Source: Gammaproteobacteria bacterium (lineage in GTDB: Bacteria > Pseudomonadota > Gammaproteobacteria > Steroidobacterales > Steroidobacteraceae). Taken from it: a DNA stretch of 64,000 nucleotides. Shown here piece after piece: positions 1 to 64,000 of the stretch (the first letter of the stretch is position 1; each line of letters begins with the position of its first letter). The notes under the pieces are model-generated. The model saw only the letters and a program-made list of their open reading frames with translations, made no database searches and was not told the origin of the DNA. A program made the translations under genes and the position numbers. Location of the stretch: NCBI GenBank assembly GCA_004297335.1, contig SCUD01000015.1, forward strand, positions 1 through 64,000. Reading direction: 5' to 3'.

Positions 1-516
1 GGCACGTTCCGCGTCATGGCGAACGGTGACACGCATGAGGCGACCCGGGTGCTGCTCGCCATCGGCCGGCGTGGCACGCCGCGCAAGCTCGGCGTGCCCG
101 GCGAGGAGCTGCCTAAGGTCGTCTACCGGCTGGTCGACCCGGAACAGTACGCCGGCCGGCGAGTGCTCGTCGTCGGCGGCGGTGACAGCGCGCTCGAGGC
201 TGCCACGAGTCTGGCCGAGGCTGGCGCCGCAGCGGTGACGCTGTCCTATCGTGGCGATGCCTTCGATCGTGCCAAGGCGCAGAACCGCGCGCGCGTAGCC
301 GAGGCCGCACGGAGCGGGCGGCTGCAGGTCCGGTTGCAGTCGCAGGTTCGAGAGGTCACTTCGGAGTGCGTCACGCTCGAGCAGGCGGGCCAGGCGGACG
401 AGATCCCGAACGATGCCGTCGTCGTCTGTGCGGGCGGTGTGCTGCCGAACGAATTCCTGCGTTCGATCGGGGTGTCTGTCGAGACCCACTACGGCGCCGC
501 GCCGGGATCGCCATGA
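1..516 (+). CDS. FAD/NAD(P)-dependent oxidoreductase, C-terminal part (5' truncated by window edge)
   Basis: The open frame runs in from the window edge, so the ATG at 16 in the ORF track is internal; about 171 C-terminal residues are visible. The glycine-rich VLVVGGGDSALEAA segment is the second dinucleotide-binding Rossmann motif of thioredoxin-reductase/YpdA-like flavoproteins, preceded by AIGRRGTPRKLGVPGEE, where such proteins carry the ATG motif before the NAD(P) domain. The C-terminal DAVVVCAGGVLPNEFL resembles the FAD-contacting 'G-x-x-P' end of the fold. By family it would transfer electrons between NAD(P)H and a disulfide or ferredoxin-type partner in the cytosol; the partner is unknown. 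Its stop codon overlaps the ATG of the next gene (ATGA), so the two are probably translated together. Family assignment is good; exact function is not determined. Confidence 0.8.
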   Translation, partial: GTFRVMANGDTHEATRVLLAIGRRGTPRKLGVPGEELPKVVYRLVDPEQYAGRRVLVVGGGDSALEAATSLAEAGAAAVTLSYRGDAFDRAKAQNRARVAEAARSGRLQVRLQSQVREVTSECVTLEQAGQADEIPNDAVVVCAGGVLPNEFLRSIGVSVETHYGAAPGSP

Positions 517-2381
517 AGCGCGGGCCATTGCAGTGCCAGACAGTGCTGCTGGTGGTGGCGTGGCTGACCATTGCTGGCCCGGGCGCGGTCGCCGCAGACG
601 ATGTGCTGGAGCCCGCGCGGCTCGCACTGCGCACGCGCCAGTTCGCGGAGGCTCTGCGGATTCTCGACGGCCCCGCTCGTGCGGGCGACGCCGAGGCGCA
701 ATATCTACTCGGCCTCGTGCGGCTTGGCGGTCTGGGTGCGCCGCCGGATCCGACCGTGGCTGTCGGCCTGCTCGAGGCGGCTGCCAGGCAGGGCCACGCA
801 TCGGCGGCGTACGCGCTCGCCGGGGTACTGGCGCAGCAGGGCCAGGAGTTGCCGGCGCGGCACTGGCTCGAGCGTGCGGCGGAGCTCGGCCTGCCGCTCG
901 CCGCGCAGATGGTGCGCGAGGGGCGCCTGCCCCCGACCTCCGAGCTGCCGCAATCGGGAGAGGACCTGACGCTGCGGCGGGCGCTGGCGTTTGCTGCGGC
1001 CCGGCGCGACGCGGTTGCGGCGTTCGAGAGTGTCGGTGCCAGTGAGCTCGTTGGCGAGACGGACTCTTTCGGTCGCACCCTGCTGCATGCGGCCGCCGAG
1101 GCGGGCGCGGCAGGCGCAGTCGACTGGCTGCTGGTCCATGGCGCGGATCCATCGCGTCGCGATCCGGGCGGAGTCACGCCGCTGATGCTCGCGGCTGCCG
1201 CGCCCGAGCCCGGTGCGCTGCGGGCCTTGCTGGCGGCCGGCGCAGAGGTCGAGGCTCGCGACCAGGCGGAGCGGACAGCGCTGATGTATGCGGCCTGGGC
1301 CGACCGAGCGGCGCAGGTGCAGGCCCTGCTCACGGCTGGCGCCAACGTCGCCGCGGCCGACGCTCGCGGCTTCACCGCGCCCGACATCGCGATCCAGCGC
1401 GAGCGGGCCGCTGCCGCAACGGTACTTCGGTCCGCTGGTGCCGCGGCACGGTTCAGCGGCGGCGGTGAGGCGCTTGCTGACCACGGCTTCGACGCCTCGC
1501 GCGTCGGAGAACTGCAGCGGGGCTGGCCACCGCTCGCGATCGCGGCGAGTCGCGACGACGAGATGGCTATCCAGCGCCTGATCGGTGCGGGCGGCGACCT
1601 GCAGGCGCGGACACCGTCCGGGGACACATTGCTGCATGTCGCCCTCGATGCCAGAGCCTGGCGTGCGCTGCGGGCGCTTCTGGCAGCCGGTGCGGACCCG
1701 CTCGTCGCGGATCGTGATGCTCTGCGCGTACTGTCTCGCGCGGTGCTGCGCGGCGATGGAGAGGCGCTCGAAGTGCTGCTTGCCGCCGGAGTGCCGCTGA
1801 CAGCGGTCGGACAGGGCGAAGAGCCACTGCTGCTGGCCGTCGCCCGCCGCGGTGACGAAAAGATCGCCGCGCGATTGCTGGCCGCCGGGGCCGATGCCGG
1901 TATCGCCGACGCCGCCGGTCGTACACCGCTATGGCTTGCTGCTGCCGCCGGGCATGAGCCTCTTGTCCGTATGCTGCTTGCGGCAGGCGTTTCCGCCGAC
2001 ATCAGTGATCGGGTTGGACTGACGCCGCTCACCGCCGCCGCGGCCGCGGGCCATGCGGCGGTCGTCGATCACCTGCTGGGCCAGGGCGGGAAGACGGAAG
2101 TCCGGACCGGGCGTGACGGCTCGGCGCTGATTTCCGCCGCTGCCCGCGGGCATGGCGAAGTCGTCGCACTGCTGCTACGGCACGACTTCGCTATCGATGT
2201 GCAGGATGGATTTGGAGACACTGCGCTGATTGCCGCGGCGCGCGGCGGGCACGTCGCGGTCTGCGAACGGCTGCTGCAGGCCGGTGCCGACCGGCAGCTG
2301 CGCAACCGCGATCGCCTGTCGGCGCGCGAGGTCGCCGAACGGCGCGGCTTCGCGCGACTGGCGGCACTACTGGGAGGCTAG
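513..2381 (+). CDS. exported Sel1/ankyrin-repeat protein
   Basis: 622 residues starting at the ATG overlapping the upstream stop; the ORF track start at 366 lies inside the oxidoreductase. Residues 1-28 form a signal peptide ending at AVAA. Residues ~50-135 contain Sel1-like/TPR-type repeats (AEAQYLLGLVRLGGLG, ASAAYALAGVLAQQG). From ~180 to the end there are around ten or more ankyrin repeats, with the recurring G-x-TPL-x-x-A and LL-x-AGA-D/E patterns (for example GRTPLWLAAAAGHEPLV). Both repeat types are protein-protein interaction scaffolds; the signal peptide puts them in the periplasm or outside the cell, which is less common for ankyrin proteins. No enzymatic domain is seen. Translational coupling to a redox enzyme suggests a shared pathway, but this is inference. 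Confidence 0.85.
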   Translation: MKRGPLQCQTVLLVVAWLTIAGPGAVAADDVLEPARLALRTRQFAEALRILDGPARAGDAEAQYLLGLVRLGGLGAPPDPTVAVGLLEAAARQGHASAAYALAGVLAQQGQELPARHWLERAAELGLPLAAQMVREGRLPPTSELPQSGEDLTLRRALAFAAARRDAVAAFESVGASELVGETDSFGRTLLHAAAEAGAAGAVDWLLVHGADPSRRDPGGVTPLMLAAAAPEPGALRALLAAGAEVEARDQAERTALMYAAWADRAAQVQALLTAGANVAAADARGFTAPDIAIQRERAAAATVLRSAGAAARFSGGGEALADHGFDASRVGELQRGWPPLAIAASRDDEMAIQRLIGAGGDLQARTPSGDTLLHVALDARAWRALRALLAAGADPLVADRDALRVLSRAVLRGDGEALEVLLAAGVPLTAVGQGEEPLLLAVARRGDEKIAARLLAAGADAGIADAAGRTPLWLAAAAGHEPLVRMLLAAGVSADISDRVGLTPLTAAAAAGHAAVVDHLLGQGGKTEVRTGRDGSALISAAARGHGEVVALLLRHDFAIDVQDGFGDTALIAAARGGHVAVCERLLQAGADRQLRNRDRLSAREVAERRGFARLAALLGG

Positions 2382-2440
2382 AGATCGAGCTACCGCCGCT
2401 CCTGACCCAGCCGGCGTTGCGGGTCCCGGCCTGAGGGCAC

Positions 2441-3091
2441 TCAGAAGGTGAAGTGGTAGCCGAAGGAGACGAAATACCGGCGCGAGCGTTCGCTCTCGGT
2501 CGGGACCGCGCGCCGGGCCAGTTCGGCGCCGCACTCAAACCCGAGCCAGGTACCGCCGCGCTCATAGTCGAGCCGCAGCGACGGCAGGTACAGCGTCTCG
2601 CGCCCGCTTTGGTCGAGGGTTTCGCGCCGGTCTACGCGCAGCCGCGGGCCCAGGCGCCAGGCGGAGCCGAGCGGCAGCCGTGTCCACAGGCCCAGCGATT
2701 CGAGCAGCTGCGCGACGCTGTGCTGATGGCGCGCCGCCAGTACGAGGAGATCGCCCGGGCGGAGCCGGCCGTGTCGGGTGAGCTGGAATTGCTGCGCGCG
2801 ATCGGGCGCACCATCAGGTGTCGCGGCAACGCTTTCCGAGGCCGGCGTGACAACGGCGCGCTGGTCCGTCTCACCGGAGAACAGCTTTGCCATCGCGAAG
2901 GTGTCGATGTCCCAGCTGCCCTGGGGCGACCCTGGTTCCTCCGGCTGCTCCTGCACGCGACTGACCTGGTCCGGCATCGGCAGATAGTCGAGACCGGCGG
3001 CCAGGGCAGTTGGCGAGGACCCGGGCAGACCGAGCCAGAGCGCGAGTGCCAGCATGATCGTGGTGGTCGTCCCGAAAGTGTTCGCTGCCAT
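2441..3091 (-). CDS. exported protein of unknown function with outer-membrane-like C-terminus
   Basis: 216 residues with an N-terminal hydrophobic segment (TTTIMLALALWLGLPG) and cleavage region near ALAAG, indicating export. The middle is acidic/polar. The last ~80 residues alternate hydrophobic and polar residues (YLPSLRLDYERGGTWLGFECG) and end in YFVSFGYHFTF; a terminal aromatic residue after alternating residues is the usual beta-signal for outer-membrane insertion. A GGAGGG Shine-Dalgarno lies a suitable distance before the ATG. The protein is short for a full barrel, so it may contribute only a few strands or be periplasmic. I do not recognise the family. It is convergent with the ankyrin gene. 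Confidence 0.7.
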   Translation of the reverse strand: MAANTFGTTTTIMLALALWLGLPGSSPTALAAGLDYLPMPDQVSRVQEQPEEPGSPQGSWDIDTFAMAKLFSGETDQRAVVTPASESVAATPDGAPDRAQQFQLTRHGRLRPGDLLVLAARHQHSVAQLLESLGLWTRLPLGSAWRLGPRLRVDRRETLDQSGRETLYLPSLRLDYERGGTWLGFECGAELARRAVPTESERSRRYFVSFGYHFTF

Positions 3092-3316
3092 CTGATATCC
3101 CTCCCTGCACGGATGCAGATCGGACGGTCGTCACGATGCTCCGCCGTTTCGGGTGCTGATGAGACCTGGATCACAACTGCTCCATGACTTCCTGTTTCGG
3201 CATGACTTATTGCGGCGATCCCGGCTTTCATCGGTGGACAATCCGGCTTATGTCGTCTACGGAGCACGGGCTCCTCTTTTGACGCCGCCGGCCCGACGGT
3301 GTAGCTTCGCAGCACC

Positions 3317-3781
3317 TTGAAACAGGTACTTCTCGCCTTGCTGATGCTGCTCGCGACCCCGGTGACCTGGGCCGCGGCGGCGGTCCCCCCCGAGATTACC
3401 GGCGCCCATCAGCGGCTCTCCGCGCGGCTCGCCCCGCCGGTACGCGCGTGGGTAAGCCAGCAGGCGGTCATCGCACGACAGGCTCCACCCGAGGCTGCTG
3501 CAACCCTCACCAGCAATGCCGCGCGCCAGCGATTCCGCGGCCAGCCGCTGACCCCGCAGCTCATCGACACGCTGGTCTTCCTGGTGCTGTACGAGTCGGC
3601 GGAAATCGAGGCGCTGCCCACGCGCGCCCCGGCCGCCGCGCGGAGAGGCCCGTCGTCGGAGCGCACCAGCATGCAGCTGCAATCCATGATGGACCGGCGC
3701 AGCAAGACCGTTGCGCTGCTCAGCAACCTCATGAAGAAGATTTCAACGACGCAGGACGCGCTGGTACAGAACCTCAAGTAG
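3317..3781 (+). CDS. small exported protein of unknown function (TTG start)
   Basis: 154 residues. The frame opens with TTG, giving MKQVLLALLMLLATPVTWAAA, a textbook signal peptide; the next in-frame ATG lies inside that hydrophobic core and would lose the basic N-region, so TTG is preferred despite no clear ribosome binding site. The mature part is helical, with a Met/Ser/Lys-rich tail (MQLQSMMDRRSKTVALLSNLMKK) that could form an amphipathic or coiled segment. No family is recognised. It lies 25 bases before another exported protein gene, probably in one transcript. A possible promoter (TTGACG, 17 bases, TAGCTT) sits immediately upstream, with the -10 only 9 bases from the start. Confidence 0.65.
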   Translation: MKQVLLALLMLLATPVTWAAAAVPPEITGAHQRLSARLAPPVRAWVSQQAVIARQAPPEAAATLTSNAARQRFRGQPLTPQLIDTLVFLVLYESAEIEALPTRAPAAARRGPSSERTSMQLQSMMDRRSKTVALLSNLMKKISTTQDALVQNLK

Positions 3782-3806
3782 CAATCTGCCGGGGAGGGTC
3801 CTCACC

Positions 3807-5006
3807 ATGTTGCTCAACAGGTGCCTTCCGCAAGGGATGGCGGTATTTCTCTCGCTCCTGGTGCCGGGGATACCGGCCAGCGCGGCGCCGGTTCGCGTGG
3901 CGCCGGATGCGGACCGCGGCCTGACCAGCGTCACGCTGCCCGCGCCGGCCGGGAAACTGACGGTCTATCTGCCGAGCGACATGGCCGCCGGCGACACGAT
4001 CTCCGGCACGGTGGTCGCGGAGCCCGCGGGCGCGAGCGAGGCGGAACGCCGGAAGAACAGCGACACACTCTCCGGCTACGTCATCGAGATCGATCGCCAG
4101 CCACTGGCCGTGACGGGCGGCCATTTCCGCTATGTGGTGCCGGCGGCCGGCCTCGCGACGATCGGGCTGCTGCGCGGCCCGGGCTCGCGCCGCCCGCTGG
4201 TCGGCACGCAGGTCCTGATCAACCCGCAGCCGGGCCCCGCAACCGGGCCGATCGAGCTGCCAAAGCTTGGCCAGGGCGGGCGGCCGGTGACGATCCACGG
4301 GCCATTCGACGGCGATCTGGCGAACACTCAGATGACGATCGGCGGCCGCCCGGCCGCGCTGCTCGCGGAATCGCCGCGCGCGGCGGTCCTGCGCTGCCCG
4401 GACGAACCGCTGGGCGCGACGGAGATCGGCGTGCAGGAAGGCCATCAGCGCGCACAGGGTCCGTTCCGCAATCTGGAGCTGCGCCTGCACGCACCGAAGA
4501 CCGCGTTGCAGCAGGGCGAGACGACGACGCTGGATGCGCGCATTGGCGGCCTCCAACCGGGGACGGGATCGCTCATCGAAACGGAGATTTTTGAACTCCG
4601 GCTCGTGGCCGAGGGCCCCATCCAGCTGCAGGGCGGTAATGTGCAGGCGGTACCGATCGAACCATCGCAGGTCGGCGGCGATGGCGCGCTCACAATCTCG
4701 CGGGAAGTCCGCGGGGTCGCGCCGGGCACGTTCAACGTGCAGGGCACGCTGCAGGCCGGCGCCGTCATCAAGGATGATCCGCTGGTTCCCGGTGCAATCG
4801 ACCTGAACGGGATCGACGGCTACAAGGACCTGCTCGTGCTGCTCTCCGCCCTCAACGACGAGGAGCGGGAGCGGCGGCTGAAGGCGACGCTGAAGGCGCT
4901 GAGGCAGCGGCATGCGGACGCGACGGACCAGGGCATGAAAGACTGGCTGGCGGAGAAGATGCGGATCGTCGAGAAGGCGATGGACACGCTGGGGTACGAC
5001 CGCTGA
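3807..5006 (+). CDS. exported beta-rich protein of unknown function
   Basis: 399 residues. The N-terminus (CLPQGMAVFLSLLVPGIPASA) is a signal peptide, so the mature protein should be periplasmic or surface-located. Residues ~30-330 are rich in beta-prone, Gly/Pro-punctuated segments; RPVTIHGPFDGDLANTQMTIGG resembles the edge of an IPT/TIG-type Ig-like domain. The last ~60 residues are strongly helical and charged (LNDEERERRLKATLKALRQ) and may be an oligomerisation coil. There are no catalytic motifs. It follows the small exported gene at 3317 and is probably co-transcribed. The domain guess is inference; the function is unknown. Confidence 0.7.
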   Translation: MLLNRCLPQGMAVFLSLLVPGIPASAAPVRVAPDADRGLTSVTLPAPAGKLTVYLPSDMAAGDTISGTVVAEPAGASEAERRKNSDTLSGYVIEIDRQPLAVTGGHFRYVVPAAGLATIGLLRGPGSRRPLVGTQVLINPQPGPATGPIELPKLGQGGRPVTIHGPFDGDLANTQMTIGGRPAALLAESPRAAVLRCPDEPLGATEIGVQEGHQRAQGPFRNLELRLHAPKTALQQGETTTLDARIGGLQPGTGSLIETEIFELRLVAEGPIQLQGGNVQAVPIEPSQVGGDGALTISREVRGVAPGTFNVQGTLQAGAVIKDDPLVPGAIDLNGIDGYKDLLVLLSALNDEERERRLKATLKALRQRHADATDQGMKDWLAEKMRIVEKAMDTLGYDR

Positions 5007-5051
5007 CCCCCAGACCGGCGCTCCGGGTCGCCCGGCCCTCCGCCCGGCGCG

Positions 5052-5057
5052 TACAAT
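5052..5057 (+). promoter_or_regulatory. candidate -10 box (TACAAT) before the phosphate transport pair
   Basis: TACAAT matches five of six bases of the sigma-70 -10 consensus in otherwise GC-rich sequence, 36 bases before the DUF47 start. No convincing -35 hexamer is visible. The same GTACAAT/CTACAAT string occurs before glmS and before the lipoprotein at 10742. Confidence 0.4.
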
Positions 5058-5093
5058 AGGCGCTGCCAGACCATTCCCGCAGGGAGAAGCCGG

Positions 5094-5735
5094 ATGAGCC
5101 TGCTGTCCATCCTGATGCCGCGCGAGCGGCAGTTTTTTACCCTGTTCAACCGGCACGCGGCGCTGGTCGTCGAGGGCGCCCGGACACTCGTGGAGCTGCT
5201 CGCCGACTACACCGACGACGGCCGGCGGGACGCCTATATCGCCAAGATCCAGTCGGTCGAGCACCAGGCCGATACGGTAACGCACCAGACCGTTGCGCTG
5301 ATGCACAACACCTTCGTCACCCCCTTCGACCGCGACCAGATCAACAAACTGATCCAGCGCATGGACGACATCCTGGATTTGATCCAGGACACCGCCGAGT
5401 CGCTGATGCTCTACGACGTGCACCAGCTGACGCCCGAGGTGCTGCACCTGGCGGACCTGGTGCAGGTCTGCTGTTCCCGGGTGCATGACGCCGTCACGCA
5501 GCTGTCGTCGATGGACAACGGCCCGGCCATCCTGAAAGTCTGCCAGGAGATCGACTCACTGGAGACGGACGCGGACCGGGTGATGCGGGCCGCGGTCTCG
5601 AAGCTGTTCCGCGAGGAGCAGGACGTCCGGCAGCTCTTCAAGCTGAAGGCCGTCTACGAGTTGCTCGAGTTGACCACCGACAAATGCCAGGACGTCGCGC
5701 TCGTGATCGAGGGTGTCGTGCTCGAGAACGGTTGA
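5094..5735 (+). CDS. DUF47/PhoU-like phosphate transport accessory protein
   Basis: 213 residues, predicted all-helical, beginning MSLLSILMPRERQFFTLFNRHA, typical of the DUF47 (PhoU-like) family. E/D-rich helical motifs such as HQADTVTHQTV and QINKLIQRMDDILDLIQDTAESL match the metal-binding PhoU helices. DUF47 proteins are cytosolic partners of PiT-type phosphate transporters and are thought to modulate their activity. The gene has a clear GGGAG ribosome binding site and the PiT gene starts two bases after its stop, supporting a two-gene operon. Confidence 0.93.
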   Translation: MSLLSILMPRERQFFTLFNRHAALVVEGARTLVELLADYTDDGRRDAYIAKIQSVEHQADTVTHQTVALMHNTFVTPFDRDQINKLIQRMDDILDLIQDTAESLMLYDVHQLTPEVLHLADLVQVCCSRVHDAVTQLSSMDNGPAILKVCQEIDSLETDADRVMRAAVSKLFREEQDVRQLFKLKAVYELLELTTDKCQDVALVIEGVVLENG

Positions 5736-5737
5736 CG

Positions 5738-6739
5738 ATGGAACTGGGCAGCATCACTGCGACGCTCGCGATGCTGGTGCTGATCGCGCTCGCCTTCGAC
5801 TTCATGAACGGCTTCCACGACGCGGCGAACTCGATCGCGACCGTGGTCTCGACCGGTGTGCTGAAGCCTTACCAGGCGGTGATCTGGGCGGCGTTCTTCA
5901 ACTTCGTCGCGATCGCGCTGTTCGAGCTCAAGGTCGCCGCGACCGTCGGCAAGGGCATCGTGACGCCGGAGGTCGTGGACAGCTACGTGATCTTCGGTGC
6001 GCTGCTCGGCGCGATCGCCTGGAACGTGATCACCTGGTACTACGGCCTGCCGTCCAGCTCCTCGCACGCGCTGATCGGCGGCATGCTGGGCGCGACGATC
6101 GCGAAGGCGGGCACCGATCCACTGCTCGCCCCCGGCATCATCAAGACCTCGACTTTCATCGTCGTGTCGCCGCTGCTCGGCATGTTGCTCGCGGGGCTGC
6201 TGTTCGTCGCGGTCGCCTGGATCTGCCGGCGCCGGACCCAGCGCGTGACGGACCGGTGGTTCCGCCGGCTGCAGCTCGTCTCCTCGGCCCTCTACAGCAT
6301 CGGCCATGGCAGCAACGATGCGCAGAAGACCATGGGCATCATCTGGCTGTTGCTGATCTCCGCGGGCATGACCACCACCGATCACCTGCCCTACTGGGTG
6401 ATCATCTCCTGCTATATCGCGATCGCCCTCGGCACGCTGTTCGGCGGCTGGCGCATCGTGCGGACCATGGGGCAGCGCATCACCAAGCTGAAGCCAGTCG
6501 GCGGCTTCGCCGCCGAGACCGGCGGCGCGATCTCGCTGTTCCTCGCCTCGAGCTTCGGCATACCGGTCTCCACGACGCACACGATCACCGGCGCGATCAT
6601 TGGCGTCGGTTCGGCGCGGCGCACGCGGGCGGTGCATTGGGGCGTCGCCGGCAACGTCGTCATCGCCTGGGTTCTGACGATACCCGCGTCCGGCCTGATG
6701 GCGGCCGGCGCCTGGTGGCTCGGGCGGCAGCTGCTCTGA
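5738..6739 (+). CDS. pit: PiT-family inorganic phosphate transporter
   Basis: 333 residues from ATG 5738 (MELGSITATLAML); the ORF track start at 5684 lies inside the DUF47 gene. The family signature GFHDAANSIATVVSTG occurs near the N-terminus, and the inverted second copy appears as SIGHGSNDAQKTMGII in the middle, as expected for the duplicated PiT fold. About ten hydrophobic membrane segments are visible, with PSSSSHALIGG and PVSTTHTITG conserved loops. PiT proteins import phosphate, usually as a metal-phosphate complex, with protons or sodium across the inner membrane. It is two bases behind its DUF47 partner and is followed by glmU after 26 bases. Confidence 0.95.
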   Translation: MELGSITATLAMLVLIALAFDFMNGFHDAANSIATVVSTGVLKPYQAVIWAAFFNFVAIALFELKVAATVGKGIVTPEVVDSYVIFGALLGAIAWNVITWYYGLPSSSSHALIGGMLGATIAKAGTDPLLAPGIIKTSTFIVVSPLLGMLLAGLLFVAVAWICRRRTQRVTDRWFRRLQLVSSALYSIGHGSNDAQKTMGIIWLLLISAGMTTTDHLPYWVIISCYIAIALGTLFGGWRIVRTMGQRITKLKPVGGFAAETGGAISLFLASSFGIPVSTTHTITGAIIGVGSARRTRAVHWGVAGNVVIAWVLTIPASGLMAAGAWWLGRQLL

Positions 6740-6765
6740 CCAGCAATAGAGGACGGTTCCCGTTG

Positions 6766-8133
6766 ATGCCGCTGTCCATCGTCATCCTCGCCGCCGGCCA
6801 GGGCAAGCGCATGCGGAGCTACCTGCCGAAGGTGCTGCAGCCGCTCGCCGGCCGCCCGCTGCTCGCGCATGTCGTCGCGACCGCGCGCCAGCTGCATCCC
6901 GCGGCGATCCATATCGTCCACGGCCACGGCGGCGACCAGGTTCGCGCGGCACTCCCGGACGCTGATCTCGCCTGGGCGCTGCAGGCTGAGCAACTGGGTA
7001 CCGGCCACGCGCTGATGCAGGCGCTGCCGGGCATCCCGGACGGACACACGGTGCTCGTGCTCTACGGCGATGTGCCGCTGGTGCGCGCCGGGACGCTCGC
7101 CGGGCTGGTGGACCGGGCCGGGCCGCAAGCTCTTGCACTGCTTTCGGCCGTGCTGCCGGATCCAGCCGGCTACGGCCGCGTGATCCGTGATCGCGCGGGC
7201 CGGGTCGTGCGGATCGTCGAGCACCGGGACGCGAACCACAAGGAACTTGCGGTCGCCGAGGTCAATACGGGCCTGCTCGCGGCACCGGCGGCGGCGCTGC
7301 GCCGCTGGCTCGCCGGCCTTGGCCGCGACAACGCCCAGGGCGAGTATTATCTGACCGACTGCATCGGTGCGGCCGTGCGCGAGGGTCTGGCGGTCGAGGC
7401 AGTCATTGCCGTCTCACCGGCGGAGGTGCTGGGCGTGAACGATCGGATGCAGCTCGCCGAGGTCGAGGCCGCGCACCGGCGCGAGCGGGCGTTCGAGCTG
7501 ATGCAGGCGGGCGCAACGCTCATCGATCCGGCGCGCGTGGATGTACGCGGCAGCGTCGCCTGTGGCCAGGATGTCGTGCTCGACGTGAACGTGATCCTCA
7601 CGGGTCAGGTCCGGCTCGGCGACCGCGTGCGCATCGGCCCGAACTGCGTGCTCAGCGACTGCGAACTCGGCGCCGATACCGAGGTGCGCGCGAACTGCGT
7701 GATCGAGGGCGCGAGCGCGGGCGAGCGTTGCCAGATCGGGCCGTTCGCGCGGCTGCGGCCGGGCACCCGGCTCGCCGACGGTGTCCATATCGGCAATTTC
7801 GTCGAGGTCAAGAACAGCGTGCTCGGCCCCGGCAGCAAGGCCAATCACCTGAGCTACGTCGGCGATGCCGATATCGGCGCGCGGGTCAATGTCGGCGCCG
7901 GCACCGTGACCTGCAACTACGACGGCGCGAACAAGCACCGGACGACGATCGGCGACGGCGCGTTCATCGGCTCGGGCACGATGCTCATCGCGCCGGTGAC
8001 GGTCGGCGAGGAGGCGACGATCGGCGCCGGCTCGACGATCGCGCACCCGGCGCCGGCCGGCAAGCTGACCCTCGAACGCAATCGCCAGCAGACCATCCAG
8101 GGCTGGAAGCGCCCGCGCAAGGCACCGAAGTAG
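6766..8133 (+). CDS. glmU: bifunctional N-acetylglucosamine-1-phosphate uridyltransferase / glucosamine-1-phosphate acetyltransferase
   Basis: 455 residues from ATG 6766, close to the E. coli GlmU length; the long upstream ORF extension is a shadow of pit. The N-terminal pyrophosphorylase domain has [18 protein letters not shown] (nucleotide binding), QLGTGHA and YGDVPL. From ~residue 250 the hexapeptide left-handed beta-helix follows, with [12 protein letters not shown] and [17 protein letters not shown], the acetyltransferase active-site region. GlmU makes UDP-GlcNAc for peptidoglycan and lipopolysaccharide from glucosamine-1-phosphate, acetyl-CoA and UTP. It is followed by glmS, which supplies the first amino sugar of the same pathway. 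Confidence 0.98.
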
Positions 8134-8187
8134 GCCGATCCGCGGATTCTGTGATATCGGCGCGCGGCCCTCCGGCCCCTGCTGGCG

Positions 8188-8193
8188 TACAAT
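8188..8193 (+). promoter_or_regulatory. candidate -10 box (TACAAT) directly before glmS
   Basis: TACAAT ends 8 bases before the glmS ATG. If it is used, transcription would begin at or next to the start codon, giving a leaderless message; no Shine-Dalgarno is visible between it and the ATG. No good -35 is seen. Alternatively glmS is read from the glmU transcript. Confidence 0.4.
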
Positions 8194-8201
8194 CACCGGC
8201 C

Positions 8202-10037
8202 ATGTGTGGAATCGTCGGAGCGGTCGCCGACCGTGACATCGTCCCGATCCTGATCGAGGGACTGCGCCGCCTCGAGTACCGCGGCTACGACTCGGCCGGC
8301 CTCGCGGTGCTGAACGGCAGCAGCGAGGTCGCGCGGCTGCGCGCGGTCGGCAAGGTCGCCAGGCTCAGCGAGGCGCTCGCTGCCAGCCCGACCACCGGGC
8401 ATCTCGGCATCGCCCACACCCGCTGGGCGACGCACGGCGTGCCGAACGAGCGCAACGCCCATCCACACGTGTCGCGCGATGGTGTCGCGATCGTCCACAA
8501 CGGCATCATCGAGAACCACGAGGCGCTGCGCGAGGAGCTGCTGGCGCTCGGTTACGAGTTCAGCTCCGAGACCGATACCGAGGTCATCGCGCATCGCATT
8601 CATCATCACCTGCAGTCGGTCGGGGAACTGTTCGAGGCGGTCCGGCGTACGGTCCGGGACCTGCAAGGCGCCTATGCGCTCGCGGTGATCTGGGGCCGGG
8701 ACCCGGATTGCATCGTGCTCGCGCGCGCTGGTTGCCCGGTCGTGATCGGCATCGGCGACCACGAGAACTTCGTCGCCTCGGACGTCGCGGCGCTGCTGCC
8801 GGTGACCCGCCGCTTCATGTTCCTGGAGGAGGGCGATGTCGCCTGCATCCGCCGCCGCACGATCCGGGTCGTCGATGCCGGCGGCCAGGGCGTCGAGCGG
8901 CCGGTGCGCGAGTCGGAACTCTCGGCCGATGCGGTTGAACGTGGCGACTTCCCGCACTACATGCTGAAGGAGATCCACGAGCAGCCCGCCGCGGTCGCGC
9001 AGACGCTGGCCGAGCGGGTCGCCGGCGGCCGGCTGCTCGCGCAGGCCTTCGGCCCGGCGGCGATGGAGGTGCTGCGGCGCACGAACTCGGTGCAGATCGT
9101 CGCCTGTGGCACCAGTTATCACGCCGGCGTCGTCGCCGGCTACTTCATCGAGCAGTTGTGCCGGCTGCCGTGCCGGGTCGAGATCGCGAGCGAGTTTCGC
9201 TACCGCGATCCGGTGGTGCTGCCCAATTCGCTGTTCGTGTCGATTTCGCAGTCCGGCGAGACCGCCGACACGCTGGCGGCGCTCCGGCTGGCGAAGCAGG
9301 CCGGCTTCCTGTCCACGCTCACGATCTGCAACGTGCCGGAGAGCTCGCTGGTGCGCGAATCCGAACTCGTCCTGCTGACGCGGGCGGGTCCGGAAATCGG
9401 CGTGGCCTCGACCAAGGCCTTCACGACCCAGCTCGCGGCGCTCGGCATGCTGACCGTCGCGCTCGGCAAGCACCATGGGATCAACCCGGAACGGGAACGG
9501 CTGCTGGTGCAGCGGCTGATCGAACTGCCGGGACTGCTGGAGCAGACGCTGGCGCTCGACCCGCAGCTGCGGCAGCTCGCGGCGCAGATTGCCGACAAGC
9601 ACCATGCGCTGTTCCTCGGCCGTGGCGCGCTGTTCCCGATCGCGATGGAAGGCGCGCTCAAGCTCAAGGAGATCTCCTACATTCACGCCGAGGCCTACGC
9701 GGCCGGCGAGCTCAAGCACGGGCCGCTCGCGCTCGTGGACGCCGACATGCCGGTGATCGCGGTGGCGCCGAACAACGACCTGCTCGAGAAGGTCAAGTCG
9801 AACCTGCAGGAGGTGCGGGCGCGCGGCGGCATGCTCCATGTGTTCGCCGATCCGGAATCCGGCATCGAGCCCTCGGATGGCGTGCAGGTCATCACGATGC
9901 CGCGGCACATCAGCTATTTCCAGGCGCCGGCCGTGTACACGCTGCCGCTGCAGCTGCTGGCGTATCACACGGCCGTCCTCAAGGGCACGGATGTGGACCA
10001 GCCGCGCAATCTCGCCAAGAGCGTCACCGTCGAATAG
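8202..10037 (+). CDS. glmS: glutamine-fructose-6-phosphate aminotransferase (isomerizing)
   Basis: 611 residues, matching E. coli GlmS. It begins MCGIVGAV, so Cys2 becomes the N-terminal nucleophile of the class II glutaminase domain after Met removal. [18 protein letters not shown] and the [15 protein letters not shown] loop are conserved glutaminase features. The C-terminal half has two SIS sugar-isomerase domains ([31 protein letters not shown]) and ends [15 protein letters not shown], the conserved C-tail. It converts fructose-6-phosphate and glutamine to glucosamine-6-phosphate, committing carbon to amino-sugar synthesis. Only 68 bases separate it from glmU, with no room for a glmS ribozyme. 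Confidence 0.98.
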
Positions 10038-10043
10038 CCACCG

Positions 10044-10631
10044 ATGAAATTCGACGCCGGCTTCTACCAGCGCTACTACGTCGATGCCGCAACCCGGGTC
10101 GCCTCGCAGGCGGACAGCCTGTGCCTCGGCCGCATGATCTGTGCCTGGACGGAATACCTGGGATTTCGCGTGCACCGGGTGCTCGACGCCGGTTGTGGGC
10201 TTGGCCAGATGCGCGTGCCGGTGCGGCAGTTCTTCCCGCGGGCCAGCTACACGGGACTCGAGATCAGCGAATACCTGTGCCGGCGCCATGGCTGGGTCCG
10301 GGGCAGCCTGGCCGACTACCGGCCGCGGGCGCCCTTCGACCTCGTGATCTGTCACGACGTGCTGCAGTACCTGGAGGACCGCGAGGCGGTCCGGGCGCTC
10401 GCAAACCTCGGGCGGGTATGCCGCGGCGCCCTGTACTTCAGCGTGCTGACCCGCGAGGACTGGCGGCGCAACGCCGACCGTTCGCGCACCGATGGCGCGG
10501 TCCGCTTGCGGCCGGCCGACTGGTACCGCAAGCGCCTCGGGCGCTCGTTCCGGCCGCTCGGTGGGGGGCTGCTGGCCCGGCGCGGATTTTCGCCCCTCCT
10601 GTGGGAACTGGAGCGACCCTGGCCGCGCTGA
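10044..10631 (+). CDS. class I SAM-dependent methyltransferase
   Basis: 195 residues starting six bases after glmS, so probably co-transcribed. Motif I, VLDAGCGLGQMRVP, is the SAM-binding glycine loop, followed by an acidic residue at the end of beta 2 (YTGLEIS) and FDLVICHDVLQYL as motif IV region. The C-terminal half is basic and has no substrate domain I can name. Trans-aconitate/ubiquinone-type small-molecule methyltransferases have this size, but the substrate cannot be read from the sequence. Confidence 0.85.
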   Translation: MKFDAGFYQRYYVDAATRVASQADSLCLGRMICAWTEYLGFRVHRVLDAGCGLGQMRVPVRQFFPRASYTGLEISEYLCRRHGWVRGSLADYRPRAPFDLVICHDVLQYLEDREAVRALANLGRVCRGALYFSVLTREDWRRNADRSRTDGAVRLRPADWYRKRLGRSFRPLGGGLLARRGFSPLLWELERPWPR

Positions 10632-10677
10632 GCCGGCGGCTTTGGGCCGGATCGTGCCGAAGCCGGGGAATTTGCTC

Positions 10678-10683
10678 TACAAT
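10678..10683 (+). promoter_or_regulatory. candidate -10 box (TACAAT) for the lipoprotein gene
   Basis: TACAAT lies 58 bases before the lipoprotein ATG, in a 110-base intergenic region. The leader that would result contains an AGGGGGAG ribosome binding site close to the start codon. No clear -35 is visible. Confidence 0.4.
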
Positions 10684-10741
10684 CCCCGGCAGTACCACGC
10701 AGCCTGGGGTTGGCTGCCCGAATCAGGGGGAGTTTTCGACT

Positions 10742-11257
10742 ATGCCGTTCCTGAAGCTTTCGGGCCTGCGGGCCCCCGGAATGGCCGCTGCGGCGGCCGT
10801 GGCGCTGGCTGCCTGCAGCGGTGGCGGTGGCAGCTCGAATGACAGCCTGCCGCTGATCCGCGCGTCCCTGTCCATCAAGAACGTGTCCCAGGGCGGGCGC
10901 TGTGACGGTATCCGCGTGCGCATGACGCCGAAGGAACTGATCGGCCCGGCGAACAAGTACGCGAACAACCGCATGATGGTCGCCGAGGTCGCGATGACCG
11001 GACCGACGGACGAGGGCGGCGCGCCGATGTGCAATGGCACCGGGCAGACGCTGCCGATGGCTCCCGGCAACTGGGAGTTCAGTGCACCGCTTGCCTCGGG
11101 CTCGGCCCAGTGCCAGCGCCACATCAAGGCCGACGGCGATCTGATGATCCAGTTCATCGACGGAATCGATGGCTGCAGCGGACCTCCGCCCGAGGCCGCT
11201 GCCCCGGAGACTGGTACCGAGGTCCCAGCGGCTGTGGAAGAACCGGCCGCCGGCTGA
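10742..11257 (+). CDS. small cysteine-containing lipoprotein of unknown function
   Basis: 171 residues from ATG 10742; the ORF track merges it with a shadow frame of glmS. MAAAAAVALAAC is a hydrophobic signal segment ending in a lipobox, so Cys25 should be lipidated. It is followed by a flexible SGGGGSS linker. The mature part has four further cysteines (GGRCDGIRV, APMCNGTG, SAQCQRHI, DGCSG) that could form two disulfides, and a Pro/Glu/Ala-rich tail. Monocistronic layout is supported by its own -10 candidate and a strong terminator just downstream. No known domain is recognised. Confidence 0.8.
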   Translation: MPFLKLSGLRAPGMAAAAAVALAACSGGGGSSNDSLPLIRASLSIKNVSQGGRCDGIRVRMTPKELIGPANKYANNRMMVAEVAMTGPTDEGGAPMCNGTGQTLPMAPGNWEFSAPLASGSAQCQRHIKADGDLMIQFIDGIDGCSGPPPEAAAPETGTEVPAAVEEPAAG

Positions 11258-11281
11258 ATCCGGGTTCCGGGCAGGACCCAA

Positions 11282-11317
11282 GGGCCGGCACGGAGTCCCG
11301 TGCCGGCCCATTTTCTT
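11282..11317 (+). terminator. Rho-independent terminator after the lipoprotein gene
   Basis: Perfect 12-bp stem: left arm GGGCCGGCACGG, loop AGTC, right arm CCGTGCCGGCCC, followed by ATTTTCTT. It lies 24 bases after the lipoprotein stop and ends just before the GTG of the next gene. Confidence 0.85.
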
Positions 11318-11319
11318 GA

Positions 11320-12156
11320 GTGCGATTGAGCAACGACATCTCCACGCCATCGCGACTGCTGCTCGGACTGCTCGGCCGGGTCGCGCCCGGTTGCGCTGCC
11401 CGGCAGATGGCGAAGAGGATCTCCGATCCCGGAGGCCGCAATCCGCCGCAGTCCTGGGAGAGTGGGCCGGGTCCGGCCGGGCGCGAAGTCGAGCTGCTGC
11501 CGGGGCTCTATGCCTGGTGCTGGGGTGAGAGCGGTCCGGCGGTGCTCGCGGTCCACGGCTGGCGCGGCCGGCCGCGGCAGTTCCTGCCGCTCGCGGGGGC
11601 GCTGCTTGGGCACGGGTACCGGACTGTTGCGCTCGACCTGCCGGGCCACGGCCGGTCGGCTGGCCGGTACACCCCGCAGACACTCGGCAGGCTGATCGCG
11701 GAAGTCGCCAACCTCCTCGGACCGGTCCAGGGGGTCGTCGGCCATTCCTATGGCGGCGCGGTACTGGGCCCGGCACTGCTGCAGGGACTGGTGACTCCCC
11801 GCATCGTGCTGGTGGCGAGCCCCGCCCATATGTCGCGGGTGCCCCTGGCCCGTGCCCGGGATCTCGCCCCGCCACCACGGGTACTCGCTGCGTTCGCACG
11901 CATCCTGGACGAGCAGGCCGGCCGTCCGGCGCAGGAACTCGATCTCATCGCCGTCGCACCCGCCTGCGGACTGCCCGGACTGATCGTCCACGACCACGAC
12001 GACGAGGTGGTTCCGTTCGCGGAGGCGCAGGAGCTGGCGGCGCTCTGGCCCCAGGCACGCCTGATCGCCACGCGCGGACTCGGCCATCGTGACGTGCTCG
12101 CGGATCCGGCGGTGATCGCGGCCGTGGCTGGATTCATTGCGGGGCCCGGCCCGTGA
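11320..12156 (+). CDS. alpha/beta hydrolase
   Basis: 278 residues from GTG 11320. The fold is shown by AVLAVHGWRGRPRQF (oxyanion-hole HG), the nucleophile elbow GHSYGGAV (Ser), an acidic residue in IVHDHDDEVVPF and the catalytic His in GLGHRDVL. The region before the domain (LLGLLGRVAPGCAARQMAKR) resembles the N-terminus of relatives of this family, which supports the early GTG even though no ribosome binding site is clear and the terminator tail abuts it. The substrate is unknown; esterase or lipase-like. Its stop overlaps the GTG of the next gene (GTGA), indicating coupling to the membrane protein downstream. Confidence 0.85.
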   Translation: MRLSNDISTPSRLLLGLLGRVAPGCAARQMAKRISDPGGRNPPQSWESGPGPAGREVELLPGLYAWCWGESGPAVLAVHGWRGRPRQFLPLAGALLGHGYRTVALDLPGHGRSAGRYTPQTLGRLIAEVANLLGPVQGVVGHSYGGAVLGPALLQGLVTPRIVLVASPAHMSRVPLARARDLAPPPRVLAAFARILDEQAGRPAQELDLIAVAPACGLPGLIVHDHDDEVVPFAEAQELAALWPQARLIATRGLGHRDVLADPAVIAAVAGFIAGPGP

Positions 12157-13121
12157 AGCTGCGGTTCGCCCGCTGGCTGCCCGCGCTCGCGTCGCTGGCC
12201 GTGATCGTCCTCGCCGGGGGCGTGCTGTGGCGCGAAGTCCGCCACGTGCGTCCCGGCGCAATCATGGCGAGCTTTGCGACCATACCCGCACAGGCACTGG
12301 TGCTCGCTGGCCTCGGCACCGCAGTCGCGTGGCTGGCGCTCGCGCTCTACGAGATCCGGATGCTGCGCTACCTGCGGCCAACCACGGGCTGGCGCCGGCC
12401 GTTCGTCACGGCGCTGATCGCCTATCCGGTGGGCCACGCGGTCGGCTTCGGCGCATTTTCCGGTGGCGCGATCCGCTATCGGTTGTACACGGCGGCGGGA
12501 TTCAGCGCGGCCGACATCGGCAAGCTGATCCTGCTCTCGGTGATGCCCTATGGAGCCGGGGTCGGACTGCTCGCCGGCGCCGCGCTGCTCGCCGATCCGG
12601 CGACGACCGCCGCAGCGCTGCGGCTCGAACCCCACATCCTGCTGGTGATCGGAATTGTGCTGCTGCTGCTGCAGGTCCTGTACGCAGCGCTCGTTGCCGC
12701 GCGGGTGCGCCCGCTCGGCCGGCTGCTGCCGAGCTTCGAACTGCCATCGCCACGCCTGACCGCGGCCCAGTACCTGCTCGGCCTGATCGAGGTGCTGGGC
12801 GCAATCGCGACGCTCTACGTGCTGCTGCCGCCGGGAGCCGAGATCGGGTTTGCGACCTTCACCGCGGTCTACATCGCCGCGGTCCTGGCCGGTGCACTGT
12901 CGGGCGTGCCCGCGGGACTCGGGGTCTTCGAGTCCGTGTTGTTCCTGGCATTCCCGCAGCTGCCGGCCGAGACGCTGCTCGGCACGGTGCTCGCCTACCG
13001 ACTGGTCTATGAACTGATTCCGTTCGTGTTCGGCCTGCTGCTGCTGCTGGCCTACGAGGCCTGGGCCCCGGGAGGCGGGTCTACGGGTGGGCGGATCCGG
13101 TCGACTGCGGCGCCACCGTGA
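12153..13121 (+). CDS. YbhN/MprF-N-type (PF03706-like) integral membrane protein
   Basis: 322 residues with about eight hydrophobic segments and short loops, characteristic of the LPG_synthase_TM/UPF0104 family that includes YbhN and the flippase half of MprF. Conserved-looking pieces are GFGAFSGGAIRYRLY and GVPAGLGVFESVLFL. By family it may move lipids or lipid-linked groups across the inner membrane; no aminoacyl-transferase domain is present, so it is not a full MprF. It starts within the stop of the alpha/beta hydrolase gene and overlaps the convergent MalM-like gene by 41 bases. Confidence 0.85.
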   Translation: MKLRFARWLPALASLAVIVLAGGVLWREVRHVRPGAIMASFATIPAQALVLAGLGTAVAWLALALYEIRMLRYLRPTTGWRRPFVTALIAYPVGHAVGFGAFSGGAIRYRLYTAAGFSAADIGKLILLSVMPYGAGVGLLAGAALLADPATTAAALRLEPHILLVIGIVLLLLQVLYAALVAARVRPLGRLLPSFELPSPRLTAAQYLLGLIEVLGAIATLYVLLPPGAEIGFATFTAVYIAAVLAGALSGVPAGLGVFESVLFLAFPQLPAETLLGTVLAYRLVYELIPFVFGLLLLLAYEAWAPGGGSTGGRIRSTAAPP

Positions 13122-13701
13122 TCTGCAGCCGCCCCCGGCGTGACGGCGGAACGACGGCGTCGCCGCGCTGCTCGAGCCAGGCAAGCGTGGCAGGAGTCAG
13201 CAGGTCATTCTCGCGCCGGCCCTCGGGCAGCGGGCCGAGCAGCGCTGCCGGCGTGAACACGACGAGGTAGCGCCCGCGCTCCGTTGCCGGGTCCACGGTC
13301 ATGGTGGTCGCGAGCCCGGTCTCGCCGCCCGGCGTGGCGAGCGCCGTCTCGACCCTCAGGTTGTCGAGTCCCGTGAGTCGCAGGACGATGAAGGTCTCAT
13401 CGAGCACGGCCATCACCGGATAGAACACGGTACCAGGGGCTGCTGCATTGAACAGGCTCTTGACCCGGACCTGGTAAGGCACGGTCGCGCGCGGCAGTTC
13501 AAAGGCGGTGAACGGGCTCGCGCCGCTCTGGAACTGGAAGACCGGGCTCCCCCGATCGATGCGGACCTCGACCTGGCCGCGCTCCGGCAGGGTCTGGAAC
13601 GGAAACGCCGCCGGGTCCTCGCAGCAGGCGGGCACCACCGCGGCGCCGGCCGTGCAACCGGCCAGGGCCATCACACCGCAACACAGGAGAATTGCGCGCA
13701 T
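13081..13701 (-). CDS. MalM-like lipoprotein
   Basis: 206 residues. MRAILLCCGVMALAGC is a lipoprotein signal with an LAGC lipobox. The mature part has FPFQTLPERGQVEVRIDRGS, SPFTAFELPRA and PVMAVLDETF, which match the pattern of the MalM/maltose operon periplasmic protein family (PF07148). No maltose transport gene is nearby, so the name reflects the fold only. Family members are periplasmic or outer-membrane-tethered proteins of unknown biochemical role. It is divergent from oligopeptidase B and tail-overlaps the YbhN-like gene. Confidence 0.75.
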   Translation of the reverse strand: MRAILLCCGVMALAGCTAGAAVVPACCEDPAAFPFQTLPERGQVEVRIDRGSPVFQFQSGASPFTAFELPRATVPYQVRVKSLFNAAAPGTVFYPVMAVLDETFIVLRLTGLDNLRVETALATPGGETGLATTMTVDPATERGRYLVVFTPAALLGPLPEGRRENDLLTPATLAWLEQRGDAVVPPSRRGRLQITVAPQSTGSAHP

Positions 13702-13770
13702 CCATGGATTCTCGCAGACGTGCCGGCCCGGCGGAAACAGAATCGTCCGGAAATGCGCGAGCCCGTGGAC

Positions 13771-13776
13771 TAAAAT
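13771..13776 (+). promoter_or_regulatory. candidate -10 box (TAAAAT) before oligopeptidase B
   Basis: TAAAAT stands out in GC-rich sequence in the divergent region between the MalM-like gene and ptrB, 26 bases before the preferred ATG. The -35 is not clear. Confidence 0.35.
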
Positions 13777-13802
13777 ACAACTTTCCTTCGGGAATGATCA
13801 CG

Positions 13803-15983
13803 ATGCCGAGTCCTGTCGCCTGCCGCTGGTCCGGCGCCGCCAGCGCCGGCATCCTGTGCCTGATGCTGACGGCCTGCGCCACGAGCGGCGGGCCGCGTAC
13901 GGAGCCCACGAGCATGCCGACCACCGCACCCGTTCCACCGGCGGCAGCCCGGCGGCCGCACGAGGTCGTATCCCCGCAGGGGACCCGCGTCGACGAGTTC
14001 TACTGGCTGCGCGACGACACGCGGGCCGACCCGGAGGTGATCGCCTACCTTGAGGCCGAGAACGCCTACAAGAAGGCGATGACGGCACAGCTGCAGCCGC
14101 TGGAGGACCGGATCTACGAGGAGATCGTCGGCCGCATCAAGCAGGACGACAGCAGCGTCCCCTACCGGCGCCGCGGTTTCCATTACTACCACCGCTTCGA
14201 GACGGGCCGGGAATATCCGGTCTATGCCCGCCGCTCCGTCAGTCCGGAGGCGCCGGAGCAGCTGATGCTGGATGCGAACCAGCTGGCGCAGGGGCATGAG
14301 TACTACCAGGTCGCGACGCTGGCGATCGCGCCCGATGATCGCCTGCTCGCGTACGCCGAGGACATCGTCGGCCGGCGGCAGTACCGCCTGCGCTTCAGGG
14401 ATCTGGCCACCGGCGCGACGCTGCCTGAGGTGATCGAGAACGTCGAGGCAGCCATTGCCTGGACGGCCGACAGCGCGAGCGTCCTGTATGTCGAGAAGCA
14501 CCCGGAGACGCTGCTCGGCTACCGGATCCGGCGGCACCGCCTCGGCAGCGATCCGGCCGCGGACCCGCTGGTCTACGAACAGGACGATCCGAGCTTCTAC
14601 CTGGACGTCAGCACGACGAAGGACGAGCGCTACCTGATGATCACCGCGCAAAGCACGGTGTCCACCGAGTTGCGCTATGCGCGTGCCGACGATACGGAAC
14701 TGCGCTTCCAGGTGTTCCTGCCGCGCGAGCGCGACCACGAGTACGACGCCGATCATCTGGACGGGCGCTGGATCATCCGCAGCAACTGGCAGGCGCCGAA
14801 CTTCCGGTTGCTGGAGGCGAAGGTCGGCGACGAAGGTGACCGCGGCAACTGGCGCGAACTGCTGGCGCACCGCGAGGATGCCTTCATCCACGGTTTCGAT
14901 CTGTTCCGCGATTTCCTCGCGATCGAGGAACGGTCGGACGGGCTGCGCAAGATCCGCATCCGGCCCTGGCAGGGCGGCTCCGGGGACTTCTTCATCACCG
15001 CGGACGAACCGGCCTACACCGCCGTGCTCGGCGACAACCACGAGCTCGACACCGCGGTCGTGCGCTACGAATACACCTCACCGGCGACCCCGGATACCAC
15101 CTATGACTACGACGTGCGCACCGGGGCGAAGACCCTGCTGAAGCGCATGCCGGTGCTGGGCGACTTCGACCCGGCCAACTACGCGACCGAGTACCTGTGG
15201 GTCACCGCGAGGGACGGCGCGAAGGTGCCCGTGTCGCTGGTATACCGGCGCGACTTCGAGCGCAACGGCAGTGCGCCGCTGGTGCAGTACGGCTACGGCG
15301 CCTATGGTATTTCGATGGATCCACGGTTCTCGATCGCACGCCTGTCGCTGCTGGACCGCGGCTTCGTGTGGGCGATCGCCCACGTCCGCGGTGGCCAGGA
15401 GCTGGGCCGGCGCTGGTACGAGCAGGGCCGGCTGCAGCACAAGATCAACACCTTCACCGACTTCATCGATGTCACGCGCCATCTGGTGCGCGAGGGTTAT
15501 GCCGATGCGCGGCGTGTCGCTGCGATGGGCGGCAGCGCCGGGGGCCTGCTGATGGGCGCAATCGCCAACATGGCGCCCGCTGACTACCACGCGATCGTCG
15601 CCCAGGTGCCGTTCGTGGATGTCGTGACGACGATGCTCGACGAGAGCATCCCGCTGACGACCAACGAGTTCGACGAGTGGGGCAATCCCAAGCTGCAGCC
15701 CTGGTACGACTACATGCTTTCGTACTCACCGTACGACAATGTCCGCGCGCAGGACTATCCGGCGATCCTGGTGACGACCGGGCTGTGGGACAGCCAGGTG
15801 CAGTACTACGAGCCGGCCAAGTGGGTGGCGCGCCTGCGCGCGCGCAAGTCCGATGCGAATCCGCTGCTGTTCCGCACGACGATGGAGGCCGGCCACGGCG
15901 GCAAGTCCGGCCGCTTCCAGCGCTACCGGGAGATCGCCGAGGAGTTCACGTTCCTGATCGATCAGGCCGGGATCCGGCAGTAG
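13803..15983 (+). CDS. ptrB: oligopeptidase B-like S9 serine peptidase with lipoprotein signal
   Basis: 726 residues from ATG 13803, chosen because GGGA sits nine bases upstream; ATG 13794 in the same frame is the alternative. The N-terminus (AGILCLMLTAC) is a lipoprotein signal, so unlike cytosolic E. coli PtrB this enzyme should be anchored in the periplasm. Residues ~50-440 form the beta-propeller. The catalytic domain has MGGSAGGLLMG (nucleophile Ser), TTGLWDSQVQYYEPAKW (Asp region) and EAGHGGKSGRF (His), all close to PtrB. The family cleaves short peptides after basic residues; the propeller excludes folded proteins. Confidence 0.93.
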   Translation: MPSPVACRWSGAASAGILCLMLTACATSGGPRTEPTSMPTTAPVPPAAARRPHEVVSPQGTRVDEFYWLRDDTRADPEVIAYLEAENAYKKAMTAQLQPLEDRIYEEIVGRIKQDDSSVPYRRRGFHYYHRFETGREYPVYARRSVSPEAPEQLMLDANQLAQGHEYYQVATLAIAPDDRLLAYAEDIVGRRQYRLRFRDLATGATLPEVIENVEAAIAWTADSASVLYVEKHPETLLGYRIRRHRLGSDPAADPLVYEQDDPSFYLDVSTTKDERYLMITAQSTVSTELRYARADDTELRFQVFLPRERDHEYDADHLDGRWIIRSNWQAPNFRLLEAKVGDEGDRGNWRELLAHREDAFIHGFDLFRDFLAIEERSDGLRKIRIRPWQGGSGDFFITADEPAYTAVLGDNHELDTAVVRYEYTSPATPDTTYDYDVRTGAKTLLKRMPVLGDFDPANYATEYLWVTARDGAKVPVSLVYRRDFERNGSAPLVQYGYGAYGISMDPRFSIARLSLLDRGFVWAIAHVRGGQELGRRWYEQGRLQHKINTFTDFIDVTRHLVREGYADARRVAAMGGSAGGLLMGAIANMAPADYHAIVAQVPFVDVVTTMLDESIPLTTNEFDEWGNPKLQPWYDYMLSYSPYDNVRAQDYPAILVTTGLWDSQVQYYEPAKWVARLRARKSDANPLLFRTTMEAGHGGKSGRFQRYREIAEEFTFLIDQAGIRQ

Positions 15984-16000
15984 CGCTGGCGGGCTGGGCT

Positions 16001-17788
16001 TCAGTCCGCCAGCTCGAAGTGCAGCCGCATCGCCACGCGCTGGTCCACCGGCACGCCGTTGCTGTGCACCGGCTCGTAGCGCCAGCGCGCGAGCGCATCG
16101 AGCGTCGCGCGGTCGAACACACCGGCCGGCTCGGCGGCGAGGATCCGCGGTTCACGCGTCGTGCCGTCGCGCGCCACCGTGAACTCGATTTCGATCCAGC
16201 CCTCCAGGCGCTGGAGCACGGCCCGCTCGGGATAGTCCGGGGATCGGAACCGCCGGCGCTGCAGCTGTGATTCCGGGACGATGGTCGGCGGTGGCGCGGC
16301 CGCCGGTTCCGCCGGCGTCGCCACGGGCTGCAGCACGACCGTGCTGATCGCCGCAGGTGCCGCGTCAGCCGAACTGCCGGCTGCCGGGATCAGCTCGACC
16401 TCGCGCTGGCCGGCGAGCCTTGCTGCCTGCAGGTCCGACCGCAGGCGCGCCAGCGCGGCGCGGTCGTGGTTCAGTGCAATCGCGTCATGGGTCCAGGCGC
16501 TCGCTGCCTCCAGGTGGCCCGCGGCCAGTTCGCGGCGCGCGTTGTTCTCGAGCAGCGCACCGAGCAGCTGGATTCCCTGGCGGATGCCGGGGTCGGCTGG
16601 ATCCAGCCGCCGACCGGCAAACAGGTAGGCATGGGCACTGTCGGCGCCGCCGACCAGGCGTCCGCTGGCCATGCGCTCACTGGCGAGCTGCACGAAGCTC
16701 TGCACGCGGCCGGCATCGCTGCGCGCGGCCCGGACATCCAGCGTGTGTCCGGCCTGCACGTCGGCCACGGTCGGCGTGCGTGGCGCCGTTGTCCGCCGGT
16801 TGCGCTCGCGCGCCAGTGTGGCGGTGAAGTCCGCCAGTCGCGGATGGTCTGGCTGCACGGAGCGCAAGGCATCGATCGCGCCGGCGAGCCCCGGAAGGTC
16901 GTTGTCAGCGCGGGCATGCTCGGCCTCGATCACGAACTGGTCGGCGATCCGCTCGATGCCACGCGTGGCGATCGGGTCGCCGGGATGCCGGGCCAGGACC
17001 GCACGATAGAGTTCGACGGCATTGCGCCCCGGCGGTTCGACGAGGCGCCCCTGGGACAAGGCGACGCCGGCGGCGTCGAGCAGGCGCAGCACGGCCGGAT
17101 CCTGGCCCGGGTCGGACTGGACCGCCGCTGACTGCGTACGCTCGGGCAGCAGCTCGCCGAGCTGGCGCCACGGCTTCCAGGTGACCAGCGCGGCGATGAT
17201 CGCGAGCAGCGGCAGCAGCAACAGGCTGCGGCGCAGGTAGCGGCGCAGGCGGGCCCGCTCGAGCCGGGGCAGCAGCAGGCGCAGACGAGACAGCTGCGGC
17301 CGCAGCGCCGCGATCAGCGGCAGGCCAGGCGCTGCCGCCGGGAGATCCGCGCCCTGCTGCTCGCGCCGCTGGGTCGCGTCGACGAAGTTGCGGATCCGCT
17401 CCGCGGAGGCGGGCTTGTGCAGGAAACGGAAGATCGCCCCCTGGGAAACCAGGTCGGCGAGGCCCGCTTCGTCGTCGCGCCGGCCGGCCACGATGATCGC
17501 GAGGTCGGGAAATTGCGCGTGAATCGTGCTGACCAGGGCGCGTGTGTCGTGGTCCGCCAGCGAGGCGTCGAGCAGCAGCACGGCGTTGCCGGCCGCGACG
17601 ACCAGGTCGGCTGCGTGGGTCACGTCGTCAGCCCGCCAGACGCGATGACTGCCGGCCAGCGAATCGCGCAGCAGCGAGGTCAGCGCCGGATCGCCGGACA
17701 GCACGATGACATTGGCGCCCGTGGGACGCTGGGGCGTCGTGGCCGCCATGTTAGTCGGCAGTCTGTTGCCGGAAGTCCGGATATTCAT
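16001..17788 (-). CDS. receiver-like domain fused through a TM segment to a periplasmic TonB C-terminal domain
   Basis: About 595 residues (GTG 17797 would add three). Residues ~22-135 resemble a response-regulator receiver: NVIVLSGDPALTSLLRDSL, VLLLDASLAD (candidate phospho-Asp), and FLHKPAS (conserved Lys-Pro). The acidic pair is reduced and the usual Thr/Ser position is Ala, so phosphorylation is uncertain. A basic stretch then a single TM (SLLLLPLLAIIAALVTW, ~residues 185-205) leads to a helical, TPR-like periplasmic region and a Pro/Ala linker. The last ~90 residues (SPDYPERAVLQRLEGWIEIEF, DRATLDALARWRYEP) are a TonB C-terminal domain. TonB proteins normally couple ExbBD energy to outer-membrane receptors; ExbBD is not in the window. 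Confidence 0.85.
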   Translation of the reverse strand: MNIRTSGNRLPTNMAATTPQRPTGANVIVLSGDPALTSLLRDSLAGSHRVWRADDVTHAADLVVAAGNAVLLLDASLADHDTRALVSTIHAQFPDLAIIVAGRRDDEAGLADLVSQGAIFRFLHKPASAERIRNFVDATQRREQQGADLPAAAPGLPLIAALRPQLSRLRLLLPRLERARLRRYLRRSLLLLPLLAIIAALVTWKPWRQLGELLPERTQSAAVQSDPGQDPAVLRLLDAAGVALSQGRLVEPPGRNAVELYRAVLARHPGDPIATRGIERIADQFVIEAEHARADNDLPGLAGAIDALRSVQPDHPRLADFTATLARERNRRTTAPRTPTVADVQAGHTLDVRAARSDAGRVQSFVQLASERMASGRLVGGADSAHAYLFAGRRLDPADPGIRQGIQLLGALLENNARRELAAGHLEAASAWTHDAIALNHDRAALARLRSDLQAARLAGQREVELIPAAGSSADAAPAAISTVVLQPVATPAEPAAAPPPTIVPESQLQRRRFRSPDYPERAVLQRLEGWIEIEFTVARDGTTREPRILAAEPAGVFDRATLDALARWRYEPVHSNGVPVDQRVAMRLHFELAD

Positions 17789-18214
17789 CGCTGTCACGGT
17801 GCCGTCGGTCCTCGCCCCGGAGAGTCCTGTCCCTGCGCGATCGTCCCCGTCCGGACCCCATCGGGCCCCGGGCGGGGACGGGCGATATTCTTTGACAAAA
17901 TCCCCGGTGGTGAACGGGACACAGGTCGCGTTTCCCCGCTCCGGACCGTGATCCAGGTCAAAAAACCCTTCCGGGTCCGCGACTTGTCCGGGGGCGACTG
18001 ACCTGGCCGCCGCAGGGGTCCATCGTCGTTGCTGGAACGCAACGCCGGGCCAACGGAGCTGGAATCATTCGAATTATGTGAACCTCGACAGGCGCCCCGT
18101 TTCCTGCTTATCTTGGCCCCCGTTGAAACCGGGTCGCCCGTCCCACAGAAAGCAAAAGAGCGCAGTTGGGTTACGGCGGGTGGCATTTGAGTTGGGGAGC
18201 TAGAGGGGGTGCAC
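17789..18214. other. 426-base intergenic region without a recognised gene
   Basis: No ORF here looks coding. It contains TTGACA at 17892 without a matching -10, a 6-bp hairpin (CGTTGC/GCAACG, 18027-18044), a short AT-richer patch around 18065-18085 (TTCGAATTATG) and a purine-rich stretch (AGAAAGCAAAAGAGCG) before the gene at 18215. It probably carries the divergent promoters of the TonB fusion and of the 18215 gene; a structured leader is possible but I cannot match one to a known riboswitch. Confidence 0.5.
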
Positions 18215-18688
18215 ATGCCGGGGGTACCGAGCGTGCAACGACAGATCGCGTTTGTATCGAGCCTGCCGGCCGAGCATCATCATCAGCTCGAATTGTTGCT
18301 GTTTTTCAACGGCTGCCAGGATCGTGTGCGCAACGGCATCGTCACCGCGATCGATCGCTACGGTCCGCCCGAGATCCTGGTCGAGGGTGCGACGCTGCGC
18401 GTGCGCGTAGCCGGCCCCACCGAGGTCCAGTGCCTGTTCGCGATCGAGCGCGAGGGCAAGGTGTCGCGGCCGATCGGCGTGATCCTCTATCTGCGGGACA
18501 GCTTCGAACGCATCACCGTGCTGCACCTCGTCATCGACGAGGCCTACGCGGCCGGCGGGCCGCGGGCGCGCTACAACCTGCTGCTGCGTCTGGTGCAGGC
18601 GGTGCGCCGCGTGGCGCGCTGCACCTCCGGTATCCGGCACGTGGAGCTGCTGTACTCACAGCATCGCCCCCGCGCGGCCTATGCGTGA
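18215..18688 (+). CDS. conserved-looking cytosolic protein of unknown function
   Basis: 157 residues from ATG 18215, preferred over GTG 18209 because the AGAGGGGG ribosome binding site spans that earlier codon. No signal peptide or membrane segment. The C-terminal half (ITVLHLVIDEAYAAGG, LLLRLVQAVRRVARCTSGIRHVELLYS) has the beta-loop-helix-beta look of a GNAT-like acyltransferase fold, but the acetyl-CoA P-loop (Q/RxxGxG/A) is not visible, so this is only a structural guess. The stop codon overlaps the start of the SYLF gene by eight bases. Confidence 0.6.
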   Translation: MPGVPSVQRQIAFVSSLPAEHHHQLELLLFFNGCQDRVRNGIVTAIDRYGPPEILVEGATLRVRVAGPTEVQCLFAIEREGKVSRPIGVILYLRDSFERITVLHLVIDEAYAAGGPRARYNLLLRLVQAVRRVARCTSGIRHVELLYSQHRPRAAYA

Positions 18689-19244
18689 TACGGGAACGTT
18701 GATCCGCACTGTTGCTGTGCTGTTCACTTTGCTGCTGCTGGCGGCTGCGCCGGCACGGTCGTCGTCGTCGTCGCGCGAGCAGCTCGACGCCGAGGTGAGC
18801 GAGGCCATCAGTACCCTCTACCGGCACTCGAGTGCCGCCAAGGACCTGGCCGGCCGGTCGGCCGGGATGCTGGTCTTTCCGCGGGTCATCAAGGGTGGTA
18901 TCGGCATCGGCGGCGAATACGGTGAGGGCGCGCTGCGGGTCGGTGGCCGCACCGTCGGCTACTACAACATCGTATCGGGATCGATCGGCTTCCAGCTCGG
19001 GCTGCAGCGCAAGAGCGAGGTCATCCTGTTCATGAACCGGCGCGAGCTCGACAAGTTCCGCAGGCGGGACGGCTGGAAGGCCGGGGTCGACGGCAGCGTG
19101 GCGCTCGCGACCCTTGGCGCTGGCGGGAAGATCGACACCGAGACCGCGAAGAAGCCGATCATCGGCTTCATCTATTCGAACCAGGGCCTGATGTACAACC
19201 TGACCTTCGAAGGCTCGAAGATCAGCGAGATCCGCAAGCGCTAG
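18681..19244 (+). CDS. exported SYLF (YSC84-like) domain protein
   Basis: 187 residues with a signal peptide (TVAVLFTLLLLAAAPARS) followed by a SYLF domain: SAGMLVFPRVIKGGIGIGGEYGEGAL, YYNIVSGSIGFQLGLQRKSEVILFM and KPIIGFIYSNQGLMYNLTFEGSKISEI. SYLF domains in eukaryotes bind phosphoinositides; bacterial members are periplasmic and poorly characterised, possibly lipid-binding. It is translationally coupled to the unknown gene upstream. The next gene is convergent, 30 bases away. Confidence 0.92.
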   Translation: MRDTGTLIRTVAVLFTLLLLAAAPARSSSSSREQLDAEVSEAISTLYRHSSAAKDLAGRSAGMLVFPRVIKGGIGIGGEYGEGALRVGGRTVGYYNIVSGSIGFQLGLQRKSEVILFMNRRELDKFRRRDGWKAGVDGSVALATLGAGGKIDTETAKKPIIGFIYSNQGLMYNLTFEGSKISEIRKR

Positions 19245-19249
19245 CCCCG

Positions 19250-19273
19250 CGTCGCCCGCAGCCACCGGCGACG
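19250..19273. terminator. weak hairpin between convergent genes
   Basis: Arms CGTCGCC and GGCGACG (7 bp) with a 10-base loop lie exactly in the 30-base gap between the convergent SYLF and DUF502 genes. There is no T tract, so terminator function is uncertain. Confidence 0.3.
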
Positions 19274-19274
19274 T

Positions 19275-19883
19275 TCATGCCCCTCCGCTGCTCCCGGTCC
19301 GGCCCCCGGACAAGCCGCCGGTCAACACCAGGCGCATCGCGGTCTCGACCGGCAGGTCGAGCGGCTCGATGGCCGTGCGCGGCAACAGCGCGGTATAGCC
19401 ACCGATCTGGTAGCTCATGGGAAAGTACACGGCGACCAGGCCATCCACCGACGCGGACAGGCCGAGCTCAGCCGCGTCGTCGCGGGTCACGAAGCCGATC
19501 ACCAGCGCGTCGCCGAAGCGCGCGAGCACGACGCGCCTCAAATCATGGTGCCCGCCAGCGGCGGGCAGCAGCTTCATGAAATCGCGGCTCGCGCCGTAAA
19601 TCGTCTTGACCACCGGGATGCGGTCGAGGAAGGCCTCCCCGGATGCGAACAGTCGCCGCACGATCAATGCGTTGACCAGCGTACCGGCGACGAGCAGCAG
19701 CGCGACTGCGGCCGCAATGCCCATGCCGGGACGGTAGAGGTGCTCCGGAAGGACCAGCGTGATGGCCCGATGCAGCAGTGCCTCGGTCGAGGTGCCGAAC
19801 CACCACAGCAGCCACAAGGTCAGCCCGAGCGGCAGCACCACGACCATTCCGCGCAGGATCGCGCTCTTCAGCCAGTTGAACAT
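19275..19883 (-). CDS. DUF502 family membrane protein
   Basis: 202 residues. Two N-terminal membrane segments (GMVVVLPLGLTLWLLWWFG and GIAAAVALLLVAGTLVNALIV) are followed by RIPVVKTIYGASRDFMKLL and YFPMSYQIGGYTALLP, the hallmark stretches of DUF502 proteins. The family is widespread in proteobacteria, with homologues in plants (LIKE-COV); its molecular role is unresolved. It is monocistronic here, divergent from the small exported gene at 19965. Confidence 0.9.
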   Translation of the reverse strand: MFNWLKSAILRGMVVVLPLGLTLWLLWWFGTSTEALLHRAITLVLPEHLYRPGMGIAAAVALLLVAGTLVNALIVRRLFASGEAFLDRIPVVKTIYGASRDFMKLLPAAGGHHDLRRVVLARFGDALVIGFVTRDDAAELGLSASVDGLVAVYFPMSYQIGGYTALLPRTAIEPLDLPVETAMRLVLTGGLSGGRTGSSGGA

Positions 19884-19964
19884 GCATCCTCCCGGGCAGC
19901 TGGCAGCTGCGCCGTGCTGGTTTCGCGTGCATGATACTGGCCGGGCCGACTGTGGAGGGAGCCG

Positions 19965-20408
19965 ATGCGACAGGTCGTATTACTGGGCTCCTGGCTGCTC
20001 GCCGGGCTCGCCCTGTCAGCGCCCGCCGGGCTGGTGGACCGCGACGCAGTCTTCGCGCGGGCCCGGGAGATCGCTGTGGCCACGCTGCCGGGCATCGCGG
20101 CCGCTGACCTCGACGGATTCCGGATCGCTTATGTGCTGACGCTGCTCGAGACCGGCAATCCGGAGGGTGGATTCGAGGTCGACCTGCTGCTGCGATCCTC
20201 GCGCAGCGTCGTAGCGGCGCGGGACGTCATCAGCGTGGCGGACGACACCCAGGACCAGCTGCAGCTCGAGTCACTGCTGCAGGATGCCGAGCAGGCCTGG
20301 CATTACCGGACGGTCCGCGTGCGTTTTGCGGAAACCGGTGACGCCGCACCGGCTGCAGAGTTCTCCAGCCTGCTGTTGAACCGGGACCCTGAACTGCCGG
20401 CTCAATGA
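19965..20408 (+). CDS. small exported protein of unknown function
   Basis: 147 residues with an N-terminal signal peptide (VVLLGSWLLAGLALSAPAG). The rest is acidic and mixed alpha/beta (AYVLTLLETGNPEGGFEVDLLL, LQLESLLQDAEQAWHYRTVRVRF), looking like a small soluble periplasmic domain. A GGGAG ribosome binding site precedes the ATG. No family is recognised. Its end overlaps the end of the convergent DAK2-DegV gene by seven bases. Confidence 0.65.
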   Translation: MRQVVLLGSWLLAGLALSAPAGLVDRDAVFARAREIAVATLPGIAAADLDGFRIAYVLTLLETGNPEGGFEVDLLLRSSRSVVAARDVISVADDTQDQLQLESLLQDAEQAWHYRTVRVRFAETGDAAPAAEFSSLLLNRDPELPAQ

Positions 20409-22258
20409 TCCGGTGACGGGATCGCTCCGGCCTCCTCCATACGCTGCGCGGCGACGACGACGCAACCGGGGCCACCGTGCACGCCGAATGCGGTGCCGAG
20501 CGGGATGATCGGCAGCATCTCGATCTTCGGCAACCGGCTCGCCAGGACGTCCTGCACCTGCCGGGCTCCGTCGACGGCATCGGCATGGGCGATCGCGACG
20601 CGCCAGCGCCGTGCCGGGTCGAGACGGCGGGACAGATGACGGCCGAACCGGCGGTAGAGATCGTGGCGACCGGGCAGGACGCCACTGGCGCGGATGACGC
20701 CGTCGGCGCCGATCGCGAGCACCGGCAGCAGGTGCAGCCAGTCGGCAACCCGGCGCAGCCAGCCCGGCACCCGCCCGCCACGCACTGCGTACTCGAGCGT
20801 GGTCACGCAGCCCCAGGCGCGGGTAGCGCGCACCGCGGCGATTGCGGTTGCCCGCACCTCGTCACCGGTGGCGCCAGCCGCCGCGGCTTCGGCCGCACGC
20901 ATCGCGATCAGCCCCTGGCCGAGCGAGACGGTACGGGAATCGACCGTGAGGATGCGGGCGTTGGTCTGGGCCCTGGCCGCGGCGGCCTCGCCGTTCTGGA
21001 AGGTTCCGCTCAGACGCGAGCTCAGGCCGATGTACACGACCGCGTCGTAATGTGAACCGACGAACTCGAACGCGCGCCGGAAATCGCCAGGCGGTGGCTG
21101 CGAGGTCTTCGGGTGCACCGGGTTCGTCGCCAGTTCCCGGAAGAATTCGGCCGGCGACAGACCGACCTTGTCCAGGTAACTGTGGGCGCCGAAGCTGATG
21201 CGCACGGGCACCATGTGGATGTCGAGTTCCTCGAGTATCGAGTCCGGCAGGTCGGCGGCGGAGTCGGTGACGATCGCGACGTGCCGGCGCGCTGCATGGT
21301 GGGCCATCTCCTGCTGGCGCTGCATGTCATCGGCCTTCTCCCGGCTGACCTCGCCATGACGCGCGGCCAGCTCGAACAATTGCCGTGGCTCGTTGAGGTG
21401 CAGGTGCAGCCGGACCTTGCGTCGCGTGCCGGCGACGACCAGGCTGGAGCCGAGCCGGGCTGCATCCTCGCGCAGCCGGCGGCGGTCGATGTTTTCCCCG
21501 GTGATCATGCACTCGACGCAGTAGCGGTGTTCGAGATCCTGCTGCTCGCCGGCGGCCGGTCCCTCGTCGTGCAGCAGTGCCGGCGTGGCGTCTTCGGCTG
21601 GCATGACGCCGGTTTCGAGATAGCTGGCCATGCCCTCGAGCAATTCGACCAGGCCCAGTGCCCCGGCGTCCACGACGTTGGCGCGCCGCAGGCTCTCGAG
21701 CTGGTCGCGGGTCGCGGCGAGCGAGCTGCGCGCGGTCGGGAGCGTCGCCGCGAACAGCTGGCGGAAATCGCTCACGCCTTCACCGACCTGCATGGTGACC
21801 GCGGCAGCGAAGTCCGACAGCACGGTCAGGATCGTGCCTTCGCGCGGCTCCGCCAGCGATTCGCGCGCGTAGTCGGCGCCGTCCCGGACCGCACTGGCAA
21901 AGCTCTCGACGGTGAGTTCGGCGAGGTGGCCGGCCCGGTCACCGAGGCCCAGGAAGAACTGCGCGAGGATGGCGCCGGAGTTGCCGCGCGCCCCATCGAG
22001 CGCAGCATCGGCGACCCGGGTCAGCAACTGGCCGGCGTGCTCGTCGGGCTTGCCACGCAGGCCCGCGAGGACCGCCTGCAGCGTCAGTGCCAGGTTCGTG
22101 CCGGTGTCGCCGTCGGGTACCGGAAATACATTGATCTTGTTGATGATCTCCTCGCGGGAGACCAGTCGCAGGATGCCGGCCCGCAGCGCCCGCGACAGCT
22201 GCGTGCCATCCAGCAGCTGCAGGGGAGGTCCTGTCGCTGCCGCGACCGTGCCCACCAC
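20402..22258 (-). CDS. DAK2-DegV fusion (FakA-FakB-like fatty acid kinase)
   Basis: 618 residues from GTG 22258. Residues ~1-205 are a DAK2 kinase domain: NKINVFPVPDGDTGTNLALTL (Mg-ATP binding Asp cluster) and GARGNSGAILAQFF. Residues ~235-320 match the middle domain of FakA (HRYCVECMITG, VRLHLHLNEPRQLFE). From ~325 the protein is a DegV/FakB domain: VAIVTDSAADLPDSIL, TSQPPPGDF, LSSRLSGTFQ and GPGCVVVAAQ. In Firmicutes FakA phosphorylates fatty acids held by separate FakB proteins; here the binding partner replaces the FakA C-terminal domain in one chain. It lies eight bases behind gspB. Confidence 0.9.
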   Translation of the reverse strand: MVGTVAAATGPPLQLLDGTQLSRALRAGILRLVSREEIINKINVFPVPDGDTGTNLALTLQAVLAGLRGKPDEHAGQLLTRVADAALDGARGNSGAILAQFFLGLGDRAGHLAELTVESFASAVRDGADYARESLAEPREGTILTVLSDFAAAVTMQVGEGVSDFRQLFAATLPTARSSLAATRDQLESLRRANVVDAGALGLVELLEGMASYLETGVMPAEDATPALLHDEGPAAGEQQDLEHRYCVECMITGENIDRRRLREDAARLGSSLVVAGTRRKVRLHLHLNEPRQLFELAARHGEVSREKADDMQRQQEMAHHAARRHVAIVTDSAADLPDSILEELDIHMVPVRISFGAHSYLDKVGLSPAEFFRELATNPVHPKTSQPPPGDFRRAFEFVGSHYDAVVYIGLSSRLSGTFQNGEAAAARAQTNARILTVDSRTVSLGQGLIAMRAAEAAAAGATGDEVRATAIAAVRATRAWGCVTTLEYAVRGGRVPGWLRRVADWLHLLPVLAIGADGVIRASGVLPGRHDLYRRFGRHLSRRLDPARRWRVAIAHADAVDGARQVQDVLASRLPKIEMLPIIPLGTAFGVHGGPGCVVVAAQRMEEAGAIPSPDH

Positions 22259-22266
22259 CGTCCGAC

Positions 22267-22860
22267 CTATTGCCGCGGCAGCAGGAAACGCTGCCCGCGA
22301 TAGTCGAGGATCGCGCCCTCACGCGTGATCTCGCGCAGCGTGGGACCCTCGGTCAGCACGCCGCCCTGCTGATATCGCCGGCCGTTGATGAATACGGCTC
22401 GCCGTGCCGGATCGTCGGTGTACACGTGCAGGTCCATGGACAGCTGCGGCAGTCCCGCCGTGGCGGTGGCTGGCAGCTCAGCGATCGGCACCAGTGTCGG
22501 GTCCGGTGCCGGGGGTGGTGCCACGGCCTCTGCGGTTGGCTGCGTTTCCTCGAGCAGCGGACGGACCTCCGTCAACGCGACGATCGCTGGCGTGGCCGGC
22601 GGCGGTGTCACCGGCGGCGCGATGATGGCAGGGGCTTCCATGGCGGTGGCGGGTACGCCAGCAGGTTCCGCCGGCGGCGCATCGCGCAGCAGCAGGACAC
22701 CGAGGACCGCGACGTTCAGAATGACGAGCAGTACGATCGCGACCAGGGCCCAGGGAGGGCGCCGCTGTGGACGCGCGGTGGGCAATTCCGCAATGCCCGG
22801 TCCGAGCTGGCGCTGCCGTTCGTGCTCGGACTTGCGCAGGGCATCCAGTACGAAGCTCAT
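22267..22860 (-). CDS. gspB: GspB-type general secretion assembly protein
   Basis: 197 residues. The cytoplasmic start MSFVLDALRKSEHERQRQLG is characteristic of GspB/ExeB, followed by a TM (WALVAIVLLVILNVAVLGVLLL), a Pro/Ala-rich periplasmic linker and a C-terminal domain (MDLHVYTDDPARRAVFINGRRY, LREITREGAILDYRGQRFLL) matching T2SSB. With GspA it helps pass the GspD secretin through peptidoglycan in Aeromonas/Vibrio. Its ATG overlaps the gspA stop (ATGA). No other type II secretion gene is in the window. Confidence 0.92.
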   Translation of the reverse strand: MSFVLDALRKSEHERQRQLGPGIAELPTARPQRRPPWALVAIVLLVILNVAVLGVLLLRDAPPAEPAGVPATAMEAPAIIAPPVTPPPATPAIVALTEVRPLLEETQPTAEAVAPPPAPDPTLVPIAELPATATAGLPQLSMDLHVYTDDPARRAVFINGRRYQQGGVLTEGPTLREITREGAILDYRGQRFLLPRQ

Positions 22861-24503
22861 GCGCCGCTCTCCAGTGGCGCTGTCCGCAGCGTCGGTGTCC
22901 CGGGGGTACCGACCGCTGAGTCGAGCACCATCTGGGTCTGCATGCCCGCGACGCCGTCGACGGCCAGCCGGCGGCTGCGCTGGAAGTCCTCGACCAGACG
23001 CTCCAGCTCGGTGTCAAAGAGCTCGGGCACCGCGGCGGCGGCAGGCAGGCCACCGAGCTGCTCGAGCCCATGGCGCAGCCAGCGCACGTCCTCGCCACGC
23101 ATGCCGGTGCGCAGCGGGCGCAGCACGCCGCCCTGTGGCCGCCACAGCACCAGGTACTCGCCGAACCAGTAATCCGCGAGTTCCGCGACTGGCACCTCGA
23201 TTGCCTGGTCGCCCAGCAGCAGCCGCGCGACGTCGCCGTCGAGTCCGGCGAGCACCACCTGGCGTTCCGCCCCGGTCGTATCGACGAGCGCGAGGATCGC
23301 GGGCCGGTTGATCAGCTTCAGCTCGGCAAACGAACCCTGCTGCGCCACGCAGCTGAGTCCCTGGGCCATGGCCTGGCTGCAGGGTTGCGGGTCGCCGCCG
23401 CTGTAACTGGCGCCCCACAGTCCGAACAGCGCGGCAAAGGCGGCATCAGTCGTTGCACTGGCCGCCTCCAGCGCCAGGCGTGCGCCGAGTTCCTCGCGTG
23501 CCGGTGCCGGCTCCGGCGGAGCCGGCGGCTCGGCTGCTGGCTCGCTCGCCGCCGGGGCCGGCACCGCGGCCGTCGCGGTTGCTGTCGTCTCCTCCGGCTG
23601 ACCGGGCGCGTGCCAGAAGGCGAGAGCGAGCAGCGCGGCACCCGCGGCAGCACCGGCCAGCGCCAGCCAGCGGGCCCAGGGCGGCAGCACCGGCCGCCCG
23701 TAGACTTCGGAGGCGGCGCGCCGGATCAGCTCCCCGGCGACGCGATGTTCCTCGCGCGTGTAGGCGCCAAGCAGCGCGCGGTCGGCGATGACATTGATGA
23801 TCCGCGGCACGCCACCGGCCAGTCGGTGGATCTCCCGCAGCGCGCCGGGCGTGAAGATCTCGCGCGTCGCGCCGGCCACCCGCAGCCGGTGGCGCACGTA
23901 GGCAATGGTTTCCCTGCGGGTCAGAGCCTCGAGGTGGTAGCGGCCGGTGATCCGCTGCGCGAGCTGGCGCAGCTCCGGGCGGGCCAGCACGCTGCGCAGC
24001 TCGGGCTGCCCGATCAGGATGATCTGCAGCAGTTTGCGGGTTGCGGTCTCCAGGTTGGTCAGCAGTCGCACCTGCTCCAGCACATCGACGCTCAGGTTCT
24101 GCGCCTCGTCCACCAGCAGCACGACGCGGCGGTCGCGACCATGTGCATCCAGCAGGTAGTGAGTGAGCAGGTCGACCAGCAGGCGCACGCTGCCGGCGGC
24201 CGCCGCCGGCACCGCCACATGCAGCTCGTCGCAGATGCCCTGCAGAAACTCCGCCGAGGTCACCCGCGGATTCAGGACCAGCGCAATGTCGCAGTTCGGC
24301 GGCAACTGCTGCAGCAGGCTGCGCAGCACCGTGGTCTTGCCGGTGCCAACCTCACCGGTGAGCTGGATGAAACCGCCGGCCTCGGTGACGCCGTAGGCAA
24401 GATGGGCGAGCGCCTCGGCGTGCCGCTCACTGAGATACAGGTAGCGGGGATCGGGCGTGATCGCGAACGGCTTTTCCGTCAGCCCAAAAAAACCAGTGTA
24501 CAT
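22857..24503 (-). CDS. gspA: GspA/ExeA-type AAA ATPase with peptidoglycan-binding domain
   Basis: 548 residues. MYTGFFGLTEKPFAITPDPRYLYLSERH is the classic ExeA N-terminus. The ATPase domain has Walker A GEVGTGKTT and Walker B VVLLVDEAQ. A TM segment (WLALAGAAAGAALLALAF) near residue 275 is followed by a Pro/Ala/Glu linker, a papain-like/C39-related central region, and a peptidoglycan-binding domain (GMRGEDVRWLRHGLEQLGG, FQRSRRLAVDGVAGMQTQ). ExeA with ExeB binds peptidoglycan and assists secretin assembly. It sits six bases behind dinB and overlaps gspB. Confidence 0.93.
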   Translation of the reverse strand: MYTGFFGLTEKPFAITPDPRYLYLSERHAEALAHLAYGVTEAGGFIQLTGEVGTGKTTVLRSLLQQLPPNCDIALVLNPRVTSAEFLQGICDELHVAVPAAAAGSVRLLVDLLTHYLLDAHGRDRRVVLLVDEAQNLSVDVLEQVRLLTNLETATRKLLQIILIGQPELRSVLARPELRQLAQRITGRYHLEALTRRETIAYVRHRLRVAGATREIFTPGALREIHRLAGGVPRIINVIADRALLGAYTREEHRVAGELIRRAASEVYGRPVLPPWARWLALAGAAAGAALLALAFWHAPGQPEETTATATAAVPAPAASEPAAEPPAPPEPAPAREELGARLALEAASATTDAAFAALFGLWGASYSGGDPQPCSQAMAQGLSCVAQQGSFAELKLINRPAILALVDTTGAERQVVLAGLDGDVARLLLGDQAIEVPVAELADYWFGEYLVLWRPQGGVLRPLRTGMRGEDVRWLRHGLEQLGGLPAAAAVPELFDTELERLVEDFQRSRRLAVDGVAGMQTQMVLDSAVGTPGTPTLRTAPLESGA

Positions 24504-24509
24504 GGAGAC

Positions 24510-25658
24510 TTACGGCGTCCAGTCGGGCCCGGGCGGATGCTCATCATGCCCTGCGGTCGAGGCTGCTGCAAAGGCACGCTCGCTGGCTCGGCCCGCCGTG
24601 AACAGGTCGAGCTGGCGCGCGGGCGCGAGGTCGCCGACCCCGACGCCGAGCAGGCGCACGGCTGCGCGCGGCTGTTCCTCAAACCAGCGCCGCAACAGCC
24701 CGGTGGCCACCTCGACGATCAGGCTGGTTTCCTGGGTCGGCGGGCTGAAGCTCCGCTGGCGGGTGTAGGTCACGAAATCACGTCGGCGCACCTTGATGGT
24801 GACCGTGCTGGCCTCGAGCTGCCGCTCCTGGAGTCGCCGGGCCGTGCGTTCAGCGAGCCCGGCGAGCCGTTCACCGAGCAGCCGCTGGTCGCGCAGATCC
24901 CGGTCGAAGGTCTCCTCCGAGCTGATCTGCTTCTCCGGCACGTCCGTGACGACGGGGCGGTCGTCAATGCCGGCGGCCCGCTCGCGGATCCGCCGAGTCT
25001 CGCGCCGGAACAGTGGCCACAACACCGATTCGGGCGCCTGGCGCAGCTGTCCGAGCGTGAAGATACCCTGCTGCTCCAGACGCGCCCCCGTCCGCGCACC
25101 GATGCCATGCAGGCGGCCGACCGGCAGCGGGTCAAGGATCGCCTCCACTTCGGCCGGCCGGATCACCGTCAGGCCATCCGGCTTGTGCATGCCCGAGGCC
25201 AGCTTGGCCAGGAGCTTGTTGTGGGCCACGCCGACCGAAGCCGTGAGCCCCGTGAGCGCGTGGATGCGCGCGCGGATTTCGCGGGCGATCGCCTCCGCGC
25301 TGCCCCCGGGGTGGAGGCGGTCGCTGAGGTCGAGGTAGGCTTCATCGAGCGAAAGGCCCTCCACGAGTTCCGTGAAGGATCGGAAGATTTCGAAGACCTG
25401 GGCCGAGATCTCGCGATAGCGGCGCATGCGCGGCTGGATCACCAGCACCTGCGGGCAGCGCCGCAATGCCTCGCGCATCGGCATGGCCGAATGCACGCCG
25501 AAGCGCCTGGCCTCGTAGCTGGCCGCGGCGACCACGGCGCGAGCGCCGGTGCCGCCGACGACGACCGGCTGGCCCGCGAGCCGCGGATCGTCCTGCTGCT
25601 CCACGGAAGCGAAGAAGGCATCCATGTCGACGTGCAGGATTGCGCGCTGCCGGATCAT
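24510..25658 (-). CDS. dinB: DNA polymerase IV (Y-family translesion polymerase)
   Basis: 382 residues from ATG 25658 (MIRQRAILHVDMDAFFASVEQ); the longer ORF reads through the neighbouring gene. Catalytic carboxylates are visible in HVDMDAFFASVE and SLDEAYLDLSD. The thumb helix-hairpin-helix (LPVGRLHGIGARTGARLEQ) and little-finger region (STVTIKVRRRDFVTYTR) are present. DinB extends misaligned or damaged primers and is usually SOS-induced; no LexA box is evident because the ATG overlaps the stop of the upstream membrane-protein gene, so it is likely transcribed with it. Length is a little above the E. coli enzyme (351). Confidence 0.96.
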   Translation of the reverse strand: MIRQRAILHVDMDAFFASVEQQDDPRLAGQPVVVGGTGARAVVAAASYEARRFGVHSAMPMREALRRCPQVLVIQPRMRRYREISAQVFEIFRSFTELVEGLSLDEAYLDLSDRLHPGGSAEAIAREIRARIHALTGLTASVGVAHNKLLAKLASGMHKPDGLTVIRPAEVEAILDPLPVGRLHGIGARTGARLEQQGIFTLGQLRQAPESVLWPLFRRETRRIRERAAGIDDRPVVTDVPEKQISSEETFDRDLRDQRLLGERLAGLAERTARRLQERQLEASTVTIKVRRRDFVTYTRQRSFSPPTQETSLIVEVATGLLRRWFEEQPRAAVRLLGVGVGDLAPARQLDLFTAGRASERAFAAASTAGHDEHPPGPDWTP

Positions 25659-26839
25659 GCCAGCTGCAGCAGTGAATACAGCAGGCCGCTCACCATCGTG
25701 GCCCCGAGCAGCAGCAGGTAGAGCAGGCCGAGCACGAAGAACTTGCCGAGCGTCCGTCCCCGGCCCTCGCCATAGACCACGCGCATCGAGCGGAACAGGT
25801 ACCAGAGCAGCCACAACAGCAGCCCCGCACTGGCGAGGTGCAGCGGCCCGGCCAGCGATCCACCAACCAGCGCCGCGGTGTCGAGCAGCTGCGTCACCGC
25901 GAGGGCCAGGAACACCAGCGCATGGTTGTGCAGGAACAGCACCAGGTGCTCGACATAGAGGCGGCGCGGCCGGCGGTAGAACGGCAGCGCAACCGCCGCC
26001 ATCAGCGGCAGGAACACGAACATCAGTTTCGGGGCGGTCGCCGCAAAGTCGGTCAGCAGCTGGCGGCCGCCGTCCGCGCGGATCTGCAGGCAGGCGCGAC
26101 TCAGGGGCTCGTCCAGTGCCTGGAGCAGCGGCAGGCCGGTGCGGATGGTGCAGCCGCCCGCGTCAGCGGCCAGGCCCTGCGTGTCGAGCGCCGGCGGCAC
26201 GGGGTCCGGGAGCACCGCGGCCAGCGCGAAGAACAGGACACTGGCCACGAGATACAGGCGGAACGGCGGCAGGTAACTCTGGCGCCGGCCGGCAATGAAT
26301 GCGCGCGTGAGTTCACCAGGTCCGCAGACAAGGGTCCGCAGCGTACGCCACACGCGCCCATCGAGGTGCAGCAGTGAATGCGTGACATCACCGGTGACCG
26401 CGCGCAGCGTGGGCAGCTGGGTGTCGCGTGCCTGGCCACATTCGCCGCACCATTCGGCGACAACCGGAGCGCCGCAGTTCAGGCAGGCACGGGCCTCGAG
26501 CGCCACCGGGACGAAGTCCTCGCGCTGCTGGAAACGGTGCTGCTCGCAGCGCAGCCTGGTGCCGAAGCGCTGCTCGGCCGCGTTCTGCAGGCGCGGTGCG
26601 TCGTTCTCCAGGTAGTGATCGAGCGCGGCGGCATTCTCGAGTTCGTAGACCACGCGTCGCCGCCGTGGCTCGCCAGCCGCGGCCTCGGGGACCTGGATGG
26701 TCGCGCCGAGAAACCCGCCGCAGGCCAGGACCGCGCGGACCTGGCCTGGCAGCCAGGCGTCGAAGTCCACGACGATGTCCGGGTCGAGTACCCATTCGAC
26801 TTCGTAGATGATCCGCGCCGGCGTGCCATCATTGTTCAT
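25655..26839 (-). CDS. DUF4286-zinc ribbon-DUF3667 fusion membrane protein
   Basis: 394 residues. Residues ~9-105 (IYEVEWVLDPDIVVDFDAWLP, GFLGATIQV, RRRVVYELENAAALDHYLE) resemble DUF4286, a small ferredoxin-like cytosolic domain. Cys119, Cys122, Cys131 and Cys134 form a CxxC-x8-CxxC zinc ribbon (CLNCGAPVVAEWCGECGQ) that opens DUF3667, followed by LHLDGRVWRTLRTLVCGPGELTRAFI and RRQSYLPPFRLYLVASVLFF. Five or so membrane segments follow. Neither domain has a known function. Its stop overlaps the dinB start. Confidence 0.8.
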   Translation of the reverse strand: MNNDGTPARIIYEVEWVLDPDIVVDFDAWLPGQVRAVLACGGFLGATIQVPEAAAGEPRRRRVVYELENAAALDHYLENDAPRLQNAAEQRFGTRLRCEQHRFQQREDFVPVALEARACLNCGAPVVAEWCGECGQARDTQLPTLRAVTGDVTHSLLHLDGRVWRTLRTLVCGPGELTRAFIAGRRQSYLPPFRLYLVASVLFFALAAVLPDPVPPALDTQGLAADAGGCTIRTGLPLLQALDEPLSRACLQIRADGGRQLLTDFAATAPKLMFVFLPLMAAVALPFYRRPRRLYVEHLVLFLHNHALVFLALAVTQLLDTAALVGGSLAGPLHLASAGLLLWLLWYLFRSMRVVYGEGRGRTLGKFFVLGLLYLLLLGATMVSGLLYSLLQLA

Positions 26840-26890
26840 CTGGGGTCCTGGCTCAGCGGACCCGATGATAGCGCCGTTGCGGCCGGCTGG

Positions 26891-27556
26891 TCAGGCTGGT
26901 GCGAGTCGCTCGATGTAGCGGAGCTTGGCGCCGTCGCTCATGCGGTAGAAGCGCCGCAGTTGTGTCCGCCAGCCCTGCCCGCCCACGGCGCCGACCCGGC
27001 GCAGTCCGGGCTCGAGCAGCGCGCAGAAGCGTGCGGCGTAATGGCTGGCGCGCCGGTACAGCGGTTCGCGCGCACCGGCGAGTCCGGGATCGATGCGTGC
27101 GGTCTGGAACAGCAGTGGATGCAGCTCTACGGGGAAGCGTTGCGGATCGCCGTGGCTGAGCAGCAGGAAGCTGCCGACGTACTTGTCGATTTCCGCTTGC
27201 AGCTCGAGCGTCAGCAGCGATACCTGGCGATCATGGGTGGCGTGGTGGGCGACGCAGAGGAAGTGGCTGACGCCTTCCAGTGCGGCCCAGCAGTCGGCAG
27301 CGTTGTCCTGGGTCAGGGCCACGGTGGGATCCCGCCTGTGCAGGCGCCGGAGCAGCGCCGCGTCCAGGAACAGCGTGAGGCCGATCTCGTCGTCGCCATG
27401 GGCGACGAACAGCTGCTCGTCCCCGGGCGCATGGCGGCAGGCCTCCGGCAGCGCGCGCCGGTCAGTGACCAGGAAGTCCTCGACGCGGCATTCGAGCTCG
27501 AGGTCGTACACGCCCCGCAGGAGTTCCTCGAGCCGGCCCAGTGCGGCGCTGGCCAT
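26891..27556 (-). CDS. unknown soluble protein, first of a hypothetical pair
   Basis: 221 residues, no signal peptide or TM. Notable stretches are VEDFLVTDRRALPEA, DEIGLTLFLDAALL, TQDNAADCWAALEGVSHFLCVAHHA and LELQAEIDKYVGSFLLL. The DNAADCWAALEGVSHF segment, with an invariant-looking Asn/Asp/Cys/Trp cluster, looks like a conserved core rather than random sequence. Codon use fits a real gene (strong third-position GC). It lies seven bases after the gene at 27563 and is surely co-transcribed with it. I do not recognise the family. Confidence 0.65.
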   Translation of the reverse strand: MASAALGRLEELLRGVYDLELECRVEDFLVTDRRALPEACRHAPGDEQLFVAHGDDEIGLTLFLDAALLRRLHRRDPTVALTQDNAADCWAALEGVSHFLCVAHHATHDRQVSLLTLELQAEIDKYVGSFLLLSHGDPQRFPVELHPLLFQTARIDPGLAGAREPLYRRASHYAARFCALLEPGLRRVGAVGGQGWRTQLRRFYRMSDGAKLRYIERLAPA

Positions 27557-27562
27557 GCGGGA

Positions 27563-28186
27563 TCAGTGGGCGAAGCGGCCGCGGGGGAACGGTACGATGC
27601 CGAGGCCGAGCAGCAGCCGGCGCGCGCGCGCGCTGCCGGTCTTCTGCCAGAGCTCGTACAGCCGGAGTACGTCACGCTCCGACTGGCCGGCAGCCGCGCG
27701 GATTTCATTGAGGGCATCCACGAGCGGCTGGAACTTGTCCTCCAGCTCCGCGAACACGGCCGCGAGTGCGCGGCGCGGCCCGCGCACCGGCACCTGCGCG
27801 AGCGCCCCGTAGGCGCTCCCGCCCATCGCGATGTGGTAGTCGATGTCCACGAGCCGGCGCGGAAAGCCCTGGGCGAGGAAACCGGCGACGAACAGGGCCA
27901 CGTCGCCGAGCCGCTGCAGCATCCGGTAGCGCCGCTCGGCGTCAGCGGTCGCGACTGCGTCGGCGAGCAGCAGGGCGAGCGGCCGGATCTGCCCGTGCCC
28001 GTCGGGACCTGGCTCGAACAGCGCCTCGCTGCGCATGAACATCGCCAGCAGGTTGACGACATACTGCTCGGTGTGATCGCGAACCCGCAGATGCTGCTGC
28101 AGGAGTGCGCCGTGCAGCGCTTCGCGGAAGAACTCGCGCACGTCGGCGACGGTCACGAGGCCGGGATCGCAGCTGGTATCCGCCAT
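27563..28186 (-). CDS. unknown soluble protein, second of a hypothetical pair
   Basis: 207 residues, predicted mostly helical with no signal peptide. Features: VADVREFFREALHGALLQQHLRV, EQYVVNLLAMFMRSEALF, LGDVALFVAGFLAQGFPRRLVDIDYHIAMGGSAYGALA and LRLYELWQKTGSARARRLLLGLGI. These Tyr/Arg-rich helices resemble a conserved hypothetical family but no function is known to me. It is upstream of and seven bases from the gene at 26891; 123 bases of sequence with nothing recognisable separate it from fadE. Confidence 0.65.
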   Translation of the reverse strand: MADTSCDPGLVTVADVREFFREALHGALLQQHLRVRDHTEQYVVNLLAMFMRSEALFEPGPDGHGQIRPLALLLADAVATADAERRYRMLQRLGDVALFVAGFLAQGFPRRLVDIDYHIAMGGSAYGALAQVPVRGPRRALAAVFAELEDKFQPLVDALNEIRAAAGQSERDVLRLYELWQKTGSARARRLLLGLGIVPFPRGRFAH

Positions 28187-28309
28187 GGCGTGCCCCCACC
28201 GGCGCGGCCGGGTTGCCAGGAGTTGCAGCCACAGTGAACGCCGGTCCGGGCAATGATTCTGCCGACGGCGTCGCAGACTGTCGTGGCAGCAGCGGGCGGG
28301 GACTGCTGA

Positions 28310-30769
28310 TCAGGCCGGCCGTGAGGTCGGCCCCGGGGCGGCGCCCAGCTCGCGCGGATCGAAGTCGTCGACGTCGACGATCGCCATGACCTTGCGGTCG
28401 TACTCGCGCAGCAACGTGGCCTCAGCCTCGCTGATGACGCCGGCGGCCAGCGCCTCGCGGATCTGGCCCGGCAGGTCGAGCGCGCTGACCCGGCCGGTCT
28501 TGACGCCGTCCACCCGGATCTTCTTCTCGAGTGGCTCGGCCGCGACGGCGAGCTCGAGGGCCTCCTGCACGAGTCCGAGATGGTTGCCCGGTTCCAGCGT
28601 CCGATACACGTACTTACACAGCCGTTCGCGGGCCTCGCCGGGGTTCATCACCAGCGCGGCGATCCGGGGGTTCAGCTGGTCACTGGCTGCCGAGTAAGTC
28701 AGCCCGCGCGGGAAGATCAGGCTGCGCATCAGGAAAGCGAGCCAGCGCACCGGGAAATTGCGCAGGAAGCCGTGCAGCTGCTCCTGCGCCTGGTAGAGCA
28801 GCGAGCGGCACGCGAACTCGACCAGCGACAGGTCCGCTTCCGGCCGGCCCTGGTTCTCGTGGTGCTTCAGCACCATCGAGGCCAGGTACAGGCTGGAGAG
28901 CACGTCACCCAGGCGGGCCGAGAGGTTTTCCTTCTTCTTCAGGTAGCCCCCGAGCGACAACATCGCGACGTCGCTCGCGAACGCGAACGAGGCGCTGAAG
29001 CGGTTGATGTGCTCGTAGTAGCGCCCGACCGGCCCGTGCACCGGCGCGCGGACGATGCGCGACAGCGTCAATGCGGTGATGAATGAGCGCGCCGCGTTCG
29101 AGATCGTGAAGCCGATGTGGCCGAACAGCGCGTGGTCGAACTCGCGCACACCGCGCCGGCGGTCCGGATCGCGGGCCGCGTTCATCTCCTTCAGCACCCA
29201 CGGATGGCAGCGCACCGCGCCCTGGCCGAAGATGATGAGGCTGCGCGTCAGGATGTTCGCGCCCTCGACCGTGATGCCGACCGGCACGATCTGGTAGCCA
29301 CGGCCGAGGTAGTTGTTCGGCCCGAGGCAGATGCCCTTGCCGCCCTGCACGTCCATTGCGTCGTTCGCGACCCGGCGGCCCATCTCGGTGACGTGGTACT
29401 TGAGGATGCCCGACGGCACCGACGGCCTTTCGCCCGCGTCGATTGCGGCAGTCGTCACCGAGCGTGCCGCGTCCATGATGTAGACGCGCGCGGCCATGCG
29501 GGCGATCACGGCTTCCACGCCCTCGAAGCGCCCGACCGGCATGTTGAACTGGCGCCGGATCCGCGCGTAGGCGCCGGTCGAATACACTGCGCCCTTGCAG
29601 CCGCCGGTCGAGATCGACGGCAGCGAGATGCAGCGTCCGACCGAGAGCAGCTCGACCAGCATGCGCCAGCCCTGGCCGGCCATGGTCGGGCCGCCGATGA
29701 TCGCCTCGAGCGGCACGAACACGTCGCGGCCCCGGACCGGCCCGTTCTGGAACGGGATGTTCAGCGGAAAGTGCCGCCGCCCGATCGTGACGCCGGGCGT
29801 GTCGCGCGGCACCAGCGCCACCGTGATGCCAAGGTCCGTCCGCTCGCCACCGAGCAGGCGGTCCGGGTCGAAGAGCCGGAACGCGAGGCCGATCAGCGTC
29901 GCGATCGGCGCGAGCGTGATGTAGCGCTTCGAGAAATTGAGGCGGATCCCGGTGACCTCGCGGCCCTGCCACAGGCCGCGGCAGACGACGCCGGTGTCCG
30001 GCATCGAGGCGGCGTCGGACCCGACGCGCGGCCCGGTCAGCGCGAAGCAGGGGATCTCATCGCCACACGCCAGCCGCGGCAGGTAGTATTCCTTCTGCTG
30101 CGTCGTGCCGTAGTGCAGCAGCAGTTCTGCGGGGCCGAGCGAATTCGGCACGACGACCGTCGAGGCGGTGGTGCCGGAACGGCTGGCGATCTTCACGACC
30201 ACGCAGGAGTGGGCGTAGGCAGAGAAGCCGAGTCCGCCATAACTCTTCGGGATGATCATGGCCCAGAAGCGCTGCCGGCGGATGAAATCCCAAATCGCCG
30301 GTGGCAGGTCGGCGCGGCGATGGGTGATGTCCCAGTCGTCGATCATCCGGCACAGCTGCTCGCAGGGCCCGTCGAGGAAGGCCTGCTCCTCGTCGGAGAG
30401 CCGCGGCGGCGGCATCGCCAGCAGCTTCTTCCAGTCCGGCCCGCCGGTGAACAGCTCGCCATCCCACCACACGGTGCCGGCCTCGAGCGCCTCGCGCTCG
30501 GTGTCCGACATCGGCGGCAGCATCCGCTTGTAGACCCGCAGGAAGCGCCGCGAGATCAGCCAGCGCCGCAGCGGACTGAGGTTCAGCAGCAGCAGTGGCA
30601 GGAACAGCGCCCACAGGGCGATCTTCAGCCATAGCGGTCCGGTCCCGGCCAGCGTCCAGGCGCCGAGCAGGGCGCCGAGCGTGATCGTCGCGGTGGCGAG
30701 GCTCGCGCGCTGGTAGGCGAGCCAGAGCACGAGGCCCGGGAACAGCAGCAACCAGACGATCCACCACAT
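28310..30769 (-). CDS. fadE: FadE-type acyl-CoA dehydrogenase
   Basis: 819 residues, matching the large gammaproteobacterial FadE (814 in E. coli) rather than ~380-residue acyl-CoA dehydrogenases. The N-terminus has two or three hydrophobic segments (WWIVWLLLFPGLVLWLAY, IALWALFLPLLLLNL), suggesting inner-membrane association. The dehydrogenase core includes WAMIIPKSYGGLGFSAYAH, FALTGPRVGSDAASMPDTG and VQGGKGICLGPNNYLGRGYQ. It carries out the first, FAD-dependent oxidation step of fatty acid beta-oxidation. An AGGAG site precedes the ATG, 34 bases after mdh, so the two could be one transcript joining beta-oxidation and the TCA cycle. Confidence 0.97.
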   Translation of the reverse strand: MWWIVWLLLFPGLVLWLAYQRASLATATITLGALLGAWTLAGTGPLWLKIALWALFLPLLLLNLSPLRRWLISRRFLRVYKRMLPPMSDTEREALEAGTVWWDGELFTGGPDWKKLLAMPPPRLSDEEQAFLDGPCEQLCRMIDDWDITHRRADLPPAIWDFIRRQRFWAMIIPKSYGGLGFSAYAHSCVVVKIASRSGTTASTVVVPNSLGPAELLLHYGTTQQKEYYLPRLACGDEIPCFALTGPRVGSDAASMPDTGVVCRGLWQGREVTGIRLNFSKRYITLAPIATLIGLAFRLFDPDRLLGGERTDLGITVALVPRDTPGVTIGRRHFPLNIPFQNGPVRGRDVFVPLEAIIGGPTMAGQGWRMLVELLSVGRCISLPSISTGGCKGAVYSTGAYARIRRQFNMPVGRFEGVEAVIARMAARVYIMDAARSVTTAAIDAGERPSVPSGILKYHVTEMGRRVANDAMDVQGGKGICLGPNNYLGRGYQIVPVGITVEGANILTRSLIIFGQGAVRCHPWVLKEMNAARDPDRRRGVREFDHALFGHIGFTISNAARSFITALTLSRIVRAPVHGPVGRYYEHINRFSASFAFASDVAMLSLGGYLKKKENLSARLGDVLSSLYLASMVLKHHENQGRPEADLSLVEFACRSLLYQAQEQLHGFLRNFPVRWLAFLMRSLIFPRGLTYSAASDQLNPRIAALVMNPGEARERLCKYVYRTLEPGNHLGLVQEALELAVAAEPLEKKIRVDGVKTGRVSALDLPGQIREALAAGVISEAEATLLREYDRKVMAIVDVDDFDPRELGAAPGPTSRPA

Positions 30770-30803
30770 GGCCAGACTCCTCGTGGCGCGTGCCCGATGG
30801 CGC

Positions 30804-31781
30804 CTACAGCAGGTCGCGGACTCCGTCGCGTTCCTCGAGCAGCTCGCGGTGCGTTGCGTCCATGCGCTCGCGGCTGAACGCGCTGACGGCGAGCCCCTGC
30901 ACGATCGTGTAGCGGCCGTCGCGGCAGGTTACCGGATAGGAGTAGATCACGCCCTCCGGGATGCCATAGCTGCCATCGGACGGGATCGCCATGCTGACCC
31001 AGTCGCCATCCGCGGTGCCGCGGGCCCAGTCGCGCATGTGATCGATCGCAGCCGAAGCGGCCGATGCCGCGGACGACGCGCCACGGGCCTTGATGATCGC
31101 GGCTCCGCGTTGCTGGATGGTCGGGATGAACTGCTCGCGATACCAGGCCGCCTCGATCAGCTCCGGCGCCGGCCGGCCGGCAATCGTGCAGCAGCTGATA
31201 TCGGGATATTGCGTCGCGCTGTGGTTGCCCCAGACGACCATGCGGCGGATCGCGCTGGTGTGGGTGCCGGTGCGCTCGGCGAGCTGCGCGAGCGAACGGT
31301 TATGGTCGAGCCGCATCATCGCCGTGAAGTTGTTCCGCGCGATGCCCGGCGCATTGGCCGCCGCGATCAGCGCGTTGGTGTTGGCCGGGTTGCCGACGAC
31401 CAGTACACGGACGTCGCGGTGCGCGACCTCGTCGAGTGCCCGGCCCTGGGCCGAGAAGATCTGCGCGTTGGCGAGCAGCAGGTCCTTGCGCTCCATGCCC
31501 GGCCCGCGCGGGCGCGCGCCGACCAGCAGCGCGTAGTCGCAGTCGCGGAAGCCGACCCGCGCATCATCGGTGGGCACGATGCCCTGCAGCGTCGGGAAGG
31601 CGCAGTCCTGCAGCTCCATCACGACGCCGGCCAGCGCACCGAGTGCCGGCGTGACCTCGAGCAGGTGCAGGCGGATGGGCTGGTCGGGGCCGAGCATCTG
31701 CCCGGAGGCGATGCGGAAGGCGAGTGCATAGCCGATCTGGCCGGCCGCGCCGGTGATGGCGACATTGACGGGGGACTTCAT
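30804..31781 (-). CDS. mdh: malate dehydrogenase (Burkholderia/LDH-like type)
   Basis: 325 residues. The N-terminal [21 protein letters not shown] is the NAD-binding loop of the ~328-residue MDH class found in Burkholderia, Xanthomonas and eukaryotic cytosol. The substrate-binding Arg region [28 protein letters not shown] and the catalytic His in [13 protein letters not shown] are present. It interconverts malate and oxaloacetate with NAD in the TCA cycle. A GGAG site lies six bases from the ATG and an extended -10 candidate is about 47 bases upstream. Confidence 0.97.
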
Positions 31782-31827
31782 CCAGGACTCCAGTAGCTGA
31801 AAAGCAAGGGAAAGGGCAGAAAAACGA

Positions 31828-31833
31828 ATTCTA
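31828..31833 (-). promoter_or_regulatory. candidate extended -10 (TGGTAGAAT) for mdh
   Basis: On the minus strand TGGTAGAAT contains the TGn extension plus TAGAAT (five of six consensus bases), giving an mdh leader of roughly 40 bases. The -35 is poor (TGACCG at a long spacing), as expected of extended -10 promoters. Confidence 0.45.
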
Positions 31834-31991
31834 CCATTCGCGGACAGCCTGGCCGGTCAGCGCAAGATCGACTGCCGGCGGCCCTCCAAGCGCCGACCGG
31901 GCCTTCGAGCAAGGTCGGATGTGAAATATAACTAACTGATTATTAAGGATTAAAGCCAAACCGGGAAAAATATTTTCGATAGGGCTTGCAT

Positions 31992-32019
31992 TTGATGCGG
32001 TGTTGTAGTTAACTACAAC
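31992..32019 (+). promoter_or_regulatory. candidate promoter of the GntR-ABC operon
   Basis: TTGATG (31992-31997), a 16-base spacer and TACAAC (32014-32019) form a plausible sigma-70 core; TTGCAT at 31986 is an alternative -35. The preceding ~70 bases are unusually A/T-rich (ATATAACTAACTGATTATTA) and may act as an UP element. The inverted repeat 31999-32022 covers the spacer and -10. Confidence 0.5.
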
Positions 32020-32022
32020 ACC
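31999..32022. promoter_or_regulatory. perfect 24-bp inverted repeat, probable GntR/YtrA operator
   Basis: Arms GGTGTTGTAGTT and AACTACAACACC are exact reverse complements with no spacer. It lies in the promoter of an operon that encodes a YtrA-type GntR repressor, whose family binds GTGT...ACAC inverted repeats over its own promoter. Placement over the -10 predicts repression by blocking RNA polymerase. Confidence 0.8.
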
Positions 32023-32093
32023 ATAGAAGCACATCAGTTCACCGGTGATCGAGCCTGGCTCTGGTCACCACCGCAGCGAAAAAGGAGTCACAC

Positions 32094-32453
32094 ATGAACG
32101 CGAAGATCGAATCAGGTGCCCGGAAGGCCATCGGCGGACTGACGGCGGCCGCCATCGTGTCCTTCAGCCTCCTGGTCCTGGACCAGGGCTACATCGCCGC
32201 CGCGCCGCGCGGCGTCGTCGAGATCGGTGAACTCATTCCGGTCGCGGTTCCGAGCCCGGTCGTGGCCATGCTGCCCGAAGTGACGGTCCTTGCCGGCCGG
32301 GACGAGCCCGCCTCCGGCTTCCTGGCCGCGAGCCTGCCGGAAGTGGTCGTCACAGCGAGCCGTGCCGCTTCGCAGCTGGCCGGTGTCCAGGCGGCTGGCG
32401 GCCAGCCGCGGCCGCAGGGACTGCTGCCGCTCACCAGTGCTCTGCTAAAGTAG
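32094..32453 (+). CDS. small exported/membrane-anchored protein with LPEV repeats, operon leader
   Basis: 119 residues with a strong AAGGAG ribosome binding site six bases before ATG. A charged N-terminus (MNAKIESGARK) precedes a hydrophobic segment (AIVSFSLLVLDQGYIAAA), a signal anchor or signal peptide. The mature part carries two related motifs, MLPEVTVLAGR and LPEVVVTASR, about 30 residues apart, and ends RPQGLLPLTSALLK. The EVVVTASR string resembles the TonB-box region of TonB-dependent receptors, but no receptor follows. It is the first gene behind the YtrA operator, 33 bases before the regulator. Function unknown. Confidence 0.7.
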   Translation: MNAKIESGARKAIGGLTAAAIVSFSLLVLDQGYIAAAPRGVVEIGELIPVAVPSPVVAMLPEVTVLAGRDEPASGFLAASLPEVVVTASRAASQLAGVQAAGGQPRPQGLLPLTSALLK

Positions 32454-32486
32454 TCCGGTAGCAGGCTGACTCACACGGCGTGGCGC

Positions 32487-32915
32487 ATGGATACCCAGTG
32501 GACCGATAGCCTGCCGATCTATCGCCAGCTGCGCGATCGCGTAGTGGCCATGATTCTGGAGGGCGTACTCAACGACGGTGATCCGCTGCCGTCGGTCCGC
32601 GCCGTGGCCGCCGACTACCGGCTCAATCCTCTGACCGTGCTGAAAGGCTACCAGCAGCTGGTGGATGAGCAGCTCGTCGAAAAGCGCCGCGGCCGCGGCA
32701 TGTTCGTCACTGCAGGCGCCCGTCGCGCGCTGATGAAGGACGAGCGCCAGCGCTTTCTCGAGCTGGAATGGCCGAAGATCGCCGCACGCATCCAGAGCCT
32801 GGGTTTCGCGCCGGCCGAGCTGCTCGCAGCGCTCGACCGCCTGCCGCCGGCGACGGCCTCGACGCTGACACCGGGCCGGGACGCGGATGCGGATCCGGGA
32901 GCGCGGCATGAGTGA
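32487..32915 (+). CDS. GntR-family (YtrA subfamily) transcriptional regulator
   Basis: 142 residues. The winged-helix domain is at the N-terminus (SLPIYRQLRDRVVAMILEG, DPLPSVRAVAADYRLNPLTVLKGYQQL, LVEKRRGRGMFV). Only ~60 helical residues follow, too short for a ligand-binding FadR/HutC domain and typical of the YtrA subfamily, which represses adjacent ABC transporter genes. Its end overlaps the ATP-binding gene by eight bases. Autoregulation through the inverted repeat at 31999 is inferred. Confidence 0.93.
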   Translation: MDTQWTDSLPIYRQLRDRVVAMILEGVLNDGDPLPSVRAVAADYRLNPLTVLKGYQQLVDEQLVEKRRGRGMFVTAGARRALMKDERQRFLELEWPKIAARIQSLGFAPAELLAALDRLPPATASTLTPGRDADADPGARHE

Positions 32916-33765
32916 GCTGGTTGTCGCCCGGGACCTCAGCAAGAGCTATGGCGCGACGCGAGCGCTCGACCAGGTGTCCTTCCGGATCGGCGCCGGCCGC
33001 ATCGTCGGCCTGATCGGGCCAAACGGCGCCGGCAAGACCACCGCGCTGAAGGCCCTGCTCGGGCTCACCCGCTTCGACGGCGAGCTGGCCGTCCTTGGCC
33101 TGGACCCCTGGCGCCAGCGCCACCGCCTGATGCAGGACGTCTGCTTCATCGCCGACGTCGCCGTGCTGCCGCGCTGGATCCGCGTGCGCCAGTTGATCGA
33201 TTTCGTGGCCGGCACGCACCCGCGCTTTCGCCGCGAGATCTGCCTGCAGTTCCTGGCGCGTACCGACGTGAAGCCCGGCAGCCGGATCCGCGAGTTGTCG
33301 AAGGGCATGGTGACCCAGGTACACCTGGCGCTGGTGATGGCGATCGATGCCCGGTTGCTGGTGCTCGACGAGCCCACGCTCGGCCTCGACATCCTGATGC
33401 GCAAGTACTTTTACGACACGCTGCTCAACGAGTATTTCGACCAGCAGCGCACGATCCTGGTCACGACTCATCAGGTCGAGGAGGTCGAGCACATCCTGAC
33501 CGACCTGCTGTTCATCGATCACGGGCGCATCGTGCTGGACGCCTCGATGGACGCCGTGCAGCAGGAGTACGCGCAGGTCGCAGTGAGACCGGAGCAGGCG
33601 GCGGCGGCCCGCGCGCTCGGGCCCCTGTCTGAACGCCAGGGGCTCGGCCGCGTGCACATGCTGTTCCGCGGCGCAGCGCCGGCTGATCTCGAGCCGCTCG
33701 GCGAGGTCGGGCTGCCATCGGTAGCCGACCTGTTCGTCGCCGTGATCCAGGGGGCCCGCGCATGA
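32908..33765 (+). CDS. ABC transporter ATP-binding protein
   Basis: 285 residues from ATG 32908, inside the end of the regulator gene. Walker A is GPNGAGKTT, the signature is LSKGMVTQV (a variant of LSGGQ), Walker B is RLLVLDEPTLGLD and the switch His is in LVTTHQVEEVE. Such single-ATPase proteins in YtrA operons pair with a membrane permease to export or sense peptides and antibiotics. The downstream permease starts within its stop (ATGA). Confidence 0.95.
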   Translation: MSELVVARDLSKSYGATRALDQVSFRIGAGRIVGLIGPNGAGKTTALKALLGLTRFDGELAVLGLDPWRQRHRLMQDVCFIADVAVLPRWIRVRQLIDFVAGTHPRFRREICLQFLARTDVKPGSRIRELSKGMVTQVHLALVMAIDARLLVLDEPTLGLDILMRKYFYDTLLNEYFDQQRTILVTTHQVEEVEHILTDLLFIDHGRIVLDASMDAVQQEYAQVAVRPEQAAAARALGPLSERQGLGRVHMLFRGAAPADLEPLGEVGLPSVADLFVAVIQGARA

Positions 33766-34697
33766 ACCACTGTCTCTGGCTCATCCGCCGCGAGTTCTGG
33801 GAGAACCGGGCGATCTGGATCACCCCACTGGTCGTACTCGGAGCGCTGCTGCTGCTGTTGCTCGGCGGCAAGGTCCAGTTTGGACCGATTGGCGGCATGG
33901 ACAATGGCACGCCTCTTGGGGCAATACCAGCCGACCAACAGCAACAACTGCTGCTGCTGGTGTACGCAGGCATCTCGCTGATGATGTTCCTGGTGATGGG
34001 TGTCGTGGCGTTCTTCTACGCGCTCGATTCGCTGTATTCGGACCGCCGCGATCGCAGCGTGTTGTTCTGGAAGTCGCTGCCGCTGTCCGACGCTGACACC
34101 GTGTTCGCCAAGTTCGCGGTCGGCGCCGGCGTGATTCCGCTAGTCTCCTTCGCCGGTGCGGTGCTGGCACAGCTGCTGGTGGCAGCCGGCGGGTCGATCC
34201 GCCTGGCCCTGGCTGGCGGATCCGCCGGCATCCTGTGGCAGCCGGGCGTGCTCGGCAGCGCAACCGGACTCGGGCTGTTGTGGACCATCACCGCGATGCT
34301 CTGGTATGCGCCGGTCGTCGCCTACCTGATGCTGGCCTCGGCCTGGGCGCGCCGCGGCCCGTTCCTGTGGGCCGTGTTGCCACCGTTGGCGGTCGCGATC
34401 CTCGAACGTGTGCTGCTGCGCAGCGAGCATGCCGGTGACTTCGTTTCCAGCCGGATCTTCGGCCTGTACCGGCTGCTCGGCAATCGCGACGAGGACGTTT
34501 CGGTCACGGTGAATGGTGACGACGTCATCGTCAACGGCGAGGAAGTCCGGGCCGGCGTCGCCCGGCTCACGGACATGGATCCGCTCGGAGCCCTGCTGGA
34601 CTTCTATACCTCGCCCAGCCTCTGGCTCGGCGTCGTGGCGGCTGGCCTGATGCTGGGCGCCGCGATCTGGCTGCGCCGCTACCGGGATACTGACTGA
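33762..34697 (+). CDS. ABC transporter permease
   Basis: 311 residues, about six hydrophobic segments: WITPLVVLGALLLLLLGG, LMMFLVMGVVAFFYALDSL, ITAMLWYAPVVAYLMLASAW and the terminal LWLGVVAAGLMLGAAIWL. The YSDRRDRSVLFWKSLPLSD segment is the cytosolic coupling loop typical of ABC-2-type permeases. A soluble insertion (~residues 240-280, with VTVNGDDVIVNGEEV) lies before the last TM. It completes the transporter with the ATPase upstream; the substrate is not evident. Confidence 0.9.
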   Translation: MNHCLWLIRREFWENRAIWITPLVVLGALLLLLLGGKVQFGPIGGMDNGTPLGAIPADQQQQLLLLVYAGISLMMFLVMGVVAFFYALDSLYSDRRDRSVLFWKSLPLSDADTVFAKFAVGAGVIPLVSFAGAVLAQLLVAAGGSIRLALAGGSAGILWQPGVLGSATGLGLLWTITAMLWYAPVVAYLMLASAWARRGPFLWAVLPPLAVAILERVLLRSEHAGDFVSSRIFGLYRLLGNRDEDVSVTVNGDDVIVNGEEVRAGVARLTDMDPLGALLDFYTSPSLWLGVVAAGLMLGAAIWLRRYRDTD

Positions 34698-34731
34698 GGC
34701 CAGCGCTTCCGGGCCGGTTGCGGAGAGGGGT

Positions 34732-36711
34732 TCAGCCGGCCAGCAGCACGGCCTCGGCGTGCTCGAGCGCCTCGGGCGTCCCGAACAGGACAACGACGTC
34801 ACCCTCGCGCAACTGCATGGCGTTGTCCGGGTCCCGCCCGACGATTCCGGCGCGCCGTACCGCGGTGAAAGAAACCTCGGCGCCGCGCTCACGGACCTCG
34901 AGGAGCGTCCGCCCGACCGCCCAGGCGCGCGGTGGCAGCACGACGCTGTGCAGTTCCTCGCGCAGGGCATGGCTGTCGTCGATCAGCCTGGCGCCCTCGC
35001 GGCGGAAAATGCTGCGCAGCAGGCGGTAACGATTGCGGCGGATGTCGTTGACGCTGCGGATGATGCGCGACATCGGTACACCGAGCGCGAGCAGCGCGTG
35101 CGAGACGAGCATCAGCGCGGCCTCGAGCGTCTCCGGCACGACCTCGGTCGCGCCGGCCGCTCGCAGGCGTTCGAGCTGGCTGTCGTCGGCCGTGCGTACC
35201 AGCAGCGGCACGTCCTGGCGCTGGCGGCGCACGGCCGCGACGATGCGCAGCGCCCGTTCCGGATCGGAGAAGGTGACGACCACCGCGCTGGCGTGCCCGA
35301 GTCCCACGGCCTGCAGCATGTGCTCATCGGCGGCGTCGCCGTAGATCACCGGGTCCCCGGCCTCGCGCGCCGTGCGCACGCGGAACGGATCGAGGTCCAT
35401 CGCCAGGTATTCGAAGCCGAGGTTGTCGAGTACCCGCGCGACGTTCTGGCCGACCCGGCCGTAGCCGCACAGCACCACGTGTTCGCGCGCCGCGAGCGCC
35501 AGCGTGGCCCCGTCCGCGGCTTCCGGCGGCGCCGGCACCGGCGGCGACTCGCGCAACACGAAGCGGGCCAGCTGCCGGTTGTGCCGGATCAGCAGCGGCG
35601 ACAGCACCATGCTGATCGTGATGGCTGCCAGCAGCGGCTGGACGACCTCGATTCCAACCAGGCGGTTCTGCAGCAACAGGGTCAGCAGTGCGAAGCCGAA
35701 TTCGCCGCCTTCGGCCAGCACGATGCCGGTGCGCAGGGCCTTGAACCACTGGCCGGTGGAGCGGCGTGCAGCCAGCGTGACGATCGCCGCCTTCAGGACC
35801 AGCAGGCCGGCCGTGAGCACGGTGACCACGGCGAGCTGCCGGAGCAGCACCGGCAGGTCGAGCTGCATTCCGACGGTAACGAAGAACAGGCCGAGCAGCA
35901 CATCGCGGAATGGCCGGATCCCGGCCTCGACCTGATAGCGGTATTCCGTCTCCGCCAGCATCATCCCGGCCAGGAATGCGCCCAGGGCCAGGGACAATCC
36001 GACCGCATGGGTGATCCATGCAGCCGCCATCGCGATGAACAGTACCGCGAGCGTGAACAGCTCGCCGACACCGCTGGCGGCAATCTCGTGCAGCAGCGGA
36101 CGCAGGAGCCACTGGCCGGCTGCCAGCACCACGATCAGCGCCACCGCGGCCTTGATGATCGCCAGGGTGATCTGCGCCGAGGTATAGCCGACCTCCGCGC
36201 CGGCGATGACGCCGGCCAGCGCGAGGAAGGGCACGATGGCCAGGTCCTGGAACAGCAGCGTGCCGAAGGCGAGTCGCCCGTGGGTCCGGTTCAACTCCCC
36301 CTGCTCAGCGAGCTGGCGGACGACGATCGCGGTCGAGGACATCGCCACCGCGCCGCCGAGGAGTACCGCGACCGCCAGCGGCAGGCCGAACAGCAGCGCC
36401 ATCGCCGCCACCGCGGCGGTCGTCGCCAGCACCTGCAGTCCGCCGACCAGAAACACCTCGTGGCGCATCGCGATCATGCGCGGGAGCGAGAATTCGAGGC
36501 CCAGCGTGAACAGCAGGAAGACGACACCGAACTCGGCCAGCGTACTGGTCGTTCCGGTCGCGGCCACCCAGCCGAGCGCGTGCGGGCCGACCGCCATGCC
36601 GACGGCGAGGAAACCGATGAGCGGCGGCAGGCGCAGGCGGCGCACGCCGATTACGACCACGAGCGTGGCCGCAAGCAGGAGCAGGATGTCCTCGAGTCCG
36701 CTGGCTTCCAT
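34732..36711 (-). CDS. CPA2 monovalent cation:proton antiporter (KefB/C-like) with TrkA-N/C domains
   Basis: 659 residues from ATG 36711 (MEASGLEDILLLLAATLVVV); the longer ORF lacks support. About twelve TM segments span residues ~1-390, with FGVVFLLFTLGLEFSLPRM, QDLAIVPFLALAG and ILAEGGEFGFAL, conserved in CPA2 proteins. The cytosolic part has a Rossmann TrkA-N domain (HVVLCGYGRVGQNVARVL) and a TrkA-C domain (LREGDVVVLFGTPEALEHA). Kef-type proteins exchange K+ for H+ and are gated by glutathione adducts or nucleotides. It is divergent from the Mla-like operon. Confidence 0.94.
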   Translation of the reverse strand: MEASGLEDILLLLAATLVVVIGVRRLRLPPLIGFLAVGMAVGPHALGWVAATGTTSTLAEFGVVFLLFTLGLEFSLPRMIAMRHEVFLVGGLQVLATTAAVAAMALLFGLPLAVAVLLGGAVAMSSTAIVVRQLAEQGELNRTHGRLAFGTLLFQDLAIVPFLALAGVIAGAEVGYTSAQITLAIIKAAVALIVVLAAGQWLLRPLLHEIAASGVGELFTLAVLFIAMAAAWITHAVGLSLALGAFLAGMMLAETEYRYQVEAGIRPFRDVLLGLFFVTVGMQLDLPVLLRQLAVVTVLTAGLLVLKAAIVTLAARRSTGQWFKALRTGIVLAEGGEFGFALLTLLLQNRLVGIEVVQPLLAAITISMVLSPLLIRHNRQLARFVLRESPPVPAPPEAADGATLALAAREHVVLCGYGRVGQNVARVLDNLGFEYLAMDLDPFRVRTAREAGDPVIYGDAADEHMLQAVGLGHASAVVVTFSDPERALRIVAAVRRQRQDVPLLVRTADDSQLERLRAAGATEVVPETLEAALMLVSHALLALGVPMSRIIRSVNDIRRNRYRLLRSIFRREGARLIDDSHALREELHSVVLPPRAWAVGRTLLEVRERGAEVSFTAVRRAGIVGRDPDNAMQLREGDVVVLFGTPEALEHAEAVLLAG

Positions 36712-36830
36712 CCAGGTCGCTCTGCCGGGGGCCCCATGGTGTAGTCGGCCGGGCCCGGAAGGCAATGCCGGCCTTCTGCCCCCGCGGGAGCCCTGCTAGC
36801 ATCCACGGACCCCGCAACGCGGAGGTGACT

Positions 36831-37955
36831 GTGCAACTGGAGGTGCAGGACGAGGCCGGCCACCGAACCCTGCGGTTGACCGGCCGCTGGACCGTGCAGG
36901 AGGCGGCGGCACTGGAATTGCTGCTGGGCCGTGTCGACGGGCTGGCAGCGAACGGTGCCGTCGTGCTGGACGGGGCTGGCATCGAGGCGCTGGACCTGAG
37001 CGGCGCCTGGCTGCTGCGCGCGCTCGAGGGACGCCTGGCCGCGGCCGGTGCCCGGGTTGAGTGGCGCGGCGAGCGCCCCGGGCTGCTCACCTTCATTGAC
37101 GAGGCGATGGCCGGCGGTATCGTGCCGGGCACCGGCGAGGCGCCAGCACCGCAGGGGCTCGAGCGCGGCCTGCACGAGATCGGCCGGTTCGCGGTCCTGG
37201 CACGCGGGCAGGCGCTGGACCTGCTCGGCTTCGTCGGCGCGCTCATCAGCGTGCTCGGCCGGGCGTTGGGCAATCTGCGCCGGCTGCGCCCGGCGTCGAT
37301 CGTGCGCCACGTGCACGAGACCGGTGTCCGGGCGATCCCGATCGTCGCGCTGATTGCCTTCCTGATCAGCGTGATCGTCGCCTATATCGGTGCCCAGCAG
37401 CTGCGGAAGTTCGGTGGCGAGATCTTCGTCGTCGACCTGGTCACCATCGCGGTGCTGCGCGAGCTCGGCGTGCTGCTGACCGCGGTGATCGTCGCCGGCC
37501 GTTCCGGCAGCGCCTTCGCCGCCGAGCTCGGCGTGATGCAGCTCAACGACGAAGTCGATGCGCTGCGCGCGATCGGTATGGACCCGGTCGAGGTGCTGAT
37601 CCTGCCGCGCGTGCTCGGGCTGATGATCGCGCTGCCGGCGCTGACGGTGATCGCCGATGCGATGGGCCTGGCTGGCGGCGCGCTGCTGTCCTGGTACCTG
37701 GTCGACCTGCCGCTCAGCCAGTACCTCGAGCGGATGCAGGATGCGATCGCCAGCACGACCTTCTGGGTCGGCATCGCCAAGGCCCCGGTGTTCGCCTTCC
37801 TGATCGCGACGATCGGTACGCTGCGCGGCATGCAGGTGCGCGGTTCATCGCGTGAACTGGGTCGCCTGACCACGGTCGCGGTCGTGCAGGCGATCTTCCT
37901 GGTGATCCTGGCCGATGCGGTCTTCGCGGTGATCTTCATGGAGCTGGATATCTGA
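36831..37955 (+). CDS. mlaE: MlaE-family lipid transport permease with N-terminal STAS domain
   Basis: 374 residues from GTG 36831, placed by GGAGG five bases upstream. Residues ~1-100 are a STAS-like domain (VVLDGAGIEALDLSGAWLLRAL), which E. coli encodes separately as MlaB. The permease part has IPIVALIAFLISVIVAYIGAQQL, LRELGVLLTAVIVAGRSGSAFAAELG and MQLNDEVDALRAIGMDPVEVLILPR, diagnostic of MlaE. It forms the inner-membrane core of an ABC system moving phospholipids between the membranes. Its stop shares one base with the mlaF ATG. Confidence 0.95.
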   Translation: MQLEVQDEAGHRTLRLTGRWTVQEAAALELLLGRVDGLAANGAVVLDGAGIEALDLSGAWLLRALEGRLAAAGARVEWRGERPGLLTFIDEAMAGGIVPGTGEAPAPQGLERGLHEIGRFAVLARGQALDLLGFVGALISVLGRALGNLRRLRPASIVRHVHETGVRAIPIVALIAFLISVIVAYIGAQQLRKFGGEIFVVDLVTIAVLRELGVLLTAVIVAGRSGSAFAAELGVMQLNDEVDALRAIGMDPVEVLILPRVLGLMIALPALTVIADAMGLAGGALLSWYLVDLPLSQYLERMQDAIASTTFWVGIAKAPVFAFLIATIGTLRGMQVRGSSRELGRLTTVAVVQAIFLVILADAVFAVIFMELDI

Positions 37956-38725
37956 TGGAACCGGCAATCCGCGTCCGCGGCATCGTCAACCGCTTCGGTC
38001 GCCACGTCGTGCACGACGGCCTCGACCTCGAGGTATTTCCGGGCGAGGTTTTCGGCATCGTCGGCGGCTCCGGCAGCGGCAAGTCGGTGCTGCTGCGGAC
38101 CATGCTCGGGCTGCAGCGGCCGGCCGCGGGCTCGGTGCTGATCGAGGGCCAGGAAGTCACCGGCCGGCCGGCGCGCGAGCTGCTGGCGGTCAAGCGGCGC
38201 TACGGCGTGACCTTCCAGCACGGCGCGCTGTTCACGGCGCTGACGGTTGCGCAGAATGTGCAGCTGCCGATCGCGGAGTACTATCCGGTCAGCGAGGCAA
38301 TGCTGCGGGGTCTGGCGGAAATGCGCGTGCGTATGGTCGGCCTGCCTGCCGCTGCGGCGGACCAGTATCCGTCGGAGCTCTCGGGCGGCATGATCAAGCG
38401 GGCGGCGCTCGCCAGGGCGCTGGCGCTCGATCCGCCGCTGCTGTTCCTCGACGAGCCCACCTCCGGGCTCGACCCGATCTCGGCGGCGGCCTTCGACCGG
38501 CTGGTACTGTACCTGCAGCGCAGCCTGCGGCTGACCATCGTGATGATCACCCACGACCTCGACACGATCTTCCGTATCTGCAACCGGATCGGCGTGATCG
38601 TCGAGGGGCGCATGATCAGCGGGACGCTGGACGAGATCGTCCGGCACGAGCATCCCTGGATCCGGGATTACTTCCACGGTGAGCGCAGTCGCAGTGCGCG
38701 TGGACTGGCGGGGACTGATGGATAG
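37955..38725 (+). CDS. mlaF: MlaF-family ABC ATP-binding protein
   Basis: 256 residues. Walker A GGSGSGKSVLL, signature ELSGGMIKRAALARALAL, Walker B LLFLDEPTSGLDPIS and the switch region VMITHDLDT are all intact. The SGGMIKR form of the signature is typical of MlaF/Mkl. It powers lipid transport with MlaE. The last codons overlap the mlaD ATG by eight bases. Confidence 0.96.
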   Translation: MEPAIRVRGIVNRFGRHVVHDGLDLEVFPGEVFGIVGGSGSGKSVLLRTMLGLQRPAAGSVLIEGQEVTGRPARELLAVKRRYGVTFQHGALFTALTVAQNVQLPIAEYYPVSEAMLRGLAEMRVRMVGLPAAAADQYPSELSGGMIKRAALARALALDPPLLFLDEPTSGLDPISAAAFDRLVLYLQRSLRLTIVMITHDLDTIFRICNRIGVIVEGRMISGTLDEIVRHEHPWIRDYFHGERSRSARGLAGTDG

Positions 38726-39653
38726 GGACGCAAACTACGTCGCGGTCGGGGCCTTCGTGCTGCTGGTGCTGGTGATGGCCGCCGGCTTCGTGATCTGGTA
38801 CACGGAGAGCGGCGACCGGCGCGTATACCAGCGCTACGAGATCTACTTCGAGGGCAGCGTCTTCGGCCTCTCCGAGGGCGGTTCCGTGCGCTACCTCGGT
38901 GTCGCGGTCGGCCGGGTCGCCCGGATCGGCCTCGATCCCCGCAAGGCCGGGCGCGTGCTCGTCCTGGCCGACATCGCCGAGGGCACGCCGATCGAGGTGG
39001 ACACCGTCGCCCGCCTTGCGCTGCAGGGCGTCACCGGACTGCTGTTCATCGACCTGCGGCCCGCGGAGCCCGGCAAGCAGCGGATCCAGCCGGAGGGCGA
39101 TGGCGGATATCCGGTGATCGCCTCGGAGCGCTCGGACTTCGACGTGTTCGTCAGCAGCCTGCCCGACGTCGTCGCCCGTGCCGGTGAGGCGCTGAACCGG
39201 GTGAACGCGGCACTCTCGGACCAGAACATCACCCGCGTGTCCAGTACGCTCGCCAGCGTCGAGCTGGCGAGCCGCGACCTGCCGGAGACCATCGCCGGCG
39301 TGCGCGCGACGCTGGCCGAACTGCAGGAAGCGGCTGCAGAGATCGAGGCCGCGGCGGCCGGTCTGCGCGAAGTCGCCACGAGCGGCGGCGGGGAGATCCG
39401 GGCCGCGGCCACCCGGCTGCGCGAGGTCGCGGACAACGTCGCACGAACGACGGCGCGGCTGGACCGTTTCGTCGCGGAGAATGCCGGGCACCTCGACCGT
39501 TTCGCGGCCCACGGCCTGCCCGAGTTCGAACAGCTGCTGCGTGAAGCGCGCGCTGCGGTACGCGCCTTCGAGTCACTCAGCAGCAGCCTCGAGCAGGATC
39601 CATCCCGCCTGATCTACGAGCCGCCCGCGCGCGGCGTGGAGATCCCGCCATGA
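38718..39653 (+). CDS. mlaD: MlaD-like MCE-domain substrate-binding protein
   Basis: 311 residues from ATG 38718. One N-terminal TM (VAVGAFVLLVLVMAAGFVIWY) anchors a single MCE domain (~residues 38-115; FGLSEGGSVRYLGVAVGRVARIGLD). Unlike the ~180-residue E. coli MlaD, a long C-terminal region (~160-290) of heptad-rich helix (LPETIAGVRATLAELQEAAAEIEAA quoted in part as TLAELQEAAAEIEAAA) should form a periplasmic coiled-coil tunnel, as in PqiB/LetB-like or Mkl-type MCE proteins. It links the inner-membrane complex to the periplasm or outer membrane. Confidence 0.92.
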   Translation: MDRDANYVAVGAFVLLVLVMAAGFVIWYTESGDRRVYQRYEIYFEGSVFGLSEGGSVRYLGVAVGRVARIGLDPRKAGRVLVLADIAEGTPIEVDTVARLALQGVTGLLFIDLRPAEPGKQRIQPEGDGGYPVIASERSDFDVFVSSLPDVVARAGEALNRVNAALSDQNITRVSSTLASVELASRDLPETIAGVRATLAELQEAAAEIEAAAAGLREVATSGGGEIRAAATRLREVADNVARTTARLDRFVAENAGHLDRFAAHGLPEFEQLLREARAAVRAFESLSSSLEQDPSRLIYEPPARGVEIPP

Positions 39654-40282
39654 GTGTCCGCTTTCCGGCCGCCGTCCTTGCCGCGGTACTGTTGCTGTCC
39701 GGCTGCGGCGGCCTGCGCAGCCACCAGCCGGCACCGCTGCTGTATCGCCCCGGGATTCCGGCACTGCCCGGTGGTGCGCCGCTCGCGGTGGACCTGCTGG
39801 TGGCGCGGCCGACGGCCGCACCGGAGCTCGGGCGGACGCAGATCCTGACGCGCTGGCCCGGGCAGCGGCTCGACTACTTCGCGAACGCGCGCTGGAGCGG
39901 TGACCTGCCGGTCCTGGTGCAGGCGACGGTGATCGAGGCGCTGCATGGCGGTGGCCGCCTGGCCTCGGTGCAGGGCGACGGTGGCCGCTTCCGCGCGACG
40001 CATGTACTCGAGATCGAGGTGCGGCGCTTCGAAGCGGACTACAGCGCCGGCGGACTGCCGGTTGCGCGGGTCACGCTCGCTGCCAACCTCGGCCTGCAGT
40101 CGGATCGCCGCGTACTCGACTCCTGGGCCATTGCGACCGAGGTACCGGCCACGGCCAACCGCCTGACCGAGGTGATCGCCGCGCTCGACCAGGCTTACCG
40201 CGAGGCCGTCGCCGCGCTCGCGGCCCGCGCGTTCGTGGTGCTGGAGGCGGGGCCCGCGCCACTCAGGCAAACAGGGACCTGA
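39650..40282 (+). CDS. ABC-type transport auxiliary lipoprotein (PF03886-like)
   Basis: 210 residues, ATG overlapping the mlaD stop. AAVLAAVLLLSGC is a lipoprotein signal with an LSGC lipobox. The mature region (VDLLVARPTAAPELGRTQILTR, RLDYFANARWSGDLPVLVQATVIEAL) matches the ABC_trans_aux family that includes PqiC. It is probably an outer-membrane lipoprotein receiving the MlaD coiled coil, replacing the soluble carrier MlaC, which is absent here. The last 20 bases overlap the convergent GGDEF-EAL gene. Confidence 0.9.
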   Translation: MSVRFPAAVLAAVLLLSGCGGLRSHQPAPLLYRPGIPALPGGAPLAVDLLVARPTAAPELGRTQILTRWPGQRLDYFANARWSGDLPVLVQATVIEALHGGGRLASVQGDGGRFRATHVLEIEVRRFEADYSAGGLPVARVTLAANLGLQSDRRVLDSWAIATEVPATANRLTEVIAALDQAYREAVAALAARAFVVLEAGPAPLRQTGT

Positions 40283-42395
40283 AGCCGGCGTCGCCCTGGG
40301 CCTGAGCGAGCAGCAGCTGCAGGAAGACGGTGGCGGTCAGCGGTTCGCCGAACAGGCGGCCCTGCCCGTAGTGGCAGTTCAGGCCGCGCAGGAACGCGAG
40401 CTGCTGCGGGGTCTCGATACCCTCGGCGACCACCTCGAGGCCGAGGTTGCGGCCCATCTCGATGATCGTGCGGACGAGCGTGGCATCTTCGCGCGAAACC
40501 GCCGCGTGGCGCACGAACGACTGGTCGATCTTCAGCGTACCGACCGGGAACTGCTGCAGCGCCGACAGTGACGAGTAGCCGGTGCCGAAGTCGTCGATCG
40601 ACAGGTGCAGGCCCATGGCATGGAGTTCGTCGAGCAGCCGCATCATCCGGCGGGCGTCGGTCATCAGCGTGGTCTCGGTGATCTCGAGCTCGAAATTGGC
40701 CGGCGCGACCCCGGTCTCGTCAAACACCGAGCGATAGCGGGTGAGGAACTCGGCCTGGCGCAGCTGCTTCAGCGACAGGTTGATCGAGACGCGCCCGGGC
40801 TGCGGAACCTGGTCCTGCCAGCTGCGGTAGTCGTTGCAGACGCGCTTGAGGACCCACTCGCCGATCTCCTGGATCAGGGCAGTCTCCTCAGCCAGCGGTA
40901 TGAACTGCACCGGCGAGATGTCGCCATGCCCGGGCAGGCGCCAGCGCAGCAGCGCCTCGCCGCCGACCACGCGACCGTCGCGCAGGTCCACCTTGGGCTG
41001 GTACAGCATGACGAATTCGTCGCGCTCGATCGCGCGCCGCAGCTTGCTCTTCAGCATCAGCCGTTCGACGGCGACGGCGCTCATCTCGGGCGTGAAGAAA
41101 CTGCTGCTGTTGCCGCCGTTCTGCTTGGAGTGATACATCGCGGCGTCGGCGTTGCGGATCAGGTCGACGACGTTGTCGGCGTCCTGTGGACAGAAGGCGA
41201 TGCCGATGCTGCCGGTGACGTAGAGTTCCTGCTGGGCGATGTGGAACGGCCGGCCCAGCCCGTCCAGCAGCTCCCGCGCCAGTGCCTGGAGCGCCGTGCG
41301 GTTGTCCGTGTCGCCCGGCAGGTTCTCGACCAGCAGCGCGAACTCGTCGCCGGCGAGCCGGCCGAGCATCGTGCCCGGCGGCAGGCGCCGGATCAGGCGC
41401 TCGCTCAGGACCTCCAGCGCGCGGTCGCCGGCGGCGTGACCAAAGGTATCGTTGACCTCCTTGAAGCGGTCGAGGTCCAGGTACATCAGCGCGAGGGCAC
41501 CGCCGGCCCGCCGCGCGCGCGCGATGGCCTGCTGCAGTGAATGCTGGAACTGCAGCCGGTTCGGGATCTTGGTCAGCGTGTCGTAGCGGGCCAGGTAGCG
41601 GATGCGGCGCTCGGCCCGCTTGCGCTCGGTAATGTTGCGGGCCACGAAAATGCAGCCCTGGAAGCGCGGATCCTCGGCGGCGATCACCGAGCCCGACAGC
41701 GATACGGGAATCGTCTGGCCATTGTGGGTCCGCACGGTGAGCTCGAGCGTCTCGTTCGTGGCCCGCTCGATGCTGAACGCCAGCCGGTCCTGGTCGGAGA
41801 TCACATAGCCGAGCTCGCGGCCCAGCAGTTCCAGCTGCGACCAGCCCAGCAGCTGGGTCGCGGCCAGGTTGACGCGCTTGATCAGGCCGTCCGGAGAGGT
41901 CACGAAGACGGCATCGTTCATGCTGTCCAGGATGATGTCGAGTGCGCGGCCGGCGGCGGCGTGATCGGCGAGGCTGATCCGCAGCCGGTCGAGCGCGTAC
42001 GCCAGGTCCGCGCCGTATCCGCCTTCCGGACTGTCGATGCGGGCGACCCAGTCGCCACCGGACAGGCGTTCCACGGCCCCGCGCAGGTCCTCCAGCGGAC
42101 CCTCGACCCGCCGCACCAGCCGCCAGGCGAGGGTCAGCGCGACGCCGAGCAGCATCAGTCCGCCGGCCGCGATCACCAGCAGCCGGCGCTCGAACTCGGC
42201 CAGGCGCCGCGCCGCGAGTTCCTTCGTCATCCCCTCGAGCTGGCCGGAGCCGTCCGGGATGAGCGCGAGCAGTGCTGCATCGTTGTTGGCGTCCAGGCGC
42301 AGGTCGATCGCAGCCATGGCGACGAACACGAGCACGACCAGCACGCAGGCGCTGGTCGCCATCGCGAGCGTCCGGTTGCGAAACGAGAAACTCAT
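40263..42395 (-). CDS. membrane PAS-GGDEF-EAL protein (c-di-GMP turnover)
   Basis: 710 residues. Two TM segments (ACVLVVLVFVAMAAIDL, LVIAAGGLMLLGVALTLAW) bracket a short ~40-residue periplasmic loop; a HAMP-like stretch, PAS domain (LDIILDSMNDAVFVTSPDG) and GGDEF domain follow. The GGDEF motif reads AGDEF and no RxxD inhibitory site precedes it. The EAL domain is intact: GGEALLRW, EITETTLM, IDDFGTGYSS and VVAEGIET. It is therefore most likely a phosphodiesterase for cyclic di-GMP, with the GGDEF part either weakly active or GTP-sensing. It is divergent from the M15 peptidase gene. Confidence 0.95.
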   Translation of the reverse strand: MSFSFRNRTLAMATSACVLVVLVFVAMAAIDLRLDANNDAALLALIPDGSGQLEGMTKELAARRLAEFERRLLVIAAGGLMLLGVALTLAWRLVRRVEGPLEDLRGAVERLSGGDWVARIDSPEGGYGADLAYALDRLRISLADHAAAGRALDIILDSMNDAVFVTSPDGLIKRVNLAATQLLGWSQLELLGRELGYVISDQDRLAFSIERATNETLELTVRTHNGQTIPVSLSGSVIAAEDPRFQGCIFVARNITERKRAERRIRYLARYDTLTKIPNRLQFQHSLQQAIARARRAGGALALMYLDLDRFKEVNDTFGHAAGDRALEVLSERLIRRLPPGTMLGRLAGDEFALLVENLPGDTDNRTALQALARELLDGLGRPFHIAQQELYVTGSIGIAFCPQDADNVVDLIRNADAAMYHSKQNGGNSSSFFTPEMSAVAVERLMLKSKLRRAIERDEFVMLYQPKVDLRDGRVVGGEALLRWRLPGHGDISPVQFIPLAEETALIQEIGEWVLKRVCNDYRSWQDQVPQPGRVSINLSLKQLRQAEFLTRYRSVFDETGVAPANFELEITETTLMTDARRMMRLLDELHAMGLHLSIDDFGTGYSSLSALQQFPVGTLKIDQSFVRHAAVSREDATLVRTIIEMGRNLGLEVVAEGIETPQQLAFLRGLNCHYGQGRLFGEPLTATVFLQLLLAQAQGDAGFRSLFA

Positions 42396-42530
42396 GCCAT
42401 CCTGCCGGCCCTCGCCGATCCCCGGTTATCGTTCTGGTGGCGCCCCCATGATACGCGCGCGCCTTGTGGCCTGCAGCCGCGAGTCGTAGCATCGCCCCGG
42501 CCGCGGCACCAACCCCGGCGCCCGCTGGCC

Positions 42531-42536
42531 AGGAGG
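42531..42536 (+). promoter_or_regulatory. consensus Shine-Dalgarno (AGGAGG) placing a CTG start
   Basis: AGGAGG lies four bases before CTG 42541 and 52 bases before the first conventional start (GTG 42589). No in-frame ATG, GTG or TTG exists between the preceding in-frame TAG at 42487 and 42589. Confidence 0.6.
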
Positions 42537-42540
42537 ACGC

Positions 42541-43248
42541 CTGGACGCGCTGCAGCTGACCGGCCGCAAGGCCGACCATGTCGTCGAAGTGGCCGAGCCT
42601 GCGTGCCAGCTGCATGGCGCGGCAGTCGAGCCATTCCTGGCGCTGTGCCAGGCGGCCGCGCGCGCCGGCCACCCGCTTGCGGTCGTTTCTTCATTCCGGG
42701 ATTTCGGCCGCCAGCGCCAGATCTGGAACGCCAAGTACCGCGGCGAGCGACCGGTCATGGACCGCCGCGGCCGGCCACTGGAGGTCACGGCGCTCGACCC
42801 GCGCCGGCGGGTCGAGGCGCTGCTGCGCTGGTCGGCGCTGCCCGGGGCGAGCCGCCATCACTGGGGGACTGACCTCGATGTCGCGGACCGCAACGTGCTG
42901 GCAAGCGGCTATTGCCCGCGGCTCGATCCGGCCGAGTATCGCCGGGGCGGACCATTCGCGGCCCTTGGGGACTGGCTCGGGCAGCACGTGCATCGCTACG
43001 GTTTCTATCGACCCTACACCCGCTCCGGCACCGGAGTCGCGGCCGAGCCCTGGCACCTGAGCTTTGCGCCGGTCGCCCGCGGCGCGCTGGCAGGCATGAC
43101 GCTCGACCTGCTGGCCGGAGCCATCGAGAACGCTGGCGTGGAAGGCGAGTCGGAAATCCTGGCGCGCCTGCCCGCGATCCGGCGGCGCTACGTGCTCGCG
43201 GTGACGCCACCGCCGCGGATGCGCTCGCGCTGGGCGCGTCTCAGCTGA
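42541..43248 (+). CDS. M15-family D-alanyl-D-alanine carboxypeptidase (apparent CTG start)
   Basis: 235 residues if begun at CTG 42541. The added N-terminus (LQLTGRKADHVVEVAEPACQ) reads like the conserved opening of this family (LTGR...H-V-L...LH), so GTG 42589 would truncate it. Domain motifs: VVSSFRDFGRQRQIWNAKY, the zinc-binding SRHHWGTDLDV (His and Asp) and the second His in EPWHLSFAP. Such VanY/DacB-type enzymes trim the terminal D-Ala from peptidoglycan stem peptides. No signal peptide is seen, so export or a cytosolic recycling role is unclear. The end overlaps the convergent HD gene by eight bases. Confidence 0.87.
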   Translation: MDALQLTGRKADHVVEVAEPACQLHGAAVEPFLALCQAAARAGHPLAVVSSFRDFGRQRQIWNAKYRGERPVMDRRGRPLEVTALDPRRRVEALLRWSALPGASRHHWGTDLDVADRNVLASGYCPRLDPAEYRRGGPFAALGDWLGQHVHRYGFYRPYTRSGTGVAAEPWHLSFAPVARGALAGMTLDLLAGAIENAGVEGESEILARLPAIRRRYVLAVTPPPRMRSRWARLS

Positions 43249-44290
43249 CTGGTGTGGGGGCCGGAGCGCTCCAGATCTCGCGCAGGTGGCGCACGAGCAG
43301 CCGCCGGACCGAGTCCATCGGCTGTTCGTCGACCGTGAATACCGGCGGGTTCCGCCGCAACAGCGGCCAGCGGCTGCTGCGCGCCAGCGCGCGCAGGTAG
43401 TCGATGTTCTGGCGGATCGCGGCCATATAGGGATTGGTCCCGCCAAACAGCGGCTCGATGTAGCGATAAGCGTGGCCGAAACCGTGCCCGAGCCGGTGAT
43501 CCAGCGTCTGCTCGATGAAACCCGGCGTCTGGCGCAGCAGGTCGAGGCCGGAACCGTACAGCACCTGCATGCCGTGGGGTCCGGGGTGCACGGCGATGTC
43601 GCCGAGCACGAACTCCGCGTAGAGCCGGTCGCGGCATTTCTCCAGGTAGCAGCGATCGGCCATCTGCGCGAGCATGTCGGCCGTGCCCAGCAGGTGGCCG
43701 ACGGTGCGGTCGCGCGGGTCGGTGACCCGGATCAGATCGAGCGGTACCTCGTAGCCGGTGAAATGCACGATGCGGGTCGCGATCGGCACCTGGTCGGCGA
43801 GACCGGCATCCGGCAGGTACCCGGCGAGGTAGCGCGCGCTGCGCGTGACGTGCTGGCGCGTGAACACCGCTCCGTTCGGGATCTCTCGCTCCCGCGTGGT
43901 GCGGATGTAGCCGGAATCGTGGAACAGCGCGGTGATGAGCCCCATGATTACGCGCCGGGCGCCGAGCCTTGGACCTGCCGCATGGCTGCGCTCGTAGCCG
44001 GCGAGCAGGCGCGCGGTCGCGAGCACCATGTCCAGCGAGTGCTGGCGGTCGTGGTACACGGTATCCACGCCCAAATAGCCCGGCGCCTGGCCCGTGAACA
44101 GCCGTTCGAAGTCCGTGAAGGCGGTGCGCAGGGCGTGGAGCGGTGTGCCCGGCCAGGTGTCGGCGACCAGTCCGAGCACAACCTCGCGTACGGCTGGCGG
44201 GGAGCTGACCCGAACCGTGTCGGTGACGTCGTAGTCGCTGCGGCGATAGGGTCGGACCCCGTGCGCACCGGACTCGGACTGGCTGACCAT
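43241..44290 (-). CDS. HD-superfamily phosphohydrolase-like protein
   Basis: 349 residues, cytosolic. The metal-binding pattern is VYHDRQHSLDMVLA (His), ITALFHDSGYIRT (His-Asp) and RQHVTRSARYLAGYL (His), with a later Asp in LLGTADMLAQM; this order matches HD-domain/cyclic-nucleotide phosphodiesterase-like folds. The C-terminal third (GHGFGHAYRYIEPLFGGTNPYM) is family-specific. The substrate is unknown; nucleotides or cyclic dinucleotides are possible from family knowledge and the nearby c-di-GMP gene, but this is inference. Confidence 0.8.
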   Translation of the reverse strand: MVSQSESGAHGVRPYRRSDYDVTDTVRVSSPPAVREVVLGLVADTWPGTPLHALRTAFTDFERLFTGQAPGYLGVDTVYHDRQHSLDMVLATARLLAGYERSHAAGPRLGARRVIMGLITALFHDSGYIRTTREREIPNGAVFTRQHVTRSARYLAGYLPDAGLADQVPIATRIVHFTGYEVPLDLIRVTDPRDRTVGHLLGTADMLAQMADRCYLEKCRDRLYAEFVLGDIAVHPGPHGMQVLYGSGLDLLRQTPGFIEQTLDHRLGHGFGHAYRYIEPLFGGTNPYMAAIRQNIDYLRALARSSRWPLLRRNPPVFTVDEQPMDSVRRLLVRHLREIWSAPAPTPVS

Positions 44291-44404
44291 GGCCGGCAGT
44301 CTACGCCGGCGCCCGGGCCGCCGGCCATCCCGGCTGGCGCCGGCATGCGCGCCGTCACATCCTGGGGCCCCGCTATGTCAAACGCGCCGGCCCCGGGCGC
44401 CGAT

Positions 44405-45172
44405 TCAGGGTTCGAACTCAGCGACGACCGGCGCGTGGTCCGAGGGCCGCTCCCAGGCGCGCGGCGTGCGGTCGATGTGGCAGGAGCGGCACTCTGCGGC
44501 CAGCGCCGCTGTGGCCAGGATCAGGTCGATGCGCAGGCCGTGATTGCGGCGGAATGCGCCCATCCGGTAATCCCACCAGGACCAGCTGCCGGGCGGCTGG
44601 TCGAAGCTGCGGAACAGGTCCACGAGGCCGAGCGCCGTGATCGCGGCGAGCGCCCGGCGTTCCGGCTCACTGACGTGTACCGAGCCCTCCCAGCGCGCCG
44701 GATCATGCACGTCGCGATCCTCGGGCGCGATGTTGAAGTCGCCCAGTACGACCAGCCGCGGATGACGGGCGATCTCCTCACCGAGGAACGCGGCGAGCCG
44801 GCCGAGCCAGTCGAGCTTGTAGGCGTACTTGCCGGAGCCGACCGTCTGGCCGTTCGGCACGTAGACATTGACGATCCGTACGCCGCCGACCGTCGCGGCG
44901 ATGAGGCGCCGTTCCGGGTCATCGTAACCAGGGATGCCGGTGACGACCCCGGCCGGTGGTTCGCGCGCGAGGATCGCGACCCCGTTGTAGGTACGCTGGC
45001 CGGAATGCGCCGCGTGCAGGCCGAGCGCCGCGCAGGCTGCCGTCGGGAAAGCCTCGTCCGGCAGCTTGAGTTCCTGCAAGGCGAGCACATCGACGGGATT
45101 CGTCGCGAGCCACTGCTGCAGGTGCAGGAGCCGCACGCGCAGCGAGTTCACGTTCCAGGTGGCGAGGCGCAT
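44405..45172 (-). CDS. xth: exodeoxyribonuclease III
   Basis: 255 residues, the usual size. MRLATWNVNSLRVRL, the metal ligand in LALQELKLPDEAFP, VVLGDFNIAPEDRDVHDP and the C-terminal ERPSDHAPVVAEF contain the catalytic Asn, Glu, Asp and His residues of the exonuclease-endonuclease-phosphatase fold. It cleaves abasic sites and degrades 3' ends in base excision repair. It lies ten bases after the LemA-like gene and may be co-transcribed. Confidence 0.97.
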   Translation of the reverse strand: MRLATWNVNSLRVRLLHLQQWLATNPVDVLALQELKLPDEAFPTAACAALGLHAAHSGQRTYNGVAILAREPPAGVVTGIPGYDDPERRLIAATVGGVRIVNVYVPNGQTVGSGKYAYKLDWLGRLAAFLGEEIARHPRLVVLGDFNIAPEDRDVHDPARWEGSVHVSEPERRALAAITALGLVDLFRSFDQPPGSWSWWDYRMGAFRRNHGLRIDLILATAALAAECRSCHIDRTPRAWERPSDHAPVVAEFEP

Positions 45173-45182
45173 GCTGTGTTCC

Positions 45183-45725
45183 CTAGGTCGCGGGTCGCGC
45201 CGGCGCGAATTCGAGAGCGGTCCCGGCCTGCAGCCGCATCGTGCGTGCCACCAGGCGCTCCGGGAACTGCTGCTGGCGCAGGTTCAGCAGATTCACCGCC
45301 GCGTTGTAGACCTCGCGCTGCTCCGCAAGTGCCCGCTGGATGCAGCCGAGCCGCTCGCGCCGCTCGCGGCAGTCCGCATCCGCCAGCAGCTTCTGACTCG
45401 TCGCAGCGCTGGCACTGAGCCGGGCCTGCGCATCCTGCAGCAGGCTCTCCGCGGCGCCGAGTGCCGGCAGGTCGCGGCGCCCCGCTGCCGCGAACACCGC
45501 CGCACTCGCGCGCTGCAGCCGGTCGATGCCGTCCTGTTCCTCGGGGAGATGACGGCTGCAGGCCGCGGCGAATGCCGCCAGTTCATCCCGGCGCTCGAGC
45601 AGCAGGGCATCGAGTCCTGCCCAGGCCTGGGAGACCACGGCGCAGAGCTGCCTGAGCCGATGGTGGATCACGCCGGCCCAGGCTGCGAGCAGCGCGGTGA
45701 GCGCGAGCGCGATGACCCAGGCCAT
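45183..45725 (-). CDS. LemA-like membrane-anchored helical protein
   Basis: 180 residues from ATG 45725; TTG 45734 is an alternative. A single N-terminal TM (AWVIALALTALLAAWAGVI) is followed by a helical region (SQAWAGLDALLLERRDELAAFAAACS, QREVYNAAVNLLNLRQQQFPERLVAR) with the W-x-x-L-D-x-LL-x-RRDEL and YNxAVxxxNxxxxxFP pattern of LemA. LemA proteins have an unknown envelope role. TATACT on the minus strand ends nine bases before the ATG, suggesting a very short leader. Confidence 0.75.
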   Translation of the reverse strand: MAWVIALALTALLAAWAGVIHHRLRQLCAVVSQAWAGLDALLLERRDELAAFAAACSRHLPEEQDGIDRLQRASAAVFAAAGRRDLPALGAAESLLQDAQARLSASAATSQKLLADADCRERRERLGCIQRALAEQREVYNAAVNLLNLRQQQFPERLVARTMRLQAGTALEFAPARPAT

Positions 45726-45734
45726 GATTGGCAA

Positions 45735-45742
45735 AGTATATC
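45735..45742. promoter_or_regulatory. overlapping divergent -10 candidates (LemA-like gene / gor)
   Basis: AGTATATC reads TATACT on the minus strand (45740-45735, five of six consensus bases) and TATATC on the plus strand (45737-45742). It lies in the 51-base gap between the divergent LemA-like and gor start codons, so the two promoters would compete for the same DNA. Confidence 0.45.
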
Positions 45743-45776
45743 ATCGTACCCGCGGACAGCCTGCGGGAGTGACAGG

Positions 45777-47120
45777 GTGGAACAGTTCGACCTGATCGTG
45801 ATCGGCGGTGGCAGCGGCGGGCTCGCCTGCGCGCAGCGTGCCGCGCTGCATGGTGCCAGTGTCCTGCTCGCCGAACCCGGTCCGCTCGGCGGCACCTGTG
45901 TCAATGTCGGCTGCGTCCCCAAGAAGATCATGTACCACGCCGCCGACCTTGCGCATGGACTGCACGATGCGGCTGGCTACGGATTCGACCTTGCGCCCGG
46001 CGCCCATGACTGGGCACGGCTCTGCGAGCGCCGCGATGCCTGGGTGCGACGCCTGAACGGGATCTACGCCGGCAACCTCGAGCGCCGCGGAGTCCGGCTC
46101 CTCCGCGAGCGGGCGCGTCTCGCCGCTCCGGGCGTGGTGGAGGCCGGCGGCGCGCGCTATTCGTCAGGGCATGTGGTCATCGCGACCGGCGGGCGGCCGT
46201 TCGTGCCCGCGCTGCCCGGTGCCGCGGCGGGTATCACCTCGGACGGCTTCTTCGGACTCGCACACCGTCCGGAGTCGGTCGCAATCGTTGGTGGCGGCTA
46301 TGTCGCGGCCGAACTCGCCGGTGTACTGGCGGGGTTTGGCACGCGGGTGACGGTGCTGATCCGCCGGGACCGCTTGCTGCGCGACTTCGACGAGATGCTG
46401 TCGCTGCGGCTGATGGAGGCCATGCACGCGGATGGCATCACCGTGCTCGCGCAGCGGCAGCCGGTGGCCGTGACGACGCGGGCAGGTGGGCAGCAGCTCA
46501 CGCTCGACGATGGCAGCGACTGCGGTCCGTTCGAGACCCTGATCTGGGCGATCGGGCGCCGTCCGAACACGGGGGACCTTGGCCTGGCCGAGGCCGGCGT
46601 CGCACTCGGCGCCGGTGGTGAGATCGTGACCGACCTGCGGCAGGACACCAGCGTCCCCGGCGTCCACGCGCTCGGCGACGTCACCGGTCGTGCACCGCTG
46701 ACGCCGGTCGCGATCGCGGCCGGGCGCCGGCTGGCCGACCGCTTGTTCGGTGGCAGCCCGGACCGGCATCTCGATTACCGGCTGATCCCGACGGTCGTCT
46801 TCAGCCACCCGCCGATCGGGACCGTCGGCCTGAGCGAGGCCGAGGCCCGGGCGATCCACGGTGACGAGGTCGGCGTGTTCACCAGCGACTTCCTGCCGCT
46901 TTACCATGCGCTCTCCGGGCGCCAGCGCCGGACCGGCATGAAGCTGGTGACGGCCGGACCCGGGCAGCGCATCGTCGGCCTGCACGTGATCGGGGTCGGC
47001 GCCGACGAGATGCTTCAGGGTTTCGCGGTGGCACTGCGCATGGGCGCGACGAAGCGCGATTTCGACGATACCATCGCGATCCACCCGACCAGTGCCGAAG
47101 AATTCGTGACCATGCCATGA
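45777..47120 (+). CDS. gor: glutathione-disulfide reductase
   Basis: 447 residues from GTG 45777; the long upstream extension is a shadow of the LemA-like gene. FAD site DLIVIGGGSGGLACAQRA, redox disulfide GGTCVNVGCVPKK, NADPH-binding SVAIVGGGYVAAELAGVLAG and C-terminal IHPTSAEEFVTM (catalytic His-Glu on the dimer partner) define a class I disulfide reductase of the GR subgroup. It regenerates reduced glutathione with NADPH. It overlaps the gamma-carbonic anhydrase gene by four bases (ATGA). Confidence 0.94.
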   Translation: MEQFDLIVIGGGSGGLACAQRAALHGASVLLAEPGPLGGTCVNVGCVPKKIMYHAADLAHGLHDAAGYGFDLAPGAHDWARLCERRDAWVRRLNGIYAGNLERRGVRLLRERARLAAPGVVEAGGARYSSGHVVIATGGRPFVPALPGAAAGITSDGFFGLAHRPESVAIVGGGYVAAELAGVLAGFGTRVTVLIRRDRLLRDFDEMLSLRLMEAMHADGITVLAQRQPVAVTTRAGGQQLTLDDGSDCGPFETLIWAIGRRPNTGDLGLAEAGVALGAGGEIVTDLRQDTSVPGVHALGDVTGRAPLTPVAIAAGRRLADRLFGGSPDRHLDYRLIPTVVFSHPPIGTVGLSEAEARAIHGDEVGVFTSDFLPLYHALSGRQRRTGMKLVTAGPGQRIVGLHVIGVGADEMLQGFAVALRMGATKRDFDDTIAIHPTSAEEFVTMP

Positions 47121-47665
47121 GCCAGCTGCGTTCCTACCTCGGTTTCTCGCCCCGCATCGGCGCGCGCGTCTGGATCGATCCGGCCGCGATCGTGATCGGC
47201 CGGGTCACGATCGGCGATGACGCGTCGATCTGGCCGGGTGTCGTCGCCCGCGGCGACGTCAACACCATCGACATCGGCGCCCGCACCAGCATCCAGGACG
47301 GCAGCGTGCTGCATGTGGCGAGCGCCGCGCTCGTCGGTGGCGATGGCATCCCGCTGGTGATCGGTGCCGAATGCACGGTCGGCCACCGCGTGATCCTGCA
47401 TGCCTGCACGGTCGGCGCGCGTTGCCTGATCGGCATGGGTGCCATCGTGATGGACGGCGCGGTCATCGGCGACGAGGTGATCGTCGGCGCCGGCGCCGTC
47501 GTGCCACCGGGCAAACAGCTGGCGCCGCGCACGCTGTGGCTCGGCAGCCCGGCCCGGCAGGCACGCGCGCTGACGGCTGCCGAACTGGCGACCCTCCGTG
47601 ATTCGGCCGCGCAGTATGTGAAGCTCAAGGACGACTATCTGCGGGCGGCCACCGGGATCGCATGA
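47117..47665 (+). CDS. gamma-class carbonic anhydrase-like protein (YrdA family)
   Basis: 182 residues of left-handed beta-helix hexapeptide repeats (VWIDPAAIVIGRVTIGDDASIW). The zinc-ligand histidines appear in GSVLHVAS and VGHRVILHAC, and GDVNTIDIG is the conserved Arg/Asp region. Family members bind zinc or iron; carbonic anhydrase activity is proven for few. Overlaps of ATGA with both neighbours indicate a tight three-gene operon with gor and the MFS gene. Confidence 0.93.
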   Translation: MSQLRSYLGFSPRIGARVWIDPAAIVIGRVTIGDDASIWPGVVARGDVNTIDIGARTSIQDGSVLHVASAALVGGDGIPLVIGAECTVGHRVILHACTVGARCLIGMGAIVMDGAVIGDEVIVGAGAVVPPGKQLAPRTLWLGSPARQARALTAAELATLRDSAAQYVKLKDDYLRAATGIA

Positions 47666-49047
47666 CGGCTGAGACCCGCAAGCGCGACATCCTGCTGACC
47701 CTGATGATCTCGCTGTTCGCCGGCGGACTGCCGCTCAGTGCGCTGCCGGTGGCGCTGCCTTCGATCGCGGACGCACTCGGGCTGACGGCGGTGCAGACCG
47801 GCGGGGTTTCCGTGGTTTTCGCGCTGGTGTCCGCGGCGTTCATCCTGCCGGTCGGCCGGCTCGCGGACATCATCGGCCGGCGCCGGATCTTCGCGACCGG
47901 GCTCGCGATCGTCGCCACGGGGCTGGCAGCCTCGGCGCTCGCGCCGTCCTGGCTGCTGCTGATGGCGGCCCTTGCACTGACCGGACTTGGCACGGCGATG
48001 TCCATCGCCACCGGCATGGCGCTGCTGTCGTCGGCCTTTCCGGCGCAGGAGCGGGGGCGGGCGCTCGGCATGGTGACTGCGGCCGTCTATCTTGGGCACA
48101 CGCTGGGGCCGAGTATCGGCGGGCTGCTGACTCATCACTTCGGCTGGCGGAGCATCTTCCTGCCTACGATTCTGCTGCACTCGCTGCTGCTGGCATTCCT
48201 GCTGCGCCGGGTTGGCGATCCGGTGGCCGAGGCGCACGGTGAGAGCTTCGACTTTGGCGGTGCGGCGATCTTCTCGGTGATGCTGTTCTGCATCCTGTAC
48301 GGGTTTTCTTCCATGAACCTGCCGGTGGGCCGCTGGGCGCTCGCGGCTGGAGCCCTGCTGTTCATCGCCTTCGTGATCCAGGAGTCGCGCGTCACCCAGC
48401 CGATGCTCGACCTGCGGCTGGTGACCGGGAACCGGCTGTTCGCGTTCTCGGACCTGACGCACCTGCTGTTCTACATGGCGATCGTGCCGATGCCGTTCCT
48501 GTTGAGCCTGTACCTGCAGTACGTGCGCGGCTACGACCCGCAGCAGACCGGATTCCTGCTGCTGCTCCAGCCGGCGATCATGGTCGTGGTGTCCCCGTTC
48601 GCCGGCCGGCTGGCGGACCGCACCGATCCGCGCGTGCTCGTCACCGCCGGCATCGCCATCGTGACCTGCTCACTGCTGCTGTACCTGGCGGCGATCACGC
48701 GGGGCTGGCAGCCCGGCATCGCGGCGGGACTGCTCACTGGCGGAGTCGGCTTCGCACTGTTCTCGTCACCGAATTCCAACGCGATCATGGGCTCGGTCGC
48801 GAGCCGGCACTACGGCGTGGCCGCCGCCTTCGAGTCGACCATGCGCGGCATGGGCGTTGCCTTCGGCATGGGCATCGTGATGATGTTGTTCTCGCTGCGG
48901 CTTGGCGGGATGCGGATCACCCCGGAACATCATGCCGCGTTCGTCGACACGGTGAAGCTGGCGCTCGTCATCGGCGTGGCGATCAGCGTGGCCAGCATGT
49001 GCTTCTCGGTCGCCCGCGGGCCGCCGGGGGCACGGGCCCGAGGCTGA
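47662..49047 (+). CDS. DHA2-type MFS transporter
   Basis: 461 residues with about twelve to fourteen TM segments. MFS motif A is seen as GRLADIIGRRRIFATGLA, and motif C-like glycine/proline in VYLGHTLGPSIGGLLTHHFGW; the WRSIFLP segment is common to DHA drug/proton antiporters. It most likely exports small molecules or drugs using the proton gradient; the substrate is unknown. Translational coupling to the carbonic anhydrase-like gene is unusual and gives no direct clue. It is convergent with aroE, 11 bases apart. Confidence 0.92.
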   Translation: MTAETRKRDILLTLMISLFAGGLPLSALPVALPSIADALGLTAVQTGGVSVVFALVSAAFILPVGRLADIIGRRRIFATGLAIVATGLAASALAPSWLLLMAALALTGLGTAMSIATGMALLSSAFPAQERGRALGMVTAAVYLGHTLGPSIGGLLTHHFGWRSIFLPTILLHSLLLAFLLRRVGDPVAEAHGESFDFGGAAIFSVMLFCILYGFSSMNLPVGRWALAAGALLFIAFVIQESRVTQPMLDLRLVTGNRLFAFSDLTHLLFYMAIVPMPFLLSLYLQYVRGYDPQQTGFLLLLQPAIMVVVSPFAGRLADRTDPRVLVTAGIAIVTCSLLLYLAAITRGWQPGIAAGLLTGGVGFALFSSPNSNAIMGSVASRHYGVAAAFESTMRGMGVAFGMGIVMMLFSLRLGGMRITPEHHAAFVDTVKLALVIGVAISVASMCFSVARGPPGARARG

Positions 49048-49058
49048 GGACGCCGCGG

Positions 49059-49892
49059 CTACAACCGCTCGAGCGCGTCCAGCACCGGGCGGGTCTCCGG
49101 CCGGACGCCGCGCCACAGCAGGTAGGATTCCGCCGCCTGTTCGACCAGCATGCCCCAGCCCTTGCAGGCGCGGGTTGCGCCGCGGGCCGTGGCCCAGCGC
49201 ATGAATACGGTATCGCCGCGCCCATAGGCCATGTCGTAGCAGAAGGTGCCGGTACCGACCACGCGCGGCGGCAGCGCCGGCACCTCGCCCGCCAGGCTCG
49301 CGGCGGTGGCGTTGATCACGAGATCCCACGGCCGGTCGTCGACCGCAGCGAAGCCACTCGCGCTGACTTCCCCGAGGTCGGCGAACTCCTGCTGCAGGCG
49401 CAGCGCGCGTTCCGGCGTGCGGTTGGCGATGCAGATCTGGCGCGGCTCCTGCTCGAGCAGCGGTGCCAGCACACCGCGCACCGCGCCACCGGCGCCGAGG
49501 ATCAGCAGCCGCATGCCGGTGATCGCGATGCGCTGGTTCCGCATCAGGTCGGTGACCAGGCCGACTCCATCCGTGTTGTCGCCGACCAGTACGGTGGCGC
49601 TGCGGCGAATGATGGTGTTGACGGCCTGGGCACGTTCGGCACGCGCCGAGAGCTCGTTGACGACCTCGGCGGCCGCGGGCTTGTGCGGCAGCGTGACGTT
49701 GGCGCCGGCGCCGCCCTCCATGAAGAAGTCGAGCATCGCGCGGCGGAACTCCGCGGGCGGCACGTCCCGCAGCTTGTAGTCGATGAGGTGGTCGAACTGC
49801 CGCGCGAACAGGCCGTGGATGAAGGGCGACCAGCTGTGGCTGACCGGATGGCCGAAGAGCACGTAGCGGTCGGGGCCGACGCCGGGGCTCAC
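49059..49892 (-). CDS. aroE: shikimate dehydrogenase
   Basis: 277 residues. Substrate-binding GHPVSHSWSPFIH (paired serines), the catalytic Lys in NVTLPHKPAA, and VGDNTDGVGLVTDL (Asp) are all present. NADP-binding is shown by LILGAGGAVRGVL and ANRTPERAL. It reduces 3-dehydroshikimate to shikimate in aromatic amino acid synthesis. It follows hemB by four bases, so the two are probably one transcript. Confidence 0.97.
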   Translation of the reverse strand: MSPGVGPDRYVLFGHPVSHSWSPFIHGLFARQFDHLIDYKLRDVPPAEFRRAMLDFFMEGGAGANVTLPHKPAAAEVVNELSARAERAQAVNTIIRRSATVLVGDNTDGVGLVTDLMRNQRIAITGMRLLILGAGGAVRGVLAPLLEQEPRQICIANRTPERALRLQQEFADLGEVSASGFAAVDDRPWDLVINATAASLAGEVPALPPRVVGTGTFCYDMAYGRGDTVFMRWATARGATRACKGWGMLVEQAAESYLLWRGVRPETRPVLDALERL

Positions 49893-49896
49893 GGCC

Positions 49897-50949
<1,053 letters not shown>

Positions 50950-50989
50950 CATACGCGGGCCGCAGGGGGCGCGATCCGTCGGCCGGCCG

Positions 50990-51838
50990 TCAACCGCCGG
51001 CGAGCCAGCGCACGCCCTGGCGCCCCGCACGATCGGGCGCGAGCAGCGCATGCAGCGCCGGCCATGCCCCGCGCAGGTCGGCATCGAGCTGCCACGGCGG
51101 GTTGACGATCACGAGGCCGGAGCCATTCAGGCTGGCCCGCGAGTCGTCCGGATGGATGCACAGTTCCGCCGCGAGCACGCGCTCGAGCCCGGCAGCCTGC
51201 AGACGCCGGTGGAAGCGGGCGGCGACACTGGCGAGCTTGATCGGATACCAGGCCGCCAGCACGCCCTGGGGCCAGCGCCGGGCCGTTTCCACCAAGGCTG
51301 CGGCGACGTGTTCCAGCTCGGCCGCCGGATCCTCGTAGGGCGGGTCGATCAGTACCAGGCCGCGCTTCTCGGCCGGCGGCAGCAGTGCGCCGAGCGCCTC
51401 GAAGCCGTCGCGGCAATGCACGCCGAGGCGGCGGTCACCGCGCAGCTCGCGCGCGAGCGCCGCGGCCTCAGCCGGCTCGATCTCGCAGAATGCCGCGCGA
51501 TCACCGACGCGCAGCAGCGCCGCGGCGATCCGCGGCGATCCCGGGTAGCTCTGCGGCCGGGCCGTGGCCCCGGCATCGGGCCCGTTCACGATCTCGAGGT
51601 AACGCGCGAGGAGCGCCGGCAGCGTGGCGCGCGGCGTGGCCGCGAGGCGCAGGATTCCACCCTTCGCCTCGGCGGCCGTCTGCGGCGCAGTGAGGTCGTA
51701 GCGGCCGCGCCCGGCATGCGTGTCGAGGAAGAACAGGGGCCGCGGCTTGTGGGTGAGGCGCAGCAGCAGCGCAATCAGCGCGACGTGCTTGGTGACGTCG
51801 GCGAAGTTGCCGGCATGGCAGGCATGCCGGTATTTCAA
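50990..51838 (-). CDS. rlmJ: 23S rRNA (adenine(2030)-N(6))-methyltransferase
   Basis: 282 residues from TTG 51838 ([21 protein letters not shown]), the conserved RlmJ N-terminus; the longer ORF reads into hemF in another frame. [14 protein letters not shown] is the SAM-binding motif and [13 protein letters not shown] the DPPY catalytic motif for N6-adenine methylation; E. coli RlmJ is 280 residues. It methylates A2030 of 23S rRNA. The TTG overlaps the hemF TGA (TTGA), so translation is probably coupled to hemF. Confidence 0.95.
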
Positions 51839-52752
51839 GTTACGCCCGCCTCGCCGAGCCAGTCGCGCGGGCGCAGGTAGTCCAGGTACAGGCGTTCCTC
51901 GGCGGATCCGGGTAAGGGTTGCCAGCCGTACTCCCAGCGCACCAGCGGCGGCAGCGACATCAGGATCGACTCGGTGCGGCCGCCGGACTGCAGTCCGAAC
52001 AGCGTGCCGCGGTCGTGGATCAGATTGAACTCCACGTAGCGACCGCGCCGGTACAGCTGGAACTGGCGCTCGCGCTCGCCCCAGGCGAGGCAGCGGCGCC
52101 GCTCGGCGATTGCGAGCCAAGCCGCGCGGAAGGCCGCTCCCACGCGCCGCGCGAAAGCGAACGTAGGCGCGAAGCCCCATTCGCACAGATCGTCGAAGAA
52201 CAGGCCGCCGACACCCCGGGTCTCGCCGCGGTGTGGCAGCAGGAAATAGCGGTCGCACCAGTCCTTGAAGCGCTGGTAGCTGCCCGCGGGGCAGCTGGCG
52301 CAGGCGGCGGCTGCGGCACGATGCCAGAGGAGCACGTCCTCGTGCCACGGATAGCACGGCGTCAGGTCGAAACCACCGCCGAACCACCACACGGGCGCGG
52401 CGGATACCGGCTCGGCCACGAAGAACCGCAGGTTCAGGTGCGTCGCCGGCACGAAGGGGCTGTGCGGATGCAGGACCAGTGACACACCCATGGCCTCGAA
52501 CGCGGCGCCGGCGAGCGCGGGACGCACCTGCGTCGCCGCCGCCGGCAGCGACGGGCCATGCACATTCGAGAAGTTGATGCCGCCCTGTTCGATCAGGGCC
52601 CCGTCCCGCAGTACGCGGGATTCACCGCCGCCGCCACCGGGTCGCTGCCAGGCGTCGCGGCGGAAGCGGCCGGAGCCGTCGCATTGCTCGAGCGCCTGCG
52701 TCAGCTCATCCTGCAGCTCGAGCAGCCAGGTGCGTACTGCGGCGGGATCCAT
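51835..52752 (-). CDS. hemF: oxygen-dependent coproporphyrinogen III oxidase
   Basis: 305 residues, near the E. coli length (299). [50 protein letters not shown] and [31 protein letters not shown] are the highly conserved HemF segments. It decarboxylates coproporphyrinogen III to protoporphyrinogen IX with oxygen, a later step of the pathway that HemB starts. It begins six bases after topA and overlaps rlmJ. Confidence 0.98.
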
Positions 52753-52758
52753 GCCGCA

Positions 52759-55233
52759 TCAGTCTCCGCTCTTGCGGCCCTTGCGCGGGGCGGTGGTCTT
52801 CTTCTTTGCGGCGGTGCTGGTCTTGGCCTTGCGGGGAGCGGCAGCCGCTTTCGCCTTGCGGGGCGTTGCCGCCGGGGTCGCCGGCTTCGGGGCCGCTGCC
52901 GGCGCACGCCGCCGTCCGAATCGGCCCTTGCGTTCCGGCGCGGCCGCCAGCAGGGCCTGGCATTCCGGGAGCGTGAGCGACGCTGGATCGCGATCCTTCG
53001 GCACCTTGGCGTTGCGCTTGCGATCGGTGACGTAGGGACCGTAGCGACCCTTGAGCACCTGCACCCCCGCCTCCGGGAAGTCGCGGAAGGTGCGCTCACG
53101 GTCGGCCTGCTGCTTGGCGGCGACGAGCTCCAGCGCCCGCGGCAGCGTCAGAGTAAACGGGTCGTCGTCGCGGATCGACACGAACTTGCCGCCATACTTG
53201 ACGTAGGGTCCGTACTGGCCGCGGCCGACGCTGACCAGCGTGCCATCCTCCGCGTGGCCGAGCTCGCGCGGCAGCGACAGCAGGCGCAGCGCATCCTCGA
53301 GCGTGACCTCGTCCATGCGCTGGCCGGGCAGCAGGCTGGCGAATTTCGGCTTGTCCGGATCGTCGCGCGTGCCCTGCTGCACGAATGGCCCGTACTGCCC
53401 CATGCGCACGGAGATGGGCTTGCCGCTGACCGGATCGCGGCCGACCTCGCGGGACAGCGCGACTTCCTCGCGCGTGACGGTCTGGGCGATGTGGCGCACG
53501 CGCTCAGAAAACGGCTCCCAGAACCGTGCCAGTTCCGGCCGCCAGGCCTTGTCGCCATTCGAGATCTCGTCGAGCACGTCCTCCATCACGGCCGTGAAGC
53601 CGTAGTCCACCCAGGTCTCGAAATAGCGGACCAGGAAGCCGCTGACGATCTTGCCGATATCAGTCGGCACGAAGGCGCGTCCGCTCATCTCGACGTACTT
53701 GCGGTAGCGCAGCGTCTCGATGATCGAGGCGTAGGTCGAGGGCCGGCCGATGCCATGGCTCTCCAGCGACTTCACCAGGCTGGCCTCGGTGTAGCGCGGC
53801 GGCGGCTGCGTGAAGTGCTGCTCCGGGCGCAGTGCCGCCAGCGTCACGGTCTCGCCGGTTTCGAGCGGAGGCAGGCGCTGTTCCTCCTCGCTCTCGACGT
53901 CGGTCTCGTCCTCGTCGTGATCCTCGTGATAGGCGGCGAGGAATCCGGGTTCGAGCAGGGTCTGGCCGGTGGCGCGGAACAGGTGGCGATCGGCCGGGGC
54001 CTGGCCGGCGCGCCCGGCCTGCAGGTCCACAGCGACGGTATCGAATACCGCCGGGGCCATCTGGCAGGCGACCGCGCGCCGCCAGATCAGCGCGTACAGC
54101 CGCCGTTGTTCCGCTTCGTGGATGTCCTGCTCGGCCTGCTGCGGCGTCAGCGCGGCCGCCGTCGGCCGGATGGCCTCGTGCGCCTCCTGGGCGTTCTTGG
54201 CCCGGGTCCGGTAGACATTGATGCCGTCCGACAGCGCGCGCTCGCCCCAGGTCGCGCGGATCGTGTCGCGGATGCCGGCCACTGCGTCCTGCGACAGCGA
54301 CAGCGAGTCGGTACGCATGTAGGTGATGAAGCCGGCCTCGTAGAGGCGTTGCGCGGCCTGCATCGTGCGCCGGGCCGTGAAGCCGAGCTTGCGCGCTGCC
54401 TCCTGCTGCAGGGTCGAGGTCGTGAACGGTGGTGGCGGGTTGCGCCGTCGTGGCTTGCGCTCGACCGCGACGACCGTGAGCTGCCCGGCGGCCGCGGCCA
54501 GGATCGTGCGCTCGGCCTCGTGCGCGGCATCCGCGCCGGTGATCGAGAAGCGGCCCTTCTGGACGTCGGCCTCGAAGCGCTCGCCGCGATATTCGATGAG
54601 CCGGGCCGGAAATCGCGCGCCGTTCCTGGCGGCATCCGCCTCGATGGTCCAGTACTCCTGGCGCAGGAAACGGGAGATTTCGTCCTCGCGCTCGCAGATC
54701 AGGCGCAGCGCGACGCTCTGCACACGCCCGGCCGACAGCCCGGGCTTGATCTTCCGCCACAGCAGTGGCGACAGGTTGAAACCGACCAGATAGTCGAGTG
54801 CGCGCCGGGCCTGCTGCGCGTTCACCAGGTTGTCGTTGAGCGCATCGTAGTGCTCCACGGCCCCGCGCACGGCATCGCGGGTGATCTCGTAGAAGCGTAC
54901 GCGCCGCAGGTCACGGCCATCGAGCGCGCCGCGCTCGCGCAGGATCTCGGCCAGGTGCCAGGAAATCGCCTCGCCCTCGCGGTCCGGGTCGGTGGCCAGG
55001 TAGAGCGTGTCTGCCTTGCGCAGTGCGCGCTCGATCGCATCGACCCGGGGCCGGTTCTTCTCGATCAGCTGGTACTTCATCGCGAAGTCCTGCGCCGGAT
55101 CGACCGCACCCTCCTTCTCGATGAGGTCGCGCACGTGGCCATAGGAGGCCAGCACCTCGAACTCCGGCCCGAGGTACTTCTTGATGGTCTTCGCCTTGGC
55201 GGGCGACTCGACGATGACGAGATTCCGGCTCAT
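52759..55233 (-). CDS. topA: DNA topoisomerase I
   Basis: 824 residues. TOPRIM domain at the N-terminus (NLVIVESPAKAKTIKKYLG, YLATDPDREGEAISWH), active-site Tyr in GFITYMRTDSLSLS, and SAGRVQSVALRLICERE. The C-terminal region has three GxYGPYV-type repeats (MGQYGPFVQQG, RGQYGPYVKYG, KGRYGPYVTDR) instead of the Cys4 zinc fingers of E. coli TopA, and ends in a Lys/Ala/Pro-rich basic tail. It relaxes negative supercoils. AGGA five bases before the ATG; a terminator-like hairpin lies just upstream. Confidence 0.98.
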   Translation of the reverse strand: MSRNLVIVESPAKAKTIKKYLGPEFEVLASYGHVRDLIEKEGAVDPAQDFAMKYQLIEKNRPRVDAIERALRKADTLYLATDPDREGEAISWHLAEILRERGALDGRDLRRVRFYEITRDAVRGAVEHYDALNDNLVNAQQARRALDYLVGFNLSPLLWRKIKPGLSAGRVQSVALRLICEREDEISRFLRQEYWTIEADAARNGARFPARLIEYRGERFEADVQKGRFSITGADAAHEAERTILAAAAGQLTVVAVERKPRRRNPPPPFTTSTLQQEAARKLGFTARRTMQAAQRLYEAGFITYMRTDSLSLSQDAVAGIRDTIRATWGERALSDGINVYRTRAKNAQEAHEAIRPTAAALTPQQAEQDIHEAEQRRLYALIWRRAVACQMAPAVFDTVAVDLQAGRAGQAPADRHLFRATGQTLLEPGFLAAYHEDHDEDETDVESEEEQRLPPLETGETVTLAALRPEQHFTQPPPRYTEASLVKSLESHGIGRPSTYASIIETLRYRKYVEMSGRAFVPTDIGKIVSGFLVRYFETWVDYGFTAVMEDVLDEISNGDKAWRPELARFWEPFSERVRHIAQTVTREEVALSREVGRDPVSGKPISVRMGQYGPFVQQGTRDDPDKPKFASLLPGQRMDEVTLEDALRLLSLPRELGHAEDGTLVSVGRGQYGPYVKYGGKFVSIRDDDPFTLTLPRALELVAAKQQADRERTFRDFPEAGVQVLKGRYGPYVTDRKRNAKVPKDRDPASLTLPECQALLAAAPERKGRFGRRRAPAAAPKPATPAATPRKAKAAAAPRKAKTSTAAKKKTTAPRKGRKSGD

Positions 55234-55259
55234 GGTTTCCTGCTGTTGCCGCCAGCCCC

Positions 55260-55294
55260 AAAACGCCGCAGCCGCGGTCCCGGCCGCGGCTGCG
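55260..55294 (-). terminator. terminator/attenuator between smg and topA
   Basis: Read on the minus strand: an 11-bp perfect stem (arms CGCAGCCGCGG and CCGCGGCTGCG, 6-base loop) followed by GCGTTTT. It lies 24 bases after the smg stop and 26 bases before the topA ATG. Confidence 0.7.
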
Positions 55295-55317
55295 CTGACG
55301 GCCGGTGCGGGCGCGGC

Positions 55318-55791
55318 TCAGTGCATCGCATCGCGCCGCTCGTCGAACACGAGGTCTTCCATGCGCTGGTACGCGATTTCCTCGCCGGGCTGGCTGAACA
55401 GCACCATCAGCACGACCCATTTGAGCTGCTCGATGTCGATGTCCTCGGCCTCGAGCGCCAGCAGCCGGTCGATCACCAGCTCACGCTGCGTCGCCGCCAG
55501 GATGCCGAGGTTCTCGAGGTGCAGCAGGTAGCCGCGCACGTCGGTATCGAGTCGCCTCTGCTCGTGGCCGCTGAAGATGCGTACCGCGCGGCGTGTGCCG
55601 CCGCTGGCAGCGCCGTGGGACCCGGCGGCCAGGCCCTCGATCCAGCTGAGCGCACGCTCGACCTCCCGCTCCGGATAGCCGGCCCGCTCGAGCTCGAGAC
55701 GCAGCGAATCGCGGTCCGGCGCGGAGTCCAGATCCGCATCCAGGAAATCCTCGAACAGCTGGATCAGGATCTCGAGAACGCCTTCCTTCAT
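55318..55791 (-). CDS. smg: Smg/DUF494 family protein
   Basis: 157 residues from ATG 55791 (MKEGVLEILIQLFEDFLDAD), the diagnostic Smg N-terminus. ALSWIEGLA and GYLLHLENLGILAATQRELVIDRLLAL with LKWVVLMVLFSQPGEE are conserved. The function is unknown; in proteobacteria it sits between dprA and topA, as here. Its ATG shares one base with the dprA stop. Confidence 0.95.
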   Translation of the reverse strand: MKEGVLEILIQLFEDFLDADLDSAPDRDSLRLELERAGYPEREVERALSWIEGLAAGSHGAASGGTRRAVRIFSGHEQRRLDTDVRGYLLHLENLGILAATQRELVIDRLLALEAEDIDIEQLKWVVLMVLFSQPGEEIAYQRMEDLVFDERRDAMH

Positions 55792-56807
55792 CACGATTGC
55801 CCTGCCAGGATTCGGCGGTAACGCCCGCCGGGAAGCGACTCGACGTGGCCATGCAGCTCGAGCAGCTGGAGAATCGATGCGACAGTTCGGGCCGGAAGGC
55901 CCGTTCGCGCGACCATTCGGTCGAGGTCCACCGGACCGAAGCCGAGCGCATTCAACAGCATTTCTCCGGCGCTGTCCAACGCCGGGGCAGAAATCCCCGG
56001 CCGATCCGGGCGTTGCACCGGCGCGCCAGCTGGCGCCGGCGCGTCGATTCCGAGCACCGCCAGTACGTCGGCTGGTGTCTCGACCAGCGCAGCTCCGTCC
56101 CGGATCAGGCGGTGGCAACCGCGGGCGAGCGGATCGTGGATCGAGCCCGGGATCGCCATCACGTCGCGACCCTGGTCACCGGCCAGTCGCGCCGTGATCA
56201 GCGAGCCGGAGCGAGCCGCGGCCTCGACGACCAGCACGCCGAGGGCGAGACCGGACAGCAGGCGATTGCGGCGCGGGAAGTTGCCCGCCAATGGCGGCGT
56301 ACCGACCGGGAATTCGGAGACCAGGGCTCCCTGCGCGGCGATCCGGGCTGCCAGCTCCGTGTGCTCGGCGGGGTAGACGCGGTCAAGCCCGGTGCCGCAG
56401 ACCGCAATCGTGACTCCACCCGCGGCGAGCGCACCCTGGTGCGCGGCGGCGTCGATACCAGCGGCCAGGCCGCTCGTGATCGCGAGTCCGGCAGCGGCCA
56501 GGCAGGCGGCGAATTCGAATGCGGTTTCCCGGCCAGCCGCTGAGGCATTGCGGCTGCCGACGATGGCAAGCTGTGGCAGCGCGAGCCGCGCCGGATCGCC
56601 TTCGATGAACAGCACCGGTGGCGCGCCGCCGATCTCGGCGAGCTGCGGCGGGTAACGCGGGTCGCTCGCAACCAGCAGCGCGCGACCTGGACCCTCCAGC
56701 CACTGCAGGTCCCGGTCGAGATCACGCTCGTGCGCGTTCCCCGGCGTCCTCGCCAGGCGCAGCCACCTGCGCAGGGTCGCAGTCCCGATGCCGGTATCCA
56801 GCGCCAT
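55791..56807 (-). CDS. dprA: DNA processing protein DprA
   Basis: 338 residues. The Rossmann-like DprA core is shown by LAIVGSRNASAAGRETAFEFA, ITSGLAAGIDAAAHQGAL, AVCGTGLDRVYPAEH, FPRRNRLLSGLALGVLVVEAA and SGSLITARLAGDQGRDVMAIPG. A C-terminal winged-helix-like domain (DLDRMVARTGLPARTVASILQLLELHGHV) follows. The N-terminal region is slightly shorter than in E. coli Smf. DprA loads RecA on incoming single-stranded DNA during transformation. It is one base from smg. Confidence 0.96.
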   Translation of the reverse strand: MALDTGIGTATLRRWLRLARTPGNAHERDLDRDLQWLEGPGRALLVASDPRYPPQLAEIGGAPPVLFIEGDPARLALPQLAIVGSRNASAAGRETAFEFAACLAAAGLAITSGLAAGIDAAAHQGALAAGGVTIAVCGTGLDRVYPAEHTELAARIAAQGALVSEFPVGTPPLAGNFPRRNRLLSGLALGVLVVEAAARSGSLITARLAGDQGRDVMAIPGSIHDPLARGCHRLIRDGAALVETPADVLAVLGIDAPAPAGAPVQRPDRPGISAPALDSAGEMLLNALGFGPVDLDRMVARTGLPARTVASILQLLELHGHVESLPGGRYRRILAGQS

Positions 56808-56912
56808 TGCGAGCCGTCCCCGTCCGATGGGGACAGGATCGGCTCACCGCGGCCGCCGCGCGGGCCGATCAAGCGGTGCGAACGCCGGGATTTGCGGACC
56901 CGGGCCGCCGAA

Positions 56913-58010
56913 TCAGGGCGAGCGGACGGTGTCGCCGACCCGAATCTCGCGGCTGGCCTCGAGCGTGAGACCGTAGCTCATGCGGTCGAAGGCCTTGAAC
57001 ACCATGAACAGCCCGTTGCGCTCTTCCGGAAGCTGGAGCTTGCTGCTCTCCCGGTGCCGGGTACGGTCGGTGACCTCTTCGCCAGCTTCCCAGATCGCCA
57101 GCACATGCCCCGGTTCGAGTCCGTGGCGGGTCCCGCGATTGATGATCACGATGTCATTCTCGCCAACGACCGTGCGCTGGTCGATTACCGACATGATCGA
57201 GCCCTCGACCGGGCTGCCCGGTGCCCGCGGGACGAAATCCATCTTCATCTCGACCTGGTCCGGCAGCAGGATGTCGCCCTCGAGCGTCTCGCGAGCCGAG
57301 TCGACGATGCGCACGGTCACCGGGTCGCCATGGCGGGTCACATCGGCCTGGGCAGTGAACAGGCCCTGGTAGCCCAGGACCTCGTCGTCGTCGGGATCAC
57401 GCAGTTCATCGCCGACGTTGTAGATGTTGTAGCGGCTGCCGAGCGCCGGCCGGCCCATCCGGCGCACATACAGGTCGTCGCCCGCGGAGGTGATCAGGCG
57501 ATCGTCACGCGCCCGCGCGACGTAGGGAGCACCCTCGATCTGGTCCTTCGCGAGCACCGAGGGCCGCGACATGAAGGCGGCGATGCGGTCGTAGGGAATC
57601 GCGTAGATCGCTCCGGAAAGCGGCTCGGCCCGGACCTGCGGTGACAGGCGGGTTGGTCCGCCCCGTTCGAGCACCAGCCGGGGCTGGCCGTCCACCCAGG
57701 TCAGCGCCAGGACGTCGCCCGGGTAGATCAGGTGCGGATTGGCGACCTGGGGATTGACGTACCAGATCTCCGGCCAGTACCAGGGATCACGCAGGAACCG
57801 GGAGGAAATGTCCCACAGCGTGTCACCGGGCTGGACGACGTAGCGTTCGGGTGCGTCCGCAGCCAGCGGAATGACGCTGCGATCGATGCCCTGTGGCTGG
57901 CTGCTGGCCGGACCGGCGGGCAGTGCCAGGCCGAGTGCCAGCGTTACGAGCGTTGCGGCGGAGAGTGCCAGCAGCGGGCTGCGGGACCGGATCATGCGGA
58001 ACGATGCCAT
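56913..58010 (-). CDS. exported LysM-domain protein
   Basis: 365 residues from ATG 58010, with GGGAG eight bases upstream; the ORF track start at 58073 has no such site. A signal peptide (LLALSAATLVTLALGLALPAGPASS) precedes a LysM domain (RYVVQPGDTLWDISSRFLRDPWYWPEIWYVN, VANPHLIYPGDVLALTW). The remaining ~250 residues are beta-rich and specific to the proteins usually found before dprA in gammaproteobacteria. LysM suggests peptidoglycan binding in the periplasm. It is divergent from def and 105 bases before dprA. Confidence 0.94.
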   Translation of the reverse strand: MASFRMIRSRSPLLALSAATLVTLALGLALPAGPASSQPQGIDRSVIPLAADAPERYVVQPGDTLWDISSRFLRDPWYWPEIWYVNPQVANPHLIYPGDVLALTWVDGQPRLVLERGGPTRLSPQVRAEPLSGAIYAIPYDRIAAFMSRPSVLAKDQIEGAPYVARARDDRLITSAGDDLYVRRMGRPALGSRYNIYNVGDELRDPDDDEVLGYQGLFTAQADVTRHGDPVTVRIVDSARETLEGDILLPDQVEMKMDFVPRAPGSPVEGSIMSVIDQRTVVGENDIVIINRGTRHGLEPGHVLAIWEAGEEVTDRTRHRESSKLQLPEERNGLFMVFKAFDRMSYGLTLEASREIRVGDTVRSP

Positions 58011-58171
58011 GCGAATAGCTCCCTGACTGCCGGGGCGGCCCGGAGAATCGTATACTTCCGGCGCATCCGGCACGGCCCAAGGGCAGGAACCGGTTGCCGG
58101 CCTGAGTCGATGCTTCGGCGAACTTTAGCAGTATTCCCCGGTCAGTTACACGCACCAACGGTCCCGGACGC

Positions 58172-58714
58172 ATGACGCGGCTCACAATCCTGGAGTATCC
58201 CGACCCCCGGCTGCGGACCCGCGCGGCGCCCGTGGACCGCGTGGACGCGCCCGTGTGTGAACTGGTCGACGACTTGTTCGAAACCATGTATGGGGCCAAC
58301 GGCATCGGGCTCGCCGCTACCCAGGTCAATGTCCACCGGCGGGTGCTGGTGACCGACGTTTCCGGCGAGCGGAGCGACCCGCGCGTGTTCATCAACCCCG
58401 AAATCCTGGCCCGGGACGGCACGGCGACCAGCCAGGAGGGCTGCCTGTCGGTGCCGGGCTATTTCGACGATATCGAGCGCGCCGAGCGCATCCGGGTCCG
58501 GGCCCTTGGGCGCGACGGTGCGCCGTTCGAGGAGGATCTCTCCGGGCTGCTCGCGATCTGCGTGCAACACGAGATCGATCACCTGGATGGGCGACTGTTC
58601 GTCGACTACCTGTCGGATCTGAAGCGGCAGCGGGTGCGCAGCCGGCTGGAAAAGGACCGGCGCCAGCGGGCGGAGGACCAGACCACGGCGCGGGCGCGGG
58701 CTCCCGCGATCTGA
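58172..58714 (+). CDS. def: peptide deformylase
   Basis: 180 residues. All three motifs are intact: [17 protein letters not shown] and QHEIDHLDG, which supply the metal ligands Cys and two His and the catalytic Glu. It removes the N-formyl group from nascent proteins, complementary to Fmt encoded 14 bases downstream. No strong Shine-Dalgarno is seen. It starts the operon def-fmt-rsmB-DUF4390-ntrYX. Confidence 0.98.
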
Positions 58715-58728
58715 CCGGCACTCCAGTC

Positions 58729-59667
58729 GTGAGCAACCAGCTGGCGGTCGCGTTCGCCGGAACCCCAGCCTTCGCGCTGCCGGCACTCGAGGCGATCGCC
58801 ACCTCGTCCAACCGGATCGTCGCCGTCTATACACAGCCTGACCGGCCCGCCGGCCGGGGCCGGAAGCTGGCGGCGAGCCCGGTGCGGCAGCGCGCGGCCG
58901 TGCTTGGCCTGCCGGTGGAGCAGCCGGCCACGCTCGGCGATCCGGCGGTGCAGGCGCGGCTCGCCGCTCTTGCCCCGGACGTCCTGGTCGTCGTCGCCTA
59001 CGGCTTGTTGCTGCCGCCGGCGATACTGGCGACGCCGCGCCTCGGTTGCCTGAACATCCACGCTTCGCTGCTGCCGCGCTGGCGTGGCGCCGCACCGGTG
59101 CAGCGCGCGATCGAGGCCGGGGACAGCACGACCGGCATCAGCATCATGCGCATGGAGGCGGGGCTCGACACCGGGCCGGTGATGCTTACGGAGGCCACAC
59201 CGATCGGAGCCCGCGAGACCGCGGGTGAACTGCTCGAGCGCCTGGCTGCCGCCGGGGGTCGGCTGATCCTGGCCGCGCTCGATGCGCTGGCGGACGGGAC
59301 GGCTCGATTCTTAGCGCAGGATCCGGCATTGGCCACCCTGGCACCCAGGCTGCGCAAGGCCGAGGCACGCATCGACTGGCGCCTGCCCGCGGTGGCGATC
59401 GAGCGCCAGGTCCGCGCTTTCAATCCCTGGCCGGTTGCCGACACCCGTTGCGGCGGCCAGCAGCTCCGGATCTGGCAGGCGCGGGTCGCGCCAGCGGCCG
59501 CCGGCCCTGCTCCGGGCACGATCCTGGCCTCCGGGCGCGACGGGATCCTGGTGATGACTGGAGAGGAGGCCCTGGTGGTCGAGCGGGTGCAGCCGGAGGG
59601 CCGTCGCCCGATGAACGCCCCGGAATTCGCCCGCGCCCGGCCGCTCGACGGCCTGGTACTCGGCTGA
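58729..59667 (+). CDS. fmt: methionyl-tRNA formyltransferase
   Basis: 312 residues from GTG 58729. FAGTPAFALPALEAI, PDRPAGRGRKLAASPV, the catalytic His in NIHASLLPRWRGAAPVQRAI and GISIMRMEAGLDTGPVM are conserved; the C-terminal OB-like domain (VERQVRAFNPWPVADTRC) completes the protein. It formylates initiator Met-tRNA. It is two bases from rsmB. Confidence 0.98.
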   Translation: MSNQLAVAFAGTPAFALPALEAIATSSNRIVAVYTQPDRPAGRGRKLAASPVRQRAAVLGLPVEQPATLGDPAVQARLAALAPDVLVVVAYGLLLPPAILATPRLGCLNIHASLLPRWRGAAPVQRAIEAGDSTTGISIMRMEAGLDTGPVMLTEATPIGARETAGELLERLAAAGGRLILAALDALADGTARFLAQDPALATLAPRLRKAEARIDWRLPAVAIERQVRAFNPWPVADTRCGGQQLRIWQARVAPAAAGPAPGTILASGRDGILVMTGEEALVVERVQPEGRRPMNAPEFARARPLDGLVLG

Positions 59668-59669
59668 AG

Positions 59670-60998
59670 ATGCGCGCGCCGGCCGAAATCCGTGCCGCTG
59701 CGGCACGCGCCGTTGCGGCCGTCGCCGGCGAGGGGAGGACGCTCGAAGCCGCACTCGCGGGTCTGGCGGCCGTCCCCGAGGGTGGCCGGCCGGCGGTGCA
59801 GGCGCTCGCCTTTGGAACCGTGCGCTGGTACTTCGAACTCGAGGCCTGCCTGCGGCTGCTGAGCAACCGGCCGGTGGCGGGCCTCGAACCCGAAATCCGC
59901 GGCCTCGCGCTGGTTGGCCTGTACCAGCTCGCCCATGGCGCGACCCCGGCCCATGCAGCGGTCAGCGAGACCGTCGAGGCCGCGCGCGCGCTCCACCAGC
60001 CGCGCGCCGCCGGCCTGATCAATGCGCTGCTCCGGCGTTTCCAGCGGGATGGCGCGGCGATCCTGGCGGCGGCCCACGTGGGACCCGCCGCCCGGCATGC
60101 GCATCCGGAATGGCTGCTGGCGGCGCTGGCGCGCGACTGGCCCGACGACTGGCCGCAACTCGTGGCCGCGGGCAACCGCGAGCCGCCGATGTGGCTGCGG
60201 GTCAATCGGCGCCGCGGGAGCCGCGACGAATATCGGTTGCGACTGCTGGCGGCGGGCCAGGACGCGGCAGCGAGCCCGTTTGCGCCGGATGCGCTGCGTC
60301 TCGAGCAGCCGGTCGACGTCGGACAGCTGCCGGGTTTTGCGGACGGCGACGTGTCGGTCCAGGACCTGTCGGCACAGCTGGTGCCGGACTGGCTCGATGC
60401 GCGGCCGGGCATGCGGGTGCTGGACGCCTGCGCGGCGCCCGGTGGCAAGGCCTGCCACCTGCTCGAGCGCGAGCCCGCGCTCGCGGGTCTGGTCGCGCTG
60501 GACGTCGACGCCGGGCGCGCCCGGCGGATCCACGAGAACCTGGCTCGCCTCGGGCTGTCGGCGGAGGTCCGGGTCGCCGATGCCACCGATACGGCGGCCT
60601 GGTGGGATGGCCGGCCGTTCGACCGGGTACTGCTGGATGTCCCCTGTTCGGGAACCGGCGTGATCCGGCGCCATCCCGACATCAAGCTGCTGCGCCGGGC
60701 CGGGGACATCCCACGCTTCGCGGCTCGCCAGCGGCAGCTGCTGGCGGCGGGTCTCGAGGTCCTGGTCCCAGGCGGTCGCCTGCTGTACGTCACCTGTTCC
60801 CTGCTCGCGGCGGAGAACGACGAACTCATCCGCGCCTTTGTGGCGGCCGAGCCACGCGCGGAACACTGCAGCCAATCTGCTAGGCTTGCGTTGCCCGGCG
60901 TGGTGCCGGTGCGGGGGCCGGGGCCGGGATACACGCTGCCGGGAGGCGTAGCCGACGCCGATGGCTTCTATTACGCCTGCCTCGAAAAGCGGGCCTGA
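59670..60998 (+). CDS. rsmB: 16S rRNA (cytosine(967)-C(5))-methyltransferase
   Basis: 442 residues from ATG 59670. An N-terminal NusB-like helical domain (AVQALAFGTVRWYFELE, INALLRRFQRDG) is followed by the methyltransferase: SVQDLSAQLVPDWL, LDACAAPGGKACHLLE (SAM site), LLDVPCSGTGVIRRHPDIK (Cys) and LLYVTCSLLAAENDELI (catalytic Cys). Length matches E. coli RsmB (429). It methylates C967 in 16S rRNA. It is followed by the DUF4390 gene after nine bases. Confidence 0.97.
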   Translation: MRAPAEIRAAAARAVAAVAGEGRTLEAALAGLAAVPEGGRPAVQALAFGTVRWYFELEACLRLLSNRPVAGLEPEIRGLALVGLYQLAHGATPAHAAVSETVEAARALHQPRAAGLINALLRRFQRDGAAILAAAHVGPAARHAHPEWLLAALARDWPDDWPQLVAAGNREPPMWLRVNRRRGSRDEYRLRLLAAGQDAAASPFAPDALRLEQPVDVGQLPGFADGDVSVQDLSAQLVPDWLDARPGMRVLDACAAPGGKACHLLEREPALAGLVALDVDAGRARRIHENLARLGLSAEVRVADATDTAAWWDGRPFDRVLLDVPCSGTGVIRRHPDIKLLRRAGDIPRFAARQRQLLAAGLEVLVPGGRLLYVTCSLLAAENDELIRAFVAAEPRAEHCSQSARLALPGVVPVRGPGPGYTLPGGVADADGFYYACLEKRA

Positions 60999-61007
60999 GG
61001 GACCGCC

Positions 61008-61589
61008 GTGCTGCGGATGCGTTGGCCAAAACCCACAGTGCTCGGCCTGGCACTGCTGCTGGGACTGCTGCAGTCCGGCGGGCGGGCTGGCGCCGCCGAT
61101 GAGCAGCGTTTCGCGATACGCAATGCCTTCGTCGAACTCGCGGGGGACAGCTGGCAACTCGAGGTCAGTCTCGACCTGGGTCTCACTGAGGCAGCGAACC
61201 AGGCGCTCGACGAAGGCATTCCGCTGACGCTCCGGCTCGAGGCCGAGGCGCACAGCCGGCGCAGGCTGTTGCCGAACGAGAAAGTCGCGGCGGTGGGCGG
61301 GCAGTGGCAGCTCGAGTATGACGCGCTGGCCAGCCGCTATGTTGTCAGCGATCTGAACCACGCTACCCGTGACAGCTACGCCTCCCGCGACGAAGCCCTG
61401 GCCGCGCTGGCGCGACCACGCGGGCTGCTGCTGGCAGATGCCGGCCAGCTGCCGCCGGACCGGCGCTTCGACGTCCGGGTGCGTGCTGTGATCGAGGTCG
61501 GTGAGCTGCCGGCCGCCGTACGCATGCTGCTGTTCTGGCGCAGTTTCAGCCAGGCCACCGAGTGGTACACCTGGACGGTGCGGCCATGA
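61008..61589 (+). CDS. exported DUF4390 protein
   Basis: 193 residues from GTG 61008. A signal peptide (TVLGLALLLGLLQSGGRAGAA) precedes the DUF4390 domain (FAIRNAFVELAGDSWQLEVSLDL, ALDEGIPLTLRLEAE, AAVRMLLFWRSFSQATEWYTWTV). The family is found between rsmB and ntrY in gammaproteobacteria, so it may be a periplasmic partner of the NtrY sensor, but this is unproven. ATGA overlap with ntrY. Confidence 0.92.
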   Translation: MLRMRWPKPTVLGLALLLGLLQSGGRAGAADEQRFAIRNAFVELAGDSWQLEVSLDLGLTEAANQALDEGIPLTLRLEAEAHSRRRLLPNEKVAAVGGQWQLEYDALASRYVVSDLNHATRDSYASRDEALAALARPRGLLLADAGQLPPDRRFDVRVRAVIEVGELPAAVRMLLFWRSFSQATEWYTWTVRP

Positions 61590-63769
61590 GCCGCTGGCGC
61601 TGGCTGCTGCCGGTAGCGATCGGGGCCGGCATCGTCGCCTGGGTCACCGCGCTCGCGCTGCTGGCACTGGTGTCCGAGGGTTCGCGGCGCTTCGACGAGT
61701 GGCAGCCGTGGATCCTGCTCGTCAATGCAGTGGGCGTGGTCGTACTGGTCGCGCTGATCGGCCGGCAGCTGGCCAACTTCGTCTCCGACTGGCGCCGGCA
61801 TGTTCCCGGCTCGCGGTTGCGCGGCCGCACGATGCTGATGTTCACGGGGCTCGCGGTGGCGCCGCTCCTGGTCGTGTTCACGTTCTCGGTGCTGTTCCTG
61901 ACCCGTGGCATCGACAGCTGGTTCCACGCCGAGGTGCGCCAGGGACTCACGGATGCGCTCGGCCTTTCGCGCGCGGCGCTGGACCTGCGCATGCGCGAGG
62001 TCACCGAGCGGACCGGGCATATCGCCGAGGACCTCACGGAACTGCGGGGCGTGCCGTTGATTGCGGCGCTGGATGGCCATCGCCGCCTGTCCGGTGCCGA
62101 CGAGCTGGTGGTGGCGGGTACCGGTGGCCAGCCGGAGGCCTACAGTTCCGCGAACCTGCAGCACAGCCTGCCCGGGACCGTGCCGGAGGAACTGCTGCTA
62201 CAGGTTCGCCAGGGACGATCCTATGTCGGCCTGGAGCCGGCCGAAGGGGGTTACCGGATCCGCGTGGCGACCGGGATCGTCTCCGGCGGCGGCCCGCCGG
62301 GGCCGCGGGTTCTGATCGCGACCTACCCGGTACCGCAGCGGCTGGCCGAACTCGCCGAGACCGTACAGGGTGCTTACCAGCAGTACGGTCGACTGTCGTT
62401 CCTGCGGGAGCCGCTCAAGCTGTCGTTCGTGCTGACGCTGTCGCTGGTGCTGCTGCTCGCGCTGCTCGCCGCCCTCTACGGGGCCCTGTTCTTCTCGCAG
62501 CGGCTGGTACGCCCGGTGCAGGACCTGATCGCCGGCACCCGGGCGGTCGCGAAGGGCGACTTCGCTACCCGGCTGGCCAGGGAGTCCCACGACGAGATCG
62601 GCTACCTGGTGACCTCGTTCAACGAGATGACGATCCGTCTGGCCCGGGCCCGCGAGGAGGCGCAGAAGAGTCGCGCCGCGGTCGAGGCCGAGCGCGCGGC
62701 GCTGGCGGCGGTGCTGGCGCGGCTGACGAGCGGCGTGATTTCGCTCGAGCCCGACCTGTCGGTCCGCGTCGCCAACCAGGCGGCCGGGCAGATTCTCGGG
62801 GTGGATTTCACCGCGGCCGCCGGCCGGCCGCTGGCGGAACTGGCCGCGACCCATCCGCTGCTGGAACAGTTGCTGGAGGCCGTCCAGCAGCACCTGCAGG
62901 CCGGCAGCAGCGAATGGCGCGAGCAACTGACCCTGCGCGGTGACTCCTCCCGGCGCGAACTCGTGTGTGCCTGCACGGCGCTGCCGGGCGAGGGCGGGGC
63001 GGCGGGCGGGCTCGTGCTCGTATTCGACGAGATCACGCAGCTGCTGCAGGCGCAACGCGAGGCGGCCTGGGGCGAGGTGGCGCGGCGGCTGGCCCACGAG
63101 ATCCGCAATCCGCTGACGCCAATCCAGCTGTCGGCCGAGCGCCTGCGGCGCAAACTGCACGACGGCCTCCCGCCGGCGCAGGCTGAGCTGCTGGATCGCG
63201 CGACGCACACGATCGTGCAGCAGGTCGAGGCCATGAAGCAGATGGTCGCGGCATTCAGCGAGTACGCGCGGGCGCCGCGGATCCAGCTGGCGGAGTTCGA
63301 TCTCGCCGCGCTGATCCGCCAGGTTTCCGACCTGTACCATGCACAGGACCCGCGCGTCGCCTTCGGCCTGCGGCTCGACCGGGGCGCGACGATGATCGAG
63401 GCCGACCGGGGCCGGATCCGCCAGCTGCTCAACAATCTGCTGACGAACTCGCTCGAGGCTCTCGACGGCCGGCCGGATCCTGTCATTATGATTGAGACCA
63501 GCCGTACGGGGGACCAGATCGTGTTGACCGTCACCGACAACGGGCCGGGCTTCCAGGCGGGAATCGCCGGGCAGGCCTTCGACCCCTATGTCACGAGCAA
63601 GCCGAAGGGCACCGGCCTCGGGCTCGCGATCGTCCGCCGGATCGTCGAGGAACATGGTGGCCAGGTCGAGCTGGCGAATGCCCCCGGCGGTGGCGCACGC
63701 ATTTCCGTATCCCTGCCGGCGGCGGCGCGCGCAGCGCGGGCCGGCGAAGCCAGGAGAGAACAGGCATGA
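61586..63769 (+). CDS. ntrY: NtrY-like sensor histidine kinase
   Basis: 727 residues from ATG 61586. Membrane segments include LLPVAIGAGIVAWVTALALLAL, WILLVNAVGVVVLVALIG, FTGLAVAPLLVVFTFSVLFLT and LSFVLTLSLVLLLALLAALYG, flanking a ~150-residue periplasmic sensor. A HAMP domain (RPVQDLIAGTRAVAKGDFA), PAS domain, HisKA with RRLAHEIRNPLTPIQLSAE (phospho-His) and HATPase (NNLLTNSLEAL, GPGF, GTGLGLAIVRRI) follow. It should phosphorylate the NtrX-like regulator downstream, which starts within its stop (ATGA). Confidence 0.95.
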   Translation: MSRWRWLLPVAIGAGIVAWVTALALLALVSEGSRRFDEWQPWILLVNAVGVVVLVALIGRQLANFVSDWRRHVPGSRLRGRTMLMFTGLAVAPLLVVFTFSVLFLTRGIDSWFHAEVRQGLTDALGLSRAALDLRMREVTERTGHIAEDLTELRGVPLIAALDGHRRLSGADELVVAGTGGQPEAYSSANLQHSLPGTVPEELLLQVRQGRSYVGLEPAEGGYRIRVATGIVSGGGPPGPRVLIATYPVPQRLAELAETVQGAYQQYGRLSFLREPLKLSFVLTLSLVLLLALLAALYGALFFSQRLVRPVQDLIAGTRAVAKGDFATRLARESHDEIGYLVTSFNEMTIRLARAREEAQKSRAAVEAERAALAAVLARLTSGVISLEPDLSVRVANQAAGQILGVDFTAAAGRPLAELAATHPLLEQLLEAVQQHLQAGSSEWREQLTLRGDSSRRELVCACTALPGEGGAAGGLVLVFDEITQLLQAQREAAWGEVARRLAHEIRNPLTPIQLSAERLRRKLHDGLPPAQAELLDRATHTIVQQVEAMKQMVAAFSEYARAPRIQLAEFDLAALIRQVSDLYHAQDPRVAFGLRLDRGATMIEADRGRIRQLLNNLLTNSLEALDGRPDPVIMIETSRTGDQIVLTVTDNGPGFQAGIAGQAFDPYVTSKPKGTGLGLAIVRRIVEEHGGQVELANAPGGGARISVSLPAAARAARAGEARREQA

Positions 63770-64000
63770 GTTCCGCCCGCATCCTCGTCGTCGACGATGA
63801 AGCCGACATCCGCGATCTGCTGTGCGAGATCCTCGCCGAAGAGGGCTATGAGGTCGAGCCGGCGGCGAACGCCGCGGAGGCCCGCGACGCCTGCACCCGC
63901 CAGCGACCGGATCTCGTGCTGCTCGATATCTGGATGCCGGATACCGACGGCATCACGCTGCTGCGCGAGTGGTCGGTGAAGCAGCAGCTCACGTTCCCGG
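63766..64000 (+). CDS. ntrX: NtrX-like response regulator, N-terminal part (truncated by window end)
   Basis: The frame from ATG 63766 stays open to the window edge and is missing from the ORF track. The visible 78 codons begin MSSARILVVDDEADIRDLL and include LVLLDIWMPDTDGITLL, a complete receiver core with the acidic pair and phospho-acceptor Asp. From the ntrY pairing I infer a sigma-54-activating NtrC-family regulator, but the AAA and DNA-binding domains lie outside the window. Confidence 0.85.
   Translation, partial: MSSARILVVDDEADIRDLLCEILAEEGYEVEPAANAAEARDACTRQRPDLVLLDIWMPDTDGITLLREWSVKQQLTFP

Follow-up and report, generated by a model that had tools for sequence, protein, structure and literature searches.

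The 64,000-nt stretch of DNA analysed here (the window) encodes on its minus strand a protein composed of a cytosolic CheY-like receiver, one transmembrane (TM) helix, a periplasmic helical (TPR-like) region, a linker rich in Ala and Pro, and a full TonB C-terminal domain. The fusion of the receiver to TonB_C across one membrane segment is real, and the role of the protein is probably to pass signals across the envelope, not to power the uptake of nutrients. The reading preferred here, with a rough probability of 45%, is that of a single-pass trans-envelope signalling adaptor, in which a pseudo-receiver would dock a cytosolic kinase and TonB_C would bind an outer-membrane or periplasmic partner. 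The open reading frame (ORF) at 16001-17797 gives 598 aa from a GTG and 595 aa from the ATG at 17788, from which the residues are counted (Table 1).

Table 1. Features of the receiver-TonB_C protein and its neighbours, in window positions.
Feature	Positions	Strand	Remarks
Pseudo-receiver / TM / TPR-like / TonB_C fusion protein, 595 aa	16001..17788	-	alternative GTG start at 17797
Cytosolic pseudo-receiver, residues 25-142	17363..17716	-	D33, D74, K125 kept; G32, G102 at the lost sites
Predicted TM helix, residues 178-203, RSLLLLPLLAIIAALVTW	17180..17257	-	lacks the His/Ser motif by which TonB contacts ExbB
Periplasmic helical TPR-like region, residues 231-465	16394..17098	-	module shared with proteins that have Ser/Thr-kinase or TIR-like heads
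Ala/Pro-rich periplasmic linker, residues 467-500	16289..16390	-	low-confidence, disordered in the model
TonB C-terminal domain, residues 516-593	16010..16243	-	YP motif and final beta strand
Divergent neighbour, 159 aa	18209..18688	+	conserved beside the window gene in its own clade; by position only
Convergent S9 prolyl oligopeptidase	13692..15983	+	often near the gene in relatives; by position only

The order of domains proposed in the initial annotation was confirmed by Pfam, AlphaFold2 and Foldseek, and the motifs VLLLDASLAD and FLHKPAS are present as described there. TonB_C was recognised by Pfam with E=4.7e-17, well over the cut-off, and Response_reg with E=1.3e-4 and 22.6 bits, below the 30.2-bit cut-off. 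In the AlphaFold2 model, built from 16 relatives (mean pLDDT 79), residues 25-142 form a (beta-alpha)5 fold that is predicted with confidence (pLDDT about 90). After it come a helix (178-203), helical repeats (231-465), a disordered linker (467-497) and, from 516 to 593, a TonB CTD that reaches the end of the protein; with a pTM of 0.30 the relative placement of the domains is not meaningful. The two terminal domains were matched independently in the PDB by Foldseek, the receiver part to the receiver structures 3kcn and 3hv2 (E about 1e-6) and to HupR, and the C-terminal part to the TonB CTDs 6i97 chain D (TM-score 0.90, rmsd 1.2) and 1u07. The N-terminal region thus has the CheY-like fold the absence of which would have refuted the initial annotation. 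For the helical part, matches to TPR models were weak and came from relatives, not from the window protein.

The active-site columns of the receiver were set by alignment to an operon-encoded CheY-like protein and are uncertain by one residue, the neighbouring residue being Ala. Of 70 family sequences, 69 have the phospho-Asp, 64 the second acid and 56 the Lys. The first acid is mostly lost, in 45 of the 70 to Lys or Arg, and 69 have Gly at the Thr/Ser position. Conservation is concentrated on beta4-alpha4-beta5-alpha5, the usual dimer or partner face of receivers. A receiver with any of the five active-site residues missing is termed a pseudo-receiver (PMC12632262), and the window protein, which keeps the receiver fold and lacks the first acid and the T/S of the canonical set (DD, D, T/S, K), falls under this definition; judged by the aligned columns, the same holds family-wide. 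The acidic pair was rightly described as incomplete in the initial annotation, only its first acid being missing (S31-G32-D33); the Ala given there for the Thr/Ser site is to be corrected to Gly102, which Ala101 adjoins, and the site is non-hydroxyl either way. Since pseudo-receivers generally are non-acidic at the first-acid position in about 20% of cases and at the second in 80% (PMC12632262), the pattern of this family, with the first acid lost and the second kept, is the less usual one.

Two tandem pseudo-receivers precede the TM-TPR-TonB_C part in L042, L095 and other loci of Woeseiaceae type linked to threonyl-tRNA synthetase (thrRS). The first of these was considered as a canonical phosphoreceiver and rejected, its Asp being replaced (TAQDLPGM). 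The N-terminal extensions of L024, L025, L027 and L028 may be an upstream open frame and were kept out of the evidence.

The gene neighbourhoods form synteny groups that agree with the clades of a tree of 77 rows, built by a quick method. In the clade of the window protein the neighbours are the divergent 159-aa gene, which is without a Pfam match and has a modelled fold weakly resembling GNAT acetyltransferases (E 0.02), and the prolyl oligopeptidase. In a second clade a cytosolic receiver-Ser/Thr kinase, the receiver of which lacks the phospho-Asp, is encoded directly downstream at 12 distinct loci (15 counting genomes met twice). In four genomes (L029, L031, L034 and L060) the gene order is CheA-like kinase, CheY, CheX and then the receiver-TonB gene; an ancient association with the CheA set would be consistent with where L031 and L029/L060 fall in the tree, with modest support. 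The remaining groups have prolyl oligopeptidase, MATE and 4-alpha-glucanotransferase as neighbours, or thrRS upstream, and no signalling neighbour was found among the thrRS-linked Woeseiaceae-type proteins tested. A long ankyrin-repeat protein with a Sel1 repeat is encoded elsewhere in the window (366-2381, plus strand).

In the window genome the receiver-TonB gene is solitary, without an adjacent kinase; CheX was sought there and is absent, and a search for the linked type of CheA matched a single large kinase, and this in its ATPase part only. A 422-aa homologue of the receiver-Ser/Thr kinase is encoded on contig C119 and is the best available candidate partner, although the pairing is a guess.

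The TPR-like periplasmic module also lies below Ser/Thr-kinase and TIR-like heads in relatives from the same class. A one-piece Ser/Thr kinase-TM-TPR-TonB_C protein occurs in genomes G055 and G041, and probably in G049; at locus L227 the two ends were recognised with E=2e-37 (Pkinase) and E=8e-13 (TonB_C). This 778-aa fusion, at L227:1068-3404 (G055) and on G041:C35, was not found described in the papers searched. At L168:2435-4528 and L169:1888-3471 an N-terminal domain that is TIR-like by eye is followed by the same TPR-like module. Because the kinase is fused to the scaffold in some genomes and the receiver-kinase is encoded adjacent to the gene in others, these arrangements argue for a pathway shared by the kinase and the receiver-TonB_C protein.

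A signalling role fits the kinase neighbours of the relatives. Of the two proposals of the initial annotation, docking is the likely one because the receiver is degenerate; a classical phosphorelay is doubtful, since the family as a whole has lost one acid and the switch Thr/Ser, and the kinase-linked receivers in the Ser/Thr-kinase operons have no Asp at all.

In the adaptor, the TonB_C end would capture either a TonB-box-like strand presented by an outer-membrane transporter or some other partner in the periplasm, and the TPR arm would span or sense the periplasm. Binding or tension would be relayed to the pseudo-receiver, which would work not by Asp phosphorylation but by docking a kinase of the cytosol on its conserved beta4-alpha4-beta5-alpha5 face. 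The docked kinase would be the pseudo-receiver Ser/Thr kinase in one clade and perhaps a CheA/CheY/CheX pathway in others, so that adaptor and kinase would work as a pair like the one-piece kinase-TonB_C proteins of related genomes. A precedent is FrzS, the pseudo-receiver of which acts through protein contact with SgmX (PMC12632262). Against the adaptor, the window gene has no kinase neighbour, and linkage to a kinase is confined to some clades. What speaks most against a role in docking alone is the retention of the Asp, the second acid and the Lys, and phosphorylation or Mg2+ binding may yet occur. A narrower version, which we regard as unlikely, is a two-part envelope receptor kinase: its TonB_C/TPR ectodomain would read TonB-box exposure and its pseudo-receiver would contact the Ser/Thr kinase, the TonB-type domains being sensors, not motors.

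The retained residues also bear on a phosphorylation-dependent response regulator with membrane or periplasmic output, in which a CheA-type or other kinase would phosphorylate D74 and CheX or another phosphatase would reset it. Their retention over the family and the CheA-CheY-CheX gene order of the four genomes speak for such a regulator; the family-wide loss of the Thr/Ser site and, mostly, of the first acid, the absence of CheX from the window genome and the complete CheY already encoded in the operons, a canonical substrate for CheA and CheX, speak against it, and we hold it to be improbable to the same degree as the receptor kinase.

Slightly less probable again is a scaffold with a structural or localising role in the envelope, positioning a machine rather than signalling, in the manner of GltG/GltJ, SjdR or CpaE-type pseudo-receivers. 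GltG has the layout cytosolic domain-TM-TonB_C (PMC3169522), the TonB-like SjdR acts in septum structure (PMC8262864), and the FrzS pseudo-receiver positions a partner (PMC12632262). However, no motility or division genes were seen among the neighbours examined, and the kinase operons and kinase-TonB_C fusions point to signalling.

The TM helix bears on the proposal of the initial annotation that the receiver controls energy transduction. E. coli TonB contacts ExbB through Ser16 and His20 (PMC12215075). The window protein carries the C-terminal TonB_C domain of a TonB transducer and lacks TM contacts of the Ser16/His20 type. His was absent from its predicted TM and from that of 62 relatives; in 7 further rows the simple scan gave no clear TM. 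In the window genome the two remaining TonB-type proteins have the His, among them the canonical TonB on contig C90, which adjoins ExbB and ExbD. Linkage of TonB genes to exbB/exbD is usual, not universal. Here it is missing, all four ExbD genes of the genome being on contigs other than that of the window gene. Because the TM lacks the ExbB-coupling His, ordinary energy transduction by the protein is unlikely and the proposed control of it is not upheld.

A genuine receiver-gated TonB, energised by ExbBD and switching energy delivery to a subset of the receptors, would nevertheless be in keeping with the complete TonB CTD, close to the FoxA-bound structure, and with a genome that holds 64 TonB-dependent receptors, only 3 TonB_C proteins and 4 ExbD genes, one of which (C90:77900) is that beside the canonical TonB. 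Moreover, GltG of Myxococcus (FHA-TM-TonB_C) binds the ExbB-like motor protein AglR (PMC3169522). With the His missing throughout the family and no ExbD on the window contig, such a TonB is less likely than the scaffold.

The architecture is widely conserved in Steroidobacteraceae, Woeseiaceae and relatives. A single-sequence search of genome contigs gave no match, and the matches there were obtained with a family alignment. One ORF carries both ends at 20 of the 21 first-pass loci, the exception being truncated (L034), and at 69 of 80 named loci from the family-alignment search, some genomes being the same in the two sets. The named loci belong to Steroidobacteraceae, Woeseiaceae and other, mostly gammaproteobacterial, MAGs, and include cultured carriers (Steroidobacter agaridevorans, S. 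gossypii and Peristeroidobacter strains); L166 (575 aa), a more distant case from beyond the order, came from a search of the whole class. Two copies are broken, that at L034 (9250-10428), truncated at 392 aa, and that at L026 (5788-7521), of the same genus, with a premature stop near its end.

In four within-genus comparisons dN was 0.12-0.13 for the receiver and 0.23-0.39 for both the TPR region and TonB_C; dN/dS (Nei-Gojobori, pairs at adequate distance, dS near saturation in places) was about 0.13-0.20, 0.21-0.42 and 0.27-0.67, respectively. These ratios indicate that all domains are under purifying selection, the receiver being the most constrained part. An assembly or annotation artefact fusing two genes, to which the same-genus copy with a stop and the truncated relative might point, is so improbable as to be dismissed, a frameshift or assembly error being ruled out by the conserved single ORF, found also in cultured strains (L067, L070, L077 and L101), and by the selection on every domain; the two halves as separate genes, named in the initial annotation as the sign of such an artefact, were not what the homologues presented.

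TonB domains are known as power-transmission parts. A signalling head, whether pseudo-receiver or Ser/Thr kinase, on a TonB_C protein without the motor-coupling motif suggests that such domains were recruited as sensors or tethers across the envelope. The on/off switching of bacterial pseudo-receivers has been called a mystery (PMC12632262), and the receiver-TonB_C family, with its same-operon kinases and fused versions, makes this switching testable. No receiver-TonB fusion was found in the open-access literature, the body of work covered here as distinct from subscription papers and database annotations, and the receiver-TM-TPR-TonB_C architecture is apparently undescribed.

The comparison with known systems showed several partial likenesses. 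With E. coli TonB (TonB_C PF03544) the protein shares a single TM, a periplasmic linker and a complete TonB CTD with YP motif and final strand; unlike it, the protein adds a large cytosolic receiver and a TPR-like arm, and its TM is without the Ser/His ExbB-contact motif. With the pseudo-receivers of FrzS, the second domain of PleD and the N-terminus of CpaE it shares the receiver fold and a partly missing five-residue active site; it differs in being linked across the membrane to TonB_C, and in keeping the Asp, second acid and Lys while losing the first acid and Thr/Ser. The nearest described layout is that of GltG of Myxococcus xanthus (PMC3169522), which likewise runs from a signalling domain in the cytosol through a single TM and a periplasmic region to a terminal TonB_C. 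GltG, however, has an FHA domain in place of the receiver and belongs to the gliding machinery with AglRQS, and Pfam gave no FHA in the window protein, nor were agl/glt-like genes present among the neighbours examined; the two are likened by layout, homology beyond TonB_C not being implied. The Ser/Thr kinase-TM-TPR-TonB_C proteins have the same scaffold as the window protein and carry a catalytic kinase head where the latter has a pseudo-receiver.

Follow-up and report, generated by a model that had tools for sequence, protein, structure and literature searches.

The 24 bp palindrome GGTGTTGTAGTTAACTACAACACC at positions 31999–32022 of the window (the whole 64,000 nt stretch of DNA that was analysed) is very probably the operator of a YtrA-type GntR repressor encoded in the adjacent operon. 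The predicted binding and repression would make the regulator control its own gene together with those for a small membrane protein (ORF1), an ABC ATPase and an ABC permease. The main reason for judging the palindrome to be real is that, of 80 named loci, 78 have a matching site no more than 1 kb upstream of the orthologous regulator gene. As the encoded regulator is of the YtrA type and the site co-occurs with it, the operator proposed in a preliminary description of this DNA is upheld by the sequence comparisons.

Palindrome, promoter and operon

The arms of the palindrome, GGTGTTGTAGTT (31999–32010) and AACTACAACACC (32011–32022), are complementary at 12 of 12 positions with a spacer of 0, as described previously. 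No other perfect palindrome in the window is as long, the runner-up having an arm of 9. A perfect arm of 12 was found in two of 60 first-order Markov windows of matched composition, and as this chance level is ~3% per window, the symmetry by itself is not decisive. The spacer-free, full symmetry that had been emphasised is a property of this copy but not a requirement of the site, since orthologous sites retain between 7 and 12 of the 12 pairs. The layout can be written as GGTG TTGTAGTTAACTACAA CACC, or GGTG-N16-CACC.

A predicted -35 hexamer, TTGCAT (31986–31991, forward strand), lies 17 bp from a predicted, weak -10 hexamer, TTAACT (32009–32014, forward strand), thus placing the centre of the palindrome inside the -10, which the arms had been said to cover, though TTAACT matches the consensus at only 3 of 6 positions. 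A consensus promoter scanner called no sigma-70 promoter here, and the promoter call therefore rests on conserved spacing in relatives, in which a TTGCAT/TTGACA-like box is found at an equal distance across the family. In Woeseiaceae, the -35 is ~5 bp farther upstream, indicating that the promoter shifts while the operator sequence stays.

Four tightly packed genes follow the palindrome on the same strand, and a divergent malate dehydrogenase-like gene is located upstream of them. The GntR-ABC operon of the preliminary description is present, but gntR is its second gene. The gene next to the operator is ORF1 (32094–32453, forward strand; 119 aa), a small membrane protein gene preceded by an AGGAG Shine-Dalgarno sequence (32083–32087), followed by the gntR gene (32487–32915, forward strand; 142 aa product). 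The ABC ATPase gene (32908–33765, forward strand; Pfam ABC_tran, E-value 2.3e-18) shares its first 8 nt with the end of gntR, and the gene for the ABC-2-type permease (33762–34697, forward strand), assigned from its sequence and a match to Pfam ABC2_membrane_5 (E-value 8.2e-05) that is below the curated cut-off, shares an ATGA overlap with the ATPase gene.

Members of the YtrA subfamily have a winged helix-turn-helix domain, a short C-terminus of two helices and an ABC operon, and their motifs are long with GT and AC distant from the centre (PMC4494728). The regulator matches Pfam GntR over residues 12–74 (E-value 6.9e-13), a region modelled by AlphaFold as H-H-H-E-E, and two further helices are predicted at residues 78–104 and 109–117 (pLDDT ~70–80 there; 74 overall), with a disordered tail from residue 124. 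Among solved structures, those closest to it include 3TQN and 2DU9/2EK5, which are small GntR proteins, and a protein named YtrA (6SBS); 3TQN and 2DU9 are the best PDB matches. As the overlapping ABC ATPase and permease genes come after gntR, and GTG and CAC are conserved at the two ends of a 24 bp site, the domain, predicted fold, operon and long operator agree in identifying the protein as a YtrA-type regulator, the family named in the preliminary description. The Staphylococcus aureus PmtR/PmtA pair likewise consists of a small GntR regulator and an ABC exporter, and its NCBIfam models are among the nearest for the regulator and the ATPase. However, the scores of 46.5 bits for PmtR (NF047563; curated cut-off 200) and 122 bits for PmtA (cut-off 350) are far too low, hence the two proteins are not members of these families.

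Conservation of the site and co-occurrence with the regulator

The 80 named loci come from the nearest relatives, which are Steroidobacteraceae and unclassified gammaproteobacterial metagenome-assembled genomes (MAGs), and also from Woeseiaceae, Acidobacteriaceae and others. Their sites score 15–24 of 24, compared with a best of 12–16 of 24 in shuffled upstream sequence, and in the two exceptions (L093 and L094) the regulator is kept while no recognisable site was found within 1 kb. Within the family, the regulator is preceded by the site in 29 of 30 loci, and the remaining locus is on a truncated contig. Absence of the repeat upstream of orthologous operons had been named in advance as a result that would speak against an operator, and the repeat was instead found to be conserved there. 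On both arms, the GTG/CAC ends and the TA steps at positions 8–9 and 16–17 show little or no variation, and the first, seventh and central positions are variable. Conservation of the -10 alone would favour one side, whereas both arms are conserved.

The distribution of the site was also compared with that of the regulator in 60 genomes of the family, with the counts combined by hand. Sites were found in 38 of 41 genomes with an orthologue and in none of 19 without (Fisher p = 7.5e-13), where an orthologue is defined by an E-value of ≤1e-40, a threshold chosen after seeing the data; if the partial or divergent hits in G028 and G050 are counted as orthologues, the figures become 38 of 43 and none of 17. 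A reversed control pattern gave one match in the 60 genomes. Across a class-wide sample the site is rare (6 of 115 genomes), and both strong hits outside the family (L207 and L208) precede a related regulator gene, which in L208, a distant genome of the same class, has GGTG-N16-CACC upstream. These data provide a well-supported operator and a position matrix for a YtrA-type regulator in Steroidobacteraceae and several distant uncultured lineages.

No further copy with up to 3 mismatches was found in the present genome (3.96 Mb, 97.6% complete), and a search of it with a sequence model also revealed no extra copies. A looser pattern, GGTGTTGT-N8-ACAACACC, matched 8 further places in this genome at 3 mismatches, versus one for a control, but these places were rejected as chance matches because the invariant TA steps are not kept on both sides. 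A possible decayed site before the tolC gene of this genome (L178, 1447–1470) was likewise rejected, as it is a weak, AT-rich, imperfect palindrome that scores 13 of 24, the level of shuffled sequence.

Relation to known YtrA systems and predicted mechanism

The YtrA motif of Xanthomonas citri is GGTG-N16-CACC (Zhou et al. 2017, as reported in PMC6746942), and in that report its outer half-sites and 16 bp spacing are identical to those of the palindrome examined here, which is thus a site of an already known kind. The likeness concerns the motifs of two YtrA-type GntR proteins, and the title of Zhou et al. 2017 refers to a regulon whereas the present genome has a single site. Bacillus subtilis YtrA is an autorepressor of the same type, and ytrGABCDEF includes a gene for a small transmembrane protein, ytrG, beside the ABC genes (PMC12772383), but its inverted repeats are 13 bp apart (PMC4730234), the ABC set is larger and there is a second target, ywoBCD. 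HpaR1 of Xanthomonas campestris is also a YtrA-subfamily autorepressor, but at its gumB site the repeats are linked by 1 bp and it acts by activation (PMC4730234). YtrASa of Sulfolobus acidocaldarius shares the YtrA fold (6SBS) and autorepression but has a compact 14 bp core motif and a shorter helix, compared with 24 bp here.

In the predicted mechanism, a dimer of the regulator would place one recognition helix in each outer GTG/CAC half-site, approximately two helical turns apart. In a YtrA-type protein from Corynebacterium glutamicum the recognition helices are 62 Å, or about two turns, apart (PMC6746942), a separation compatible with half-sites whose centres are 20 bp apart. The bound dimer would cover the -10 and block RNA polymerase, so that the unit from ORF1 to the permease gene, including the regulator's own gene, may be repressed until release by what is probably envelope stress or a membrane-active compound. 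Inhibitors of the lipid II cycle induce the B. subtilis ytr operon (PMC12772383), which makes a signal from the envelope a plausible guess here, though both the signal and the transported substrate are inferred. As the same subfamily includes HpaR1, which can activate as well, conservation does not separate repression from activation.

Palindromes near a -10 are generally known to be bound by many protein families, and this one could be the site of a different regulator of the operon, with the YtrA-type protein acting elsewhere. This is very improbable, as the half-sites and spacing equal the X. citri YtrA motif, none of the 19 family genomes that lack an orthologue carries a site, and the site accompanies the regulator also in MAGs of Acidobacteriaceae and Woeseiaceae.

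The likelihood that the palindrome acts as RNA, in a terminator hairpin or a leader structure, is negligible: a perfect inverted repeat could make a stem, but there is no T-run on either side, a terminator scan reported none, no Rfam family was found at the palindrome, and the repeat is part of the promoter, with the predicted transcript starting at it or downstream of it. Moreover, the half-sites are conserved in sequence and not in pairing alone. A chance occurrence in a promoter, which the simulated arms of 12 would allow, is scarcely credible for a repeat whose placement relative to the promoter is shared by different families and phyla and whose occurrence follows that of the regulator. 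An operator of the YtrA-type regulator is thus the preferred explanation.

Second sites in relatives and the first gene of the operon

The half-site had been suggested as a means of finding a regulon elsewhere in the genome; no further copy was found in the present genome, but second sites at export and other genes were identified in relatives (L146–L165 and L202–L205). Of 6 relatives in the same genus, 5 carry a second site next to an adaptor gene. The present genome has neither a second site nor a close copy of the RND adaptor of these relatives (best identity 33%), hence autoregulation of the ABC operon is probably all that remains, and the regulator probably has no other target here.

Twenty second sites from other genomes, a hand-picked and non-random set, were assigned to the nearest suitably oriented gene using Pfam, and the assignments are putative as a palindrome reads the same in both directions. 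Eight sites precede a gene for an HlyD/RND-type adaptor, four a gene for a TolC-type outer membrane protein and two an ABC ATPase gene. The gene downstream of the L157 site was judged by eye to be adaptor-like, and the remainder encode Yip1 (L159, and L160 by similarity), a carbonic anhydrase, an FMN dehydrogenase and a DUF4097 protein. In L202–L205, the adaptor genes are followed by those for AcrB-type pumps. This arrangement predicts that RND/TolC export genes are further targets of this regulator in related genera, with ABC transporter, RND adaptor and pump, and TolC forming a concrete candidate envelope-export regulon.

ORF1, the first gene of the operon, encodes a protein with one strong N-terminal hydrophobic segment and no match in Pfam or NCBIfam. 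Comparison of its codons in eight relatives revealed 687 synonymous and 524 non-synonymous single changes, identifying it as a real gene under purifying selection in these relatives. Both ORF1 and B. subtilis ytrG encode small membrane proteins of the operon, a likeness by description.

Two 10-mers in the ORF1 product, LPEVTVLAGR (aa 60–69) and LPEVVVTASR (aa 81–90), are similar to the TonB boxes found in this genome's own TonB-dependent receptors. On a matrix built from 30 of the 64 receptors, LPEVVVTASR scores 20.7 (shuffle p below 0.005), and the 85 long ORFs of the window score at most 10.8; the boxes themselves average 28.4 and go down to 14.1, values that are optimistic as the matrix was made from those same boxes. 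A further 16 first-gene proteins have a TonB-box score above 6 (p ≤ 0.015). A literature search on small proteins bearing TonB boxes found nothing relevant. It is conceivable, but rather unlikely, that the ORF1 product is membrane-anchored or exported and displays TonB boxes in the periplasm, in which case derepression would yield the ABC exporter (and RND/TolC pumps in relatives) along with a TonB-binding decoy or adaptor. If true, this would couple TonB-dependent import to envelope export.

The 64 TonB-dependent receptor plug domains found in this genome are many for a genome of 4 Mb. The first-gene position (loci L014–L033 and L074–L116) is occupied by unrelated small membrane or secreted proteins that vary by lineage, among them a WFGQPEPAVLVD type that is often duplicated, a Woeseia type and a 180 aa type in Acidobacteriaceae. 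The analysis highlights a small membrane protein that varies between lineages, is usually encoded by the first gene and, in this clade, matches no known Pfam or NCBIfam family and carries TonB-box-like repeats.
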